DNA from: an uncultured Bacteroidota bacterium
GTDB lineage: Bacteria; Bacteroidota; Bacteroidia; B-17B0; Aurantibacillaceae
NCBI GenBank assembly: GCA_903893815.1
Contig: CAITNS010000040.1
Coordinates: forward strand, 124,001-188,000
Direction: 5' to 3'
Length of the DNA stretch: 64,000 bases
Each line of letters opens with the position of its first letter. The stretch's first letter is position 1. Made by a program: the position numbers and the translations under genes. The notes below the pieces were generated by a model. It did not search any database. It had not been told where the DNA came from and saw only the letters and a program-made list of their open reading frames with translations. This document shows, piece by piece, positions 1-64,000 of this stretch.

Positions 1-588
1 AGGAATATCCTTTGCTTCTTTTTCCATTTTTAAATTAATAACATCTCCTACAAAAGTTCCTTTATGTGACTCCAAAAATGCATTTTCATAAGCAATCACT
101 GTTTCGTTTAATACTTTTCCTTTTTCCATCATAAAGGCAGCTGAATCTTTTGCGTTCATACCTTTTGTTTTACTTTTTACATCAGCATACTCTTTGTTTT
201 TAGCTGTAATAAATTTGATGTAAGCAAAAAAATCATCATTTTCCTTATGAGTTACACATTTTAAATTTTTAACCAAATCAGCCGTATCTGTACTCATCGT
301 CATCTTTTGATTATTGTCGCTAATAAAAAAATCGAAATAACGAGCCTTATCCTGACTCACCAAATAGTAAATACCTTTCTCTAATGTTTTTGGACCTTTA
401 AATACGATATTACCTTTTACTACTTTTTTACAAGTATCAGCTAAATAGGATTTATCAAATTGATAAAAAGCCAAATACATCACTGAATCTTTACAATTTT
501 TAAAATTGATTCGGATATCGTGCCCAGACTGAGCATAAGTTGATGTGATAATGGATAATAAACTAAAACTTAATAGTAACTTTTTCAT
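1..588 (-). CDS. DUF4369-type secreted protein, C-terminus cut by window edge
   Basis: This open frame starts at ATG 588 and runs off the left edge, leaving about 196 residues. The N-terminus MKKLLLSFSLLSIITSTYAQ is a signal peptide ending at A-Q. The following part (a short beta-rich segment with DSVMYLAFYQFDKSY, then KGNIVFKGP and KGIYYLVSQDKARYFDFFI) resembles the DUF4369 domain that precedes thioredoxin-like domains in Bacteroidota periplasmic TlpA/DUF5106 disulfide proteins. The expected thioredoxin part would lie outside the window, so an oxidoreductase role is inference. A second in-frame ATG lies two codons upstream (594). The next gene, at 753, is on the same strand, with about 160 bp between. 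Confidence 0.7.
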   Translation of the reverse strand, partial: MKKLLLSFSLLSIITSTYAQSGHDIRINFKNCKDSVMYLAFYQFDKSYLADTCKKVVKGNIVFKGPKTLEKGIYYLVSQDKARYFDFFISDNNQKMTMSTDTADLVKNLKCVTHKENDDFFAYIKFITAKNKEYADVKSKTKGMNAKDSAAFMMEKGKVLNETVIAYENAFLESHKGTFVGDVINLKMEKEAKDIP

Positions 589-752
589 AGACATTAGTTA
601 AATAGTATTCAAAAATAAGGATTTTATTGAGTTATCTGCTTTCAAATTTAAATCCAATAACTATTACAATATATTTAAAATTTGTTAAATGAGTGAAATA
701 GGTAAAAGTAGTAAGTGACAGGTGAATATTGGATAGTAAACTGATCAAAATT

Positions 753-3068
753 TTAATCGATTGATTTTTTATTATAAATCATATACCCAAAATGGAAGAA
801 AAACGAGAAACTATTATCATTTCTATCATAATAATTTACACCCACGCTTATGGGACCAATAGGGGTGTGATAAACTAAGGAACCCATTCCCAGAAAGTGC
901 CTATATAAAAATGGTGTACTATAAGTTGCCTTATTATCTGAAGTTTTTAAAATAGATAATACCGGTTGAAATAAATAGCCTTCAAATCGTATATCTAAAT
1001 TTTTATAGGGTGTAGCAATAGCTTTTAATCCGCCTGCTAAATACTGATGGGCTCGATAATCATCTATAAATAATGTTTGACTCTCTGGAATTGGATTAAA
1101 AGAAGGAGCAGATAAAATAGAGGCCTGATAATTTCTAAAAAAATCTTGAGATGAATAAACACCTTCTGCAAAAACACCAATTTTAAAATATTTAATGGGT
1201 TTAATGTATTCATCGATCGTAATTTTAAAATTAAACCAATCATGCCCCGGTCCATTTATCATTTGAACCGTATCAACTGTAGTAGAACCGGGATAATAAC
1301 TCTCAACTCCACTCACTATCTTTGCTCTCACTAAAATATTGGTCCCTTCAGATGCATACTGCTTTCTGTTTAAAGTATTAATTTGATAAGATAATTGTCC
1401 GTAACCAAAATCAAATATACTCACGTCGCTTGTATCTAATCTCTTAAATTGATCTGATTGGTAATACTTATTTATCCACTCACTCCCACCTCCTGTTAAA
1501 ACTATTTTACCTATATTACCAACTGGTGCTCCAATATTTAATTCTCCAAATATATCTTCCTGAACTAAATAAGCAGGTTTTTCAAAATCATAAAACAAAG
1601 CGCTACTTTTATAATAATCCCATCTTGAAATAGTAAAAGATGGCTCTATATAAAACGGCACTTTAGTTGGAAATTCAAGTCTAATTTTAGTTAAAGAACT
1701 TGAATTTAATTTACCTAAATAACCATTAGCATAGGCTGTAAACCCAATTTTTCCAATATGATTATATTGGACTGCTAAAAAAAAGTTACTAATAGGACGA
1801 TTAGATAAATTGCCTCCAATGTCAAAAAACAAATGCTTATCCCTTTTAGTGTTTAAAGTTAGGGTATACTTTCCTGAAGTTGTATCTAGTTTAGTGGTAG
1901 GGTAAGCCGACTTAATTTTTTCATCCGCCATTAATCTAAAATACTGGCGCTTTAACTGTTTAAATGTAATAGGCTTTCCTTTGTTAGAAATACTTTTAGA
2001 TACAAATTTTTGCATTTTAAGGCTTACTCCTTGTATAAAAATTTTATCATAAACCATTTTTGAAACTTGCACTTTTTCTCTGAATACTTTTCGTTTAGCA
2101 TTCAGTTGTTCAGCGTCCTCAAAATTTGTAATACAAGTTTTTATTTTAGGCATTTGTCTCATAGTGGATACATAACCACTATCAATCAGCTGTTGAATAG
2201 CATCGAAATTAAAAATACTTACATCTGCCCAAGGTTGAATAATAATACCGTTTTCGCAAACAGGATTAAAATTGCTCTTATTCATCAACATGTTTCTAAG
2301 TTGTAAATACAAATTATCATCACTTGGCATTTGAGAATTTTCAGTAACAGAACTTCCAATCATAAAATCAGGATACAACTCTTCATACATCACATTAGTA
2401 GGAAAATTATTATACAAACCTCCATCAAACAATAAAGCACTATCAATTGAAATTGGCCTAATATAAAATGGATAACTCATAGAAGCTCTTATGGCAGAAG
2501 GCATATCGCCATCTCTAAAAACAACACTTTGCTTTTTTTCGATATCAGAGGCTACACATCTAAATGGCACTAATAAACTATCAAAATTATAATGAGAAGC
2601 TGCGTTAGCAGGAGCAAACGTTTCCATTAAATAAAAATCAATTGGCACCGAATTAATTAAATTAGTAGCTAGGTTACTTAATAAACTTCCATTTAAATTT
2701 AATTTTAAAGTTCTCCAAGAAGCATAATCATCTCTTTTGCGAACAAAATATCCAAATTTAGGAGACATTTCTCCTTTTGTTAAGTCGGAAAAAGCTTGTT
2801 CTTTTACCATTCTCTCAATTTCAAGAGGAGAATATCCAGAGGCATATAAACCACCAATAATACTGCCGATTGAAGTACCTGCAATACAATTAACGGGGAT
2901 GTGGTTTTCTTCTAAAGCTTTTAAAACGCCAATATGTGCAATGCCACTAGCTCCGCCTCCACTCATAACAAAACCAACCTTTTGAGCAGATGAGTAATAA
3001 AAAGTAAACAACAACACAAAACACAAAAGTTTGTGGTAAACCGTAAATATTTTACTGATAATTGTCAA
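753..3068 (-). CDS. Patatin-like phospholipase with C-terminal outer-membrane barrel
   Basis: A 771-residue envelope protein. After a signal peptide (residues 1-29) comes a patatin domain with the oxyanion motif GGGASG (37-42), nucleophile elbow GTSIGS (Ser66) and the DGG motif with Asp215, which form the Ser-Asp dyad. SAIRASMSYP (191-200) is also typical of bacterial patatins. Roughly residues 340-771 look like a POTRA-like linker and a BamA-type surface-antigen barrel, the layout of PlpD-like type Vd autotransporters; Bacteroidota versions are common. It probably hydrolyses lipid ester bonds at the outer membrane. The start is a TTG at 3066-3068, because the first ATG would remove the signal peptide and the glycine-rich motif. 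Both catalytic residues are present. Confidence 0.9.
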   Translation of the reverse strand: MTIISKIFTVYHKLLCFVLLFTFYYSSAQKVGFVMSGGGASGIAHIGVLKALEENHIPVNCIAGTSIGSIIGGLYASGYSPLEIERMVKEQAFSDLTKGEMSPKFGYFVRKRDDYASWRTLKLNLNGSLLSNLATNLINSVPIDFYLMETFAPANAASHYNFDSLLVPFRCVASDIEKKQSVVFRDGDMPSAIRASMSYPFYIRPISIDSALLFDGGLYNNFPTNVMYEELYPDFMIGSSVTENSQMPSDDNLYLQLRNMLMNKSNFNPVCENGIIIQPWADVSIFNFDAIQQLIDSGYVSTMRQMPKIKTCITNFEDAEQLNAKRKVFREKVQVSKMVYDKIFIQGVSLKMQKFVSKSISNKGKPITFKQLKRQYFRLMADEKIKSAYPTTKLDTTSGKYTLTLNTKRDKHLFFDIGGNLSNRPISNFFLAVQYNHIGKIGFTAYANGYLGKLNSSSLTKIRLEFPTKVPFYIEPSFTISRWDYYKSSALFYDFEKPAYLVQEDIFGELNIGAPVGNIGKIVLTGGGSEWINKYYQSDQFKRLDTSDVSIFDFGYGQLSYQINTLNRKQYASEGTNILVRAKIVSGVESYYPGSTTVDTVQMINGPGHDWFNFKITIDEYIKPIKYFKIGVFAEGVYSSQDFFRNYQASILSAPSFNPIPESQTLFIDDYRAHQYLAGGLKAIATPYKNLDIRFEGYLFQPVLSILKTSDNKATYSTPFLYRHFLGMGSLVYHTPIGPISVGVNYYDRNDNSFSFFFHFGYMIYNKKSID

Positions 3069-3190
3069 CTCTCACAAATTTACCTTAAAATTTTAATGGA
3101 AACTACAAAGTTTAAATTTCACTTAAAATATTTTATATACTGAAATATTTTACTTACTTAGCAGATTATAGACCTTGTCTTTATTAGATT

Positions 3191-4267
3191 GTGATTAAAT
3201 ATATTACTAAAAAAATATTATACAGCATTTTGGTCTTATACGGTGTAATTACCGTTATATTTTTCTTGTTTAATGTATTGCCTGGAGATCCTGCTACTAT
3301 TATGCTTGGGCAAAGAGCTAACAAAGATGCCATTGAAGCTATTCATAAAGATTTAGGTACTGATAGGCCAATTATGGAGCAATATGGCTTGTATTTAAAC
3401 GATTTATCGCCTATTTCTATCCACAATAACACTAACAACCAAAGTATTTGGTTCTTAAGTCCAGAAAAATATAGCTGGAAACCCTTATTTACCATAGGAA
3501 CTAACAAATCGATTGTCATAAAACTGCCTTATTTAAGGCGTTCATACATCACTAAAAGACGTGTTGCTGATATTATTATAGAAACATTACCAGAAACAGC
3601 CGTGTTGGCTTTTACCTCCATCGTTATTGCATCCATTTTTGGGATATTTTTGGGTATAATTAGCGCCATAAAACGTAATACCATTTATGATAAATTATCA
3701 TTAGTATTAGCCGTATTAGGAATGGCAGCGCCTTCGTTTTTTGTGGGTTTAATCATTGCTTGGTTATTTGGTTATGTTTTAGCCGATTACACAGGACTTT
3801 CACCAACAGGTAGTTTGTATGATATCGACGTTTGGGATGGAGAAAAATTAAAGTTGAAAAACTTAATTCTACCTTCTATTACATTAGGAATTAGGCCGCT
3901 TGCTATTGTGGTTCAATTAATGAGAAGTTCATTATTAGACGTGATGAGTCAGGATTATATTAGAACAGCCAAAGCAAAAGGTTTAACGATGTATGCCATT
4001 ATTATCAAACACGCTTTAAAAAATGCTTTAAATCCTGTTGTTACAGCAATCTCTGGGTGGTTTGCTGGATTAATGGCAGGAGCTGTATTTGTTGAATATA
4101 TTTTTAGCTGGAAAGGTATTGGATACGAAGTATTTGAAGCTTTAACAAAAAATGATTTACCAGTAGTAATGGGTGCTACTTTAATATTTGCTGCTATATT
4201 TGTGATTACCAATATATTTGTAGACATCGCTTACGGTTTATTAGACCCACGTGTTAGAGTAAAATAA
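3191..4267 (+). CDS. ABC transporter permease, OppB/DppB family
   Basis: A 358-residue inner-membrane permease of the binding-protein-dependent dipeptide/oligopeptide transport family. It begins with GTG at 3191; MIKYITKKILYSILVLYGVITV is the usual N-terminal helix followed by FNVLPGDPA. About 95 residues between the first and second membrane helix are a periplasmic insertion with no clear motif. The BPD_transp_1 domain fills the C-terminal half, with the cytoplasmic EAA loop (AKGLTMYAIIIKHALKNAL) that contacts the ATPase. The substrate cannot be told, and no ATPase, second permease or binding protein is adjacent. The stop overlaps the tpiA start by one base (TAATG), so the two are probably cotranscribed and translationally coupled. 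Confidence 0.9.
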   Translation: MIKYITKKILYSILVLYGVITVIFFLFNVLPGDPATIMLGQRANKDAIEAIHKDLGTDRPIMEQYGLYLNDLSPISIHNNTNNQSIWFLSPEKYSWKPLFTIGTNKSIVIKLPYLRRSYITKRRVADIIIETLPETAVLAFTSIVIASIFGIFLGIISAIKRNTIYDKLSLVLAVLGMAAPSFFVGLIIAWLFGYVLADYTGLSPTGSLYDIDVWDGEKLKLKNLILPSITLGIRPLAIVVQLMRSSLLDVMSQDYIRTAKAKGLTMYAIIIKHALKNALNPVVTAISGWFAGLMAGAVFVEYIFSWKGIGYEVFEALTKNDLPVVMGATLIFAAIFVITNIFVDIAYGLLDPRVRVK

Positions 4268-5025
4268 TGAGTAGACAAAAAATAGTTGCCGGAAACTGGA
4301 AAATGAATAAATCGCTACCAGACGCGAAAATGCTTGTAGAAATGATTGCAAATCAGGTAAATGATTTTGATGAAGTAACCAAAATAATTATCCCACCATT
4401 TCCTTATTTAAATACCATTGGCGAGCAACTTGCGAAAAAAGAAAACTTTTTTTTAGGCGCACAAAATTGCCACACAAACGCTAACGGAGCGTTTACTGGT
4501 GAAGTAAGCGCCAATATGTTAAACTCAGTTGGATGCCATTATGTATTAGTGGGCCACAGCGAAAGAAGGCAATATTTTAAAGAAAAAGAAGCTGACTTTA
4601 TTTTAAAAATTAAAGAAGCTCTTAAAAATAATATTTCTCCAATTTTTTGCATAGGAGAAACTATTCATGAACGTAAAACGGATAATCATTTTAAAGTGAT
4701 TACTGAACAATTAACCACCGTATTAAAAGAATTTTCAGTTACTGAATTTTCAAAATTTATCATTGCTTATGAACCAGTTTGGGCTATAGGTACTGGAGAA
4801 ACGGCAACCGCTGCTCAAGCTCAAGAAATGCACGCATTTATTCGCGGTATTATTACAAATATTTACGATTCAAATATAGCAAGTAATGTATCTATATTAT
4901 ACGGCGGTAGTTGTAATGCTCAAAACGCCCAAGAATTATTTGCTTGTAAAGATGTTGATGGTGGTTTAATTGGCGGCGCTTCTTTAAACGCTGATGATTT
5001 CTGTAAGATCATTTTTTCTTTTTAA
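4267..5025 (+). CDS. tpiA: Triosephosphate isomerase
   Basis: A 252-residue cytoplasmic TIM-barrel enzyme that interconverts dihydroxyacetone phosphate and glyceraldehyde 3-phosphate in glycolysis and gluconeogenesis. The substrate-binding Asn10 and Lys12 lie in GNWKMN (9-14), catalytic His97 in VGHSERR, catalytic Glu169 in AYEPVWAIGTG, and the phosphate loop in YGGSCNAQN and GGLIGGASL. Length is normal for the family. ATG 4267 overlaps the stop of the upstream permease by one base, an unusual partner for this enzyme. Confidence 0.98.
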   Translation: MSRQKIVAGNWKMNKSLPDAKMLVEMIANQVNDFDEVTKIIIPPFPYLNTIGEQLAKKENFFLGAQNCHTNANGAFTGEVSANMLNSVGCHYVLVGHSERRQYFKEKEADFILKIKEALKNNISPIFCIGETIHERKTDNHFKVITEQLTTVLKEFSVTEFSKFIIAYEPVWAIGTGETATAAQAQEMHAFIRGIITNIYDSNIASNVSILYGGSCNAQNAQELFACKDVDGGLIGGASLNADDFCKIIFSF

Positions 5026-5191
5026 ATAAACATCATAAATACAACAATAGTTAGGTTTTTGGGCATTCTAGCCTTGTTAAAATTAACTACACAAGACCTT
5101 TTAACGCTTAATACCCTAAAGGAATTTGTCATTTATCTGATAAATTATAGCAGTTATTAGAAAAAACCTATCAATTACTCATTTATTAAAA

Positions 5192-5218
5192 TTTGTCAAA
5201 ATAGTATCGTTAAATTTG
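5192..5218 (+). promoter_or_regulatory. Candidate Bacteroidota promoter
   Basis: TAAATTTG at 5211-5218 matches the -7 consensus TAnnTTTG, with TTTG at 5192-5195 upstream. The spacer is 15 nt, shorter than the usual 19 or so, so the -33 assignment is weak. It would start a transcript just before the ATG at 5240. Confidence 0.4.
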
Positions 5219-5239
5219 AATTACCTAAAACTATATTTT

Positions 5240-6529
5240 ATGAAAAAAATTCTGCTCATTTTACTTACTTCACTCTTTGCAAATACATCACTATTATTTT
5301 CACAGACAAATGTTAGTGGAGGTATTTTCACCAATACAATATGGCAAAAAATCAACAGTCCATATATCGTTACGGATACCGTAGTTGTATTTCCAGGAGT
5401 GACTTTAACCATTGAACCTGGCGTTACAGTTAAATTTGATTCAGGAGAAATTTTAGAAATAAGAGGTACTTTAGTAGCATCTGGAAACATTACAGACACT
5501 ATTTGCTTCACATCAAATTCACCATCACCTTCCATGTCGGATTGGAATGGAATTAAAGTTATTGGAACCACAAATCCACTTGGGGTAGGTAACCAAGTAA
5601 CAATGGAATATTGTAAAGGACTTTACGCTAATAAATTTATAGATTTAGATCTTGCGTACCACGGCCCCTATATATTTAAGCATTGCTACTTTGCATATAA
5701 TAATCAAGTAAACTACGATGGAGGTATGCCATCAACCACATTTGATAATTGTTATTTTACAGCTAATAATAATGCATTAACCTACTGTCAATTTGCTAGT
5801 AGAGTAAGTAATAGTTCTTTTATAAATAACTTCAATGGAGTAAACGGTATAAAACAGATTGACACCTGCTTTTTTTCTGGTCATTCAGGTATAGCTTTAT
5901 CACCTTACGGCAAAACAACAGGCTCAAGGGTAATTAACAATAATATTGGAGTTAGTTGTTTGTTTAATGGTGCAAATAACTCATTTACGGGTAACGAGGT
6001 TACCAATAATTTAACAGGAGTTGAGATTCTATCATACTTTAATGGTTCAATTACATTTACAAATAATACAATTTGCAATAACACCAACTACAACATCAAA
6101 TTACTAACATCATCAAATGCGGATCTTTCTTTAAATTGCTGGTGTTCGAACAATATTTCTCAAATAAAATCAACCATTTTAGATGCTCAAACAAACATAT
6201 CATATGGCCTAGTAAATATCAGCCCCCTTGCTGTGTCTTGCAGTAATTTAACTGTTGGATTAAATGAATTAAACAAAAAAACAAACTCAACAGTTAATTT
6301 ATTTCCAAATCCATTCATTCAAAATACAACTCTTGAATTTGAAAATTTAAATAACAATGATCATTTCCTAGATATCTACGATAGTAAAGGTTTGTTTGTT
6401 AACACAATAAAAAATAGCACAAAAAATCGTTTCGATATTAATAGAAATAATTTAAATAGTGGCTTGTATTTATATATTCTTAGAGATGGTGAGAATGTTG
6501 TTGCCAAAGGGAAATTTATTGTACAATAG
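5240..6529 (+). CDS. Secreted right-handed beta-helix protein with T9SS type A sorting domain
   Basis: A 429-residue exported protein. The ATG at 5240 gives a clean signal peptide (MKKILLILLTSLFANTSLLFSQ); a TTG 24 bases upstream would only add residues before it. The body has short Asn-rich strands ending in repeated N-N-x-F/I turns, as in right-handed parallel beta-helices of the pectate-lyase or NosD type, though no catalytic motif is visible. The last 80 residues (from NLFPNPFIQNTTLEF to GKFIVQ) form a T9SS type A C-terminal domain, so the protein should cross the outer membrane and be attached to the surface or released. Ligand or substrate unknown. Confidence 0.85.
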   Translation: MKKILLILLTSLFANTSLLFSQTNVSGGIFTNTIWQKINSPYIVTDTVVVFPGVTLTIEPGVTVKFDSGEILEIRGTLVASGNITDTICFTSNSPSPSMSDWNGIKVIGTTNPLGVGNQVTMEYCKGLYANKFIDLDLAYHGPYIFKHCYFAYNNQVNYDGGMPSTTFDNCYFTANNNALTYCQFASRVSNSSFINNFNGVNGIKQIDTCFFSGHSGIALSPYGKTTGSRVINNNIGVSCLFNGANNSFTGNEVTNNLTGVEILSYFNGSITFTNNTICNNTNYNIKLLTSSNADLSLNCWCSNNISQIKSTILDAQTNISYGLVNISPLAVSCSNLTVGLNELNKKTNSTVNLFPNPFIQNTTLEFENLNNNDHFLDIYDSKGLFVNTIKNSTKNRFDINRNNLNSGLYLYILRDGENVVAKGKFIVQ

Positions 6530-6569
6530 TATCTATTAAGATTGTTTTTTCTTTTTTTATTTCAAGAAA

Positions 6570-6645
6570 TAATTACGCATGATTGCGAATAAAAGAATCG
6601 TCGTATAAATGCAGATTCGTATATTCGTATCTTAATTCGTAATTA
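6570..6645. repeat. Degenerate inverted repeat with ATTCGTA motifs before prmA
   Basis: TAATTACG (6570-6577) pairs with CGTAATTA (6638-6645). Between them, and into the right arm, the motif ATTCGTA recurs three times at 6615-6642. The layout resembles a decayed small palindromic intergenic repeat and fills most of the prmA leader. Confidence 0.35.
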
Positions 6646-6651
6646 CCAAAA

Positions 6652-7476
6652 ATGGACTACATACAATATTCATTTACCATTACTCCTGCTGAACCAGGCT
6701 CAGATATTTTAATTGCTTTATTAGCTGACTTAGGTTTTGAAAGTTTTACTCAAAACGAAACAGGTGTTGATGCCTACATACAAGAAGAGTTTGAAAATGA
6801 AGATCTAGTAAAAGAATTATCATTTGAAGATTTTACATTTTCATATGTAAGAACTCTGATTCCCAAAACCAATTGGAATGAAGAATGGGAGAAAAATTTT
6901 AATCCAGTATACGTGGATGATTTAGTTTGTATCAGAGCGCATTTTCATCCTGCTGACGAAAACATCAAACATGATATTGTGATTACTCCTAAAATGAGTT
7001 TTGGCACCGGGCATCATGATACAACTTGGTTAGTAAGTAAAACCATGTTTAGTATTCCATTTGCAAACACATATGTTTTGGATATGGGTTGTGGTACTGG
7101 AATTTTAGCCATTTTAGCAAAACAACTAGGCGCTTCAAAATTATTAGGAATTGACATTGACGAATGGAGTATTGAAAACTCTATTGAAAATGCAGCTATC
7201 AATAACGCTTCGGATATTGAATTTAAAAAAGGAGATGCGTCTTTACTTCCTTCACAAGAAACCTTCGATGTGATTTTAGCCAACATTAATAAAAACGTAT
7301 TAAAAAAAGATTTACCTTCATACTTCACTTGTTTAAGAAAAGGAGGCTACTTGTTATTAAGCGGCTTCTTTACAGCTGATGTAGAGGAATTAAAACAATT
7401 AACCACAACTATTGGCTTTAGCTTTGAAGAAAGCTATAACAAAAATGAATGGGCTGTTATTAAGTTAAGAAAATAA
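6652..7476 (+). CDS. prmA: Ribosomal protein L11 methyltransferase
   Basis: A 274-residue SAM-dependent methyltransferase that trimethylates ribosomal protein L11. The N-terminal substrate-binding region carries NWNEEWEKNFNPV. The PrmA signature MSFGTGHHDTTWL (115-127) precedes motif I, LDMGCGTGILAILA (143-156), and the NPPY-like motif appears as LANINKNVL. Length matches the short Bacteroidota PrmA. ATG 6652 is the first start in a clear frame. The next gene begins 10 bases after its stop, so the two are probably cotranscribed. Confidence 0.95.
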   Translation: MDYIQYSFTITPAEPGSDILIALLADLGFESFTQNETGVDAYIQEEFENEDLVKELSFEDFTFSYVRTLIPKTNWNEEWEKNFNPVYVDDLVCIRAHFHPADENIKHDIVITPKMSFGTGHHDTTWLVSKTMFSIPFANTYVLDMGCGTGILAILAKQLGASKLLGIDIDEWSIENSIENAAINNASDIEFKKGDASLLPSQETFDVILANINKNVLKKDLPSYFTCLRKGGYLLLSGFFTADVEELKQLTTTIGFSFEESYNKNEWAVIKLRK

Positions 7477-7486
7477 AATTATTGCA

Positions 7487-8890
7487 ATGAATTATACTAA
7501 ACTCTCTCAAGAGCATATCAATTCGCTACAACAAATTGTAGGTAAAGACGATGTTTATACCGATCATGAAAATTTAGAAAAATATGGTCAGGATGAAACG
7601 GAAGATTTTATTTTTAAACCCGAAGTAGTCGTTAAGCCTAAAACCGTTAGTCAAATTTCAGAAATTATGAAATTAGCTAACAGTTATAAAATACCAGTAA
7701 CTGCGCGTGGTTCAGGCACTGGACTAAGTGGCGGCGCGCTACCTATACATGGTGGGATTATAATCAGCATGGAACGTTTTAATAACATATTGCAAATAGA
7801 TGAGCGTAATTTACAAGCAACGGTTGAGCCAGGAGTTATTAATTATATTTTTCAGGAAGAAGTAAAAAAAGTTGGTTTGTTTTATCCACCCGATCCAGCA
7901 AGCTGGGGAAGTTGTTCTTTAGGTGGTAACGTCGCACACAGTAGCGGCGGACCAAAAGCAGTGAAATATGGTACAACCAGAGATTATGTATTAAATATTG
8001 AAATGGTTTTACCAAACGGTGATATTATTTGGACAGGTGCTAACACCTTAAAATACTCTACAGGATATAACTTAACTCAATTAATGGTTGGCAGCGAAGG
8101 CACTTTAGGAATCATTACTAAAATAGTTTTTAAATTAATTCCATTACCAAAACATGATTTACTCATGTTAGTTCCTTTTACCTCAGCTGAAAAAGCTTGT
8201 GAGGCAGTAGGCGCTACATTTAGAGCAGGTATTACACCAAGTGCCATGGAATTTATGGAACGTGATGCCATTGATTGGAGCATCAAATATGCAGGCGAAG
8301 TTAATTTTGAAATTAAACCCGAATGGCAAGCTTTATTGCTGATTGAAGTTGATGGTAATAATATGGATGTGTTATTTAACGACTGCGAAACCATTAGTAA
8401 TATTATGACCGAGCATGGTTGTGATGAAATTTTAATGGCCGATAGTGCCGAACAAAAAGCATCACTTTGGAAAATAAGACGTAAAGTTGGCGAGGCCGTA
8501 AAAAGTAATTCGGTTTATAAAGAAGAAGATACCGTTGTACCAAGAGCAGAATTACCGACTTTATTGAAAGGTGTTAAAGAAATTGGTTCAAAATACGGAT
8601 TTAAAAGTGTGTGTTACGGACATGCTGGTGATGGAAACTTACACGTTAACATAATTAAAGGGGATTTATCGGATGATGTTTGGGAAACCGAATTACCAAA
8701 AGGAATTGTTGAAATATTTGAATTGTGCAAAAAACTAGGTGGTACAATTAGTGGCGAACATGGGATTGGATTAGTTCAAAAAGACTATTTATCTATTGTG
8801 TTTCCCGAATATCAATTAGAATTAATGAGAAATATAAAAAAACTATTTGATCCAAATTTAATTTTAAACCCCGGTAAAATGGTATTTTAA
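7487..8890 (+). CDS. FAD-linked oxidase, GlcD/D-lactate dehydrogenase type
   Basis: A 467-residue flavoprotein. An N-terminal FAD_binding_4 (PCMH-type) domain carries ARGSGTGLSGGALP and DPASWGSCSLGGNVAHSSGG, and a C-terminal FAD-oxidase_C domain carries YGHAGDGNLHVNI and the end motif GTISGEHGIGLVQK. This is the arrangement of glycolate oxidase subunit GlcD and of D-2-hydroxyacid dehydrogenases (D-lactate, D-2-hydroxyglutarate); the sequence alone does not fix the substrate. The electron acceptor is probably a quinone or an electron-transfer flavoprotein. No GlcE or GlcF partner is adjacent. It follows prmA by 10 bp. Confidence 0.9.
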   Translation: MNYTKLSQEHINSLQQIVGKDDVYTDHENLEKYGQDETEDFIFKPEVVVKPKTVSQISEIMKLANSYKIPVTARGSGTGLSGGALPIHGGIIISMERFNNILQIDERNLQATVEPGVINYIFQEEVKKVGLFYPPDPASWGSCSLGGNVAHSSGGPKAVKYGTTRDYVLNIEMVLPNGDIIWTGANTLKYSTGYNLTQLMVGSEGTLGIITKIVFKLIPLPKHDLLMLVPFTSAEKACEAVGATFRAGITPSAMEFMERDAIDWSIKYAGEVNFEIKPEWQALLLIEVDGNNMDVLFNDCETISNIMTEHGCDEILMADSAEQKASLWKIRRKVGEAVKSNSVYKEEDTVVPRAELPTLLKGVKEIGSKYGFKSVCYGHAGDGNLHVNIIKGDLSDDVWETELPKGIVEIFELCKKLGGTISGEHGIGLVQKDYLSIVFPEYQLELMRNIKKLFDPNLILNPGKMVF

Positions 8891-9002
8891 GTTATATGAT
8901 TAAAAGTTGAAATTGAGAATAAATTCAACAAAATAGCCCTGAAACAGACACACTAAATGGATTTGGTTGAATTTGAATAGGTATTTAGTTTCTATTTTAT
9001 AT

Positions 9003-9033
9003 TTTGAAACCACTTTAAATTTAAATATATTTG
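9003..9033 (+). promoter_or_regulatory. Bacteroidota-type promoter for the T9SS/L,D-transpeptidase pair
   Basis: TTTG at 9003-9006 is followed after 19 nt by TATATTTG at 9026-9033, an excellent match to the -33 and -7 boxes of the Bacteroidota housekeeping sigma factor. The ATG at 9059 lies about 25 nt downstream. Confidence 0.6.
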
Positions 9034-9058
9034 ATAAACCAAAAAAAACAATTACCAC

Positions 9059-10072
9059 ATGAAAAAAATTATACTTTCTATGTTTACCTGTTTGAGTTTA
9101 GCCACTACTGCTCAAACATTAACGTATGCTAACAGTTCTCCAGCATGGGGAAATAGACCATACTTTACATCTCAATGCGATTCTTCAGGAATTACACCTG
9201 GTGCTTCAGGAGCGGGAGCTTCTTGGAACTTTACACCTACTAACTTACATTCTCCTAAAACTTATACTACATCTAATACATTACCTGGTGTGGCAGAATA
9301 TTCTTCAGCTAACGTGTCTGTATTTTCATCAAGTACTAATATTTCGTATTATAATTCAGATGCTAATTCTTTAAAATATTACGGAGGGTCTCTTACAATT
9401 GGTGCTATTGGCGTGAAATTAGTGTATAGTAATCCTTCCATTTACGCACAATATCCAATGTCATTAAGTTCATCAACTACATCAACACCTACTGGCTCTA
9501 TTACAATTGGAGGTGCGATTAGCGGAACATTTACAGGTAATGCAACTGTTACTGCTACTGGAACTGGAACCTTAACACTTCCATTAAAAACATTTACGGA
9601 TGTTGTAAGATTAACTACAGTTCAAAATTTAAATGCAACTCTTACTATTGGTGTGGGATCATTAAACACTGTAACAGATGATTATTATTCAACGAGTGCT
9701 TCTAAAGCTCCTATTTTTTCAATTCAATCGTCAACCATTTCGTCCACTATAGGAGGCACCAGTGCACAAACCATTACAACTATCCAAACAAACTATGATG
9801 TTGTAGGAGTGAATTCTATTTCAAAACCAGAAATTGAATTATCTGTTTACCCAAATCCAACTAGCTCTTTCGTAAATTTCTCCACAGTTAGCAAAGAAGC
9901 AACTAAAGTCATTGCTTATGATATGACTGGTAAATTAGTGGCTACTGAAGTATTAGAAATGGGTAAAGCTAAAATGAACTTAATAAATTTATCAAGCGGC
10001 ATGTATATTTATCATGTGGTTGACAAAAACAATCTGGTTTTAAAATCTGATAAATTTAACGTCAGTAAATAA
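9059..10072 (+). CDS. Secreted protein with T9SS type A sorting domain
   Basis: A 337-residue exported protein. MKKIILSMFTCLSLATTAQ is a signal peptide. The body is Ser/Thr/Gly-rich and mostly beta, including an ITIGGAISGTFTGNATVTATGTG stretch split by short turns; no enzymatic motif is visible. The C-terminal 80 residues, starting at IELSVYPNPTSSFVNFS and ending KSDKFNVSK, are a type A sorting domain. The function is unknown; similar proteins are surface or secreted structural cargo. A strong promoter precedes it, and the next gene starts 8 bp after its stop. Confidence 0.85.
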   Translation: MKKIILSMFTCLSLATTAQTLTYANSSPAWGNRPYFTSQCDSSGITPGASGAGASWNFTPTNLHSPKTYTTSNTLPGVAEYSSANVSVFSSSTNISYYNSDANSLKYYGGSLTIGAIGVKLVYSNPSIYAQYPMSLSSSTTSTPTGSITIGGAISGTFTGNATVTATGTGTLTLPLKTFTDVVRLTTVQNLNATLTIGVGSLNTVTDDYYSTSASKAPIFSIQSSTISSTIGGTSAQTITTIQTNYDVVGVNSISKPEIELSVYPNPTSSFVNFSTVSKEATKVIAYDMTGKLVATEVLEMGKAKMNLINLSSGMYIYHVVDKNNLVLKSDKFNVSK

Positions 10073-10080
10073 GTATTTTT

Positions 10081-11748
10081 ATGATAGAATTTAAACGTAA
10101 AGCCTTATCCGCCAGCTGGCGGATAGGCTTTTGTTTTTTTATAGTAGTTAGCATATCTATTTTTTATTCCTGTTCAAACGAAACAAAGGAAGTTAAAACT
10201 GTAAAGGTTAGTACTTCTCAAGATTTAGAAAAAGAAACGGTTAAGGAACTAAATTCTTATCTGCTCAAAGATTCAATAATCACCGTCGATTCCATTCCAT
10301 TAACTTGTTACCGGTATTTTAATCCTCAATACAACAGTAAACTTTTATGGTTTGATAAAAGCAAACTCAACCCTAATGGCGATAGTTTATTGAAACTGAT
10401 TGAAAAGGGTATGTATTACGGATTAATTCCTAATAATTACCATTTCATCAACATCCAACGTCAGCTCGATTCTATTGAAACCAACAAAACAACTATTAAT
10501 GTTACAGCACTAGTTACTGCGGATCTGTTATTAAGCGATGCTTATTTCTTAATGGGGGCGCATTTAAATAAAGGTCGATTTTATGCCGATAGTTTATTAC
10601 TTCAAACTAACTTTCAAAAATTAGATAAAGGTTGGGACAGTGTTTTAGTGAGTGCATACAAAAAAAACAATTTAAAAGCTGCATTAGATTCATTAGAACC
10701 AAAATTTTATAATTATCGAATGCTCAAAAAAGAATTAGCAACCATATTAAATGATCCTATTTTATATGAAGTTGATTCAATACCATTTGTATCTGAAAAA
10801 GATACTATTGTTAAACTACAACTTATTAAAAAGAGTTTAATTAAACAGGGCTTTTACGACAGCACTTTAACAGTGAACGATAGCATTAAATTAGCTAAAG
10901 CTTTAAATAAATTACAAAATAAATGGTTTATACAACCAGATGGAAAAATTGGAAAATATACTAAGCAAGCATTTTCATATAATCGCGAAAAAATCATTAA
11001 ACAAATTTGCATGGCTATGGAACGCTGGCGTTGGGAAACAAAATTCCCTGAAAAATATGCGTTCATTAACATTCCTGCATTTTGGTTAACCGTTTTTGAA
11101 AAAGATACGGTAGTAATGCAATCGGCTGTAGTATGTGGAAAACCAGATCATCAAACCCCTATCTTAAAAAGTAAAATCGATCATATGTTGATTTATCCTT
11201 ACTGGAATGTTCCTATAAGTATTGCTACCAAAGAAATTTTACCAGCAGTACAGCGCGATACATCTTACATTAGAAGAAAAAACTTTGAAGTATTAGGCGC
11301 AGGCGATAAAGTATTAGACTACAGAAAAATACCTTGGAGAAAATATACCAAAGATTATTTACCTGTTAGGTTTAGACAACGTATTGGCGAAGAAAATAGT
11401 TTAGGAGTGGTTAAATTTAATTTCCACAATCCTTTTGGTGTGTATTTGCACGACACTAACTCTAAACGTTATTTTAAAACGAGTTCTCGTTCCCAAAGCC
11501 ATGGCTGTATTCGTTTAGAAAACTTTATTGAATTTGCCGATTTTTTAATTAGAGATGACAGTGTGCATTACACTCATGATAGTTTACAAGTATATTTTAT
11601 AAAACAAGAACAAAAGAAAATTAAATTAAAAAAAGCATTGCCCATTTTTACTCGTTATTACACCGCTCATGCTGATAGCACAGGACTAAAACTCTATATT
11701 GATGTATATAGAAAAGATGAGGACATGATGAACTTGATTTATAAATAG
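10081..11748 (+). CDS. L,D-transpeptidase, YcbB/LdtD-like lipoprotein
   Basis: A 555-residue periplasmic enzyme that probably makes 3-3 peptidoglycan cross-links. An N-terminal lipobox, SIFYSC, ends a hydrophobic segment. A helical scaffold domain follows, then a peptidoglycan-binding-like segment (NKLQNKWFIQPDGKIGKYTKQAF), then the YkuD catalytic domain with HDTNSKRYF and SQSHGCIRLENF (His474, Cys476). Order and length fit the YcbB class. The DNA for residues 9-15, just before the hydrophobic part of the signal peptide, is a dispersed palindrome (10107-10124), so the n-region of this protein is encoded by an inserted repeat. ATG 10081 is 8 bp after the preceding stop. Confidence 0.9.
   Translation: MIEFKRKALSASWRIGFCFFIVVSISIFYSCSNETKEVKTVKVSTSQDLEKETVKELNSYLLKDSIITVDSIPLTCYRYFNPQYNSKLLWFDKSKLNPNGDSLLKLIEKGMYYGLIPNNYHFINIQRQLDSIETNKTTINVTALVTADLLLSDAYFLMGAHLNKGRFYADSLLLQTNFQKLDKGWDSVLVSAYKKNNLKAALDSLEPKFYNYRMLKKELATILNDPILYEVDSIPFVSEKDTIVKLQLIKKSLIKQGFYDSTLTVNDSIKLAKALNKLQNKWFIQPDGKIGKYTKQAFSYNREKIIKQICMAMERWRWETKFPEKYAFINIPAFWLTVFEKDTVVMQSAVVCGKPDHQTPILKSKIDHMLIYPYWNVPISIATKEILPAVQRDTSYIRRKNFEVLGAGDKVLDYRKIPWRKYTKDYLPVRFRQRIGEENSLGVVKFNFHNPFGVYLHDTNSKRYFKTSSRSQSHGCIRLENFIEFADFLIRDDSVHYTHDSLQVYFIKQEQKKIKLKKALPIFTRYYTAHADSTGLKLYIDVYRKDEDMMNLIYK
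10107..10124. repeat. Dispersed palindrome inside a coding sequence
   Basis: ATCCGCCAGCTGGCGGAT is a perfect 18-base palindrome. The flanks AGCCTT and AGGCTT extend the hairpin with one unpaired base. It lies in frame within the L,D-transpeptidase gene. Five related copies lie in the tRNA locus at 42.9-43.5 kb. Confidence 0.85.
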
Positions 11749-11809
11749 AACTGATGAAAGATGAAAAATTTATGATATTCAATTAAAATAATCTTATGTC
11801 TTTAATCAA

Positions 11810-12688
11810 TTACTGTGCTACTCCTTCTTTAAATCCTACCGCACTCATACAAAACCAACCAACAACCTTTACTTTATCAGAAGTTGTATTTTTAATGTTT
11901 GTTTTAATGTTTTCGGGACTTGTTGCAAATAAACCCGAATTTGTAGTTTGCGCTTGAACTTGAGTCAAAAAATTATAAGTTTCTAAATCAATAGAATGGA
12001 TTTCAGTACGACACACATCAAATTTTTGAAATAATTCACCTCTAGGTGTAATTCCTTCTGCAATTGGCGGAATAAATGGAAATCCATCAGCACCAGCACC
12101 GTAACTACCGTCTATACAAATATTTATATCACCCCCTTTATTAAAAAATACGCCATTTCTGAATGATTTAATCCAGTAATAATCTGTCGTATCACCAGGT
12201 ACATCAAAACCTAAAAATGCAAACTTATAACCAGCGGGGGCATTTCCTAATCCTCCTCCTTCATCAAACTTAGATACTAAACTATCCACACGAGCTGTGC
12301 GTTTCATGCGAGAGGTAGCTTTAAATACATTATTTTGATGAATTACAGTTAACTCATAACTACGTCCAATTCTACCAAGCGTGTCGGTGGTTGCCAAATT
12401 GTATAAATAATTTCCATCGCCATTACTATCGGTAAAAGAATAACTAACGCCAGAAGTTAAATCTTTTACTGTAACCGTTGCGCCAATAATAGGCTCATTT
12501 GGTTTTTGACTAAAATAACCATCCGTGTAGGTTAATCGTACCTTTTGTTGCAATTGCATATCGTTAATAAACGCATCAATAGTTACAATTGGATCGCCTT
12601 CATCTAATTTAACTTGTATCACATCTTCACAAGAGGTAAAGCTAATAACAGTTAGTAAAACAAAAAATAATTTAAGAGTCTTCATCAT
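11810..12688 (-). CDS. DUF4249 lipoprotein
   Basis: A 292-residue predicted outer-membrane lipoprotein with lipobox FTSC (Cys20). The conserved start of DUF4249 is visible: VIQVKLDEGDPIVTIDAFIND, then GATVTVKDLTSGVSYSFTDSNGDGNYLY, a strand-rich carboxypeptidase-regulatory-like fold. DUF4249 proteins are regularly encoded beside TonB-dependent receptors, and this one follows such a receptor by 15 bp on the same strand, so it is likely an accessory surface or periplasmic-side component of that system. The substrate is unknown. Confidence 0.85.
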   Translation of the reverse strand: MMKTLKLFFVLLTVISFTSCEDVIQVKLDEGDPIVTIDAFINDMQLQQKVRLTYTDGYFSQKPNEPIIGATVTVKDLTSGVSYSFTDSNGDGNYLYNLATTDTLGRIGRSYELTVIHQNNVFKATSRMKRTARVDSLVSKFDEGGGLGNAPAGYKFAFLGFDVPGDTTDYYWIKSFRNGVFFNKGGDINICIDGSYGAGADGFPFIPPIAEGITPRGELFQKFDVCRTEIHSIDLETYNFLTQVQAQTTNSGLFATSPENIKTNIKNTTSDKVKVVGWFCMSAVGFKEGVAQ

Positions 12689-12703
12689 TCTATATTTAAA
12701 AAA

Positions 12704-15067
12704 TTAAAATTTAAAATTGTAAGTAATCGCTGGAACGATTGATGCAATAACAGAATAACGAACTGCTTCTGTGTTTACTGGATAATCAGGATTGTTTCTA
12801 AAATAAATAGAGAACGCATTTCTTCTATTGTACAAATTATATACACTTAATACCAATGCATGCTTACGCCCTTTTTTGTTATTAGGAGATAAGTTCCAGG
12901 TAACACCAACATCAGCTCTGTGATAAGCAGTGTTGCGGTAATTATTACGTTTGTTATCAGTATTATAAGGAATCACGTATCCTTGAAGTTCTACTTTAGC
13001 TGTTGGGAAAGTGGCTGGTGTACCAGTTTGATACACAAAGTTGGCAGAAAAACTGAAACGTTTGTTTAAATCAAAAATTAAAACCGTGTTTACATTATGT
13101 GTTCTATCATACTTAGATAAAAACCATTCTTCGTTACTAATACCTCTAACCTGACGTTCTGTTTTTGATAAGGTATAGCTTACCCAGCCTGTAAATTTGC
13201 CTTTTGCTTTTTTCAAATATAATTCAAAACCATAAGCTCGTCCTTTACCTTGTATTAAATCAGATTCTAATCGTGCGTTTAATAATAAGTTAGCATTATC
13301 CACATAATCTAATTGGTTTTGCATGTCTTTATAATAAATCTCTGCCGATGTTTCAAACATATTATCTTTAAAGTTGCGGAAGTAACCTAAAGTAATTTGA
13401 TCCGAAATTAAAGGCTTTACATTATTCGTTACGGGTGTATAAATATCTAATGGTGTAGATGCGGCTGTATTAGATACAATATGTAAATACTGCGACATAC
13501 GGTTGTAACCTAATTTAACTGAGCTCTTATCATTAATAGTATAATTAACTGCTAAACGTGGTTCAGGCATATTATAGCTGGCAATATTTTTTCCATCTGC
13601 AATTTTTTCTTCCTTATCCAATGGTTTGCTTTCATTTGGAATCGTATCGCGGTAAGTGTATTTAGTGCCTTTACCAATATAGTTAAAGAAAGACCATCTT
13701 AAACCGTATTGCAAAGTAAAACGGTTAGATAACTTTTGCTCATTATCAATATATGCAGCATATTCTACGCCATATTGATTATCTAAACTAATATTTGATT
13801 TATCTCCATTTGCGGACGTGATAATTGCCTCACCCGGTTTAAACGTATATAAAATAGCCTGCGCACCAAATTTAATAGTGTTTTTGTTATTCAAATAATA
13901 GGAAAAATCTGGTTTGAAACTGTAATTGATAATGTTTGATTTCCATTCAAATTTTTGAGAGTTCCCTTCATTTTTAAATCCTAACTCATAATTATAGTTA
14001 CTATAAAACGTAGTTAAGTTCATAAACAACTTACTATTAAAAATATGGTTCCAACGAATGGTTCCTGTAGTGTTTCCCCAATTAAATACAAAGCCTGCAC
14101 CAAATACATCTCGTCCCAAGTAACCGCTTGCAAACACGGTATTCTTGTCGTTAATTCTCCAATTTAATTTGGCAGTTAAATCATAAAAATAAAATTTAGC
14201 GTTTTTTAAATCTGGCTGACGTTTTGCTAAAAAAGGTTTTGCTAACACATCAATATAACTTCTACGACCAGCTACAATAAACGAAGCTTTATCTTTAAAG
14301 ATAGGTGCTTCGATAGATAAACGGCTAAAGATTGTTCCTATACCACCATTAACTTCCATTTTTTTGCTGTTACCTTCTTTCATTCTAATATCTAATACCG
14401 ACGAAGCTCTGCCGCCATATTGAGCAGGAATACCACCTTTAATCAATTTCACATCCTTAACCGCATCTGGATTAAAAATAGAGAAGAAACCAAATAAATG
14501 AGATGAATTATATACGGGCGCTTCATCCATCAACACTAAATTTTGATCAATATTTCCGCCTCGCACATTAAACCCACTAGCTCCCTCACCAACAGTGGTA
14601 ACGCCAGGTAATAATTGAATACTTTTTACAATATCAACTTCTCCTAATAAAGCTGGCATTTTTTGAATTTGTTTAATATCCAATTTTGCTACACTCATTT
14701 CCATGCTCTTGATATTCTTGTCTTCTTTTTCAGAAGAGATCACTACTTCTTGAAGTTCCTTGCCCTCTTCACCAATTTCGGCGCTTACAGTTTGATTAGA
14801 CTTTAAATTGATTGGCATCATTACAGTCTTATATCCAACAAACGAAAACACAATCGTGTCTTGACCTTTAGGAAGCGTTAATGAATAAAAACCATACTCA
14901 TTGGTGCTTGTACCTATTTGAGAATTTTTTTTGTAAACCGTAACGCCAATTAAAGCCTCGCCATTTTTGGCATCTTTAGCGTAGCCGCTCACCGTAAATT
15001 TATCTTGTGCTTTACTGCCAAAAACGGTGCAAATAAAAATTAAAACTAGTACTTTCTTCATAATCAT
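12704..15067 (-). CDS. TonB-dependent receptor with carboxypeptidase-regulatory-like N-domain
   Basis: A 787-residue outer-membrane active transporter. A signal peptide (to about residue 20) is followed by a CarbopepD_reg-like domain (FTVSGYAKDAKNGEALIGVTVY to VFSFVGYKTV), a plug (VDIVKSIQLLPGVTTVGEGASG, NVRGG, LMDEAPVYN, IKGGIPAQYGGRASSVLDI) and a 22-strand-type barrel ending in aromatic YNFKF. ATG at 15067, or 15061, gives the same signal peptide. It is not a SusC: there is no SusC-length barrel and no SusD partner. It pairs with the DUF4249 gene downstream. The ligand is unknown. Its promoter carries striking inverted repeats (15087-15150). Confidence 0.92.
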   Translation of the reverse strand: MIMKKVLVLIFICTVFGSKAQDKFTVSGYAKDAKNGEALIGVTVYKKNSQIGTSTNEYGFYSLTLPKGQDTIVFSFVGYKTVMMPINLKSNQTVSAEIGEEGKELQEVVISSEKEDKNIKSMEMSVAKLDIKQIQKMPALLGEVDIVKSIQLLPGVTTVGEGASGFNVRGGNIDQNLVLMDEAPVYNSSHLFGFFSIFNPDAVKDVKLIKGGIPAQYGGRASSVLDIRMKEGNSKKMEVNGGIGTIFSRLSIEAPIFKDKASFIVAGRRSYIDVLAKPFLAKRQPDLKNAKFYFYDLTAKLNWRINDKNTVFASGYLGRDVFGAGFVFNWGNTTGTIRWNHIFNSKLFMNLTTFYSNYNYELGFKNEGNSQKFEWKSNIINYSFKPDFSYYLNNKNTIKFGAQAILYTFKPGEAIITSANGDKSNISLDNQYGVEYAAYIDNEQKLSNRFTLQYGLRWSFFNYIGKGTKYTYRDTIPNESKPLDKEEKIADGKNIASYNMPEPRLAVNYTINDKSSVKLGYNRMSQYLHIVSNTAASTPLDIYTPVTNNVKPLISDQITLGYFRNFKDNMFETSAEIYYKDMQNQLDYVDNANLLLNARLESDLIQGKGRAYGFELYLKKAKGKFTGWVSYTLSKTERQVRGISNEEWFLSKYDRTHNVNTVLIFDLNKRFSFSANFVYQTGTPATFPTAKVELQGYVIPYNTDNKRNNYRNTAYHRADVGVTWNLSPNNKKGRKHALVLSVYNLYNRRNAFSIYFRNNPDYPVNTEAVRYSVIASIVPAITYNFKF

Positions 15068-15081
15068 AGAATATTCGGGTG

Positions 15082-15111
15082 CAAACTTAGGAAACTTATT
15101 TTTTTTTTCAA
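15082..15111 (-). promoter_or_regulatory. Promoter of the TonB receptor operon
   Basis: On the minus strand TTG (15109-15111) is separated by 19 nt from TAAGTTTG (15082-15089), a near-ideal -33/-7 pair. The start codon is 14-20 nt downstream, so the leader is very short. Confidence 0.6.
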
Positions 15112-15150
15112 GTTTCCTAAACGTTATTTTTACCTTTTGTGTAACGTTTA
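15087..15150. promoter_or_regulatory. Two adjoining inverted repeats over the promoter (operator candidate)
   Basis: TTAGGAAACTT (15087-15097) and AAGTTTCCTAA (15110-15120) are perfect 11-bp arms with a 12-bp spacer that overlap both promoter boxes. A second perfect pair, TAAACGTTA (15118-15126) and TAACGTTTA (15142-15150), lies immediately upstream, sharing three bases with the first. This looks like a binding site for a dimeric repressor or activator; the protein is not identified. Confidence 0.5.
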
Positions 15151-15271
15151 ATGTTAAAAAATGTTGTAAGATGGTTCAAATATAGTTTGAAATAAATAGT
15201 TTACACAAACTACATTAGGCGAATCGTTGATATCAGGCGTTAGATGGTGCATTAATTAGGGCATGAGGAAT

Positions 15272-18200
15272 TTATAACACCTCAACTTCTTGCTCTTGTA
15301 TATACAACAACAGCTTTTTTACAGAAGTGTAACCTAAACTTAACAAGGCAAACTCGTAATCACGCATTTGAGCATGGTATTTTTGAGCATTTTTCTTACC
15401 GGTTTTATAATCAATTACAATAGCGTGGTTATTGTCTACCACTACTCTATCGGGACGCAAAATTTCGCCAGTAGCCGTTAAAATTTCTAACTCATTTTTT
15501 ACCTCAACATCTTTTTCAAAATAAGAGGCAATTGAATTGATAGAGACTAATTGTTTGATCTCTATCATCATTTTTTGAGATTCATCCAATGTAATATCGC
15601 CCGCTAAAACTGCTTGCTCAATAACCGTTTCCACATCTTCTTTGGTTTTTATTTTAGATAAAATATAATGCACTAAAATTCCGTACTCGCGAGCTTTAGT
15701 AACTTCCTCATTAGCATTATAAGTAGATGCTCCTTTTATTTGAATCACATCTGGATTTTGATTGAAGCTTAAATTCTTAATTTGCAATTGCTCTAAGCCT
15801 ACTTTATGATGCTTACCTGCTACTTTTTTAGTTAATGAACCAAACTCTAAAATATGATTAGCTGCATCAAATTGGGTTTGTGTATTCGCAAAATCAGTTA
15901 ACCATGTGTGGCAATTTTTAGCACTCTTCTTTTTTAATTGCGGAGAAATAATATGTAATCTGTCAACAGCTCTCGTAAAATCAACATACAACATATTTAA
16001 ACTATCTAAGGTTTGCTGCTGACGTTCTCTTTCAGCAAGAGGCTTATAAATAGTATCGTCTGCCGCTTTGGTTGTATTAATTAACGCCACTGGTAAATCA
16101 ATATCGTCTTCGTGTAACCCAACCCAAATAGATTGTGTTTTTTCAATATCCCATGCTAAATAAGGAGTTATAACTACAAGAAACTCCAACCCTTTAGAAG
16201 CATGAATGGTCATAATATTTACGGCATTAATTCCCTCAGGAATAATAACCGATGCTTTCTCTGCACGACGATTCCACCAATCTAAAAACAACGTGGTGTT
16301 AGATGTGTTGCCCTGTAAAAAACCTAATACCTCATCCAAGAAAAAACGAACGTACTGTGGATTGCTTTCGTTTAATTTTAAAGTAGAAATAATTTCTAAA
16401 CAACCCTCAAATAAATTAGAAGCAGTTAATTTTAAAATATCAACTCTTAAGTTGCATTCGTTTAAAATATGAAATAATGTTTTTGTTTTGGAGATATTTA
16501 ATTCTCTTAAAAACAAAATGTATTGTGCTTCGCTACAAAACTGACGTTCGTATAAATAATTAATGACCACCGAAGCGGAAACTAAATCTTTTTGATTGGA
16601 AATATATTTCAGGAAAGATAAAATAACTGTAATCTCTTTTGCATGACTCAATAATAGAGAATCAGCTGATACTACTGGAATTCCATTTTCTATTAAAAAA
16701 TTAGCAACGGTGTTTCCATGTCGGTTTTGACGAATGATAATACACACATCGCTATAACTATAGCCATCAACAATTGCTTGTTTTATGTGGTTTAAAATAA
16801 AACGTGTGTTAACAGTATCTGTATCGTCTTCTCCTAATTCCGGAAAATCAATACTTACGTAGCCTAACTCCTCTGTTTTATGTAACTGTTTTTGTTGATA
16901 GTATATTTTTTTTAAATCTTCGTTTAATACCGTATTAGATAAATACTCAAATAATGTATTATTAAATTTGACAATCGCACTTTCGCTTCTAAAATTGGTA
17001 TCTAACACCCTGCCTTCAAAATTTCGAATTAAGGATTCCTCTCTTTCAATTAATAAATCGTTTTTATCAATGGCATTCACGTTTGGCAAATTCACAAACT
17101 GTTCCACATCGGCATTTCGCCAACGATAAATGGATTGTTTGCCATCGCCTACAATTAAATTTAAATGTCCATTTCCTAATGAGTTATCAATTAAAGGCAA
17201 CATGTTTTGCCATTGCATGGCCGATGTATCTTGAAACTCATCCAATAAAAAGTGTTTATACTTATCTCCTAATCTCTCAAAAATAAAAGGTGTTGGTTCG
17301 TTATTAACAACTTGCGAAATGCGTTCGTTGAATTCTGAAATAAATAAAATATTTTCATCGTTTTTATATTCGTTGGTGAGCTTAGCTAATTCGTTTACTA
17401 AACCCATGGCGTAAATATTTTTGTAAATCAAACTAAAAGCATTGTAACGTTGCTCGTTTTTTTGTAAATAATCTAATACATCTTTGGCAATAGTTTCTAA
17501 TTCTATTTTAATAGTGTCAATTGCAGCTTTCTCATCAACACTAGCTTTTCCACCATGCCATTTATCTTGCTCAAGTGTTTTAACTACGTTAGCGCCAAAT
17601 AATTCGGCTTGCGAGGTCGTTTTTAAAGTTGCTAATTTTACATAAAAATTATAAATACCCGAACCGCCACTTGCAAAAGCATTGGCAGTTAATTGCTTTT
17701 CGTTGATTATTTTTAGAGCATTCTCACCATTAGACTTTAAATAGGATTCAAATTCTTTGGTAATAGCTTTTAGTTGTTTTTTAATGACATCAAAATCTGA
17801 AATGGTTTTATCGTTTAATTGATTAATTAAATCGCCAACACCTTCTTTGTTAATTTCTTTAATAAAATCTATCAACGTTTGTTCAGGATCCCAATTTTTA
17901 TTGTCTTCAATTTGTGCCATCGAAAACTGAACTAAATAATCAGTAATCAATTTATCCTTACCTAAATTATTAATGAGTGTTGAAATTACTTTTTTGAAAA
18001 CGGAATCCGAATCAGTTTCGATTTGAAAATTAATAGGCAATTTTAAATCTAAAGCAAAGGTTCGAATGATGCGATGTGTGAAGCTATCAATCGTTCCAAT
18101 AGAGAAATCGGAGTAGTTATGTAAAATATCCGTGAGTACAATTTCTGCTCTTGTTTTTAAATCTTCTTTAGAAATACTCAATTCCTTTGCGATTAAAGAG

Positions 18201-18436
18201 CTTAGCATATCATTCGATTCTAAACTAATCTCTTTGAGTGCTTTAATAATTCGCCACTTCATCTCGGAAGCTGCTTTATTAGTAAAGGTAATTGCTAAAA
18301 TACCTTTGTATGCTTTAGTCAAATTATGTTTCTCTACTAAAGCTAACTTCAAATATTCCTTAACTAAAGTAAAGGTTTTACCACTTCCAGCCGAAGATTT
18401 ATAAACGATAAAATTATTTTGGATAGCAATTGACAT
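15272..18436 (-). CDS. AddA/RecB-like UvrD-family helicase-nuclease
   Basis: A 1054-residue DNA repair enzyme. Superfamily 1A helicase motifs: Walker A SAGSGKT (15-21), motif II LLDEFQDTS (397-405), motif III GDGKQSIYRWRNAD, and motif VI VDFTRAVDRL. The C-terminus carries a PD-(D/E)XK nuclease with PDRVV, IDYKTGK (Asp1009, Lys1011) and QMRDYEF. This is the architecture of the AddA subunit of AddAB, which resects double-strand breaks for RecA-mediated repair. An AddB-like partner is not adjacent in this window. No promoter was identified; the start ATG is 18434-18436. Confidence 0.9.
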   Translation of the reverse strand: MSIAIQNNFIVYKSSAGSGKTFTLVKEYLKLALVEKHNLTKAYKGILAITFTNKAASEMKWRIIKALKEISLESNDMLSSLIAKELSISKEDLKTRAEIVLTDILHNYSDFSIGTIDSFTHRIIRTFALDLKLPINFQIETDSDSVFKKVISTLINNLGKDKLITDYLVQFSMAQIEDNKNWDPEQTLIDFIKEINKEGVGDLINQLNDKTISDFDVIKKQLKAITKEFESYLKSNGENALKIINEKQLTANAFASGGSGIYNFYVKLATLKTTSQAELFGANVVKTLEQDKWHGGKASVDEKAAIDTIKIELETIAKDVLDYLQKNEQRYNAFSLIYKNIYAMGLVNELAKLTNEYKNDENILFISEFNERISQVVNNEPTPFIFERLGDKYKHFLLDEFQDTSAMQWQNMLPLIDNSLGNGHLNLIVGDGKQSIYRWRNADVEQFVNLPNVNAIDKNDLLIEREESLIRNFEGRVLDTNFRSESAIVKFNNTLFEYLSNTVLNEDLKKIYYQQKQLHKTEELGYVSIDFPELGEDDTDTVNTRFILNHIKQAIVDGYSYSDVCIIIRQNRHGNTVANFLIENGIPVVSADSLLLSHAKEITVILSFLKYISNQKDLVSASVVINYLYERQFCSEAQYILFLRELNISKTKTLFHILNECNLRVDILKLTASNLFEGCLEIISTLKLNESNPQYVRFFLDEVLGFLQGNTSNTTLFLDWWNRRAEKASVIIPEGINAVNIMTIHASKGLEFLVVITPYLAWDIEKTQSIWVGLHEDDIDLPVALINTTKAADDTIYKPLAERERQQQTLDSLNMLYVDFTRAVDRLHIISPQLKKKSAKNCHTWLTDFANTQTQFDAANHILEFGSLTKKVAGKHHKVGLEQLQIKNLSFNQNPDVIQIKGASTYNANEEVTKAREYGILVHYILSKIKTKEDVETVIEQAVLAGDITLDESQKMMIEIKQLVSINSIASYFEKDVEVKNELEILTATGEILRPDRVVVDNNHAIVIDYKTGKKNAQKYHAQMRDYEFALLSLGYTSVKKLLLYIQEQEVEVL

Positions 18437-18476
18437 ACAAACCGAAGATAGTTATTAAAATTTAATTTTATGTAAT

Positions 18477-18595
18477 GTAACGCAGATAATACAGATTTTG
18501 TATGATAAAAAAGATTAGAACATATTTATTTCTATAAATCAAACTCTTTAAAAAGAATCATACAAATCATATTTTTTCAGCGTCATCAGCGTTCT
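18477..18595. repeat. MITE/REP-like degenerate inverted repeat
   Basis: The ends carry AACGCAGAT (left) and, in reverse complement, AGAACGCTGATGACGCTGA (right). The inner arms TTTGTATGAT (18497-18506) and ATCATACAAA (18557-18566) pair perfectly. The wording resembles the AACGCTGAT/GTTATCTGCGTTCT elements scattered in many Bacteroidota genomes. It carries no gene. Confidence 0.5.
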
Positions 18596-18675
18596 ATTAA
18601 AAAAACATAAAAATGGCAATCATTAAATACATTTTAGTTTATTTGTAACTTATTAGTAATACCGAATTATAACCT

Positions 18676-19131
18676 ATGGAAATGAAGTTCAAATTATTTA
18701 TCATCATATCCTCCATTTTTTTAATTTCTTGCAGAGAAATGAAAGAAATTAAAGTAACCAGTGTTGAAGGCTTTTATGTAAATAAACTAACTGTAGAAAA
18801 TATAGATGCTGAAATAAAAGTAAAAATTGATAATCCTAACAAGATGGGATTTTCTGTTTATCCATCCGAATTTGATGTGATTTTTAGTGGAATTAGGTTA
18901 GGAAAAGCAAAATTGAGCAAGCGAGTGCATTTGAATGCAGGGTCAGAAAGAATGTATTCGTTTAAGCTTAATTCAAAATTATCGGAACTAAATCCTTTGG
19001 ATATTTTAAGGCTTATAAATTTTGATAACTTAGGTAAAATTGAGGTCAACGGCGATTTAAAAGTTGGAAAATTCTATTTCAAAAAGAAATTTCCAGTTAA
19101 CTACATCGATAAAGTGAAAATATTTAACTAA
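18676..19131 (+). CDS. LEA14-like lipoprotein
   Basis: A 151-residue exported protein with lipobox FLISC (Cys19). The mature part (KLTVENIDAEIKVKIDNPNKMGFSVYPSEFDVIFSGIRLGKAK) matches the LEA type 2/WHy beta-sandwich pattern: an alternating strand, then NPN, then a G-x-x-L-G-x turn. Such proteins are small periplasm-facing lipoproteins of unknown role, sometimes linked to stress tolerance. It stands 52 bp before the sigma-like gene and could be cotranscribed with it. Confidence 0.7.
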   Translation: MEMKFKLFIIISSIFLISCREMKEIKVTSVEGFYVNKLTVENIDAEIKVKIDNPNKMGFSVYPSEFDVIFSGIRLGKAKLSKRVHLNAGSERMYSFKLNSKLSELNPLDILRLINFDNLGKIEVNGDLKVGKFYFKKKFPVNYIDKVKIFN

Positions 19132-19183
19132 AACGTAACCATTTGTTCATTAATTGTGTATAGTTTAGCAGGAAATCTAATTT

Positions 19184-19768
19184 ATGTCCCAAGCTGAACT
19201 CATATCGGCGTGTCTTAAAAACGATAAAACTGCTAAAAAACAGTTTTTCGAGACTTATTTTAGTAAACTTTCCTACATTTCTCTCCGCTATTCAAAAAAT
19301 GCGGCTCAATCTGAACCAATTGTTTTGCAAGGTTTTGCTCATGTATTATCTATCATTGGTCATTTTAAATCACAAAATACGTTATCTTTTGATGAATTCG
19401 TGACCAAAGAATTTATCTCCTTTGTAGTAAAATATATTAAAAACATTCGAAACGAGTATTATGTAGCTAGCACCGTAAAAGCTGTAGAATACAAAGAAAA
19501 AACATACGATTTATTTTTAGATAGTAAATTCATTGATTTAAAAAATGTAGATCAGGCTGTTTTATTAAAGTCGATTCAAGAATTAGTGCCTTCACAACGA
19601 TTAGTATTTAATTTACATGTGATTGATAATTATTCTTTATCAGAGGGATCTGAATTGCTAGATACAAGTGAACAAAGTGTGAAATCGAATTTGGAAAAAG
19701 CTAGATTTAATTTACAAAAAACGATTGAAAAAAATTTAAAATTGAGTAACGATGAGCAGCCAGTTTAG
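19184..19768 (+). CDS. ECF-type sigma factor-like protein
   Basis: A 194-residue cytoplasmic protein with the outline of a sigma-70 region 2 plus region 4 factor. The C-terminal part, LKSIQELVPSQRLVFNLHVIDNYSLSEGSELLDTSEQSVKSNLEKARFNL, reads as a region 4 helix-turn-helix (L-P-x-x-x-R-x-V-F-x-L, then S-E-x-S-x-x-L, then S-V-K-S-N-L-x-K-A-R). Region 2 is poorly conserved, so promoter recognition could be altered or lost. The following membrane protein overlaps by 17 bp, the typical sigma/anti-sigma layout. Confidence 0.7.
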   Translation: MSQAELISACLKNDKTAKKQFFETYFSKLSYISLRYSKNAAQSEPIVLQGFAHVLSIIGHFKSQNTLSFDEFVTKEFISFVVKYIKNIRNEYYVASTVKAVEYKEKTYDLFLDSKFIDLKNVDQAVLLKSIQELVPSQRLVFNLHVIDNYSLSEGSELLDTSEQSVKSNLEKARFNLQKTIEKNLKLSNDEQPV

Positions 19769-20408
19769 TTACGAATTAGATGAACGTCAAATCAGATTGA
19801 TGATGCAAGATGCTGAGTTAGATTATAACGAAGCTATGTGGCATAAATTTGATGAAATGTCCGTTACTCAAGCTAGAACTAGCTCAAATATTGGTAATTA
19901 TATTCCAACTTTAAATTTTGGTATTAGCCGCTCTATTATTGTTCCAGTTATATTTATTGTGTTGATTGGTGGCTTATCAGCGATGTTATTTAGTTTTGTT
20001 GACTTTAAAAAGAAAGAGGCCATGGATAAAGAAATTCCTTACATGGCAAAAATTGAACCATCAAAGCAACCAAAAGTATCTTCAAAACCAATTATAACAA
20101 CTAAATCGGTTACTACAGTAAGTATCGCAGCTGCCAAACCTGTTGTAGATACAACTGCAATTACAGATACAGCAAACGTGTTAGTAGAACCTGTTATTAA
20201 AAAAGTGGAGGCAGTTAAAATTGCAGAAACAGGCATCGACAAGCTCAGCAGCCAAGTTGTAAATCCTTCTTCTGAACCGAAAAAAGAAACGGTTATTGTT
20301 CCACAAAAAAAGAAAAATAAAATTAAAACAGAAGTGTTACCAACGATTAACGCTACTGCGCCAAATTTAAATGAAGGCGCTAGCGAACCTGAATTAGATT
20401 TAAAATAA
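19752..20408 (+). CDS. Single-pass membrane protein, probable anti-sigma partner
   Basis: A 218-residue protein with a cytoplasmic helical N-terminus (residues 1-58), one transmembrane helix (61-83) and a Thr/Val/Lys-rich periplasmic tail without a recognisable domain. Its start overlaps the sigma-like gene by 17 bp, so translation is coupled. The position and topology fit an anti-sigma factor; the usual zinc-binding HxxxCxxC motif is absent, so the assignment rests on context. Its 3' end overlaps the convergent NUDIX gene by 9 bp. Confidence 0.55.
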   Translation: MSSQFSYELDERQIRLMMQDAELDYNEAMWHKFDEMSVTQARTSSNIGNYIPTLNFGISRSIIVPVIFIVLIGGLSAMLFSFVDFKKKEAMDKEIPYMAKIEPSKQPKVSSKPIITTKSVTTVSIAAAKPVVDTTAITDTANVLVEPVIKKVEAVKIAETGIDKLSSQVVNPSSEPKKETVIVPQKKKNKIKTEVLPTINATAPNLNEGASEPELDLK

Positions 20409-20852
20409 ATTCTTCCAATTATTATTAAGCATTTCTCCAATACGTTTATCAATGATAAACGTGAAATCATTTTCTGATATTTCAGATAAATTTACCCAGC
20501 GCATCGATTGAGCACCATCTTTCTTTTTAGTAAAATCAAAAGGCTTAGAAGCGATTTTAAAATCAAAGTCACTTTTAGCTTTTACCAAATAATAAATACT
20601 AATCACTTGATTGTTATTGCTAAAAGCTGAATTCACAAAAAAATCGGTTGTATAAAAATGAGATTCAACTTCAATCTCTAAATTCAACTCCTCTTTAAAT
20701 TCTCGAACAACGCAGTCGATTGTCCCTTCACCATACTCCAACCCCCCACCAGGTAATTTGGTAATATTCATCCCTTTGATATGTTCGTCGGAAACTAAAA
20801 CATGATTCTCACGCACTAATATTCCATATACACGAACATTGAAACCTTTCAT
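20400..20852 (-). CDS. NUDIX hydrolase
   Basis: A 150-residue cytoplasmic hydrolase. The Nudix box lies at 36-58: G36-x5-E42-x7-REF-x-EE-L, with the acidic REFKEE core that binds Mg2+. The usual Gly near the end of the box is Asn57, a tolerated change in this family. Members cleave nucleoside diphosphates linked to other groups; the substrate cannot be read from the sequence. It is convergent with and overlaps the end of the putative anti-sigma gene. Confidence 0.88.
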   Translation of the reverse strand: MKGFNVRVYGILVRENHVLVSDEHIKGMNITKLPGGGLEYGEGTIDCVVREFKEELNLEIEVESHFYTTDFFVNSAFSNNNQVISIYYLVKAKSDFDFKIASKPFDFTKKKDGAQSMRWVNLSEISENDFTFIIDKRIGEMLNNNWKNLF

Positions 20853-20904
20853 TCAGCAAAATTACGGTAATTAATTGAGAGATTTTAGAAATAACAAACT
20901 TTGG

Positions 20905-21975
20905 CTACTTTTTATTAAAACTACCAAGATTTGTTGTAATACCAATGGTATGAGCGTTACCAGTTAAAGCATATTTTGAATAGGCGTAATCTAAATTAAA
21001 TTTATATACCTTAAATCCAAAACCTAACGACAAGCCATTTACTTTTTTAACTTCAGGCAAGGGCATTTCTTTACCCCTTCTAAAATTGTAAGCAACTCTT
21101 ATCATTATATTTTTACCAATTAATACCTCAGTACCTAAAATTAAATGTCGCCCAAACTTATCGATACCAGTTTTAATTTTATCATTTCGTATTTGTTTTT
21201 TTGTTTTTACTATAGGTTTATTTGTAAATGGATCAATATCAGAAGTTACTGTTTGAGGGTTTTCATAAGTTAAATCCCATTTCAATAATTGATCGTATTG
21301 TAAAATTATTCTAAACGGCGCCTTTGCTACTTTTTTACTAATACCAATTACTACATTTTGAGGCAAGGTTTCTTTAGGTCCGTTTTCGGAAAAGGCTTTC
21401 CATTGTCTCCCGTAATTTTTAGCCAATAACGAAATTACTAATTGTTTTTTATTATGATACGTTAAACCAACATCTATAGCGCTTCCAAAAGAAGAATAAA
21501 TATCATAATGAGCATACAAAGTTTTTAACGCTACTCCTAGTGAAAGTGTGCTATCCTTATTGATAGTTTTTGCAAATGATAAATTCAAAGAATAGTCTGC
21601 TGCCTTAAAATTACCTTGTTCAACATTATATTCATCTCTACCGTCAAATTTTCCGTAATTAAAATACTGTAACCCTACCCCAAATGTGCCATGTTTTTTA
21701 AATTGACGAGCATACATGAAATTGCCATAATTTAAATCGGCCACAAAATTGGTATAGTTAAACGATAATTGATTTGAGCTATTTGGATTTAATAAAGCAG
21801 GATTAGCGTATCCTAAGTTTACATCTTTATCCCAAATAGCAGTTGAAGCGCCGCCTAAAGCGGTAGATCTAGCAGCTGTAGGCAAGTCTAAAAAGCTAAA
21901 GGTGTTTGTTCCGCCTATTTGGGCAAAGCCAGATGCGGTTAATAAAACTAAAAAATATGGGACTATTTTTTTCAA
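20905..21975 (-). CDS. porQ: Type IX secretion system protein PorQ
   Basis: A 356-residue outer-membrane beta-barrel protein. Signal peptide MKKIVPYFLVLLTASGFAQ is followed by the PorQ start IGGTNTFSFLDLPTAARSTALGGA, then NPALL and FNYTNFVADLNYGNFMYAR. PorQ is part of the attachment complex (with PorU, PorV and PorZ) that processes T9SS cargo and anchors it to lipopolysaccharide at the cell surface. It thus serves the several T9SS cargo proteins in this window. The tryptophan dioxygenase gene lies 39 bp upstream on the same strand and may share its transcript. Confidence 0.9.
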   Translation of the reverse strand: MKKIVPYFLVLLTASGFAQIGGTNTFSFLDLPTAARSTALGGASTAIWDKDVNLGYANPALLNPNSSNQLSFNYTNFVADLNYGNFMYARQFKKHGTFGVGLQYFNYGKFDGRDEYNVEQGNFKAADYSLNLSFAKTINKDSTLSLGVALKTLYAHYDIYSSFGSAIDVGLTYHNKKQLVISLLAKNYGRQWKAFSENGPKETLPQNVVIGISKKVAKAPFRIILQYDQLLKWDLTYENPQTVTSDIDPFTNKPIVKTKKQIRNDKIKTGIDKFGRHLILGTEVLIGKNIMIRVAYNFRRGKEMPLPEVKKVNGLSLGFGFKVYKFNLDYAYSKYALTGNAHTIGITTNLGSFNKK

Positions 21976-22014
21976 TATGATTATAAACGCCTAAATGTAT
22001 GGTTTATTGTGTGA

Positions 22015-23022
22015 TTATTTAGCCATTCTAAAAACATTAGTTTCTACCCAACCTTTACCCCAATCTTCATGTTCTTGTTCCGTCCAAATTTCTGGATAAA
22101 AAATACGTTTTTGGAAACGAGGAGGCAGGTATTTTTGCCAATTGGTGCCACCAGTTGCAGCAATATCTTCGGTATTTTGTTGTAAATAACGAACTGCACT
22201 TTTATAGTGCATTAAAGGCCAATTAATATTAACGTTAACATCTAACTCTTTTAAAGCATTAATCAATTTGGGGTTTTCCTGATCGTGAGCAGATAAAGAC
22301 TTAAATTTTGCCCAAATGTTTGTAGATTGATATTGCTTAGCTAAAGCAATAAATTCGGCACCGTATTTTTTCTCAAACTGATTTAAGGTCAATGTTTTTT
22401 TGCCAGTAGCTAATTCTGTTGCGCCTTTGTTCCAATAAATATTTTGAAACATTTCTTCAATACTGGGATTTTTTCCTACTAAGCTTGGTCTTACGTCTTT
22501 ATCAACTAAATTAAAAAAATCAGTAGCGCAAATTTCTATCTTACGGTACTGTGCGCTTTGAAAACCACTTGCTGGCAATAATGCCATACGGTAGCGCAAA
22601 AACTGTTCTTTTTCCATTCCATCTACCATAATCTCAAACGACTTGGTTAGGGATTCGAAATAACGGTTGATTCGAGTTACACGTTCTGCAAAAAAATTAA
22701 CGTCAATCGTTTCTTTCCAACCTAAATTTTGACCATTTGGCAAAATTTTTGGCCCATTATTGGCAATTTGCTCCATTTCATGTAAAGACAATTTAAAATA
22801 AAGCTCTGTAATTTGATGATACATGATGAAAATTTTCTCATCAGGAAAATCGGTTTTAGGGTTTTGTAGCGTTAATAATGTATCTACCTGAATATAATCC
22901 CAATAAGTTAAGTAGTTTGACAGTAAAAGTCCATCTAAATAGCCTTCCAAACTTTGACCCATTTGGCTATATTTTTCTTCTAGTTGATTAACTCTATCAA
23001 CAATTTCCTTCTTTAATTCCAT
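22015..23022 (-). CDS. kynA: Tryptophan 2,3-dioxygenase
   Basis: A 335-residue haem enzyme that converts L-tryptophan to N-formylkynurenine, the first step of the kynurenine pathway (catabolism or quinolinate/NAD supply). Family signatures include LSNYLTYWDYIQVDTLLTLQ, PDEKIFIMYHQITELYFKL (with the distal-side His69) and, near the C-terminus, WPLMHYKSAVRYL, which holds the probable haem-ligating His. No other kynurenine-pathway gene is adjacent. It precedes porQ by 39 bp. Confidence 0.93.
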   Translation of the reverse strand: MELKKEIVDRVNQLEEKYSQMGQSLEGYLDGLLLSNYLTYWDYIQVDTLLTLQNPKTDFPDEKIFIMYHQITELYFKLSLHEMEQIANNGPKILPNGQNLGWKETIDVNFFAERVTRINRYFESLTKSFEIMVDGMEKEQFLRYRMALLPASGFQSAQYRKIEICATDFFNLVDKDVRPSLVGKNPSIEEMFQNIYWNKGATELATGKKTLTLNQFEKKYGAEFIALAKQYQSTNIWAKFKSLSAHDQENPKLINALKELDVNVNINWPLMHYKSAVRYLQQNTEDIAATGGTNWQKYLPPRFQKRIFYPEIWTEQEHEDWGKGWVETNVFRMAK

Positions 23023-23058
23023 GCGGTTTCTTTAAATACTAATTTACCAAAAATAAAA

Positions 23059-23087
23059 AAAGGATATGGATTTACACCATATCCTTT
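23059..23087 (-). terminator. Intrinsic terminator after the DUF3108 gene
   Basis: AAAGGATATGG and CCATATCCTTT are perfect 11-bp arms with a 7-nt loop; on the minus strand the hairpin is followed by seven T residues. Confidence 0.85.
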
Positions 23088-23107
23088 AAACTATTTTAAA
23101 CTTAATA

Positions 23108-23956
23108 TTACTTTACTTCAGACGTTGGGTTAGCCAAATTTTTTACACTTACAATATCTAATTTTATGGAGCCTACCAATAATTTAGCTTGAGCTCTTAA
23201 AGGAACGTGGTTTTTATCATCCGTTAACCAAACATTTAAATCGTCTTCGCTTTTAAAAATACGACCCTTTTGAACTATAGGTCTAAATTTCACGCAGTTA
23301 AAGGTTCCTATATCACATTTAATTTTTTCCTTACCAACGTATCTAATTTTTAAAGGCCAAATTTCTTTATCTACTATACTATTAATGGTAAATATATCTC
23401 CTTCTTTCGCATTGGTTAAATCTAAATTTCGAGCCGAATAAAATGCTGAAATCATATCTTGAGTTCCTTCGGGCACATCTACTTTTTCTCCAGAGCCAAC
23501 ATCCACTTTATTTGTGTAATGATTAAACGTATAATCTTGGTTAATGGTAACTCCACCTTCATAAACTCGGCGAACAAACATCCAAGGTAACATAGCGTCT
23601 TTATCAATAAAAGTTTCGTATCTATCTCGCACTTTAAAAAACCAATCAAATGTACCTTTGGTATAACCATTACCAACCACGTGATATACTTTACGACCTG
23701 CCACTTCCATTACTTCTGGCTTTACTTCCATTAAAATAACCCCAGCATCCATAGCACCGTAATGCAGGCGATAAGATAAAATTTCGCCCTCTTTAAATGC
23801 GTCGTTTGAATTTGTAGGTAATTCCTTACTTGTAATATTAGTTGGAATAATTTGTTCTAATTTTTCCTCAGAAGAAATATAATAGCCTGCTGAACATAAA
23901 GCCACAGTAGCTGTAACAGCAGACGCAATAATTGCAATATGTTTAATCGTTTTCAT
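23108..23956 (-). CDS. DUF3108 domain protein, exported
   Basis: A 282-residue protein with an N-terminal membrane or signal segment (HIAIIASAVTATVALCSAGYY). The body matches DUF3108: FKEGEILSYRLHYGAMDAGVILMEV at the start, then RDRYETFID, DMISAFYSARNLDLT and FKSEDDLNVWLTDDKNHVPLRAQAKLLVGSIKLDIV at the end. Such proteins are predicted periplasmic beta-rich proteins of unknown function. It has its own terminator (23059-23087). Confidence 0.85.
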   Translation of the reverse strand: MKTIKHIAIIASAVTATVALCSAGYYISSEEKLEQIIPTNITSKELPTNSNDAFKEGEILSYRLHYGAMDAGVILMEVKPEVMEVAGRKVYHVVGNGYTKGTFDWFFKVRDRYETFIDKDAMLPWMFVRRVYEGGVTINQDYTFNHYTNKVDVGSGEKVDVPEGTQDMISAFYSARNLDLTNAKEGDIFTINSIVDKEIWPLKIRYVGKEKIKCDIGTFNCVKFRPIVQKGRIFKSEDDLNVWLTDDKNHVPLRAQAKLLVGSIKLDIVSVKNLANPTSEVK

Positions 23957-24073
23957 TTTTAGTAGTTTGGTATAGGAGTTTCAAATCCTATGCCAATATA
24001 AATTTACGAAAATATTAGCTGTTAAAATATGTAAAATAAAAATAGATGCAAATATGAAGTTTATCTTTATAAC

Positions 24074-24412
24074 ATGAAAAAAATGATTGTTGCGAGTGTA
24101 TGCTCTCTACTTTTAATAAGCTGTTCCTACCAACAAGCAGATAAAGTGGCACCTTTAGAAAATGTTATTAATAAAGGCGAAAAGTTTAGAATTACCTTAC
24201 CCGAAAATCATAACACTGGTTATATGTGGCAAATAAATAATACGTTTAATGACAAAGTGCTGGATTATTATGGTTCAGTATTTAGAGGAAATGAAAAAGG
24301 TGTTGATTTTAATTTTACAGCCTTAGAAAAAGGAAAGGCAAGTGTAAATTTTGCTTTGATAAAATATAACGACACCACAGAAGTGAAACAGTTTATTATT
24401 GATGTTAAGTAA
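24074..24412 (+). CDS. Chagasin-like (inhibitor I42) lipoprotein
   Basis: A 112-residue small lipoprotein with lipobox LLISC (Cys17). HNTGYMWQ matches the NTGY-x-W loop of chagasin-type cysteine-protease inhibitors. The fold pattern (KGEKFRITLPEN, then VDFNFTALEKGKASVNFALIKY) also fits the I42 beta-sandwich. The third binding loop (normally RPW) is not present, so inhibition may be weak or aimed at another protease. It ends 3 bp before the convergent TamB-like gene. Confidence 0.75.
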   Translation: MKKMIVASVCSLLLISCSYQQADKVAPLENVINKGEKFRITLPENHNTGYMWQINNTFNDKVLDYYGSVFRGNEKGVDFNFTALEKGKASVNFALIKYNDTTEVKQFIIDVK

Positions 24413-24415
24413 GTG

Positions 24416-27400
24416 TTACTTCGATTTTTCTTTATTTTTAAACTTCGAGAGATAACGTCTATATAGTTCGCTTAAGTTTTCGTACTCCTCTCTGTAAAAT
24501 ATACCAACACCTTGCGAGAAAGGTCCACCACTTATAGCGGCGTCTGTATTATCGTTACTTCTATTAAAGGCTTTTACTCTGTATTTTCCTGATTCTGATA
24601 ATTTATATTCTAAGGTAACATCACCAATTAAGTTACTAGAGTTATTAGCTTTTGTGGAGGCAGTTGTGCTTGTTGAATTGTTATTATTAGTAACACCAAA
24701 ATTTCCATCAATTATTAATCGATTGTTAAACAATTGCTTTGATAAAGCTAAATCTAATTCATCGCTACTTAATGCACCACCTGGCCTGTAGTTAACACCA
24801 ATATCAATTTCCTTAGTCACTCCATTTAACCAACTACTCATTTTATTACTTAACATTTCTGAACCTGAAGCCACAGCTAATCCACCCGCATTAAATCCAC
24901 CGCCACCAGAAATTGAAACCGGAGTAATAAAACTTCTTAATAATAATAGGGCAAATACTTGCCGATTCATTTCATTTTCGTCGCTTAAAATACTTTTAAT
25001 AGCGGAACGAGTTGTTTCATCAATCGTTGGTAATTCAATTCCAAAGGTAATATCTGGAGACGTTAATTTATCTTTCATAAATAACTGACAATTTACTGGA
25101 TACCGTTTATTATTATAATTACTAATTGAATCGTTTGGAAATAAAGGTTTAATGGAAGCTCGTTGATTATAATTGGCAACAATATCAATATTAGCTTTGT
25201 AAACGTTACCATTCCATTTAATAGAACTTCCTTTTTGAATTTCAAATTTTTTGGTAACAAAATTTTCCAATGTAAATAAATAGTCTCCGGTTGAAAGAAC
25301 GTAATCACCGTACATATCAAACTTACCTTTAGAATTAATTTTTAAATTCAAATTTCCATCACCCCTTGCTTTAATCACGTCGCCAGATTTTTCATCAAAT
25401 ATTAATTGCACCTCTGCATCTTTGGTAGCCTCTAAATTAAAATCGAGAGAGAAATTAGACTTAGTTTTTTTGACTACTGTTTTTATTGTATCCTTAGATA
25501 CAAATTTTATAAAATCATTATTGCCTATTTCTGAAGGGCCATCTAAAGGAATATAAAAATAAGTTCCTCCGTTGGTTTTTAAATTCAATTCCATTTTTAT
25601 ATCCTCCAAAAAGCCATAAATACCTGAATTTCCTGAGGCATAAGCAGTTCCATAATAACTTGAATTATTGGCAGCTGTAGTATTTAACACCATTAACTTA
25701 TTAGTATTGATATCAAAGTCGATACGCATATCTTTAAAATTATTATGAAATATGTTTCCATATACAGTTCCTGAATTACCTATTTTATCTCGCACTTCGA
25801 GGTTCTCGAAATTAATTTGCTTAGGCATAACGTCTACATTTCCACTTACACTGTATTGTACATTCAAAAAATCAACAACCATGATACACTTAAAAAATTT
25901 AAGCTTAGCATTAATTTGAGGATTATCTAATGTGCCCGTTACCGTTCCAATACCCTTTAAAAATCCAACTTTAAAGGTTAAAATATTTTCTAAATAAGGT
26001 TGAAGTAATGATAAATCGAATGGCTCAGCTTTAAATGTGATATCAATACTTTCTTCTTTTTTCTTTGGATAATAAACGCCTTGGAAAACAATATTCTTCA
26101 TTAAATTTCCATCAAAATCTTTCGCAAAGGCAGAGAAACCATTAATACTTACTAACTCTTTTTCGGGATTGTATTCACTCTTTACTTCGCCGTAGCCAAT
26201 TAATTTCTCATTTAATTTAAGCCCTTGAAAACTAATATCGCTTGATATGAGTGGTTTTCCGAAAAGTCCAAATATGCTTGTGTTACCTGTTAAACTTCCG
26301 TCAATTGTAACTTTAGCATCTTTTAAAAATGGATTTAACTGCGATAATTTAAAATTTTGAATAAATACATCAAACTTATCCTCACTATTTTTAGATAATT
26401 TACCATCAAAAGTTATTAATTGATTTTGATTATAAAAAGTAAGTGGATTGAAAGAGATTGTAAAGGCTGTATCAATGGTGATAGAATTTGCTTTTACAAT
26501 TTGCCAAACACTATCTTCAATCGTGTATTTTATTTTATCGAACAGTATGGTTGCTTTGCTATTATCAAATTGCGCCATACCAGAAACAACTCCTGCATTT
26601 TTTGGACTCTTCAAATTGTCCCAATTTAACTTAAAGTCTGATATTTTATCATTAGCAGCGAAAGTTAATGTTGGGTTTCGAAAAGCAAAACTGTCGGAAA
26701 CATAAATTGCCTTAGCATTATAATTTAACTTAACGCCATTGGTTAATGAATTCACATTAATGTTGTTGTTTTTAAATTTAACGCCTGAATAATTTATTAT
26801 TTCACTAGTTGCATTAATGTTTAAATAATTAATGGAAGCGTCAAAAGCACAGTTAACAATTGTATTTGGACTAATCATTAAATGTTTCACAAACAATTCG
26901 TTAACGATGGTGAAGTTTTTAATTTTAATACTTAAATCAGCCTTATCGCTATAAATATAGAGCGATTTAGTTTTTATAAATGTGGGGAAATATTCATTTA
27001 AATATTGTTTAAAAGCATTTGGCAATGAACTTAAATTATATTTCCCATTTAATGCAACTTTAGCTATACTCGAATTTAATTCAATATTTTTTGTAGATGT
27101 TGATTGATCTAAATCTAAATTAAAACTACTGAGTTTGTATGTTTTTTCGGAGGTTTTATAAATAGTGTTATCAAAGTTTATTAAACCACTTAAATTATCA
27201 ATACTGTTTCCATTTAAATCAATTAATATTTGTGAAGATATTCTGCCATTTAATTGCGGAATAGAAAAATGAGTTTTATCTAAATCAAAATTATTGATTG
27301 TCGAAATAAAATCCATTTTAGGGACTTTATTATTAAAATCAATAGAGCCATTAAAATCAAAATTAGCATTGGTATCTTTACTAACTACATTTCCTGTGAA

Positions 27401-28906
27401 AATTTGTTTTTTGAAAGCACCGTCTAATTTCACATCACTGTATTTATAATTATTATAAGATATAGATTGAATCAATCCATCAAAAGTGGCATCTAATTCT
27501 TTTTTAGTAACTCCTCTGCCTTTTATTTTAGTTGAGAGAGACATAGCACCAACAGATTTAACACTTGGAAATAATTTTGATAAATTAAAATTAGTAGTTG
27601 TAATAGCACCTACGTAATCAACAATTTTTGATTTATTGTTGGTGTTTAATCGTAAATCGGTTTTGATATTTCCAACATCGGTTTTAAATGTGCCATAAGT
27701 TGCAAAATCATTTAAAAATCCATCAAACTTTCCTTTATAAGATATAACTCCTAGCCTACTAACTTCCGCTGGCAAATCTAAATAGGTAGGATTATTAAAC
27801 GGTGGAATTGGAAATTTTTCTAAATCTGTTTTGGAAGTAGATAATTTTTCTGCATCAAAATGAATAAATGATTTATTAATATCTGGCAATCCTGTGATGC
27901 TCATATCTCCGATAAACTGAGTATTACTTCGGTAACTAACCACCATATTGGTTCCGCTTAAATCATTTACAAAACCTCTTACTTTTCCTTTTACTACTAA
28001 CACTTCTTTAAAGCCATTTAAGTCTTCAGCGAAATAGGCAATATCCTTAAAGTTAACGTAGGTGCTGTCTTTTAAGTTTCCTTTGATATATACTTTATTT
28101 ATAAAATCTAAATAATCTTCCCAATGATCGTATTTAAAACTTAGTCTACCTTTTACCAAACTACTGGCTGTTTTTAAATAAATACTATCGCAACGTAATT
28201 CGGTTGATGAGACATATGCTTTAGTGGTTAAATTTTTCAATTCAACACCACACTGTTCTTTAGCACTTAAATTGGTTATTTGTGCTTTAATGATGTCGCC
28301 TTTAAAATCAATTTCTGTAAGCGTACCAATAGCATTGTAAACATGAATGTGATTGTAATTCATATTTTCAACTACCTTATCTGTATCTCTCAATAAATGA
28401 TACGTAAAATCGACATTGTTTAATTTTAAAGCACCATATTTTATTTTCCAAGGAGAAGGAGTTGTATCATTAGGGAGCGAATCGGTAGATGCAAAATAAT
28501 CGGCGAGATACTGAAAGTTCCAGTCATCTTCGTTTTTGTATTTTAACAATTTTACTTTTACATCTGTTAGTTTAACTTCATCAATACTTAATTGATGCTT
28601 TTCAAAATTAAATCCACTAACATCCACAGTAATATCTTTACCATAAACAAGTGTATCATTATGCATATCACTCACAAAAATTCCTTGAAGAGTGACATTG
28701 CTTATAAATGAAATTTTTAATTTTTGTATGTCAATCTTAGTTCCTAATTCTTCACTCAAATAACTAGTAGCCTTTTTTGCTGCCCATGTTTGAAATGTTT
28801 CGGTTTGGAAAGTAAAAAATAAACTAATCAGAAAAATCACAATAACTAACACCGAAAACAGTACTGTTTTCGATATTATTCTTGTAATTTTACCCAATTT
28901 ACTCAT
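24416..28906 (-). CDS. TamB-like translocation/assembly protein
   Basis: A 1496-residue envelope protein. An N-terminal transmembrane helix (about 13-30) anchors it in the inner membrane. A long repetitive beta-strand body follows (AsmA/TamB-type, forming a beta-taco groove), and the C-terminal DUF490/TamB domain is visible in GDVTLEYKLSESGKYRVKAFNRSN and DIGVNYRPGG. TamB-family proteins bridge the two membranes and carry phospholipid or help outer-membrane protein assembly. Bacteroidota members usually lack an adjacent TamA, as here. It is divergent from tsaD. Confidence 0.88.
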   Translation of the reverse strand: MSKLGKITRIISKTVLFSVLVIVIFLISLFFTFQTETFQTWAAKKATSYLSEELGTKIDIQKLKISFISNVTLQGIFVSDMHNDTLVYGKDITVDVSGFNFEKHQLSIDEVKLTDVKVKLLKYKNEDDWNFQYLADYFASTDSLPNDTTPSPWKIKYGALKLNNVDFTYHLLRDTDKVVENMNYNHIHVYNAIGTLTEIDFKGDIIKAQITNLSAKEQCGVELKNLTTKAYVSSTELRCDSIYLKTASSLVKGRLSFKYDHWEDYLDFINKVYIKGNLKDSTYVNFKDIAYFAEDLNGFKEVLVVKGKVRGFVNDLSGTNMVVSYRSNTQFIGDMSITGLPDINKSFIHFDAEKLSTSKTDLEKFPIPPFNNPTYLDLPAEVSRLGVISYKGKFDGFLNDFATYGTFKTDVGNIKTDLRLNTNNKSKIVDYVGAITTTNFNLSKLFPSVKSVGAMSLSTKIKGRGVTKKELDATFDGLIQSISYNNYKYSDVKLDGAFKKQIFTGNVVSKDTNANFDFNGSIDFNNKVPKMDFISTINNFDLDKTHFSIPQLNGRISSQILIDLNGNSIDNLSGLINFDNTIYKTSEKTYKLSSFNLDLDQSTSTKNIELNSSIAKVALNGKYNLSSLPNAFKQYLNEYFPTFIKTKSLYIYSDKADLSIKIKNFTIVNELFVKHLMISPNTIVNCAFDASINYLNINATSEIINYSGVKFKNNNINVNSLTNGVKLNYNAKAIYVSDSFAFRNPTLTFAANDKISDFKLNWDNLKSPKNAGVVSGMAQFDNSKATILFDKIKYTIEDSVWQIVKANSITIDTAFTISFNPLTFYNQNQLITFDGKLSKNSEDKFDVFIQNFKLSQLNPFLKDAKVTIDGSLTGNTSIFGLFGKPLISSDISFQGLKLNEKLIGYGEVKSEYNPEKELVSINGFSAFAKDFDGNLMKNIVFQGVYYPKKKEESIDITFKAEPFDLSLLQPYLENILTFKVGFLKGIGTVTGTLDNPQINAKLKFFKCIMVVDFLNVQYSVSGNVDVMPKQINFENLEVRDKIGNSGTVYGNIFHNNFKDMRIDFDINTNKLMVLNTTAANNSSYYGTAYASGNSGIYGFLEDIKMELNLKTNGGTYFYIPLDGPSEIGNNDFIKFVSKDTIKTVVKKTKSNFSLDFNLEATKDAEVQLIFDEKSGDVIKARGDGNLNLKINSKGKFDMYGDYVLSTGDYLFTLENFVTKKFEIQKGSSIKWNGNVYKANIDIVANYNQRASIKPLFPNDSISNYNNKRYPVNCQLFMKDKLTSPDITFGIELPTIDETTRSAIKSILSDENEMNRQVFALLLLRSFITPVSISGGGGFNAGGLAVASGSEMLSNKMSSWLNGVTKEIDIGVNYRPGGALSSDELDLALSKQLFNNRLIIDGNFGVTNNNNSTSTTASTKANNSSNLIGDVTLEYKLSESGKYRVKAFNRSNDNTDAAISGGPFSQGVGIFYREEYENLSELYRRYLSKFKNKEKSK

Positions 28907-28988
28907 AGTGTATAAAAATAACTAAATAACCGAAATACAAGACGTTAATAATCATTAAGATTTAGAGATAATTACCTTGATAAATATA

Positions 28989-30032
28989 ATGGCAGCAGAG
29001 CAACATAGCATAACAACTGTTTATATTCTTGGCATCGAATCGAGCTGTGATGACACATCTTGTGCGGTGATTAAGAATGAACTATTATTATCAAATGTCA
29101 CAGCAAATCAAAGTATACACCAACAATATGGTGGCGTTATTCCTGAATTAGCGAGTAGAGATCATCAAAAAAATATCGTTCCAGTTGTAGATGCAACCTT
29201 AAAAAAAGCTGGCGTTACACTATCTCAGTTAAGCGCTATTGCTGTAACTCGTGGCCCAGGGTTAAGTGGAAGTTTATTAGTTGGTTTATCATTTGCTAAG
29301 TCTTTATCCTTAGCATTACATATTCCTTTAGTGGAAGTAAATCACATGCAAGGGCATATTTTAGCTCATTTTGTGAAAGAAGAAGATGATACTATGGCAT
29401 CACCAACCTTTCCTTTTTTATGTTTAACGGTAAGTGGTGGACACACTCAGATTGTAAAAATAACCAATCATTTACAATTCGAATTATTAGCAGAAACCGA
29501 GGATGACGCTGTAGGAGAAGCCTTTGATAAAGCGGCTAAAATATTGGGACTTCCCTACCCTGGCGGACCATTAATTGATAAATATGCCAAGTTAGGAGAT
29601 GCCAAGAAATATAAATTTCCAATGCCGCAATTAAAAAATAATAACTATAGTTTTAGTGGCGTAAAAACAGCGTTTTTATATTTTATACAAGAACAAACTA
29701 AGCAAAATACAAATTTTATTGAAGGCAATATAAATGATATTTGTGCATCCTATCAGGCACATCTAATTAAATATTTACTTAAAAATTTATTAGCGGTTAG
29801 TAAAGAAACTGGTATTAAACAAATTGCTATTGCCGGTGGAGTATCTGCTAATTCAGGTTTAAGAAGCGAACTAGAACTATTAGGAAAAAAGCATCATTGG
29901 CAAACGTATATTCCAAAATTTGAATATTGCACAGATAATGCTGCTATGATTGCTATTACTGGTTACTATAAATTTTTGAATAAAGAGTTTTGTGGATTGG
30001 AAGTTACGCCTTTGGCGCGATACAGTATTTAG
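28989..30032 (+). CDS. tsaD: tRNA N6-adenosine threonylcarbamoyltransferase
   Basis: A 347-residue enzyme of the Kae1/TsaD family that, with TsaB and TsaE, adds threonylcarbamoyl to A37 of ANN-decoding tRNAs. ILGIESSCDDTSCAVI is the ASKHA phosphate loop, NHMQGHILAHF holds the two metal-binding His residues, and VSGGHTQIVK plus AGGVSANSGLR complete the site. ATG 28989 is preferred to an in-frame TTG twelve bases upstream because the ATG still leaves a normal N-terminus. It is convergent with pth. Confidence 0.96.
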   Translation: MAAEQHSITTVYILGIESSCDDTSCAVIKNELLLSNVTANQSIHQQYGGVIPELASRDHQKNIVPVVDATLKKAGVTLSQLSAIAVTRGPGLSGSLLVGLSFAKSLSLALHIPLVEVNHMQGHILAHFVKEEDDTMASPTFPFLCLTVSGGHTQIVKITNHLQFELLAETEDDAVGEAFDKAAKILGLPYPGGPLIDKYAKLGDAKKYKFPMPQLKNNNYSFSGVKTAFLYFIQEQTKQNTNFIEGNINDICASYQAHLIKYLLKNLLAVSKETGIKQIAIAGGVSANSGLRSELELLGKKHHWQTYIPKFEYCTDNAAMIAITGYYKFLNKEFCGLEVTPLARYSI

Positions 30033-30035
30033 GCG

Positions 30036-30092
30036 TAAGTTATAAGGAGTAAGGCTATTGTATTACCATAATACTTAAACCTTATAACTTAC
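30036..30092. terminator. Large inverted repeat between convergent tsaD and pth
   Basis: GTAAGTTATAAGG (30036-30048) pairs perfectly with CCTTATAACTTAC (30080-30092), and pairing continues for six more bases with two mismatches (30049-30054 with 30074-30079). The loop holds a further short repeat (GTATTA and TAATAC). It lacks a long T-run, so a bidirectional terminator is likely but not certain. Confidence 0.5.
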
Positions 30093-30108
30093 CACTTTCT
30101 CCTTAAAA

Positions 30109-30675
30109 CTACTTCGTGTTAAACTCATTCATGCATCTTGCTAAACCAATAAATGCGAAAGCTTTCACAGCATCAGCTGCCATTTTAACGCGTTCATGTA
30201 AAGTCTTTTTTTCTTCGTCATTCCATTTGCCAAGTACATAATTTACTTGATTTCCTTTGTTAAATTCACTACTAATACCAAAGCGTAAACGAGGATAATT
30301 AGTATGACCTAAAATTTCTTGAATATTTTTTAAACCATTATGTCCGCCATCACTACCTTTTGGTCCTAAACGAATTTTACCAAATGGTAAGGCTAATTCA
30401 TCCACTATAACTAATACATTTTCAATGGCTATTTTTTCGTTTTGCATCCAATAATTTAATGCCTTTCCACTCAAATTCATATAAGTAGTTGGCTTAATTA
30501 AAATTAATTGTTTCCCCTTATATTTCAATTCTGCAACGTCAGCTAATCTATCTGATTTAAATTTTAAATCATTTTCTTTAACCAAGTAATCCAACACTTC
30601 AAAGCCAATATTATGGCGTGTGTGGGCATATTCATCGCCAATATTTCCTAAGCCAACTATTAAAAATTTACTCAT
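30109..30675 (-). CDS. pth: Peptidyl-tRNA hydrolase
   Basis: A 188-residue enzyme that releases peptides from prematurely dropped peptidyl-tRNA. The signature residues are in place: Asn11 in GLGNIGDEYAHTRHN, catalytic His21, Asn67 in TTYMNLSGKAL, Asp92 in VDELALPFGK and GSDGGHNGLKNI. The length is normal for the bacterial family. It is divergent from rho across about 200 bp and convergent with tsaD. Confidence 0.97.
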   Translation of the reverse strand: MSKFLIVGLGNIGDEYAHTRHNIGFEVLDYLVKENDLKFKSDRLADVAELKYKGKQLILIKPTTYMNLSGKALNYWMQNEKIAIENVLVIVDELALPFGKIRLGPKGSDGGHNGLKNIQEILGHTNYPRLRFGISSEFNKGNQVNYVLGKWNDEEKKTLHERVKMAADAVKAFAFIGLARCMNEFNTK

Positions 30676-30742
30676 TCAACAAAGATATTTTATTTAACAA
30701 AATGAAGGCTATTTTGGCCTATAAAAATATGTTTTAAATTGT

Positions 30743-30772
30743 TTTGTAATATAAAATTAATGCTTATACTTG
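30743..30772 (+). promoter_or_regulatory. Candidate rho promoter
   Basis: TTTG (30743-30746) and TATACTTG (30765-30772) are 18 nt apart, one mismatch from TAnnTTTG. It gives a leader of about 95 nt before rho ATG 30872, long enough for the Rho-dependent autoregulation known in other bacteria (inference). Confidence 0.45.
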
Positions 30773-30871
30773 TATCATAGATACATTACTGCATTATCTT
30801 GTAGTAATAAAATCACAGAAAATTAAAATAACAAAACTCTTTTATTATTATTCCCCTTATTAAGCATAACT

Positions 30872-32602
30872 ATGTTTGAAGTATTAGATTTAAGTAGCAG
30901 AGCTTTGCCTCAGCTAAAGGACATTTGTAAACAATTTGGTATAGACGCAAAAGGATTAGCAAAACCTGACATGGTTTTAAAAATCATTGATGCGCAAGCA
31001 TCTAATAAAGAATTAGCCGCTAAATTAGTGGAACAATTTCCTAAAAAAGCAACTTCGGCAAGCTTAGTTACCGCAGAAACTAAAGGTCCAACCACTGAGC
31101 TTAAAGTAAAAAAGCCTCGCATTCAAAAACCTCTTGAAGGAGAAACAAAAGTTGAAAAAACTCTATTTGAAGTTGCTGAAGAAAAACCTCAAGTAACTGA
31201 TTCAAATACTGCAAGAGACGAGAAACCTAAGTTCGAGAAAAGAGAAGAGCAAGTTCGTAAAGTCCCTGTTCATAATCATCAAAAACCTCAACATCATCAA
31301 CATAACAATCCTGCAAAAACTGAACATACAGAATCAAAACCTGTTGTTAATAATGATTTAGCTATTAATATTGAAGCAGAAGAAAAGCCTCAAACACCAG
31401 AAGGCATGGAAATGCACGACGCTAAAGATGCTAAAGAAAGTGAGCAAAAACATTTACCAAAACCTGAACGCGTATATTATAACTTTGATGGTATTGCTAT
31501 TGGCGAAGGTGTTTTAGAGATGATGCCTGACGGTTATGGTTTTTTAAGAAGTTCGGATTATAATTATTTAAGTTCTCCAGATGATATTTATGTATCGCAA
31601 GCTCAAGTAAAGTTATTTGGTTTAAAAACAGGTGATGTAGTGCGTGGTGGCATTCGTCCGCCAAAAGACGGAGAGAAATTTTTTCCATTAGTAAAAGTTG
31701 AAGAGATTAACGGTCGAGAACCTTCTTATATTAGAGATAGAGTACCCTTTGATTATTTAACTCCTTTATTCCCTTCCGAAAAATTAAAATTAACTGGACA
31801 TCCACAACAAAATAATAGCACTCGTATTATTGATATGTTTGCGCCTATTGGCAAAGGACAACGTGGTTTAATTGTAGCACAGCCCAAAACTGGTAAAACG
31901 GTTTTATTAAAAGATATTGCTAATGCTATTGCTTATAATCATCCAGAAGTTTATTTAATTATTTTATTAATTGATGAACGTCCGGAAGAGGTTACTGATA
32001 TGGCACGAAGTGTAAAAGCAGAAGTAGTATCATCAACCTTTGATGAGCCAGCAGAAAAACATGTGAAGATTGCAAACATCGTTTTAGAAAAAGCAAAACG
32101 TATGGTAGAGTGCGGACACGATGTGGTTATCTTATTAGATAGTATTACACGTATGGCTCGTGCTTATAATACAGTTGCGCCAAGTAGCGGAAAAGTTTTA
32201 TCTGGTGGAGTTGAAGCAAATGCTTTACAAAAACCAAAACGTTTTTTTGGAGCTGCTCGTAAAATTGAAAACGGTGGTTCATTAACTATTATTGCAACTG
32301 CTTTAACAGAAACTGGTTCTAAAATGGACGAGGTAATTTTTGAAGAATTTAAAGGAACTGGTAATATGGAATTACAATTGGATAGAAAAATTGCTAATCG
32401 CCGTGTGTTCCCAGCTGTTGATTTATCATCTTCTTCAACACGTAGAGATGATTTATTATTAGATAAAGAAACTCTACAGCGTTTGTGGGTACTAAGAAAA
32501 CATTTATCTGATATGAACCCAGTTGAAGCAATGGAATTTTTGTTAAATCAATTAAGTAGAACAAGAACTAATGAAGAATTTTTAATTGGAATGAATAAAT
32601 AA
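30872..32602 (+). CDS. rho: Transcription termination factor Rho with N-terminal insertion
   Basis: A 576-residue hexameric RNA helicase. The Rho_N helical domain (1-56) and the cold-shock-like RNA-binding domain (starting about 205, [25 protein letters not shown]) are separated by a Lys/Glu/Pro/His-rich, probably disordered insertion at about 57-200 (for example [19 protein letters not shown]). The RecA-like ATPase follows with Walker A QPKTGKT (337-343), then DERPEE and the Q- and R-loop regions. Long insertions at this position occur in other Bacteroidota and Actinobacteria. The final codons and the stop form part of an intrinsic terminator (32584-32618). Confidence 0.96.
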
Positions 32603-32618
32603 TTCATTCCAATTTTTT
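32584..32618 (+). terminator. Intrinsic terminator overlapping the rho stop codon
   Basis: AATTGGAATGAAT (32584-32596) and ATTCATTCCAATT (32602-32614) are perfect 13-bp arms around a 5-nt loop, followed by a T-run. The left arm is coding sequence (Leu-Ile-Gly-Met-Asn) and the stop TAA occupies the loop end. Confidence 0.8.
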
Positions 32619-32637
32619 GTAGTTTAAACACATTACC

Positions 32638-33156
32638 ATGTCACCAAAAACATTTTTATTTCCCGTATTATATAGTACAATTATTATTGCGGCAACCTGT
32701 ATTACATTTTATGGCGGTCATTCTACAAGTATCAATACTGTATCAATTATAGGTTTATTATTAGTTATTCCGTTTTGTGTGGTTGCTATAATTTATTCTA
32801 AAAGAGTGATTCACAATAATATCATTGGCGGAAAAGATTTAGTGAAAGAAGGTTTAAAATTTATTGTATTTAGTATTATTATCCTTGTTATTTTTCAAGC
32901 TATATTTTTTGAGTTAGATTTTAAAGCATATAAAGTAAATTTTATGCAAACTCATGGTTTTGAATTATCTAAAATTCAAATTAAAAGCGGGCATTTAAAA
33001 ATTACAGAAGCCCAAATACCAGCGTATGTTGCTAAAGAAATTGAAGGAGTGACATTATTTAAAGAAATTACTAGTGTCATTTTTAAATATATGTCATTAG
33101 GAACTATTACATCAATAATAACAGCAGTTACACTTCGAGCTAACTTAAGAGGTTAA
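32638..33156 (+). CDS. Four-helix membrane protein, probably DUF4199
   Basis: A 172-residue integral membrane protein with predicted helices at about 7-25, 34-54, 73-92 and 145-168, the last near TSVIFKYMSLGTITSIITAVTLRAN. A soluble loop lies between helices 3 and 4. Size, topology and the N-terminal 'MSPKTFLFPVLYSTIII' pattern resemble DUF4199 proteins of Bacteroidota, but I cannot confirm the family. Function unknown. It stands 35 bp after rho but behind rho's terminator. Confidence 0.6.
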   Translation: MSPKTFLFPVLYSTIIIAATCITFYGGHSTSINTVSIIGLLLVIPFCVVAIIYSKRVIHNNIIGGKDLVKEGLKFIVFSIIILVIFQAIFFELDFKAYKVNFMQTHGFELSKIQIKSGHLKITEAQIPAYVAKEIEGVTLFKEITSVIFKYMSLGTITSIITAVTLRANLRG

Positions 33157-33338
33157 AATAATGCCTTGCTGAGCGCAATAAAAAGTTTTACCGCCTACAA
33201 AACCTTTATATTTTAACAATAAAGATTGGTTTAGCTACAAAATACATTCAATTTAATTTGTAAATAAATCATTATTTAATCGTAATAATAAGACGATCGG
33301 TATTAATAATATGTATATTAGCCGAAATTTAATAAAAA

Positions 33339-33346
33339 TATATTTG
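33339..33346 (+). promoter_or_regulatory. Candidate -7 box
   Basis: TATATTTG matches TAnnTTTG exactly, about 50 nt before the ATG at 33399. No clear -33 TTG at the right spacing. Confidence 0.35.
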
Positions 33347-33398
33347 CAGTAACATGACTTTTGTCATTTTTTTTAATTTAAACACTAATTAAATATTT

Positions 33399-36300
33399 AT
33401 GAAAAAATCTCTACTTCTCATTCTTATCATTTTTTCACTATTTAAATTTGAAAATTTAAATGCGCAATCTTGCGCAAATTATGCTGTGACAAGAACAACT
33501 GGAACAGCCTACACTTCAATTGCAACAACGGGTAATCAAATTTACTCTTGGAGAAGAATAACTGGTTCATTAGCTAATCAACAAGATGACAACAGAAGTT
33601 ATCAAATTCCTATTGGTTTTGATTATTGGTATTTGGGTACACGCTATAATTACCTCTCAGTTTCCGTGAATGGATTCTGCGACTTTTCCTCTTCAGCAGC
33701 TGATGGAGATGCCGGTGCTGGTGGATGCGGAGCTATTCAATATCGTGAAAATCCAAACGCCTTTACTTGCAATACAAATGGCACATGGCTAGCTCTTGCT
33801 CCTCTTTATGATGATATTTGGGTAAATAATGGAGGCGCCAACCCTTTATCAACAAGTATTAGGTACTTAAATACAGGAACTTATCCAAATAGAGTAATGA
33901 CAATTGAGTGGATTAATATGGACGCATGGAATGCTGCAAATCCTCCAACATTTACGGCTGCTGCCAGTTTAAACTTTCAAGTTAAATTGTACGAGGGAAC
34001 AGGAAATATTGAATTTGTATATGGTACGATGAATGGAGGAACTGCCACATGGGCTTATGTCTGTGGCATTAATGGATCAACACAAAGTGCAACTGCTACC
34101 GCTGCAGAACTACTAAACCAAACTGTTGCTAATACTGCAACTTTTAACAATACCGAAACTACAACACTAGCTACTGTTCCTGCGTCAAGTACTACCATTT
34201 TATTCAATCCAACTACACCAACACCTGCTGCCGGTGCACTAACTTTTTCTTCCATTACCGCATCCAGCATGACCTTAAACTGGCCTGATTGGGCAACTGG
34301 AGAATTAGGCTATGTAATTTACGCTTCTGATGATGGCGGCGCAACCTATACTTTTCTAACACAATTAGCAGCCAATTCTACATCTTATAACGCAAATACA
34401 TTAAGCTCAGGAACGACGTATATGTGGAAGGTGCATGCTGTTTCCGAAGGGCAATTAAGTACTCCCTTAACCGGAACTCAAGCAACATTACCTAAAGTAC
34501 CAATAAAATCAATTGCAACTGGGCTATGGAGTAACACCGCTACATGGGATTGTGCTTGTGTGCCAACAACCAATGATGACGTAACCATTTCAGATGGAAC
34601 AACCGTAACCGTTGACATGAATGCGTCTTGTGATGATATTTTTATTGGAGAAGGCGCTAGTGGTAATTTGGTTATTGGTAATAATGCTACTTCTAGAATA
34701 ATGACCATAAGAGGAACAACAACTATTCGTACTGGTGGAACTTTTCAATCTGATAACGTTAACGCTGCTACGCATCAATTATGGATTAGGGGCAATATCA
34801 TTAATAATGGGACTACAAATCTTTCTCCAGGCTCAGGCAGTAATACACGTTCCTACTTTTTTAGAGTTGGAAACCAAACCATTAGTGGCACTGGAGCAAC
34901 AACAAATTTTGGTGCAATGGCGTTAAAACTTGACACTATTAATGGGGCCCCATATACCTTAGAAGTTACATCCAATAATTTTAGTGCATCGAGTGGATTT
35001 TTAGATATGCAATTTGGAACCTTTAAATTTTCATCACCTGGCACCTGCACAATTACACCATTTTCCGCTGGAATCAGTTACAATTCCTATTGTGGTTTAT
35101 GGATGAATAGTACTAATTCCGTAATGAATACATTAGGTAGCGTAACGTATTTTGGTCCATTTAGAGTTAGTGGAGGTATTGTAAATATTGGTGACGCTGT
35201 TGATGAAAATTTAACATCGGGAGGAAATATTGTTAGTATAAGTTCGGGGACGGTTAGTATTGCTGGCCGCTTTGACAGAACTAACGGCGTTAATTTAACT
35301 GATTTCAGAATGTCTGGAGGCTTGCTAACTGTAAATAGAAATGGTTCAACTTCTGCAACCTTAGCTCCATTTACAATTGATGTTGTGGGGTCGTCCTTTA
35401 ATTGGACTGGGGGAAATATAGTCATTCAAAATGCTGGTACCGGAGGCTTAGGATATATAAATACAGGAGCTGCGGCATCATTTACAGTAAATACTACTGG
35501 TATTTTACAAATTGGAAATGCATCAACTAATGCTGCGCAAAACATCAGAATAAACACTAATATTCCTGTTTCAAACTTAACGGTTAATAATACAAACTCC
35601 CCAATTGCTACTGTAATTACCAATTCATTGGCAGTTAATAATAACGTATTACTCTCTGCTGGTTCTAGTCTAGTTGCTTCTAATTTAAACATTTCTGCAG
35701 GTGGAGACTGGACTAACAATGGCGCTACCTATACTCCTGGAACAAACATTACCATATTTAATGGAACCGGCACACAAAACATTAATGGAACAGCTGTAAC
35801 CCAAACATTTAATGACGTAACAGTATTAAAAACAGCAGGACAAACATTACAAAGTGGTGGCTCAACAATAAATTGGAGTATCAGAAATTTATTAATTACT
35901 ACAGGAATAGTTTCGGCGCCATCCGCTACCGTATTTATTACAGGTAACTGGACAAACAATAGTACATTCACTCCAAACAACGGAGTAATTAGCTTCACTG
36001 GTGCCGGTGCACAAAGTATTAGTAGTGCTTCTAACGTTAACGAAAATTTTTATTGGATGTTTGTAAATAAAACGGGCAACACGTTGAGTACTGGCGGAAC
36101 AATTACCAATATCAATGTTGGAAAATCATTACGTATCATAGCAAATACTTTTACCGCACCGTCCACAATGAATGTAACTGACTCTTGTTGGCAACAAGGT
36201 GGTACTTTTAATTATCCAACAACTACTTTAAATATTGGAGGTAGTTGGTTTATGACGGGTGCCGGTACTGCAAACCAGAATGCATCTATTACAAATGTTG

Positions 36301-38465
36301 CAGGTAATTGGACGTATAATGGTGGTACTAAAAATTTTGGCACAAGCACTGTAGTATTTAACGGAACTGGAGCTCAACAAATTAATGGTACATTAATCAC
36401 TCAAATTTTTTATAATATTACGGTTAATAAAACTGCTGGCACACTTTTAAATACTGGAGGTTCATTAACTACTATTACTTTAAATAATGATTACTTGCAA
36501 ACTCAAGGTGATTTTTCTGCGCCAACAACTATTAACGCGGCAGGTAACTGGACTCATAATGCAGGAACGTTTTCGCCAAATTTAGGCACTGTAAACTTTA
36601 ATGGTACAACGTCAAAATCAATTACAAGTACGGCCATCTCGTCTGAAAATTTCTATAATCTAACCCTTAATAAAACAACAGCTGGTACAAATGTGCTCGA
36701 CGTTGTAGGAACCTTTACTAATTTAAATGTAGATAATAATTTAACCATTACATTAGGTAACCTATCTGCTCCAGCAACAATTAATGTTGCAGGTAACTGG
36801 AGTAGAGCAAATAGTGCTAATGCTATTTTCACTCATAACAACGGAAAAGTTATTTTTGATGGTGCCGGAGCTCAAACTTTAGGCGCTTCTGCTGCTCAAG
36901 TGTTTTATAATATAGAGATAAATAAGGCTGGGAATACCTTAACATCATCTGCTAACCCTTTAACTGCAAATAACTATGAGCAATTAGCAGGAAGTTTTAC
37001 AACGGCGAACAACTCAGTATTTAATATTAATGGTAATTACAGACAAGAAGCTGGTACTTTTACCAACACTGGTACAACAACCATTAACTTAACAGGAGAC
37101 TTTATCTATAATGCAGGAACATTTACGCATAATACAGGAACGCTGTTGTTAAATGGTACCACTGCTGCTCAAAGAATTAGAGGAAGTTTATCCGCAGTAT
37201 TAAATAACTTTACCTTAAATAACACCTTTGCAACTGTTCCACAAATTGTATTGGATACTTTCTTAACTGTCAGAAACCAAATAACATTAACGAGCGGTGT
37301 GTTACAAAGTAATTCGACAGATATTTTAATATTAGATAAAAACGCTGTTGGTTCAATTACAACTTGTGGTATTGGAAGTTCTTCAAGTTTTGTGGACGGA
37401 CCTTTACGTTATACAATGGCTTGGAATAATAACTCTACTACGTTGAATTTCCCAATAGGAAAATCAGGTGTATATGGTGCTGCATCTTTAGTTGTTAGAC
37501 ATACAAATGCATTTTCATATGCATATACCAGTGAAATGATAAATGGCGATGCAGATGCATTGGGTTATACAAAACCAGCAACCATACAATACGTGTCACA
37601 TGTTAGATATTTAGATTTAAAAAGAGGACTAACTGTTAGTCCAAACACTTCTGATAGTACAAATCTTCAAAGAACTGGTGCTAATGGACCCAGAATTACC
37701 ATGTACTATGTAGCCGAAGATGCTGTTACAGATTTACCAAATTTAACTATTTGTAAAACAAGAGCTAATAAATTAGAATGGTACGATTTAGCAGCAACTT
37801 CAACAGGTACTCCAACAGGGAATTCGGTAACCCCAGCAAACTCTGCATTATTTACATCATTTAGTAAATTTGTTTTAGCAAATAAAGTTGGCGGCACTAA
37901 TCCATTACCAGTTGATTTAATCTCATTTACTGGTGTTTCAGAAGGAACTTATAATTCCGTTTCATGGAAGTCTGCAGTAGAAACAAATTTCAGACATTAT
38001 GAATTAGAAAGTTCTGAAGACGGAGTTACCTTTAATAAAATAGCTACGGTGAATCCAATTGGTAATGTATCATCTAGTAATGATTATAATTATTTAGACT
38101 TCAGCCCTTTCAGTCCAATTACTTATTACAGGTTAAAAATGGTTGACTTAGACTATACATTTGAGCATAGCAATATTATCTCTATTGAAAATGGAATTAA
38201 TAAAACAGGAATATTGGTTGTTTATCCAAATCCTGCCTCAAATGAATTGTATATTAAACTCTCAGTTCCAAACGAAAAAAGTGTGACCATTGACATAAAA
38301 GATATTTTAGGTAGAGTTATATACAAACAAGAAATAGATTTAACCCAATCTATAAATAACAACTATATCAATACTACTAATTTTGCATCAGGAACATACA
38401 TTGTAAGTATTAATGCTGGTAATTCTTTATCAGAAAATATTAAAGTGGTTATTAATAAAAATTAA
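33399..38465 (+). CDS. Giant secreted repeat protein with fibronectin III-like domain and T9SS sorting domain
   Basis: A 1688-residue exported protein. Signal peptide MKKSLLLILIIFSLFKFENLNAQ. The N-terminal region includes a bacterial MAM/PA14-like beta domain (residues about 40-250) and a fibronectin III-like segment (MTLNWPDWATGELGYVIYASDDGG ... TTYMWKVHAVSEG). From about 370 to 1310 lies a chain of imperfect blocks of roughly 90-115 residues with the pattern NGTGAQ-x-ING, NITVNKTAGT, and APTTINAAGNWTHNAGTF, typical of Bacteroidota 'beta-strand repeat' surface proteins. The end (VVYPNPASNELYIKLSVPNEK to IKVVINKN) is a T9SS type A domain. Probably a cell-surface or biofilm structural protein. 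Confidence 0.85.
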   Translation: MKKSLLLILIIFSLFKFENLNAQSCANYAVTRTTGTAYTSIATTGNQIYSWRRITGSLANQQDDNRSYQIPIGFDYWYLGTRYNYLSVSVNGFCDFSSSAADGDAGAGGCGAIQYRENPNAFTCNTNGTWLALAPLYDDIWVNNGGANPLSTSIRYLNTGTYPNRVMTIEWINMDAWNAANPPTFTAAASLNFQVKLYEGTGNIEFVYGTMNGGTATWAYVCGINGSTQSATATAAELLNQTVANTATFNNTETTTLATVPASSTTILFNPTTPTPAAGALTFSSITASSMTLNWPDWATGELGYVIYASDDGGATYTFLTQLAANSTSYNANTLSSGTTYMWKVHAVSEGQLSTPLTGTQATLPKVPIKSIATGLWSNTATWDCACVPTTNDDVTISDGTTVTVDMNASCDDIFIGEGASGNLVIGNNATSRIMTIRGTTTIRTGGTFQSDNVNAATHQLWIRGNIINNGTTNLSPGSGSNTRSYFFRVGNQTISGTGATTNFGAMALKLDTINGAPYTLEVTSNNFSASSGFLDMQFGTFKFSSPGTCTITPFSAGISYNSYCGLWMNSTNSVMNTLGSVTYFGPFRVSGGIVNIGDAVDENLTSGGNIVSISSGTVSIAGRFDRTNGVNLTDFRMSGGLLTVNRNGSTSATLAPFTIDVVGSSFNWTGGNIVIQNAGTGGLGYINTGAAASFTVNTTGILQIGNASTNAAQNIRINTNIPVSNLTVNNTNSPIATVITNSLAVNNNVLLSAGSSLVASNLNISAGGDWTNNGATYTPGTNITIFNGTGTQNINGTAVTQTFNDVTVLKTAGQTLQSGGSTINWSIRNLLITTGIVSAPSATVFITGNWTNNSTFTPNNGVISFTGAGAQSISSASNVNENFYWMFVNKTGNTLSTGGTITNINVGKSLRIIANTFTAPSTMNVTDSCWQQGGTFNYPTTTLNIGGSWFMTGAGTANQNASITNVAGNWTYNGGTKNFGTSTVVFNGTGAQQINGTLITQIFYNITVNKTAGTLLNTGGSLTTITLNNDYLQTQGDFSAPTTINAAGNWTHNAGTFSPNLGTVNFNGTTSKSITSTAISSENFYNLTLNKTTAGTNVLDVVGTFTNLNVDNNLTITLGNLSAPATINVAGNWSRANSANAIFTHNNGKVIFDGAGAQTLGASAAQVFYNIEINKAGNTLTSSANPLTANNYEQLAGSFTTANNSVFNINGNYRQEAGTFTNTGTTTINLTGDFIYNAGTFTHNTGTLLLNGTTAAQRIRGSLSAVLNNFTLNNTFATVPQIVLDTFLTVRNQITLTSGVLQSNSTDILILDKNAVGSITTCGIGSSSSFVDGPLRYTMAWNNNSTTLNFPIGKSGVYGAASLVVRHTNAFSYAYTSEMINGDADALGYTKPATIQYVSHVRYLDLKRGLTVSPNTSDSTNLQRTGANGPRITMYYVAEDAVTDLPNLTICKTRANKLEWYDLAATSTGTPTGNSVTPANSALFTSFSKFVLANKVGGTNPLPVDLISFTGVSEGTYNSVSWKSAVETNFRHYELESSEDGVTFNKIATVNPIGNVSSSNDYNYLDFSPFSPITYYRLKMVDLDYTFEHSNIISIENGINKTGILVVYPNPASNELYIKLSVPNEKSVTIDIKDILGRVIYKQEIDLTQSINNNYINTTNFASGTYIVSINAGNSLSENIKVVINKN

Positions 38466-38476
38466 TCATAGAATTT

Positions 38477-38513
38477 AAAAAAGCCCTGAAATTGATACTT
38501 TCAGGGCTTTTTT
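38477..38513 (+). terminator. Strong intrinsic terminator
   Basis: AAAAAAGCCCTGAAA and TTTCAGGGCTTTTTT are perfect 15-bp arms with a 7-nt loop, ending in a T-run, just after the giant repeat protein. Confidence 0.95.
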
Positions 38514-38601
38514 ACGAATTAATAATACGACAACAAACGACTACAATTACTTTTATTCGAATCTAATTGACTAATAACCGAATAAAGTTTTGTGTTGGAT
38601 T

Positions 38602-38609
38602 TACCTTTG
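38602..38609 (+). promoter_or_regulatory. Candidate ssb -7 box
   Basis: TACCTTTG fits TAnnTTTG exactly, leaving a leader of about 80 nt before ssb. No convincing -33 element was found at the usual distance. Confidence 0.4.
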
Positions 38610-38694
38610 TGTCGTCGAAATGATGAAGCGCTTCAAAATCAAAAAACGACAAAACTAATTTGTAGAAAACTCTAATAATTTAAAAAAAGAAAAC

Positions 38695-39036
38695 ATGATG
38701 AACACATTAAGAAACCGCGTACAGTTAATTGGTAATTTAGGAACAGCTCCAGAAATTAAAAATTTAGAAGGAGGCAAAAAAATGGCAAAATTAGTTATTG
38801 CTACTAGTGAAACATTTAAAAATCAAAAAGGAGAAAAAGTAACAGAAACAACATGGCATACGCTAACTGCATGGGGAAATCAAGCTGCCTTTGCGGAAAA
38901 ATTTTTAGAAAAAGGTTCTGAAATTGCTATAGATGGTAAACTACAAAACAACAATTACACAGATAAAGATGGTGTAAAACGCTACGTAACTAACATTATC
39001 GTGAATGAATTTACAATGTTAGGTAAAAAGAAATAA
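38695..39036 (+). CDS. ssb: Single-stranded DNA-binding protein, short form
   Basis: A 113-residue OB-fold protein: RNRVQLIGNLGTAPEIKN, then AKLVIATSETFKN, TTWHTLTAWGNQAAFAEKFLEKGSEIAIDGKLQNNNYTDKDGVKRYVTNIIVNEFTML. The OB-fold is complete but the protein stops at LGKKK, with no acidic C-terminal tail ending in DDDIPF-like residues that recruits partner proteins in E. coli SSB. Such short Ssb paralogues are frequent in Bacteroidota. It may bind ssDNA in recombination or transformation rather than replication (inference). An ATG follows the first ATG directly. Confidence 0.92.
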   Translation: MMNTLRNRVQLIGNLGTAPEIKNLEGGKKMAKLVIATSETFKNQKGEKVTETTWHTLTAWGNQAAFAEKFLEKGSEIAIDGKLQNNNYTDKDGVKRYVTNIIVNEFTMLGKKK

Positions 39037-39050
39037 ATTTTAATTTCTTA

Positions 39051-39091
39051 AACAAAACGCCCATTAGCTTACTACTAATGGGCGTTTTGTT
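39051..39091. terminator. Bidirectional intrinsic terminator
   Basis: AACAAAACGCCCATTAG and CTAATGGGCGTTTTGTT pair perfectly over 17 bp with a 7-nt loop, followed by T-runs in both directions. It serves ssb and the convergent zinc phospholipase-like gene. Confidence 0.95.
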
Positions 39092-39111
39092 TTTTTTAAT
39101 ATTTGAATTAA

Positions 39112-40119
39112 TTAATCTTCATGCCCTTTGGCATTTTTTATTTTTTGTTCTAGGTACAATTGTTCTTCAAGCTCCATTTGTTTCTTTAATGAATCGCTAA
39201 TATCTTTTTGTCCCAATTTTTCTAAGTTAGGTTTTCCTGAGTTTACCCATGCTGTATACCACAAACTTCCCACCATAATGATACTCTCACGCATCCTTCG
39301 TTCAACTTGCCCTTTAATCATTAAATCATAACGATTCGTGTATTCTATTGAGTAAACCTTCATCATTAAATTACCTCTGTTTTCATAAGAATACTTTCTA
39401 TCTTGCGGAAATTCTTTATTAAGCGCTGCTTCAAATTTCAAAACACTATCTACGCCCATATGACTATCGTAAACAATTTTCCAAGCTGACTTAATTGGAG
39501 AATCAACATACTTAGCTCTTCCAACAAAATAATCATAATCCTCTGCTTTTAATTCAGGAATGCGGCTTTCCCAAAAACCATGTATGCCTCTCTGCCCAGT
39601 TAATTGTCCGTTATAATTTTCAGTGGTATGCAAAGGCACATGAGCATCGGCAATATAGTGACCTAAATCAGCACTGTAATGTAAAATCTGATCGAGGTTT
39701 TCGTTTTTAAAAGCGTTCAGTAATTTATAGTAATGCTTTTCGATTTGCCAAGGCACAATTCCATAAGCCATTAATGTGTCTTCCGAATATTTTGCAATGG
39801 CAGCTTTCCAAAATTTAGGTACACTATCAAAAGCATGTGTTCCATAATGATCAATGTCAATATAATGACGAGGCGCCTCTCCATCAACTCCATAGCGTCT
39901 TTTATCAGGATCAACTGCGTGGTTGGTTACAAACTCAATATGAGTTTTATAAAACGTTACCATTTCGGGAGGCAATGTAAACACCGCCATACGATTAATG
40001 CGTTTGTGGCCATAAAAGCCCCAGGATTGAGATGATTGCTTGGGAAGCACAAAAACAAAGCCCAAACAAATAAATACTAGAGCTGTAATTTTTTTCACCG
40101 TGTTAATTTTTAATTCCAT
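39112..40119 (-). CDS. Zinc-dependent phospholipase C / S1-P1 nuclease-fold protein
   Basis: A 335-residue exported protein. After a signal peptide the mature N-terminus begins SQSWGFYGHKRIN, with a Trp and His that supply metal ligands in this fold. Further His/Asp clusters appear in RHYIDIDHYG, in HYSADLGHYIADAHVPLHTTENYNG, and in GIHGFWES, the trinuclear zinc set of P1 nuclease and phospholipase C proteins. Bacteroidota members are annotated as zinc-dependent phospholipase C family; lipid or nucleic-acid specificity cannot be decided here. Confidence 0.85.
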   Translation of the reverse strand: MELKINTVKKITALVFICLGFVFVLPKQSSQSWGFYGHKRINRMAVFTLPPEMVTFYKTHIEFVTNHAVDPDKRRYGVDGEAPRHYIDIDHYGTHAFDSVPKFWKAAIAKYSEDTLMAYGIVPWQIEKHYYKLLNAFKNENLDQILHYSADLGHYIADAHVPLHTTENYNGQLTGQRGIHGFWESRIPELKAEDYDYFVGRAKYVDSPIKSAWKIVYDSHMGVDSVLKFEAALNKEFPQDRKYSYENRGNLMMKVYSIEYTNRYDLMIKGQVERRMRESIIMVGSLWYTAWVNSGKPNLEKLGQKDISDSLKKQMELEEQLYLEQKIKNAKGHED

Positions 40120-40255
40120 CCATTAAAATATGACCTTATTATTAAACATAATTTAGAGAACTAAATATACAAAAAAAACGTTTTATGAATGTTATTTAAT
40201 CGCAACCATTATTTTAAAATACAGAAATAAAACTATCTTTACAATAAATATTAAG

Positions 40256-40849
40256 ATGGATTTGCTTCATAAAATATTTGTTATAATCTCTTTTTGTTTG
40301 AGTTTTTTGAAGTCAAATTCTCAAACTCGTATACAAGAATTATCCGCTGTTCAATATAATCAAAACGTCATTATTAGCTATCTCATTAGTGCTGGCAATA
40401 GTTGTGCAGGTTACCAAATACTTAAATCTAATGATTCCTTAAATTTTGATGTTATATTTGATTATGCTGGTATTTGTGGCGAATCTACAAAGTCGCAAAA
40501 CATTACTTATTCAGATGAATCTCCTCAAAAGAACAAAAAAAATTATTACAAAGTTTTAATTCAGCCCTCCGACTATTCTAATGTAATTTCTGTATTTTAC
40601 ACTGACCTTGCAGAAAAAGGATATCTACTAATGCAAAATCCAATCACACAAAATTTATCGTTAGTGAGTGATTTAAATAGTGGTGATTTGAAGATTTACA
40701 ATCAAATGGGGAAGTTAACCCTATCAGTTAGTCCCAACGAACAAGGACTATATCATGAGGATATTTCTTGGTTAGGAAATGGGATATATTATTTTATTCT
40801 AGAAAATGCTAAAGGAAAACCTTTGCATGGAAAATTCATTAAGGAGTAA
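40256..40849 (+). CDS. Small secreted protein with a T9SS-like C-terminus
   Basis: A 197-residue exported protein with a signal peptide ending SNSQ. The region IIFDYAGICGESTKSQNITYSDESP and the following strands form a short fibronectin-like beta domain (YNQNVIISYLISAGNSCAGYQILKSNDSLNF). The last 65 residues (LMQNPITQNLSLVSDLNSGDLKIYNQMG ... GIYYFILENAKGKPLHGKFIKE) follow the T9SS type A pattern, with NP in place of the usual PNP. The function is unknown. It is divergent from the zinc phospholipase-like gene. Confidence 0.75.
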   Translation: MDLLHKIFVIISFCLSFLKSNSQTRIQELSAVQYNQNVIISYLISAGNSCAGYQILKSNDSLNFDVIFDYAGICGESTKSQNITYSDESPQKNKKNYYKVLIQPSDYSNVISVFYTDLAEKGYLLMQNPITQNLSLVSDLNSGDLKIYNQMGKLTLSVSPNEQGLYHEDISWLGNGIYYFILENAKGKPLHGKFIKE

Positions 40850-40954
40850 GATTTAAACTAAGCGCCTCCTAGTAATAGTAATACTTTTTTCATTTTCTTT
40901 AACTGGGTTAGGTTTATAATACTGTAAAAGTAAATGATAAACAATTAAAACAAT

Positions 40955-40969
40955 AGGGGGTTACCCCCT
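40955..40969. repeat. GC-rich small palindrome
   Basis: AGGGGGTTACCCCCT is a perfect palindrome around a central base, in an otherwise very AT-rich gap between convergent genes. It is not followed by a T-run. It looks like a REP-type single unit. Confidence 0.5.
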
Positions 40970-40981
40970 CAAAATAAAACA

Positions 40982-41013
40982 AAAGCCTCATCGGTAAAAA
41001 CAGATGAGGCTTT
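40982..41013 (-). terminator. Terminator after citrate synthase
   Basis: AAAGCCTCATC and GATGAGGCTTT are perfect 11-bp arms with a 10-nt loop, at the 3' end of gltA; usable from both sides. Confidence 0.85.
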
Positions 41014-41032
41014 AAATAAATAATAAAGTAGA

Positions 41033-42355
41033 TTAAACTTTAGCTTCTTGTGCTTTTTTAATAATAGCTTTAATGTTTTCTGTAGTTGTAGAGTTTGGAC
41101 GCTCAATAGCCGAGCCAGTTGCTCTATCCCATACTAAACTTGCTAATACACCTAATGCACGGGATACACCAAATAATACGGTGTAAAAATCATATTCATG
41201 CATACCATAATGTGACAATAAAGCTCCTGAATGAGCATCCACATTTGGCCATGGATTTTTAATTTTTCCAGTTGATTCTAAAATTGGAGGTGCAACTTCA
41301 TATACCATTTGCACGATTTCACAAATATCATCATGCTTTATGTATGTTCTGTAAAAATCTTGTTGTGCTGTAAAACGAGGATCAGTTTTACGTAACACCG
41401 CGTGTCCATATCCTGGTACAACTTTCCCCTCAGTTAAGGTTTGTTTGATGTATTCAGCAATTTGTTCTTTAGTTGGTAAACCACCACCTAAATTTTCCTT
41501 CAGCTCCATAATCCAACCTAATACCTCTTGATTTGCTAAACCATGCAATGGGCCCGCTAAACCATTCATCCCCGCAGCAAATGCTAAATAAGGGTCAGAT
41601 AAGGCAGAACCTACTAAATGTGTAGCATGCGCAGAAACGTTGCCTCCTTCATGATCTACGTGAATCGTTAAATATAAACGCATTAAACGTTTCATATCAA
41701 ACTCTTCGTAACCTAACATGTGTGCAAAGTTTGCAGCCCAATCTAATTTATGATCTGGCTCAATATGAGCGCCATTTTTATATTTACGGCGATAGATATA
41801 AGAAGCTATTCTTGGTAAACGTGCAATTAAATTCATTGAATCTTCATACACATAATCCCAATAATCTTTTTTATTTACACCTTTTGCATACGCTTTTGCA
41901 AAAACACTTTCTGTTTGCATAGCCATAATACCTATTACAAACTGTGTCATTGGATGAGTATCTACAGGTAATTTTTCAATAACATCAAACACGTGTTTTG
42001 GAACGTTACTACGTTTTTGCCATTCTCCAGTAATATAATTTACATCTTCTTGAGTTGGCAATTCTCCAACTAACATTAAATAAAAAATACCCTCTGGTAA
42101 TGGTTCTGTACCACCTGGAGCTTTTGGTAAATGCTTACGTAACTCAGGGATTGAATAACCTCTAAAACGGATTCCTTCTTCAGCATCTAATTTAGATGTT
42201 TCTGTTACCATTCCAACCATACCCTTCATTCCTTGGTACACTTGAGCTACAGTAATTTCACCTAATTTTAAATCGCCATGATTTTTGATAATATCTTTAA
42301 TCTCAGCCGCTAATGGCACTGCTTTTTCGCGAAACTTATCTTTTAATCTATCCAT
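41033..42355 (-). CDS. gltA: Citrate synthase, eukaryotic type
   Basis: A 440-residue TCA-cycle enzyme that condenses oxaloacetate and acetyl-CoA. The catalytic triad is intact: His271 (PLHGLANQE), His318 (GYGHAVLRKTDPR) and Asp373 (NVDAHSGALL). HVDHEGGNVSAH (232-243) is also conserved. Overall sequence and numbering follow the mitochondrial/eukaryotic-type enzyme, a homodimer, rather than the NADH-regulated hexameric E. coli type. It has its own promoter and terminator. Confidence 0.96.
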   Translation of the reverse strand: MDRLKDKFREKAVPLAAEIKDIIKNHGDLKLGEITVAQVYQGMKGMVGMVTETSKLDAEEGIRFRGYSIPELRKHLPKAPGGTEPLPEGIFYLMLVGELPTQEDVNYITGEWQKRSNVPKHVFDVIEKLPVDTHPMTQFVIGIMAMQTESVFAKAYAKGVNKKDYWDYVYEDSMNLIARLPRIASYIYRRKYKNGAHIEPDHKLDWAANFAHMLGYEEFDMKRLMRLYLTIHVDHEGGNVSAHATHLVGSALSDPYLAFAAGMNGLAGPLHGLANQEVLGWIMELKENLGGGLPTKEQIAEYIKQTLTEGKVVPGYGHAVLRKTDPRFTAQQDFYRTYIKHDDICEIVQMVYEVAPPILESTGKIKNPWPNVDAHSGALLSHYGMHEYDFYTVLFGVSRALGVLASLVWDRATGSAIERPNSTTTENIKAIIKKAQEAKV

Positions 42356-42828
42356 TTTTTAATTGTTTAATAACCTCGTAAATTTAGGCAGTGGATTGAT
42401 TTAAACAAATTAAATTTGCATTATTTTTAATGAAAATTGAAAATAATTTAACCACAATTTGTGATTTTATTTTAGCTAATTATTATCCTAACTTTTATTG
42501 AATGTTAAGCGCAAAAAAACTAAATAAAAAAGCTTGTAGAAATAAAATAATAAAGTGGAATTAATAAGAGAAAAGACACTCTTAAAATAAATCTCTGTGA
42601 TTCTCTGGAGGCTTTGATGCTTAAGTACTTATGTTTTAAAAATGTCATAAAACTAGGGTTTTAGCTTATTTATTAATCGCAAGTAAACATAAAAAGCATC
42701 TATACAAATCACTAGATGGCCAGCCCAGCCATCTATTTATAATACAATAGAATACAACCGATAATTCCCGCCCCTCAAATACAAGCTCTTTGAACAAATA
42801 ACATCAAGATAAAATAAACAAAAATAAA
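42356..42828. other. Intergenic stretch with no gene
   Basis: AT-rich, no credible ORF. It holds the gltA promoter (42379-42409), a hairpin at 42713-42735 (TAGATGGC paired with GCCATCTA), and a degenerate CTCTGTGATTCTCTG stretch near 42595 that resembles part of another common Bacteroidota repeat. Confidence 0.7.
42379..42409 (-). promoter_or_regulatory. Citrate synthase promoter
   Basis: On the minus strand TTTG (42406-42409) lies 19 nt from TAAATTTA (42379-42386), one mismatch from TAnnTTTG. The gltA ATG follows about 24 nt downstream. Confidence 0.5.
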
Positions 42829-42854
42829 AAAGCCCTGAATCACTGAAGGGCTTT
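42829..42854 (-). terminator. Terminator after the tRNA-Met remnant
   Basis: AAAGCCCT and AGGGCTTT arms around a 10-nt loop, followed on the minus strand by a T-rich run. It has the same layout as the terminator of the intact tRNA-Met. Confidence 0.8.
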
Positions 42855-42855
42855 G

Positions 42856-42919
42856 TAGTGAGAAGGAGATTTGAACTCGTGTCCGCCAGCTGGCGGATAT
42901 GAATCAATGCTCTAACCAA
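42856..42919 (-). pseudogene. tRNA-Met(CAT) remnant carrying the dispersed palindrome
   Basis: The 3' half (CACGAGTTCAAATCTC, then TTCTCACTA) matches the intact tRNA-Met at 43198-43271 except for one T-stem base; the CAT anticodon loop and part of the D-arm (TTGGTTAGAGC) also match. The segment after TTCATA, normally positions 38-47, is replaced by TCCGCCAGCTGGCGGA (42882-42897). The acceptor 5' side and part of the D-arm are missing and replaced by the GIY-YIG ORF. Confidence 0.8.
42882..42897. repeat. Dispersed palindrome TCCGCCAGCTGGCGGA
   Basis: Perfect 16-base palindrome identical to the core of the copy at 10108-10123; it sits between the anticodon loop and the T-arm of the tRNA-Met remnant. 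Confidence 0.85.
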
Positions 42920-43154
42920 TAACATTCCAAATAAATTCTCTACCCTTAGCTGTTTTTAATTCTTTTTCTCTTTTCAAAGCACTTGCTTTGTCTTTAAAAC
43001 TTTCTGAATGCACTAATTTCCAAGGTCGATATCTTAAAGTATATCCTTTAGTTTCCAACTCATTATGAGCTAATAACCTCTGCTCTATATTGGCAGTATA
43101 GCCAACGTAAATTTTATTGAATTTTTCTGAGTATAATGCGTAAACTGTAAACAT
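42912..43154 (-). CDS. GIY-YIG nuclease family protein, tRNA-linked
   Basis: An 80-residue protein, the size of single-domain GIY-YIG nucleases. Visible motifs: VYALYS for the GIY strand, YVGYT for the YIG strand, then IEQRLLAHN with the catalytic Arg and the HN pair, and ALKREKELK with the metal-binding Glu. It lies on the minus strand between an intact tRNA-Met plus terminator (43163-43196) and a tRNA-Met remnant. Its last codons and stop (GGT TAG) are the D-loop sequence of that remnant, so the reading frame is closed by tRNA DNA. Its ATG follows the terminator T-run directly, with no promoter of its own visible. It may be a homing-type or structure-specific endonuclease; activity is inference. 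Confidence 0.8.
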   Translation of the reverse strand: MFTVYALYSEKFNKIYVGYTANIEQRLLAHNELETKGYTLRYRPWKLVHSESFKDKASALKREKELKTAKGREFIWNVIG

Positions 43155-43162
43155 AGGTTCAT

Positions 43163-43196
43163 AAAAAAGCCTGCTCCTAAATTAAGAACAGGCTTT
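43163..43196 (-). terminator. Terminator of tRNA-Met
   Basis: AAAGCCTG and CAGGCTTT arms followed on the minus strand by a T-run; begins two bases after the tRNA discriminator base. Confidence 0.8.
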
Positions 43197-43197
43197 G

Positions 43198-43271
43198 TAG
43201 TGAGAACGAGATTTGAACTCGTGACCTTCGGGTTATGAATCCGATGCTCTAACCAACTGAGCTACCTCACC
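43198..43271 (-). tRNA. tRNA-Met(CAT), elongator type
   Basis: A 74-nt cloverleaf: acceptor GGTGAGG with TCTCACT, D-arm GCTC AGTTGGTTA GAGC, anticodon arm TCGGA TTCATAA CCCGA (anticodon CAT; A31-C39 unpaired), T-arm ACGAG TTCAAAT CTCGT, then discriminator A. CCA is not encoded. The ordinary D-arm and paired first acceptor position argue against the initiator tRNA. A CAT anticodon could also belong to lysidine-modified tRNA-Ile2, which cannot be excluded by eye. Confidence 0.9.
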
Positions 43272-43305
43272 AAATATTTTTATTTTAAAGAACTATGAAC
43301 TCCTG

Positions 43306-43321
43306 TCCGCTAGCTAGCGGT
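43306..43321. repeat. Palindrome variant, unit 1
   Basis: TCCGCTAGCTAGCGGT, one base from a perfect palindrome of the TCCGCYAGCTRGCGGA family. Confidence 0.8.
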
Positions 43322-43393
43322 TATGAATCCGATGCTCTAACCAACTGAGCTACCTCACCAAATATTTTTATTTTAAAGAACTATGAACTCCTG

Positions 43394-43409
43394 TCCGCTA
43401 GCTAGCGGA
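43394..43409. repeat. Palindrome variant, unit 2
   Basis: TCCGCTAGCTAGCGGA, perfect palindrome, placed directly after the anticodon-loop sequence TTCATA on the minus strand. Confidence 0.85.
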
Positions 43410-43421
43410 TATGAATCCGAT

Positions 43422-43437
43422 TCCGCCAGCTGGCGAA
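43422..43437. repeat. Second palindrome in unit 2, replacing the D-arm
   Basis: The core CGCCAGCTGGCG is the CCAGCTGG subtype, as at 10.1 and 42.9 kb. It stands where the other units have GCTCTAACCAACTGAGC. Confidence 0.85.
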
Positions 43438-43481
43438 TACTCTCACCAAATATTTTTATTTTAAAGAACTATGAACTCCTG

Positions 43482-43497
43482 TCCGCTAGCTAGCGGA
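43482..43497. repeat. Palindrome variant, unit 3
   Basis: TCCGCTAGCTAGCGGA, identical to the unit 2 copy at 43394. Confidence 0.85.
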
Positions 43498-43548
43498 TAT
43501 GAATCCGATGCTCTAACCAACTGAGCTACCTCAACATTCTTTAAAAAT

Positions 43549-43574
43549 AAAACCCTCTGATTTCAAAGGGTTTT
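43549..43574 (-). terminator. Terminator of tRNA-Arg
   Basis: AAAACCCT and AGGGTTTT arms with a 10-nt loop, followed on the minus strand by ATTTTT. It separates tRNA-Arg from the tRNA-Met array. Confidence 0.8.
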
Positions 43575-43579
43575 ACTTG

Positions 43580-43653
43580 TGATCGTGTAGGGATTCGAAC
43601 CCCAAACCTTCTCATCCGTAGTGAGATGCTCTATCCAGTTGAGCTACACAACC
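43580..43653 (-). tRNA. tRNA-Arg(ACG)
   Basis: Acceptor GGTTGTG pairs with CACGATC; D-arm GCTC AACTGGATA GAGC; anticodon arm TCTCA CTACGGA TGAGA with anticodon ACG; T-arm TGGGG TTCGAAT CCCTA; discriminator A; CCA not encoded. A34 would be edited to inosine by TadA to read CGU, CGC and CGA. Confidence 0.95.
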
Positions 43654-43673
43654 AATCCAAAAATTTTGGAGTG

Positions 43674-43703
43674 CAAATATACTTATTTTAGTTAAATTGC
43701 AAA
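43674..43703 (-). promoter_or_regulatory. tRNA operon promoter
   Basis: On the minus strand TTTG (43700-43703) is 18 nt from TATATTTG (43674-43681), an excellent match. Transcription would begin about 15 nt before tRNA-Arg. Confidence 0.65.
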
Positions 43704-43721
43704 CAATTTTAAACGATTTTT

Positions 43722-44531
43722 ATGCAATCTATTATCGAATCTATATGGAATAACCGTGAGTTATTGAAAGAATCTGCCAACCAACAAGCTATCCGTCAAA
43801 TAATTGAAGACTTAGATAAAGGTAAATTGAGAGTTGCAGAGCCAAAAATAGATGGAACTTGGCAAGTAAACGATTGGATTAAAAAAGCCGTTATTTTATA
43901 TTTTCCTATTCAACAAATGGAAACTATGGAATTAAAGCCATTTGAATACCACGACAAAATGAAATTAAAAACAAATTTCGCAGAAGCTGGCGTAAGAACA
44001 GTTCCTGGTTCTATTGCTCGATACGGAAGTTATATTTCGAAAGGTGTGATTATGATGCCAAGCTTTGTAAATATTGGCGCTTATGTTGATGAAGGAACGA
44101 TGGTAGATACGTGGGCAACAGTTGGTAGTTGTGCTCAAATTGGCAAACATGTTCATTTAAGCGGCGGTGTTGGTATTGGAGGTGTTTTAGAGCCTGTTCA
44201 GGCTGCCCCTGTAATTATTGAAGATAATTGCTTTATTGGTTCTCGTTGTATCGTAGTTGAAGGCGTTCATGTTGGCAAAGAAGCTGTTTTAGGAGCTAAT
44301 GTTTGCTTAACGATGTCAACTAAAATTATTGATGTTACTGGTTCAACCCCATTAGAGACTAAAGGTTTTATACCTGAACGCAGCGTTGTAATACCTGGTT
44401 CATATACCAAAAAATTTCCCGCTGGAGAATATCAAGTGCCCTGTGCTTTAATTATTGGCACACGTAAAGCGAGTACCGATTTAAAAACGTCATTAAACGA
44501 TGCATTAAGAGAGCATAATATTGCAGTTTAA
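43722..44531 (+). CDS. dapD: Tetrahydrodipicolinate N-succinyltransferase
   Basis: A 269-residue trimeric left-handed beta-helix enzyme of the succinylase branch of lysine/meso-diaminopimelate synthesis, so it feeds peptidoglycan. The hexapeptide-repeat core is visible: GAYVDEGTMVDTWATVGSCAQIGKHVHLSGGVGIGGVLEP, EDNCFIGSRCIVVEGVHVGKEAVLGANV. N-terminal MQSIIESIWNNRELL is family-typical. It starts only 20 nt downstream of the tRNA promoter's outer element, on the opposite strand. The GT9 gene follows after 2 bp. Confidence 0.95.
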   Translation: MQSIIESIWNNRELLKESANQQAIRQIIEDLDKGKLRVAEPKIDGTWQVNDWIKKAVILYFPIQQMETMELKPFEYHDKMKLKTNFAEAGVRTVPGSIARYGSYISKGVIMMPSFVNIGAYVDEGTMVDTWATVGSCAQIGKHVHLSGGVGIGGVLEPVQAAPVIIEDNCFIGSRCIVVEGVHVGKEAVLGANVCLTMSTKIIDVTGSTPLETKGFIPERSVVIPGSYTKKFPAGEYQVPCALIIGTRKASTDLKTSLNDALREHNIAV

Positions 44532-44533
44532 TT

Positions 44534-45514
44534 TTGGTAACACATAAAAACATACTTATTATTCAAACAGCTTTTATTGGCGACGCTATTTTGGCATCAT
44601 CAGTAGTTGAGAAAATGCATCAATTTTTTCCTCAAGCTAAAATTTCAATTTTGGTAAGGAAAGGAAATGAATCATTATATCAAGAACATCCATTCTTAAC
44701 TCAAACTTTAGTTTGGAATAAGCAAGATGGAAAATATAGAAGCTTATTTAAACTACTAAAAACCATCAGAAAACAAAAATTTGATACGATTATTAATCTA
44801 CACAGATATAGCAGTTCAGGCTTTTTAACTGCTTTTTCAAAAGCACGCTATACTTCTGGTTACGATAAAAATCCCTTCTCTTTTTTATTTGACAATAAAT
44901 CAAAACATAAAATCGGTGATGGTAGGCATGAAATAGAACGTTATAATGATTTAATAGAATCGATTACTGATAAAACTATTGTTAAACCAAAACTATATCC
45001 AAGTTTCAAGCAATTTTCAAAAATTGAACCCTTAGTAGCACAAGCATTTGTTTGTATGGCGCCATCATCTGTTTGGTTTACAAAACAATTACCAAAGGAT
45101 AAATGGATTGAATTATGTAATTCGATTCCAAAAGAAATAATTATTTATTTATTAGGCGGTCCTGCTGATAAATCATTATGCGAAGAGATAAAAAACAAAA
45201 GCACACATTCAACTATTAAAATTTTAGCAGGTGACTTATCATTATTAGAATCGTGTGAATTAATGAAGCACGCTAAAATGAATTATGTAAACGACAGCGG
45301 CCCTTTGCATTTGGCCTCTGCTGGGAATTCACCTACTACTGCATTTTTTTGTTCCACTGTTCCTACTTATGGATTTTATCCATTATCATATAACTCAACA
45401 GTGATAGAAGTAAATAATTTAGATTGTAAACCTTGCGGATTGCATGGCTATAAAACTTGTCCAAAAAACAATTTTAGATGCGGTAATGAAATCAAATTAC
45501 CATTACTTAAATAA
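44534..45514 (+). CDS. Glycosyltransferase family 9 (heptosyltransferase-like)
   Basis: A 326-residue GT-B protein. The N-terminus KNILIIQTAFIGDAILASSVVEKMHQFFPQAKISILVR is the classic GT9 start, and the C-terminal nucleotide-sugar site has GGPADK and NDSGPLHLASAGNSPTTAFF. The family adds heptose or related sugars to the lipid A-core of lipopolysaccharide or to similar glycans. The start is taken as TTG 44534, two bases after dapD, because the conserved N-terminus begins at once and no ATG is near. The 3' end overlaps the convergent T9SS type B gene by 12 bp. Confidence 0.88.
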   Translation: MVTHKNILIIQTAFIGDAILASSVVEKMHQFFPQAKISILVRKGNESLYQEHPFLTQTLVWNKQDGKYRSLFKLLKTIRKQKFDTIINLHRYSSSGFLTAFSKARYTSGYDKNPFSFLFDNKSKHKIGDGRHEIERYNDLIESITDKTIVKPKLYPSFKQFSKIEPLVAQAFVCMAPSSVWFTKQLPKDKWIELCNSIPKEIIIYLLGGPADKSLCEEIKNKSTHSTIKILAGDLSLLESCELMKHAKMNYVNDSGPLHLASAGNSPTTAFFCSTVPTYGFYPLSYNSTVIEVNNLDCKPCGLHGYKTCPKNNFRCGNEIKLPLLK

Positions 45515-48500
45515 AGTAACTGTTCCTTGTTTTTTAATTTCAGCGCCATCAATGTCTTTGGCATTAATGATATAGAAATAAGTTCCATCTGGTACATCTT
45601 TATCGTTTGTTTTACCATCCCAGCCATTTTTAATACCTTCCCAAGCAAACATTTGCAAGCCCCATCTATCAAAAATAGTACAATTAAAATCAATAATATT
45701 AAATCCAGTTACTCTAAAAACATCATTAATACTATCTCCATTAGGAGTAAACACATTAGGAATTACTATGGTTCCTGCTTGGTTTAATACGTTTATAGTT
45801 AATGAATCAATATCTAAACAAGAGCCACTTGTTACTAATAAATAAACGACATAACTTCCAACAACGTTGTAAGTTTGAGAGCTAACGGTTTGGGTGTTTG
45901 CTGAAGTACCATTACCAAAATCCCATAGATAAGTAGTTGCACCAATGCTATTATTAGTAAAATCAACCGTTAAAGGTGTTGTTCCGCTTATTGGATTAGC
46001 AGATAAACTTGCATTTAAATTTGTAACTGTTACAATGATAGTTGCGGTTGCTGTTCCACAAGAGTTGGTATTAGAAACTGTAACAGTGCCACCATTAGTT
46101 GTAACTACAGAGCCTGTATTAGAACTGTTTGACCAAGAATAAGGTGCACTTCCACCTGTAACAGTTAATGAAGCAGTTTCGTTAGGACAAATAGTTGTTG
46201 AGCTTGATGTTAAATTTAAAACAGGTAAGATGTTAGAGAAAATTGTTGTTGAAGCAGTAGCTACTCCACAAGAATTTGATACTGATACGGTAACAATTCC
46301 TGAAGTATTTACAACAGTGGTATTAGTAAAACTTCCTGTACTCCAAGAATAATTATTGACATTACTATTGGCTGTTATTGTTGATGATTGCCCTAAACAA
46401 ATTGTTGAAGAAGACTCTGAAAGAGAAACTGTTGGTGTAGCTTGCGAACTAATTGTCACACTACTTACTGCAGTGCCACAACTATTAGTTAGTGTTACTG
46501 TATACACTCCCGAGTTTGAAACAGGCATAGTTTGTGTGGTTACACCATTGCTCCAAAGATAGGTTCCAATACCAGAAGTTGAAAGAGTTGTTGTTTGCCC
46601 TGAGCATAATAAGGTTTGAGTTGCCGAAGCTGTTGTGCTTGGCAAAGCACCAACTGTAACGGTTACACTTTCTGACGCATTACCACAAGCATTTGACACA
46701 CCGCAAGAAAACACACCTGCTGAATTTAAAGAAACACTACTTGTATTAACTCCAGTACTCCATGTATAAGTTACTGGTGTGTTTATGTTTGCTTGAACTG
46801 TAGCTGTTTGTCCAGCACACAATGAAACAATATTTGTACTCAACGTAAGTGTTGGAATAGGAATAATATTTAAGGTTTGTGTCGCCTGAGAACTACCGCA
46901 AGCATTTGTTGTAGTAACTACAATTGAAGATGTGTTCACACTAAGTGTTTGTGCGGTAGCTCCACCCGTCCATAAATAATTAGCATCACTTGAGTTAGCT
47001 GTAAAAGTTAAAGAGCTTCCAGAACAAACGGTTGTTGATGGAACTGAAATTGATACTGTTGGCAAAGGACTTGTTCCTATTGTAATAGATGTTGTTGCGC
47101 TTCCACAACTTGGTGTGGTAACAGTTGCCGTGTATACGCCAGGTGTATTGACAGTATTTGTAGATGCACTGCCACTATTACTCCATGTGTAAGTTCCAGA
47201 ACTACCTGATAAAGTTAAAGAAGCAGTTTGACCACTGGCGCATATCGATGAAGAGCTTGATGCTAATGAAACAGTTGGTACACTTGTTACCACAACGTCA
47301 ACTGTGGTTGATGTGCTTCCACATAAATTTGATGTTGAAACCGTATAAATACCAGCCGTATTTAAAACAATAGAATTGGTGTTGATACTTCCTGGACTCC
47401 ACGTATAAGTTGTTGCATTTGATGTTGCAGTTACTGTAGAACTTTGCCCTGAGCATAAATTCACATTAGCATTATTAACAGAAATAGTAGGTATTGGAAT
47501 AATAGAAATCGTTTGCGTTGCTTGAGCACTTCCGCACGCATTAGTTGTAGTAACAACTATAGAAGAAGTATTAACACTTATGGTTTGCGTGGCAGCTCCA
47601 CCCGTCCATAAATAATTACCTGAACTTGAATTGGCAGTAAATGTTAAAGAACTACCAGTGCAAACTGTATTTGATGGTGCTGAAATAGAAACTGTAGGAA
47701 ATGGAATAGCGGCAACAGTAATTGAATTCACTGCAGTACCGCAACTTGGAGTGGTAACAGTTGCTGTATACACACCTGGTGACGTTATAGAAGTTGTAGC
47801 TGTATTTGCTCCATTATTCCAAAGATAGGTTCCAGAACTTCCTGATGCTGTAAGAGTAACCGTTTGTCCATTAGCACATATTGATGGAGCAGACGCTGCT
47901 ACAGATAAAGTAGGCGAAGCCGATAAAGTAACATTTACTGTGCCAGTGGCATTACCACAAGCATTAGATACATTACACGTATAGGTGCCAGCTGTATTTA
48001 ATGATACTGTATTAGTGTTGGCTGTTGTGCTCCAAGTATAAGTTACTGCTGTGTTTGCAGAGGCTGTTACAATTACGCTTTGTCCTGAACAGATAGACAC
48101 ATTTGTTGGGCTTAAAGTTAAGGTAGGCAAAGGAGTAATCGTTAGTAAAACACTATCTTTTACTGTAGTAGTTGCTGTGCCACATGCTTTTGAAATGGTA
48201 ACGTATAATTTAATGGTACCGTTTTCTAATGCACCGGGTGTATATGTTGTAGTTAAAGAGTTTGTTGGAGCAAAGGTACCAGTTGCTCCTGCTCCTAAGC
48301 TCCAATTAACAGATGTATATGCACCTGAAGCAGCAGCTGTAAAATTTTGAGTAGCCCCAACACAAATGACTTGATTAGCACCAGCATTAACAGATAATGG
48401 AATAAATGGCGCCTGACAACCTTTATTAACATAAGTAGGCGTACCAGATGGAGAAAAATCTACTGCACCTCCATCTTGAGCGCCTAAATTACCAGCTTGA

Positions 48501-49030
48501 TTAATCAATAATGTTCTATCATATGTAACGGCGTCTGTGCAACCTATTGGGGAACTAAAATTAATAGTTAATGTTCTTAATCCTGGAGCCACATTATAAT
48601 TAGCAAAGTGCCCAGATGTATTGCCAGCTGTTTGAAAAAGCACATATAATGTATCACTTAGGTTGACAAAACTTTGAGCTAATGGATTCCAAGCTGTACT
48701 TGTAATTAATAATACTTTTGCATTAGCGGGCAAAACACCAGCAACTGGTTCACGTAATAAGCCACAACCTACGATGGTGGCATTAACGGTAGCCACATCA
48801 GCAGCAGTCCCTGCATTTTGAGTTAAGCCTAACCAGCTGTTATTTGGCCAAGTAACGCTCATATTAGCTGAATTTAAGGCTGCACTACCCACTTTAAAAA
48901 TCACCATTTCATTTTGGCCTTCTTGAGAACCCGCGCAAGCATCTACTAAAATACTTTGAATTTCAAAACATTGAGATTTGACATTTAAAAATGTAATTGT
49001 AAATGATAATAGGAGTAAAAAACGTTTCAT
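45503..49030 (-). CDS. Giant Ig-like repeat protein with PKD domain and T9SS type B sorting domain
   Basis: A 1175-residue exported protein. After a signal peptide (to SQ) a lamin-tail-like domain is followed by about ten Ig-like repeats of 70-80 residues, each with two Cys, patterned SICSGQSVTVTA, YTWSTG, NTAGTYT and SNACG. Next is a PKD-like domain (TPLTVDFTNNSIGATTYLWDFGNGTSA). The C-terminus NVFTPNGDSINDVFRVTGF ... FDRWGLQMFAW ... DGTYFYIINAKD is a gliding-motility/type B sorting domain, used for SprF-type export of adhesins and gliding proteins. Two three-repeat blocks are a 636-bp duplication. It lies 62 bp downstream of another T9SS gene. Confidence 0.88.
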   Translation of the reverse strand: MKRFLLLLSFTITFLNVKSQCFEIQSILVDACAGSQEGQNEMVIFKVGSAALNSANMSVTWPNNSWLGLTQNAGTAADVATVNATIVGCGLLREPVAGVLPANAKVLLITSTAWNPLAQSFVNLSDTLYVLFQTAGNTSGHFANYNVAPGLRTLTINFSSPIGCTDAVTYDRTLLINQAGNLGAQDGGAVDFSPSGTPTYVNKGCQAPFIPLSVNAGANQVICVGATQNFTAAASGAYTSVNWSLGAGATGTFAPTNSLTTTYTPGALENGTIKLYVTISKACGTATTTVKDSVLLTITPLPTLTLSPTNVSICSGQSVIVTASANTAVTYTWSTTANTNTVSLNTAGTYTCNVSNACGNATGTVNVTLSASPTLSVAASAPSICANGQTVTLTASGSSGTYLWNNGANTATTSITSPGVYTATVTTPSCGTAVNSITVAAIPFPTVSISAPSNTVCTGSSLTFTANSSSGNYLWTGGAATQTISVNTSSIVVTTTNACGSAQATQTISIIPIPTISVNNANVNLCSGQSSTVTATSNATTYTWSPGSINTNSIVLNTAGIYTVSTSNLCGSTSTTVDVVVTSVPTVSLASSSSSICASGQTASLTLSGSSGTYTWSNSGSASTNTVNTPGVYTATVTTPSCGSATTSITIGTSPLPTVSISVPSTTVCSGSSLTFTANSSDANYLWTGGATAQTLSVNTSSIVVTTTNACGSSQATQTLNIIPIPTLTLSTNIVSLCAGQTATVQANINTPVTYTWSTGVNTSSVSLNSAGVFSCGVSNACGNASESVTVTVGALPSTTASATQTLLCSGQTTTLSTSGIGTYLWSNGVTTQTMPVSNSGVYTVTLTNSCGTAVSSVTISSQATPTVSLSESSSTICLGQSSTITANSNVNNYSWSTGSFTNTTVVNTSGIVTVSVSNSCGVATASTTIFSNILPVLNLTSSSTTICPNETASLTVTGGSAPYSWSNSSNTGSVVTTNGGTVTVSNTNSCGTATATIIVTVTNLNASLSANPISGTTPLTVDFTNNSIGATTYLWDFGNGTSANTQTVSSQTYNVVGSYVVYLLVTSGSCLDIDSLTINVLNQAGTIVIPNVFTPNGDSINDVFRVTGFNIIDFNCTIFDRWGLQMFAWEGIKNGWDGKTNDKDVPDGTYFYIINAKDIDGAEIKKQGTVTLFK

Positions 49031-49092
49031 GGAACTTAGTTTAAATTTGTACGAATTAATGATTTTTATAAAATTATATAATTACCGAATTG

Positions 49093-51102
49093 TTATTTTT
49101 GAATGATGATTTTAAAATTCTCGGTTTTGTAGGGCGACTGAACTTTTACAAAATAAAGACCCTCTGCAAGATTTTGAACATTTATTTTAGTTTGAGAATC
49201 TTTTACGGCTTCTTCTGCTAATAATTTACCGGATAAATCGAATAAACTAACAGTGCTATTTTTCGGAACTGAATTTTTGAAGTCAATTACTAAATTTTCC
49301 TCTTTTTGGTAATGATAAATTCCCCAATGATCCATTGATTTAGTGTTAACATAAACGGTATTATATATTTTAACTGCACCATTGGATTCTCTTACGGATA
49401 AACGATAATAAGTAATATAACTGTAAGGAGAATAATCCTCCATATAATAATTTTTAGCATCATTTGATTTATAAGTATGGGCTGGAATTATTCCAAATTG
49501 GTCAAAATTTACCCCGTCTCCACTTTTTTCAATCATATAATACTGTATATCCTCTTGAAAATCAACTTTCCAATAGATATCATTTTTATCATCATTTCTT
49601 ACCCCATAAAAATCAATAAGTCCTATAGGTAAAAGTGTTGGACATATACTACAAGTACCAGAAGCATTTAAAGTATATGTTATAATTTCATCTCCTCTAT
49701 CCATTACACCACCAATTGTCACCGCGCCTCCAGTAATTGTCATGGTTACAATGCCATCTCCATTTCCACAGCCACTTCCAATTGTAGAGGAAACATTTGA
49801 ACTAAAGGCTCCGCAGCCAGTCAAGTTGGCGGATTGCCCAACTAAGCTGCCTCCTATACTTGTTATAAATAATTGATCACCACCATCCATCGCAGCGTTT
49901 GAACATGCAGCACTAATTGTCGGCCTAGCTTTATATTCTGCGGTAATAGTAGCTGTGCAACCAGCTTCTAAATTATAAGTAGTTGACATATTTACCGCAC
50001 TGCAACCAGCGCCACAAGCAATGGCAGAACCACCACAAAAAGTACCAAAAGCCGAATATACGCTTGCTAAATTGCAAGGCGAAGCCCCATTGCCACAACC
50101 AAATGTGTATCCAGTTCCCATAGCGCCATTAACGGTACAAGAGCCCGAGGCAGCGGCACAAGTCAACGTTATAGTAAATGCTGCAGAACTAGATCCAGTT
50201 ACAGCAGGACTGCTACTTACAACTCTGATTAAATAACCCGTGCCAGATGCTGTACTTGCGGGAATAGTAATATTAATTGTTCCAGAATTAGCATTAGAAA
50301 CTAAAGTACCAATATTGGTTGGTGTTGCAAAACTACCACTTGAATTTGATAACTGTGCAGTATAAGTATTACCTGTAAAAGTGCCTGAAGAAGTAAAAGC
50401 AACACTACCCGAGGCCGTTATAGTACAATCAGTCAGAGCAAAAGGTGGGTTACTCACTGAGCCTGTTGTTATGGTATTAGCAGTACAATTGGCACAAGAG
50501 CAGGAATGAGATCCCAAATTTGAGATAACATCAACGTTTGACTGTGTCCATTCAGTTGCCAATGTTGGAAATGGACACGACGTTCCATTATCACCAACAC
50601 CTCCGCAAACAGCTGCATTTCTAACCAAAGTTTTATCTAATGTGGAAAATGCCCCACTTGTCCATCCTGTACCTGGGTCACAGCCTATGTTACCGACTAC
50701 ATCTAATATTACACCTGCTGTAGTTTCTAGCGTAACCGCATCATCCCCATTAAAACTTAAAGAACCTGAACTTAAATTGGAAGTAACACCTAAACTTTCT
50801 CCTGGATTTTCAATAACGCAAACTGAACAGGAAGCCAACGTACCCGAAAGTGTAAATGAAGATGTGGCTGAAGCTGCTCCATTAGCATAAACGCGAATAA
50901 CATACCCAGCTAAATTAATAGGAGCTCCTGTGCCATTATATATTTCAATAAATTTATTATTGCTACTACCTTCAATATATTCAGAAATAAATAAATTGGT
51001 TGGTTGTCCAAAACTATTAGTAAACGCAAAAACAAATACCAAAGTCAATACTTTGGATATTTGTTTTAATTTTTTTGGATTAATGTTGTAAATATTTCCC
51101 AT
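49093..51102 (-). CDS. Lamin-tail-domain secreted protein with T9SS type A domain
   Basis: A 669-residue exported protein. A signal region (VLTLVFVFAFTNSFGQ) precedes a lamin tail domain (NLFISEYIEGSSNNKFIEIYNGTGAPINLAGYVIRVY). A second beta domain and a Cys-rich part (SNAAMDGGDQLFI, VMDRGDEIITYTL, CSICPTLLPI) follow, with a fibronectin-like segment (YYMIEKSGDGVNF) and the type A sorting domain (VSLFDLSGKLLAEEAVKDSQTK ... YKTENFKIIIQK). LTD domains occur in secreted nucleases and surface proteins, but no nuclease motif is visible. It shares a domain with the divergent gene at 51626. Confidence 0.85.
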   Translation of the reverse strand: MGNIYNINPKKLKQISKVLTLVFVFAFTNSFGQPTNLFISEYIEGSSNNKFIEIYNGTGAPINLAGYVIRVYANGAASATSSFTLSGTLASCSVCVIENPGESLGVTSNLSSGSLSFNGDDAVTLETTAGVILDVVGNIGCDPGTGWTSGAFSTLDKTLVRNAAVCGGVGDNGTSCPFPTLATEWTQSNVDVISNLGSHSCSCANCTANTITTGSVSNPPFALTDCTITASGSVAFTSSGTFTGNTYTAQLSNSSGSFATPTNIGTLVSNANSGTINITIPASTASGTGYLIRVVSSSPAVTGSSSAAFTITLTCAAASGSCTVNGAMGTGYTFGCGNGASPCNLASVYSAFGTFCGGSAIACGAGCSAVNMSTTYNLEAGCTATITAEYKARPTISAACSNAAMDGGDQLFITSIGGSLVGQSANLTGCGAFSSNVSSTIGSGCGNGDGIVTMTITGGAVTIGGVMDRGDEIITYTLNASGTCSICPTLLPIGLIDFYGVRNDDKNDIYWKVDFQEDIQYYMIEKSGDGVNFDQFGIIPAHTYKSNDAKNYYMEDYSPYSYITYYRLSVRESNGAVKIYNTVYVNTKSMDHWGIYHYQKEENLVIDFKNSVPKNSTVSLFDLSGKLLAEEAVKDSQTKINVQNLAEGLYFVKVQSPYKTENFKIIIQK

Positions 51103-51625
51103 TTTAAAAAAATTTTCAATTTATTTAAAGCGGTTTAGGATTTGTTTTTCGATTGTAAAAACTCCTGTAGGGTGCTCGCTTCTGTTAATTATATAAATAA
51201 TTAAAGCGGTTTCGGAACCGTTTTTCAAATCACTTAAACACTGAAAAACGCCTCTAGGGTGTTCACTTTAGGGTACAAATGTAGTATAAAGTTGTAAAAG
51301 AATTATATATTATGAGTTAAGCTAATGTTAATTAACGTAATCTTATTAAAAAATACAAACATTCTAGCTAATTCTAGCAATTTCTTTCATGTGTAGATAT
51401 TTATTTTTTTAATTGTCATATGGTATTCGCCTTGTAACTTCATTGGTGTTTGTGCGTTTCGACACATGGCTATTTCATATGTAAACTAAACTACTTTTTT
51501 ATGTAAAATCTATTATAAATATGTGTACAGTTTCAGTTATTTATTTGAACGATATTTTTCTATAACAATTTATTAATATGCAACATACACCTCTGTTCTA
51601 AGTTTGCAAAAACAAAAAGATTTAA
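51103..51625. other. Divergent intergenic region with a duplicated leader motif
   Basis: No ORF. In the sense of the 49093-51102 gene it holds two imperfect copies of a 56-67 bp block: outer copy 51201-51267 (CACCCTAGAGG at one end, AACCGCTTTAA at the other) and inner copy 51125-51180 (CACCCTACAGG, AACCGCTTTAA). A CGGTT/AACCG hairpin (51206-51219) lies in the outer copy. The half nearer 51626 is plain AT-rich DNA. Confidence 0.6.
51276..51283 (-). promoter_or_regulatory. Candidate -7 box for the LTD gene
   Basis: TACATTTG on the minus strand fits TAnnTTTG. It would give a leader of about 165 nt containing both copies of the duplicated motif. No clear -33 partner. Confidence 0.4.
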
Positions 51626-53218
51626 ATGTTATTTAATATAAATGTGAAATTGATTTCACCAGCTTACAGGTTAATTATAATGCTAATTGCATTTGGTTTT
51701 TCTTTTACTCTTTCGTCTCAAACTGTTTTATCTGCAGGTGATATACTTGTTATAGGTTTTAAAACTAATGCTACAACCGATGCAGGAAACGATGCTTTTA
51801 AATTGGTTACTCTTGTAGATTTGCAATGCAACACTAAATTTATAGTAACGGATAATAATTGGAATAATAGCATTCCAGGATGGGCATGTAATGATGATGA
51901 GTTTGCTGTTGAAATTACCTGTTCAACTATTATTTCAGCGGGAAGTGTTTTTTATATTGATGCCAGTGCTTCGGGCGCAGCAGCAAATTGTTCTGGTGGA
52001 ACAATCACTAGAGCAGACATAGGAAATCCATGGGGAACAGATTACGGATTAAGCAGCGGGGGAGACAACATTTATGTGTTACAAGGCACTAGGGCTGCAC
52101 CCACTTTTATTTCAGCCATCAAAAATGGAGCCTTTGCAAATAGTACATGTACTGATAAAGATAGAGCGTCAATCCCAACTGGTTTAACAGCTGGCACAAA
52201 TGCCGTGGCAATGGCATCTTCACAAAATCAATGGCATTATAACTGTAATACAAATAATGGAACAAAGGCTACTCTGAGATCTGCTATTTGCAATTCAGCA
52301 AATTGGCTAAATACAGCAGGGCAAAGCTGGAATAACTCAACTGGATTATTTACAGTAACTGATGGGCAAATACAATATGGTGTTTTAGCAGTTTCTGGTG
52401 CAGGTTGCGGATGTTTAGCAAACTGTAATTTGGTGTATTCTGGAGGCGCTGCTAATTGTGGAGCAGGGGTTTCTGGAAATTGTTCTGCGGGATACCAAAA
52501 CATGTCAAGAAATATTATTGTGCCAGCAGGATGTACCTATAGTGTTACCGCCACAATGAGACCTCGACCAAATGGTTGCGCTTCTGGTGCTGGAGCAGAT
52601 GGAAGTTGTCAAACCTGCGATGTTGTTAAGGTTGATATTTTAGCAGGTGTAAAAATATTTCAACAGGGCGGAAGCGATGCTACGTTGATTGATAGTTACT
52701 CTGCTACAGGGCCAGCTACAATTGTGGTTTCTGGAAAAGCAAATAGAGCAGATGAAATCATAACCTATGGAATACAAGCTACTACTTGCACGTGTTTGTT
52801 AACTCTATTGCCTGTTGAATTATCTGCTTTTAACGCAGTGAAAAATGATCAATCCGTTGAATTATCTTGGTCAACAATGTCTGAACGTAATAACAGTTTT
52901 TTTACAATTGAACGATCTCTAGACGCCGTTTCATGGGAAATTATAAATATTGTAGCTGGGCAAAACGAATCTTCTTCCATCTATAATTACACGATTTATG
53001 ATTCTTCTCCACTTTCAGGTATTTCATATTACAGATTAAAACAAACTGACATCAATGAAGCGTATTCGTATTCACAAATTGTTACTATCGATAATAGTAT
53101 CAAAGAACAAAAAATAATTAGAAGGATGGATATATATGGCAGAGAACTGGATGAAAATGCTACTGGCCTTATTATCTTAATTTACCAAAACGGCGAAGTG
53201 AAAAAAGTATATAAGTGA
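51626..53218 (+). CDS. Secreted protein related to its divergent LTD neighbour
   Basis: A 530-residue exported protein with a long signal peptide (to SSQ). The first part (GDILVIGFKTNATTDAGNDAFKLVTLVDL, then FIVTDNNW) resembles a lamin-tail or calx-like beta domain. A Cys-rich region (CNLVYSGGAANCGAGVSGNC, RPRPNGC, CQTCDVVKVDILAG, KANRADEIITYGIQ, CTCLLTLLPVELSAF) matches the corresponding part of the gene at 49093-51102. The C-terminus has a fibronectin-like module and a short, atypical tail (MDIYGRELDENATGLIILIYQNGEVKKVYK), possibly a variant sorting signal. Function unknown. Confidence 0.75.
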   Translation: MLFNINVKLISPAYRLIIMLIAFGFSFTLSSQTVLSAGDILVIGFKTNATTDAGNDAFKLVTLVDLQCNTKFIVTDNNWNNSIPGWACNDDEFAVEITCSTIISAGSVFYIDASASGAAANCSGGTITRADIGNPWGTDYGLSSGGDNIYVLQGTRAAPTFISAIKNGAFANSTCTDKDRASIPTGLTAGTNAVAMASSQNQWHYNCNTNNGTKATLRSAICNSANWLNTAGQSWNNSTGLFTVTDGQIQYGVLAVSGAGCGCLANCNLVYSGGAANCGAGVSGNCSAGYQNMSRNIIVPAGCTYSVTATMRPRPNGCASGAGADGSCQTCDVVKVDILAGVKIFQQGGSDATLIDSYSATGPATIVVSGKANRADEIITYGIQATTCTCLLTLLPVELSAFNAVKNDQSVELSWSTMSERNNSFFTIERSLDAVSWEIINIVAGQNESSSIYNYTIYDSSPLSGISYYRLKQTDINEAYSYSQIVTIDNSIKEQKIIRRMDIYGRELDENATGLIILIYQNGEVKKVYK

Positions 53219-53358
53219 TTTTTCAGCTTCTATTAATGTATTTCTAAACTAATTAGTTGTTAAAAAGGCTATTTTTTTAGACCAACAACTAAAAATGATA
53301 GATTAAAAAAAAACCTATCCAAATTATTAACTATACTTTAGCCCAAAATTTTATTAAG

Positions 53359-53973
53359 ATGAAGAAAGGCTTTATATTTTTTGTTCTATTGGTTGCTTGC
53401 GGATTTCTACTATCGTTTATTAATACATCGGCAGGCACTGAACTTGGATTAAATGCTCCAATGCCAATGGCGGATGAGAAAATGAAGGATGTTAGTGGTA
53501 AAGAAGTTTCTTTAAATACCTCTAAAACATCTAAAGGTATATTAGTTATTTTTTCATCTAATACATGTCCGTATGTAAAGTTAAGTGAAACGCGTATTAA
53601 AGAGTTATCTGATGAGTGCTCAAAACAAGGTGTAGGCTGCATTATAATCAACAGTAATGAAGCTCAACGCGCTGATGAAGATAGTTTTGACGCTATGGTA
53701 AAATATGCTGCAGCTCAAAAATTAAACTGTGCTTATGTAGTAGATGCAAATTCTAAAATAGCAGATGCTTTTGGTGCAACGCGTACTCCTCAATGTTTTT
53801 TATTTAATGTAAAAGGATTGGTATACAAAGGTGCTATTGACGATAATGTAAAAGATCCAGCTGCTGCCAAAGCGCACTATTTAAAAGATGCGATTGATGC
53901 CGTAGCAAAAAATGAAACTCCTAAAATGCAAGAAACAAAATCTATAGGCTGTACCATTAAGCGTGTAGAATAG
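53359..53973 (+). CDS. Thioredoxin-fold redoxin, periplasmic
   Basis: A 204-residue exported protein with an N-terminal hydrophobic signal (MKKGFIFFVLLVACGFLLSF). The thioredoxin/AhpC-TSA fold is visible as GLNAPMP, KGILVIFSSNTCPYVKLSETRIKEL, CIIINSNEA and ATRTPQCFLFN (cis-Pro). The active-site motif is TCPYVK: one Cys instead of a CxxC pair, as in a group of Bacteroidota redoxins. It might act through a one-cysteine mechanism; the substrate is unknown. Confidence 0.82.
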   Translation: MKKGFIFFVLLVACGFLLSFINTSAGTELGLNAPMPMADEKMKDVSGKEVSLNTSKTSKGILVIFSSNTCPYVKLSETRIKELSDECSKQGVGCIIINSNEAQRADEDSFDAMVKYAAAQKLNCAYVVDANSKIADAFGATRTPQCFLFNVKGLVYKGAIDDNVKDPAAAKAHYLKDAIDAVAKNETPKMQETKSIGCTIKRVE

Positions 53974-53994
53974 ATCTTAAATTAAACAACAACG

Positions 53995-54030
53995 AAAAAG
54001 CACAGTCAAAATAATTTGACTGTGCTTTTT
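53995..54030 (+). terminator. Intrinsic terminator after the redoxin gene
   Basis: AAAAAGCACAGTCAAA and TTTGACTGTGCTTTTT pair perfectly over 16 bp with a 4-nt loop. Confidence 0.93.
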
Positions 54031-54037
54031 TAATAAT

Positions 54038-54062
54038 GGTAACTTCGACAAGTTCAGTTACC
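54038..54062. repeat. Small palindrome of the CTTCGACAAG type
   Basis: GGTAACT and AGTTACC flank TCGACAAGTTC. It resembles a CTTCGACAAGCTCAG hairpin repeat I recall as common in Bacteroidota and other genomes, here with one substitution. It lies just after the frr gene's 3' end. Confidence 0.5.
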
Positions 54063-54073
54063 GAAAATCGAAG

Positions 54074-54634
54074 TTATACCGTTAAAATTTCTTTTTCTTT
54101 TTGTTCTAAATGTTTTTCACATTTAACTGAAAAATCATCTACTAAAGCTTGCATTTTTGTCTCGCCGCCTTTTGCCTCATCTTCAGGTAAACCAGCTTTT
54201 TGCAATGCTTTAATTTTATCAATCGATTCCTTTCTAATAGTTCTTAAACTCACTTTAGCGTCTTCGCCACATGATTTAGATGTTTTTACTAAATCTTTAC
54301 GGCGCTCCTCTGTTAATGGTGGAACAATAATACGAATTAAGATACCATCATTCTGTGGATTGAACCCTAAATTAGCTGCTTGAATAGCTTTTTCGATAGG
54401 CGTTAGCATTGATTTTTCCCAAGGTTGAACTAAAATGGTTCTCGAATCTTGAGTATTAACACTGGCTACATTTCCTAAGGTAGTTTTTGCACCATAGTAA
54501 TCCACAAATACATTATCCAACATGCTCGGATTTGCTTTTCCCGCTCTAATTTTTGATAATTCTGACTCCAAATGGATAATCGTTTTTTCCATTTGTGTTT
54601 TAGCGCTTTCTAACACTGTTTTAATATCACTCAT
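54074..54634 (-). CDS. frr: Ribosome recycling factor
   Basis: A 186-residue tRNA-shaped protein that, with EF-G, splits post-termination ribosomes. Conserved start SELSKIRAGKANPSMLDNVFVDYYG and later NDGILIRIIVPPLTEERRKDLVK and the Lys/Glu-rich helices. Length normal. It is divergent from no gene; thyA lies upstream on the same strand with a 60-bp gap. Confidence 0.96.
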   Translation of the reverse strand: MSDIKTVLESAKTQMEKTIIHLESELSKIRAGKANPSMLDNVFVDYYGAKTTLGNVASVNTQDSRTILVQPWEKSMLTPIEKAIQAANLGFNPQNDGILIRIIVPPLTEERRKDLVKTSKSCGEDAKVSLRTIRKESIDKIKALQKAGLPEDEAKGGETKMQALVDDFSVKCEKHLEQKEKEILTV

Positions 54635-54694
54635 AATTTAATTTTGTGTAAAGTTACTTGTATTATAATGATTGATGAAATTTTTTATTTAAAA

Positions 54695-55489
54695 TTATAC
54701 AGCTACCTCCGCTTTAATATGAGGATGTGGATCATAATTCTCTAATGTAAAATCATCAATTGTAAAATCAAAAATAGATTTTACATTAGGATTAATTTTC
54801 ATAGTAGGTAAAGGTCTAAAAACTCTTGTCAGTTGCAAGTTAGCTTGCTCAATATGATTTGAATATAAATGTGCATCACCCAAGGTATGAACAAAATCAC
54901 CTAATTGTAAATCGCAAACCTGAGCAACCATCATCATCAATATAGCATAAGAAGCAATATTAAAAGGTACTCCTAAAAATATATCGGCACTGCGTTGGTA
55001 TAACTGACAACTTAATTTTCCATTAGCCACATAAAACTGAAAAAACGCATGACATGGCGGCAACTTCATACTATTGATATCTGCTACATTCCAAGCACTC
55101 ACAATTAAACGACGAGAATCAGGATTGTTTTTTATCATGTCAATCACCTGAGTAATTTGATCAATATGTTTTCCATCGGGTGTTGGCCAGCTTCTCCATT
55201 GATAGCCATAAACGGGACCTAAATTCCCTTCAGCATCAGCCCATTCATCCCATATACGCACGCCATTATCTTTTAAATATTTGATATTGGTGTCGCCTTT
55301 TAAAAACCACAACAATTCGTGAATAATTGATTTTGTGTGCAGTTTTTTTGTAGTAAGTAATGGAAAGCCCTCCGCTAAATTATAGCGCATTTGATATCCA
55401 AAAACACTTACGGTTCCTGTTCCTGTTCTGTCTTCTTTTTTAACTCCATGTTCTAAAACATGGCGCATCAAATCGTGATATTGCTTCAT
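54695..55489 (-). CDS. thyA: Thymidylate synthase
   Basis: A 264-residue ThyA-type enzyme that converts dUMP to dTMP using 5,10-methylenetetrahydrofolate. Catalytic Cys146 lies in [12 protein letters not shown]; the phosphate-binding Arg is in [12 protein letters not shown], and [18 protein letters not shown] is the folate/nucleotide motif. Length equals the E. coli enzyme. It begins 9 bp after the stop of the cyanophycinase-like gene, so the two are probably cotranscribed. Confidence 0.97.
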
Positions 55490-55498
55490 TATATTTTA

Positions 55499-56797
55499 TT
55501 AATGCTTTACTATAATTTTTTGAATTCTTGTTTCGCTATTACCTTCTAATTCTATTTTCACCAAATACATTCCATTGGCATAATCACTGAAATCAAGATC
55601 TTGCATAGCTTTTTCTTCATCTACAAATAAACCAATGCTACTATACACCATTATTTTTTTTGGGATTTCATTGGAAAAGATCTTCAGAATTGAATTTACT
55701 GGGTTTGGATACAATAATAAATCTGTATTCTGTTTTACCTCATCCATCCTTGTAGGTAAACAACTTGGTGCACTTGAATTTAAACTATACGAAATAACGC
55801 CATTAATAACATACCAATTTTGCCATGTACCACCTGAGCAAGTCGTCCAGTCATTTAAATCAAAGGCATTGGTAGCACTTGCATCTCCTTTAATTTGATA
55901 AACTTTTAACGCTGCATTATTTCGGTTCCAAGTTAATGGTTGACCTGTAGAACAATTTTCGGGGCTGTTTGGCAAATTACAATTTACTTGAATAAAATAC
56001 GCATTACCATCATAAGTGGGAAAGCCTCCAAAAACTTTTGCAATCCCCAAATCATCAATACAAACAGCGGTGTATTCATCACAAGCAATGCCAAAAAAAG
56101 CTTGGGTACTATCTTGAAATAATCTTGCTAAAAATGTTGTAATTCTTCCTCGTCTGTCTGGATTATCAAAATGCGTATCTGTAATAACTCTATTTAAAGT
56201 AGGGTTATGTAAAAAATCATTATTACCAATAGTAACTCCAGTTCCATAAGGGTTTTGTAATGCTATTGCGCTTGTAATAGATGAAACTGCTGCCGAAAAA
56301 TAAGATTGACCTTGAATTGCCATTCCAGCACTTGTACCTCCAATAGGGCAATGCTTAACATTAATTAAATAATTTAAAGCGCTATCAACCGCTGTATTTT
56401 TCCAATAAGAAATATAATCATTTTGATTTCCTCCAGCAATAAAAACAGCCTCTGCGTTTCTTAATTGTTGTCTAATATAAGGATGATTAGCCGCTGCTAA
56501 ACTATTAATTACAATGGTTTCAACAGAATTTACGGTAACGCCTAATCCAGAATATAAGTAGGTATTATAACCATTTGAACCAGTTGCTCTAATAACAACG
56601 ATATCCCCTCCTCCGCTTTTATTTAAAAACCATGTCATGGCATTATCATCTTCGGTAGCGCCTCCCATTAAACAAACGCCATATTGGGTAGAAGTTGTCA
56701 CGTCATTTACATCACCTGTAAAAAATGAAGTATATGGAGTTTGAGCAAACCCATAAATACTAATACAGATAAATAAATAAATGATTAAAACTTTCAT
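55499..56797 (-). CDS. Secreted cyanophycinase-like S51 peptidase with T9SS domain
   Basis: A 432-residue exported protein. ATG 56797 gives the signal peptide MKVLIIYLFICISIYGFAQ; an upstream TTG would only add a short non-signal extension. The peptidase S51/cyanophycinase fold is visible in DNAMTWFLNKSGGGDIVVIRATGSNGYNTY, AVFIAGGNQNDYISYW, and the nucleophile elbow IGGTSAGMAIQG with the active Ser. The C-terminal part (NPVNSILKIFSNEIPKKIMVYSS ... RIQKIIVKH) is a T9SS type A domain. It probably degrades an extracellular beta-aspartyl-arginine or similar polymer (inference from family). Confidence 0.85.
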   Translation of the reverse strand: MKVLIIYLFICISIYGFAQTPYTSFFTGDVNDVTTSTQYGVCLMGGATEDDNAMTWFLNKSGGGDIVVIRATGSNGYNTYLYSGLGVTVNSVETIVINSLAAANHPYIRQQLRNAEAVFIAGGNQNDYISYWKNTAVDSALNYLINVKHCPIGGTSAGMAIQGQSYFSAAVSSITSAIALQNPYGTGVTIGNNDFLHNPTLNRVITDTHFDNPDRRGRITTFLARLFQDSTQAFFGIACDEYTAVCIDDLGIAKVFGGFPTYDGNAYFIQVNCNLPNSPENCSTGQPLTWNRNNAALKVYQIKGDASATNAFDLNDWTTCSGGTWQNWYVINGVISYSLNSSAPSCLPTRMDEVKQNTDLLLYPNPVNSILKIFSNEIPKKIMVYSSIGLFVDEEKAMQDLDFSDYANGMYLVKIELEGNSETRIQKIIVKH

Positions 56798-56864
56798 TTT
56801 ACGAAAATAAAAATCCTTTCCGCAAAAACAGAAACGACTTATCAATCTTTATTAAACATTTAAT

Positions 56865-57629
56865 TCAGGATAAAAACTTAACTTCTTTAATATCAAATTC
56901 CTTTAAAAGATCATTTTCCAGCTCTAATAGCAACTTTCCAGCTTTTGTAACAGACTTTATTCTCCCATTAAATTTATGATGATTTACATCAACAAACACG
57001 GTGATTTTATTTATTTCATATAAATGATCATGGTAGCATTTATCAATCAATTCGGTTTTACCTTCTTTTAATTTCAAATACCATTTTTCTATGTTTATAC
57101 AGAGTTTTTCTAAAATTTCATCTCTGCTATGAAGGGAGTTTGTAAGTAATTTAAGAGAAATAGCGATTCTTTCGAAGTCATTAAAATTATCTTGATTGAC
57201 GTTTAATCCTATACCAATAACCGAATGTTGAATGTTAGTACTGGTAAAATTGTTTTCAATCAAAATCCCTGATATTTTATTCTGATTTACTAATATGTCA
57301 TTTGGCCACTTAATTTTAATGTCATATTGGCCAGAGGGTAAAATATCAGCCAATACGTCATAAACCGCTAAAGCACTAATTTTGCTTAAATAAAAGGTAT
57401 TTCCTATACTTAAAAAATAGGGTTTTAAAATAATAGAGGCTGTTATGTTTTGGGCTATTTTACTAGCCCACAGCGCTCCTCGCTGTCCTTTTCCTTTGGT
57501 TTGATTATCTGTATAAACCACCGTTCCCTCAATAGAGTTAACGTTCCTTAACAAGTTCATGGCATAAGTATTGGTACTTTCTACCTCGTGTAAAAAAAGC
57601 AGGTTCTTTCCAATAAACAATGTTTCCAT
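56865..57629 (-). CDS. birA: Biotin-[acetyl-CoA-carboxylase] ligase
   Basis: A 254-residue BirA without an N-terminal DNA-binding domain. It activates biotin with ATP and transfers it to BCCP of acetyl-CoA carboxylase. The biotin/AMP loop KGKGQRGALW (45-54) and KWPNDILVNQNKISGILIE (about 108-126) are intact. It is divergent from rsfS with about 80 bp between, the usual Bacteroidota order birA, rsfS, ftsH. Confidence 0.94.
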   Translation of the reverse strand: METLFIGKNLLFLHEVESTNTYAMNLLRNVNSIEGTVVYTDNQTKGKGQRGALWASKIAQNITASIILKPYFLSIGNTFYLSKISALAVYDVLADILPSGQYDIKIKWPNDILVNQNKISGILIENNFTSTNIQHSVIGIGLNVNQDNFNDFERIAISLKLLTNSLHSRDEILEKLCINIEKWYLKLKEGKTELIDKCYHDHLYEINKITVFVDVNHHKFNGRIKSVTKAGKLLLELENDLLKEFDIKEVKFLS

Positions 57630-57647
57630 TTAGGCAAAAAAAAAGGT

Positions 57648-57655
57648 TAAATTTG
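57648..57655 (+). promoter_or_regulatory. Candidate rsfS -7 box
   Basis: TAAATTTG fits TAnnTTTG. No -33 TTG at usual distance, so confidence is moderate. Confidence 0.4.
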
Positions 57656-57709
57656 TTGCTTATAGCAAAACAAAAGTATAAAACGGAATAGCATTAGCAA
57701 CAAAATATT

Positions 57710-58252
57710 ATGGCAAAAATACCAGTAAAAAAAACAGCAACAAAAAAGGCGGCTCCTAAAAAAGCGGCAGCAAAAAAGGTAGTTAAAAAACCTTTAACAG
57801 AAAAAGAAGAAGCTCAAAAAGAAGCAAATCGTATTGCCAATACCGAAAACAAGAAGAAAGTTGCTAGTGGCGCCAAACGCCCTAAAAAATCTGCAACTAA
57901 AGAGCAAACCACAAGTTTATTAGATGCTATTGTAGAAGGTATGCAAGATAAAAAAGCTAAAAACATTACTGTTATAAATCTTATTGGATTAGAACACCGT
58001 GTTGCTGATTACTTTGTGATTTGTGATGCAGATAGTAATACACACGTTTCTGCAATTGCGGATTCTGCAGAAGAATCTGTAATTAAAAAAACAGGGGAAA
58101 AACCATATCATACAGAAGGCCGTCAAAATTCAGAATGGATTTTAGTAGACTATGTAAATATTGTAGCTCACATATTTTTACGCGAAACTCGTGAATTTTA
58201 CAATATCGAAGGTCTTTGGGCAGATGGAGAAATAACTAACATTGCCGATTAA
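57710..58252 (+). CDS. rsfS: Ribosomal silencing factor RsfS with a Lys/Ala-rich N-tail
   Basis: A 180-residue protein. The RsfS/Iojap domain (from about residue 68) has SLLDAIVEGMQDKKAKNITVINL, ADYFVICDADSNTHVSAIADSAEE and EWILVDYVNIVAHIFLRETREFY. It binds uL14 on the large ribosomal subunit and blocks subunit joining when cells are starved. An additional N-terminus of about 65 residues is histone H1-like (KKTATKKAAPKKAAAKKVVKK, within residues 7-28), which is unusual for this family and may bind RNA or the ribosome. ftsH follows after 35 bp. Confidence 0.93.
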   Translation: MAKIPVKKTATKKAAPKKAAAKKVVKKPLTEKEEAQKEANRIANTENKKKVASGAKRPKKSATKEQTTSLLDAIVEGMQDKKAKNITVINLIGLEHRVADYFVICDADSNTHVSAIADSAEESVIKKTGEKPYHTEGRQNSEWILVDYVNIVAHIFLRETREFYNIEGLWADGEITNIAD

Positions 58253-58287
58253 AAAAAACATAAAACAATACGTTATATAATTCTATT

Positions 58288-60420
58288 ATGAGCGACGAAC
58301 AAGAAAACATACCAAAAAACGATAATCCCACTCCATTAAACGGACCTGAAGAAGAACGAAAAAAACAATTCGAAAAGATGAAAGATCGTTTCGGTAAAAA
58401 ACCAACAAACCCATTTGGAGCATCTGGCAGCGGAGGAAATGGCGGAAATAGTTTTTACTGGATTTACGGTTTAGTAATTGTTGGGCTATTAGGTTTTGTG
58501 TTTTTTGGTCAAGACTTTGAAGGAAGAATTTTTGAAGTTGACCAAACTCAATTTGAGCAAAACATGTTGGCTAAAGGTGATGTAAAGGAAATCACAATCA
58601 TCAACGAAAAATTTGCTGAGATTACAATTATTCAAGATAGTTTAAAATTAGGTCGCTATAATGCTCCCGATAAAACTGGCAAATTGGTTCCTTTATTCCC
58701 AGATCCCAAGGCAGCACGCGGCCCTCACTTTAAAGTGTCGATTCCGGATGTGAAAGATTTTCTGGAACAAGTTCGATTAATTCAAGCAACTGCTAATATT
58801 CCTCTTAACAAACGCATTTCTCCGTCAAGCGAGGAAAGAACGAATTGGAGCGACCACATGGGATGGATGTTACCAATTGCTATCATGGTTGTTTTATGGA
58901 TTGTGATGATGCGCAGAATGGGCGGCGGCGGCGGCGGCGGCGCAGGGCAAATATTCAATATTGGAAAATCAAAAGCTGTATTATTTGATAAAGACTCTAA
59001 CGTAAACGTCACTTTTAATGATGTTGCAGGATTAGACGGTGCCAAAGTGGAAATTATGGAAATTGTTGATTTCTTGAAAAACCCAAAAAAATATACCGAC
59101 TTAGGTGCGAAAATTCCAAAAGGAGCTTTATTAGTTGGTCCTCCAGGAACAGGTAAAACCTTATTAGCTAAAGCTGTTGCTGGCGAAGCTAAAGTGCCAT
59201 TCTTCTCATTATCAGGTTCTGATTTTGTGGAAATGTTTGTTGGTGTAGGTGCGTCTCGTGTTCGTGATTTATTTAAACAAGCTAAAGAAAAAGCACCTTG
59301 TATTATCTTTATCGATGAAATTGATGCTATTGGTAGGGCTCGTGGTAAAAACGCAGCGGCTGGCGGAAATGATGAACGTGAAAATACATTAAATCAGTTG
59401 TTAACGGAGATGGATGGCTTTGGAACAAATAGCGGTGTCATTATTTTAGCTGCTACTAACCGTGCCGATATTTTAGATAGAGCCTTAATGCGTGCTGGTC
59501 GTTTTGATAGACAGATTTATGTGGATATGCCAGATGTTGTTGAGCGTAAAGAAATATTCCAAGTTCATTTAAAGAAAATAAAAATTGATAGTAGTGTTGA
59601 TGTTGAGTTTTTAGCAAAACAAACTCCCGGGTTTAGTGGTGCTGATATTGCAAATATTTGTAACGAAGCGGCCTTAATTGCTGCTCGTGCTAATAAGAAA
59701 CAAGTTACCAAACAAGACTTTTTAGATGCTGTAGATAGAATTATTGCAGGTTTAGAAAAGAAAAATAAAATCATTACTCCTGCCGAAAAACGCGTGATTG
59801 CTTTTCATGAAGCAGGACATGCTACTGTAAGTTGGATGTGTGAACATGCTTCGCCATTAATTAAAGTAACTATCGTGCCTCGTGGTCGTTCGTTAGGAGC
59901 TGCTTGGTATTTGCCCGAAGAAAGACAAATTACTACGACTGAACAAATTGTAGATGAAATGTGTGCAACTTTAGGCGGAAGAGCTGCCGAAGAAGTGATT
60001 TTTGGTAAAATTTCGACAGGTGCTTTAAGCGACTTAGAAAAAATTACTCGCCAAGCTTATGCAAGTATTGTATACTATGGCTTGAATGATAAAATTGGCA
60101 ACGTAAGTTACTATGATAGTTCAGGTCAAAGCGAATACAGTTTTAATAAACCGTATAGCGAAAACACAGCTAAAGTAATTGACGAAGAAGTTAAAAAAAT
60201 GATTGACATTGCTTATGCTCGTACAAAAACCATCTTATTAGCAAACAAAGAAAAACTGACCCAGTTAGCTGAAAAATTACTTGAAAAAGAGGTTATTTTT
60301 AAGGAAGATTTAGAAGTTATTTTCGGAAAACGTCCATTTGAGAAGGATATTGCAGAAGAAAAAGCAAATCAATTAGCAGCCTCTGGACTTTTACCTAAAA
60401 GCGATGAGCCAACTGTTTAA
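58288..60420 (+). CDS. ftsH: ATP-dependent zinc metalloprotease FtsH
   Basis: A 710-residue membrane-bound AAA+ protease. Two transmembrane helices (about 57-73 and 192-208) flank a periplasmic domain. A Gly-rich linker (GGGGGGG, encoded by seven GGC codons at 58921-58941) follows. The AAA domain has Walker A GPPGTGKT (284-291), Walker [10 protein letters not shown] and the second region of homology; the zinc motif is HEAGH (507-511). It degrades misfolded or short-lived membrane and cytoplasmic proteins. The hairpin after the stop (60438-60463) is its terminator. Confidence 0.96.
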
Positions 60421-60437
60421 CCAATAACTATAATCTG

Positions 60438-60463
60438 ATAAACCCTTGTTTACGAGGGTTTAT
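60438..60463 (+). terminator. Terminator after ftsH
   Basis: ATAAACCCT and AGGGTTTAT are perfect 9-bp arms with an 8-nt loop, followed by TTTTG. Confidence 0.75.
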
Positions 60464-60563
60464 TTTGTTAAAAGCTATTTGTATTTATATGGAAAAAAAT
60501 AATAAATTCGTTAAACAAAAATCCCTCCTTGGCTTAGGTTAAAGAGAATAAAAATTATGTGAA

Positions 60564-61583
60564 ATGAAAAAATTAGTTGCTATACTATTAATATGTGGAA
60601 TTATCTTTTCATGTAAAAAGAAAGAAGAAGAGCCTGCGCAATGTGCAACTCCTATAACAACTGGAACGCTAACCGATGATGGTTATCCTGATACTGTTTG
60701 GACTGCCAATGGAACAGGACCACGTTTAATTTTTAAATTTAAATTTGATTCAACACAAGCACGTTTAGACAACGTTGGTAATCCATCTACAGTTGCAGCT
60801 GGAAATAGCGCATACTCACCTAAGTTTAATCAAATGGCTGCTCATTATTTAGAATTAGCACAGGGAGATTTTACAGCTGTTGGTGGTGGTGCTGTTTTAT
60901 ATCACGCTCCCGAAACAGCTGCAGGAGGGACAACAGCCATCCAATTTAGTAAATCGGTTGTAGTAAAGGAAAACGTTATTTTTTATTCAATTCCATTAAG
61001 TCAAGTAACTGCTGGTACTTATAAATGGCTTCGTCTTTCTCTTTCTTATCAAAATTATGATATTCCCTACAAAGCAAATTTATTACCTGGTAACCATATT
61101 GGAACAGGAACCGTTGCTTCTTTTTTAGGTTACAAAACCTATGTACCAAAATATAAAATTAAAGATAAAGATTTTGTGCCCTCTACTCCAGCACCAGTTG
61201 GCGGACCAAATGTAAATCATCCACAAGGTTATTGGGGTTTTGAAACCTACATTCCAGGTTATCCAACCAATAATGGCTATTATGTATTAGACGGACAATC
61301 AACGGGGACCACTACTGTGGTTAATCCTAATCCAAGTTCACCAATACCTGCTGGAAGTTGTTTGGTAACAGCGCAATTTGCAAATTCTACAGGGGCAAGC
61401 AATCAAGTTTTAACTATTACAGGAACTGAAACACAAGACATTGTTGTAACGGTTTCTTTATCCACCAACAAAAGTTTTGAATGGACTGAAATTACTCCTT
61501 ATGACGGGTATTATCAACCTGAAATTGGCGAGACTCCTGTGGATATGGGAATCAGAGGAATGATTCCGAAAGTTCAATATTAA
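60564..61583 (+). CDS. Lipoprotein of unknown function
   Basis: A 339-residue lipoprotein with lipobox IIFSC (Cys17), followed by a Lys/Glu-rich tether (KKKEEEPAQC). The mature sequence has no family I recognise: an extended beta-rich stretch (PRLIFKFKFDSTQARLDNVGNPS, NQMAAHYLELAQGDF, then IPLSQVTAGTYKWLRLSLSYQNYDIPYK) ends in DGYYQPEIGETPVDMGIRGMIP. Such a layout fits a surface or periplasm-facing lipoprotein with a beta-sandwich fold. It follows ftsH behind a terminator and is probably expressed alone. Confidence 0.6.
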   Translation: MKKLVAILLICGIIFSCKKKEEEPAQCATPITTGTLTDDGYPDTVWTANGTGPRLIFKFKFDSTQARLDNVGNPSTVAAGNSAYSPKFNQMAAHYLELAQGDFTAVGGGAVLYHAPETAAGGTTAIQFSKSVVVKENVIFYSIPLSQVTAGTYKWLRLSLSYQNYDIPYKANLLPGNHIGTGTVASFLGYKTYVPKYKIKDKDFVPSTPAPVGGPNVNHPQGYWGFETYIPGYPTNNGYYVLDGQSTGTTTVVNPNPSSPIPAGSCLVTAQFANSTGASNQVLTITGTETQDIVVTVSLSTNKSFEWTEITPYDGYYQPEIGETPVDMGIRGMIPKVQY

Positions 61584-61670
61584 TGTTTTTGTGAAATTTT
61601 AACATCCCTTGATTAAACGAGGTGCTATTTTAGAAGTCTATATATCAACCAACAATAAAAAAAATACCAT

Positions 61671-62087
61671 ATGAAAAAAGTAATTTTATTTGCAGCTTGC
61701 TTGTTTACACTATCAACTGCAGTTAACGCACAAGAAACAGCTAGTAAGCCCAAATCTGAAAAGCCTGCAAAAGAAAAATTAACGCCTGCAAAGCGAGCGC
61801 AAAAAAGTGTGGATGAATTAAATGCAGAAGTAACATTGTCCGAAGAACAAAAAGCAAAAGTACTAGCTTTAGCTACAAATCGTGCTAAAGGTGTAGATGC
61901 TATTAGAGCTAAAAACAAAGAACAAAAGGAAAACAAAGAAGCCTCAAAACCACAATTGGATTCAGTTAGAAAAGTTTATCGTCAAGGTGTAAAGTCTATT
62001 TTAACTCCTGAGCAATTAGAAACGTTAAAAGCCAAACACAAAGAGAAAAAAGCAGCTGGCAAACCAAACTCTTTAGATCAAGATTAA
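61671..62087 (+). CDS. Small periplasmic Spy/LTxxQ-like protein
   Basis: A 138-residue exported protein: signal peptide MKKVILFAACLFTLSTAVNAQ, then a Lys/Ala/Glu-rich, fully helical mature part with two LTxxQ-like motifs (VTLSEEQKAKVLALA and SILTPEQLETLKAKH). Spy/CpxP-family proteins are periplasmic chaperones or stress sensors with the same motif, so a chaperone-like role is possible but unproven. Confidence 0.72.
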   Translation: MKKVILFAACLFTLSTAVNAQETASKPKSEKPAKEKLTPAKRAQKSVDELNAEVTLSEEQKAKVLALATNRAKGVDAIRAKNKEQKENKEASKPQLDSVRKVYRQGVKSILTPEQLETLKAKHKEKKAAGKPNSLDQD

Positions 62088-62103
62088 TTAAAACATATCT
62101 CAT

Positions 62104-62133
62104 AAAAAAGGTTCGCAAATGCGAACCTTTTTT
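62104..62133. terminator. Bidirectional terminator
   Basis: AAAAAAGGTTCGC and GCGAACCTTTTTT pair perfectly over 13 bp with a 4-nt loop. It is shared by the convergent Spy-like and DUF2795 genes. Confidence 0.95.
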
Positions 62134-62138
62134 TGTTT

Positions 62139-62360
62139 TTAATATTCATCTTCGTTAAAAAAGAAATCATCTTTTGTTGGGTAATCTGGCCAAATTTCTT
62201 CAATGGTTTCGTAAGCTTCGCCTTCGTCTTCCATTTCTTGCAAATTTTCAATTACTTCCATTGGCGCACCAGATCTGATAGCAAAATCAATTAACTCATC
62301 CTTAGTTGCCGGCCAAGGCGCATCTTCTAACCATGATGCTAATTCTAATGTCCAATACAT
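62139..62360 (-). CDS. DUF2795 acidic small protein
   Basis: A 73-residue acidic protein: MYWTLELASWLEDAPWPATKDELIDFAIRSGAPMEVIENLQEMEDEGEAYETIEEIWPDYP, the DUF2795 pattern (W-x-x-x-K-x-E-L-I-D-x-A, then G-A-P-x-x-V-x-x-x-L). These small cytoplasmic proteins are widespread in Bacteroidota and have no known function. Convergent with the Spy-like gene and sharing its terminator. Confidence 0.85.
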   Translation of the reverse strand: MYWTLELASWLEDAPWPATKDELIDFAIRSGAPMEVIENLQEMEDEGEAYETIEEIWPDYPTKDDFFFNEDEY

Positions 62361-62481
62361 AATTTTAAAACTTTAATTTTCTGCAAAAGTAAAAAAATAA
62401 TTGAATTATGCTAAGGTTTACTTTAAAAAATTCATAATTCTTAAAATTAATTTAAGTTGCTGAAAACAAGAGACTTACAAT

Positions 62482-63336
62482 CTAAATCTTGAATAATTTT
62501 TCAAATAAAGGAACGTTTTTACCTTCTAAAATCAATTTATATTCTCCCTTAGCCAAGCCAGCTACATTAAAATCTGCTTCATAGTCGTTTTTATCAGGTT
62601 GTAACCACTTTCCGAAAATCTCAGAAACCTTGTTCCCTTTAGCATCAATAATATAACAATATGAATAGCAGGTTTCAGAAACTACATAACTAATATCAGC
62701 TTTAAATTTAACAGGATGATCATGAACTTCACCACTATTAGTCACTTTTGCTCGTTTTAAGAGCGTGTACCAAGGTAAAGGTTCTCCTTTAACTGTAGCC
62801 ACAAAAGTTCTGAGTAAAGAGGCCATCGAATCGTTATTTGATGTTATATTGGCGGTTTCCTTTCCATCGCTAATAGCCCAAACACTATATTGTTCTGTAT
62901 TTGAATCTATTTTATGAGTATTTAAATAACGTGCTAATAAAACCAAACTGCTATCTGCCATTTTCCCTATTGTATAGGGTGCGCCTTGTCGCGGACCAGC
63001 TTTTGTTGCCTCACAACAATAGCCTTTTATATCAAACACTTTCGTTTCCTTTGATTTTAAAACCAAAATTTCTTCGTGCACCAATAATATATCTTGATAA
63101 TCGTTTTTACCTGCATTAGAATTAAAACGCCAACCAGCCGGAATAGTAATTAATAAGGAATCCTTTAATAAATTACATACCGAATAATCTAACTCTAAAC
63201 CACCTTTGCAAATAGCTTTAGCTATAATATATTTTTTTTCAAATGCTTTTTGTAAAGTAACTTTTGTTTTAGCTAAACCTACATTCATATTTAATAACGC
63301 TAGTGTTGCCCCGTAAATAAAAAGTTTAATGTTCAT
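62482..63336 (-). CDS. Secreted cysteine-containing protein of unknown function
   Basis: A 284-residue exported protein with a signal peptide (MNIKLFIYGATLALLNMNVGLA). The mature part contains several Cys (KAICKGGLELDYSVCN, DIKGYCCEAT, VVSETCYSYCYIID) and a C-terminal beta motif (NDYEADFNVAGLAKGEYKLILEGKN) resembling a secretion-tail strand pair, although it is not a full T9SS domain. No known family is recognised. It is divergent from the NupG-like transporter. Confidence 0.6.
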   Translation of the reverse strand: MNIKLFIYGATLALLNMNVGLAKTKVTLQKAFEKKYIIAKAICKGGLELDYSVCNLLKDSLLITIPAGWRFNSNAGKNDYQDILLVHEEILVLKSKETKVFDIKGYCCEATKAGPRQGAPYTIGKMADSSLVLLARYLNTHKIDSNTEQYSVWAISDGKETANITSNNDSMASLLRTFVATVKGEPLPWYTLLKRAKVTNSGEVHDHPVKFKADISYVVSETCYSYCYIIDAKGNKVSEIFGKWLQPDKNDYEADFNVAGLAKGEYKLILEGKNVPLFEKLFKI

Positions 63337-63441
63337 GATTTCTGGATTTTAAACATATAATGAAATCGCAAAAAATAGTAACAAGTTTTTATCATTTATG
63401 AATCCTTTTTTCTATCTTGCTGATTAAATAAAAGAAAATTT

Positions 63442-64000
63442 ATGAATTTAAAAATGCGCTTGATTGTAATGAGCTTCTTACAATTCTTTGTTTGGGGTGC
63501 TTGGTTAATTACGGTTGCTAACTATTGGTTTGGAACAAAACAATGGGACGGAACGCAATTTGGCGCAATTTTTTCAACCATGGGTATTGCCTCTATTTTC
63601 ATGCCCACACTTTGTGGTATTATTGCTGACAGATGGATGAATGCTGAAAAATTATATGGTATTCTTCATATACTAGGCGGGTTAACTTTACTTTATGTTC
63701 CTCAAATCAACGATCCATCTAGCTTTTTTTGGGTAATATTAGTCGCTATGATTTTTTATATGCCAACTATTGCCTTATCAAACTCGGTAGCATATAATGC
63801 ATTAAAAAACAACAAGCTTGATGTTGTAAAAGATTTTCCACCGATTCGTGTTTGGGGAACTATTGGTTTTATTGTAGCTATGTGGATTACCAATTTAACT
63901 GGCAATAAAGCATCTGAAAATCAATTTTACATTGCTGCTATCGCTGCCATTGGCTTAGGAATATACTCCTTTTCATTACCTAAATGCGAACCAAAACACA
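63442..64000 (+). CDS. NupG-type nucleoside/proton symporter, C-terminus cut by window edge
   Basis: The first 186 residues of a multi-helix membrane protein, running off the right edge. The start MNLKMRLIVMSFLQFFVWGAWLITVANYWFG and the motifs FSTMGIASIFMPTLCGIIADRWMNAEKLYGI and PPIRVWGTIGFIVAMWI match the NHS/NupG branch of the major facilitator superfamily, which imports nucleosides with protons. Six helices are seen before the edge. The ATG is preceded by an AT-rich region with a weak TATCTTG -7-like box. Confidence 0.85.
   Translation, partial: MNLKMRLIVMSFLQFFVWGAWLITVANYWFGTKQWDGTQFGAIFSTMGIASIFMPTLCGIIADRWMNAEKLYGILHILGGLTLLYVPQINDPSSFFWVILVAMIFYMPTIALSNSVAYNALKNNKLDVVKDFPPIRVWGTIGFIVAMWITNLTGNKASENQFYIAAIAAIGLGIYSFSLPKCEPKH

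Follow-up and report, generated by a model that had tools for sequence, protein, structure and literature searches.

The window, a stretch of 64,000 nucleotides from an uncultured Bacteroidota bacterium, carries next to its tRNA-Met gene a unit of about 340 bp that consists of a GIY-YIG ORF, a palindrome and a spare piece of the tRNA gene. Our analysis suggests that this unit is probably a minimal selfish element of tRNA genes, which would spread and amplify through nuclease breaks and recombination and would leave the host with one working tRNA. Comparison of sequences established the anatomy of the unit, its recurrence at different tRNA isotypes, the presence of empty and decayed sites, its tandem amplification, purifying selection and the coupling of nuclease clade to palindrome class; that the unit is mobile is deduced from these comparisons.

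All features of the tRNA-Met/GIY-YIG locus lie on the minus strand (Table 1). An earlier note, made from the window alone, had placed a GIY-YIG ORF between an intact tRNA-Met gene and a tRNA-Met remnant. This arrangement was confirmed with ARAGORN for the tRNA, with Pfam for the ORF (E = 1.9e-17) and with a local alignment for the remnant, which scored 69 against tRNA-Met, compared with at most 19 for shuffled sequences. Its other descriptions of the locus were equally accurate: the ORF starts right after the T-run of the tRNA terminator, with a gap of 8 nt; its final codons, GGT TAG, coincide with GGTTAG in the D-loop of the remnant, which thus supplies the stop codon; and the remnant has a terminator of its own. 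Three 5' fragments of tRNA-Met upstream of the intact tRNA had been overlooked.

Table 1. Features of the tRNA-Met/GIY-YIG locus in the window.
Feature	Position	Strand	Basis or remark
Intact elongator tRNA-Met (CAT)	43197..43271	-	ARAGORN
tRNA-Arg	43653-43579	-	ARAGORN
Intrinsic-terminator-like hairpin and T-run, between tRNA-Met and ORF	43163..43196	-	Sequence; T-run 43168-43163
80-aa ORF, single GIY-YIG domain, stop TAG from the D-loop of the remnant	42912..43154	-	Pfam
tRNA-Met 3' remnant, tRNA positions 16-75	42855..42919	-	Local alignment
Palindrome TCCGCCAGCTGGCGGA in remnant, in place of anticodon 3' stem and variable loop	42882..42897		Class A, Met nuclease clade
Terminator-like hairpin and T-run 3' of remnant	42826..42854	-	Sequence
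Three 88-bp tandem units without ORF: tRNA-Met 5' fragment, palindrome and AT-rich leader	43272..43535	-	Repeat search, family D1, spacing 88
Palindrome CCGCTAGCTAGCGG, 5' unit 1	43307..43320		
Palindrome CCGCTAGCTAGCGG, 5' unit 2	43395..43408		
Second palindrome CCGCCAGCTGGCGA, 5' unit 2, where the D-arm would be	43423..43436		
Palindrome CCGCTAGCTAGCGG, 5' unit 3	43483..43496		

The core of tRNA-Met has a single exact match in the whole genome, and the unit therefore adjoins a gene without a spare copy. In the remnant, ACCCGAAGGT has been swapped for the palindrome; the intact tRNA-Met beside the unit is unaltered. When folded as single-stranded DNA, the remnant was not unusual in stability (z = -1.5). 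Matches to CCGCNAGCTNGCGG numbered 6 in the window, against 0.25 expected, and 11 in the whole genome, against 0 for the reversed control; this excess is not due to chance. The terminator that precedes the ORF of the closest relative (L019) is nearly identical to that of tRNA-Met in the window. The GIY-YIG ORF is the sole gene of the unit, which has no integrase.

The palindrome-bearing tRNA 5' fragments upstream of tRNA-Met form tandem units that contain no ORF. Single ORF-less 5' relics with different palindromes were also found upstream of tRNA-Met in two relatives (L187 of G001, with CCCGATAGCTATCGGG, and L181 of G012). Such fragments look like non-autonomous forms.

The 80-aa product corresponds to the GIY-YIG domain of Pfam (PF01541), and no other Pfam domain was present. 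Y5, Y16, G18, R26, H30 and E63 were invariant among 21 aligned sequences of the family, and the AlphaFold2 model was confident (pLDDT 97.5). Together with the Pfam match, these results place the protein in the GIY-YIG superfamily, as defined by the fold and the catalytic Tyr, Tyr, Arg, His/Tyr and Glu. The nearest solved structures by sequence profile were BH0048 (1zg2, E = 1.1e-13), EF2693 (1ywl) and SLX1 (7wme). The best Foldseek matches were SLX1 structures (6seh and 7wme), and the nearest folds were SLX1 and UPF0213. The protein is similar in fold and sequence to SLX1 and to the single-domain GIY-YIG proteins of the UPF0213/URI type; it differs from them in being encoded at tRNA genes with remnants and palindromes, and it lacks the C-terminal zinc-binding domain of SLX1, the GIY-YIG fold filling all 80 aa. 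A group I intron endonuclease was considered and rejected, as the score against TIGR01453 (grpIintron_endo) was 20.4 bits for a cutoff of 56.05. Judging from its conserved residues and predicted fold, the protein is likely to be a DNA-cutting enzyme. SLX1 cuts branched DNA, an analogy that would make hairpin or cruciform DNA a plausible, rather than a proven, substrate of the nuclease.

A first search with the ORF gave matches in 70 of 100 relatives, and a profile (A1) built from 21 of these matches found homologues in 206 of the 295 genomes of the class. At an E value of 1e-15 or better, the profile matched 148 of the 296 genomes sampled across the phylum. About 150 loci were fetched from one class and yielded 199 GIY-YIG domains. 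An intact tRNA on the same strand lay within 200 bp of 121 of these domains; 56 more had tRNA-derived sequence within 300 bp, 20 had neither, and 2 were at contig edges, many of the surveyed genomes being draft assemblies with some matches at contig ends. Of the 197 non-edge domains, 177 lay within 300 bp of a tRNA or of sequence derived from one; because the loci were the top-scoring matches of a profile made largely of tRNA-adjacent members, these fractions hold for this lineage and not for all GIY-YIG proteins. By our estimate, tRNA-flanking windows make up far less than 1% of a genome. The adjoining tRNAs represented 19 anticodons, and a remnant of the same tRNA was found across the ORF at 100 of the 121 tRNA-adjacent loci. 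A fresh sample of 24 scorable loci outside the first set was assessed with identical criteria. It included 19 loci from other classes of the phylum, of which 18 had a tRNA within 200 bp and 17 had a remnant. Among the organisms that carry the unit are Pedobacter segetis, Marivirga arenosa (complete genome), Gracilimonas and Ignavibacterium.

The earlier note had suggested a search for such ORFs near tRNA genes. The homologues do adjoin tRNAs, and most have a remnant of that tRNA across the ORF, with a palindrome in the remnant. It had also held that homologues away from tRNAs, or in conserved operons, would speak against a tRNA-associated unit; these occurred only among distant relatives and not within the lineage. 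Paralogues in the window's own genome (L001, L002 and L004) and the proteobacterial relatives, from Alphaproteobacteria, were off tRNA genes. With regard to a phage or plasmid origin, only distant relatives were found, in Rhizobium phages and on one Azospirillum plasmid, and no neighboring tRNA was listed for the two that were examined, the gene table of the plasmid omitting RNA genes. On plasmid AZO_p3 of Azospirillum lipoferum (L301, 1489-1782), the distant relative lies between sufB and sufC in an Fe-S assembly operon. In the window's own genome, frames in or beside the L001 and L002 ORFs enter a common repeat that encodes FDSAQ, as in the end of the L001 ORF (...TPFDSAQGDKT). GIY-YIG ORFs of a sister group (L043 in G042:C64, and L157) lack a neighboring tRNA. 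On either side of the L043 ORF lies a longer palindrome that is interrupted (TTTAGCCCG..ATGGCATTG / CAATGCCATCC..CGGGCTAAA), a hint that GIY-YIG proteins and palindromes may be associated more broadly.

The unit occurs in two layouts. In the 3' layout, found in the window, the intact tRNA is followed by a terminator, the ORF and a 3' remnant (83 loci with a remnant of the same tRNA). The mirror 5' layout consists of a 5' remnant, the ORF and the intact tRNA (17 loci), and here the ORF often stops within the first few bases of the tRNA (TAG of TAGCTC, as in L032, L077 and L160). Over both layouts, the stop codon was in tRNA-derived sequence for 57 of 97 scorable ORFs, so that the overlap first noticed in the window recurs among the homologues. 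The spacer of the 3' layout had a median length of 46 bp, and a terminator T-run was present in 76 of 89 spacers. As deduced from the layout, expression is probably low and would depend on terminator read-through in the 3' layout and on the tRNA promoter in the 5' layout.

Two kinds of known elements have a related anatomy. Fungal mitochondrial mORFs occur in atp6 of Allomyces and in atp6, atp9, cox2 and nad3 of Glomus. According to the available part of the published account, a free-standing endonuclease gene (of the GIY-YIG type in Glomus atp9) enters an essential gene and supplies a new 3' end, and the native 3' end becomes a downstream remnant; that part does not mention a palindrome in the displaced end (PMC3630166), whereas one is found here. 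At the 83 loci of the 3' layout, as in mORFs, an endonuclease ORF lies between a complete host gene and its displaced native 3' end. The mORFs are larger and their hosts are mitochondrial protein-coding genes, in contrast to the tRNA gene and the 80-aa ORF described here. We know of no mirror 5' layout among mORFs. Integrative elements that insert at tRNA 3' ends restore a complete tRNA and leave a tRNA fragment at the opposite end. The present unit shares with them a complete tRNA and a fragment across the element, but it has no integrase, is only about 0.3 to 0.46 kb long, carries a palindrome in the remnant and is inserted on either side of the tRNA.

The gene order tRNA-Met, tRNA-Arg, dapD is conserved in the genus of the window, with gltA beyond, visible in the window and in G006. 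At this locus, the unit was present in G000, G007 and G008, as well as on broken contigs in G003, G017 and G019. It was absent from G002, G004, G005, G009, G010 and G013, which have a plain tRNA followed by a terminator. The first 18 to 22 codons alone were found in G015, where the ORF has decayed, and in G014, where it is cut by the contig end; G001, G006 and G012 have upstream tRNA relics only. Occupied and empty alleles, the mark of a homing element, are therefore both found at one locus within the genus. The proposal in the earlier note that tRNA fragment, palindrome and ORF form a mobile unit is supported by the empty and decayed sites of these sister species and by tandem arrays.

Such arrays were frequent among the loci. 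At L076 (G166:C9 904500-912000, on a 994-kb contig), one intact tRNA-fMet is followed by ten near-identical units of 457 bp, which contain the GIY-YIG ORF and a palindrome-bearing pseudo-tRNA. The dN/dS ratio was mostly 0.05 to 0.25 between array copies and 0.14 to 0.37 within the genus; distant pairs were saturated. Close copies are thus under purifying selection, and low dN/dS together with the turnover of copies indicates that the protein is maintained as copies come and go.

Tandem amplification is also known for SegB, a free-standing GIY-YIG homing endonuclease of T-even phages whose gene adjoins tRNA genes. As described in the available part of the report (PMC13096335), tandem repeats of tRNA and nuclease gene form in phage T6 in a nuclease-dependent manner, and there is microhomology between the tRNA 5' end and the nuclease 3' end. 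Both systems have a GIY-YIG nuclease beside a tRNA and tandem nuclease-tRNA arrays. However, SegB is phage borne, and a unit of palindrome and tRNA remnant is not described in that part of the report, whereas the units found here are chromosomal and tied to cognate palindromes. In phage T6, tRNA-Tyr is amplified in tandem in a SegB-dependent manner (PMC13096335, available part), which raises the alternative that the nuclease found here serves the host by promoting amplification or repair of tRNA genes, for example, against tRNA-cleaving toxins or phage. Long arrays and purifying selection on close copies would fit such a role. We nevertheless consider it very unlikely, because the arrays multiply the ORF and a dead, palindrome-bearing tRNA but not the working tRNA, and because the unit is patchily present, and also decays, even inside one genus.

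Strong palindromes, mostly perfect, were found in 70% of the remnant segments, compared with 4% of control windows taken from those loci (p = 1.5e-32). They were assigned to the classes TCCGNC (A), TCCCGA (B), TCACGC (C), CCTGCC (D) and others. On the nuclease tree, which was built from only 74 columns and has many weakly supported forks, the palindrome class, defined post hoc after the list of remnant palindromes had been seen, required 13 changes, compared with a mean of 53.8 and a minimum of 48 after shuffling. When each combination of family and anticodon was represented by a single row, 10 changes were needed, against 35.6 (minimum, 28). The association of the anticodon with the tree was looser (40 changes against 76.7; minimum, 72). 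Several classes can be present in one genome, each accompanied by a nuclease of its own (A, B and D in G299; B, C and D in G191), which argues that the class belongs to the element and not to the host. In the fresh sample, the nearest older protein predicted the palindrome class in 15 of 17 cases, class A dominating the sample, whereas it predicted the isotype in only 8 of 18 cases from the other classes of the phylum. These results suggest that nuclease and palindrome travel together and that the tRNA is exchangeable, its choice not being strictly set by the nuclease. The unit had been called tRNA-targeted; this is correct insofar as the units sit at tRNA genes, but the nuclease is more closely tied to the palindrome type than to the tRNA isotype.

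The same data bear on the possibility of passive accumulation, in which tRNA genes, as recombination hot spots, duplicate, pseudo-tRNAs gather common palindromic repeats and a GIY-YIG gene has hitch-hiked by chance. tRNA genes are indeed common integration sites, and the palindromes are found elsewhere too. However, the arrangement recurs in many families and over the whole range of anticodons, all 19 of them; palindrome class follows nuclease clade, with several classes coexisting in one genome; and close copies have a low dN/dS. Passive accumulation is already disfavored, and we give it hardly any credence.

Palindromes of the same classes were dispersed away from tRNAs (TCCGCC..GGCGGA and TCCCGA..TCGGGA), with 65 copies in G017, 124 in G034 and 103 in G031. 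The numbers per genome reached 65 for class A and 124 for class B, against 0 to 1 for the reversed control in those genomes. The palindromes may therefore have a life of their own. The window's own genome also contains dispersed palindromes (L007, L008 and L013-L017). Several of those in this genome and in G017 lie within terminators or other hairpins, and most of those in G031 do not. A constant location in hairpin loops was rejected, since outer arms of at least 5 were found at only 3 of 7, 5 of 15 and 1 of 15 sites.

In REP/RAYT systems, the gene of a small enzyme is coupled to a short cognate palindrome, copies of which are also scattered through the genome; the enzymes, the RAYTs, are Y1-HUH transposases. 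The pairing of an enzyme clade with a cognate, dispersed palindrome class is common to both systems. One could therefore suppose that the GIY-YIG protein acts primarily on the hairpin of its cognate palindrome and mobilizes palindrome-tipped segments to many sites, tRNA genes being a favored, stem-loop-rich niche and not the specific target. Such a role would account for the dispersed copies, for the better match of nuclease clade to palindrome class than to isotype and for the tandem units that palindrome-bearing tRNA fragments without the ORF form in the window. We regard it as unlikely: a hairpin-loop position is not a consistent feature of the dispersed copies, the nuclease gene itself remains at tRNA genes, and the enzyme is a GIY-YIG nuclease and not a Y1 transposase. 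Because the enzyme type differs, the element is not a member of the REP/RAYT family; moreover, its unit is built around a tRNA gene.

We therefore favor a selfish tRNA-gene element, with a unit made of a single-domain GIY-YIG nuclease gene and a copied part of a tRNA gene bearing a short palindrome. Guided by the palindrome, the tRNA gene or both, the nuclease would make a break; it would recognize or cut its cognate palindrome either directly or as a hairpin or cruciform. Repair of the break by recombination via tRNA homology would duplicate the unit, either into empty tRNA genes or as tandem repeats, a repair-driven copying proposed by analogy with free-standing homing endonucleases and phage SegB. 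After insertion, the host would keep one complete tRNA gene, and the displaced copy would persist as the palindrome-bearing remnant. Since the unit would bring its own tRNA part, one complete tRNA would always be left, and the insertion would thus be harmless. What counts against a selfish element is that the intact tRNA in the occupied state resembles an empty target and yet would have to escape further cutting, that the choice of tRNA is not strictly set by the nuclease and that palindromes of the same classes are dispersed away from tRNAs. Possibly, the palindrome distinguishes the element's own copy, either as the site to be cut or as one to be left uncut.

No published description of the element was found in the open literature, subscription papers and preprints being outside the scope of the search, and a 2006 study of the GIY-YIG superfamily named tRNA in another context only. 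We place the element with the free-standing homing-type selfish elements, as a variant of these, and see an even chance that it merits a separate class. We are also evenly divided on a broader proposal, namely, that minimal mobile elements of about 0.3 to 0.46 kb form a class that spans the phylum, in which each GIY-YIG clade has its own palindrome and tRNA genes serve as self-repairing landing sites in two mirror layouts; this class would be a GIY-YIG counterpart of REP/RAYT.

The unit appears to be among the smallest self-spreading bacterial elements, and if a class of tRNA elements with paired clades and palindromes exists, its members would be some of the smallest known autonomous elements. 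Because tRNA genes are essential and strongly conserved, an element that is harmless in almost any of them would have a very wide host range; half of the genomes sampled in the phylum have a homologue at the stringent threshold. The pairing of nuclease clade and palindrome class offers, for very small nucleases, a recognition code that can be tested directly. Some of the tRNA pseudogenes and short scattered palindromes of Bacteroidota may stem from the element, which would also provide a chromosomal parallel to the SegB-driven amplification of tRNA loci in phages.
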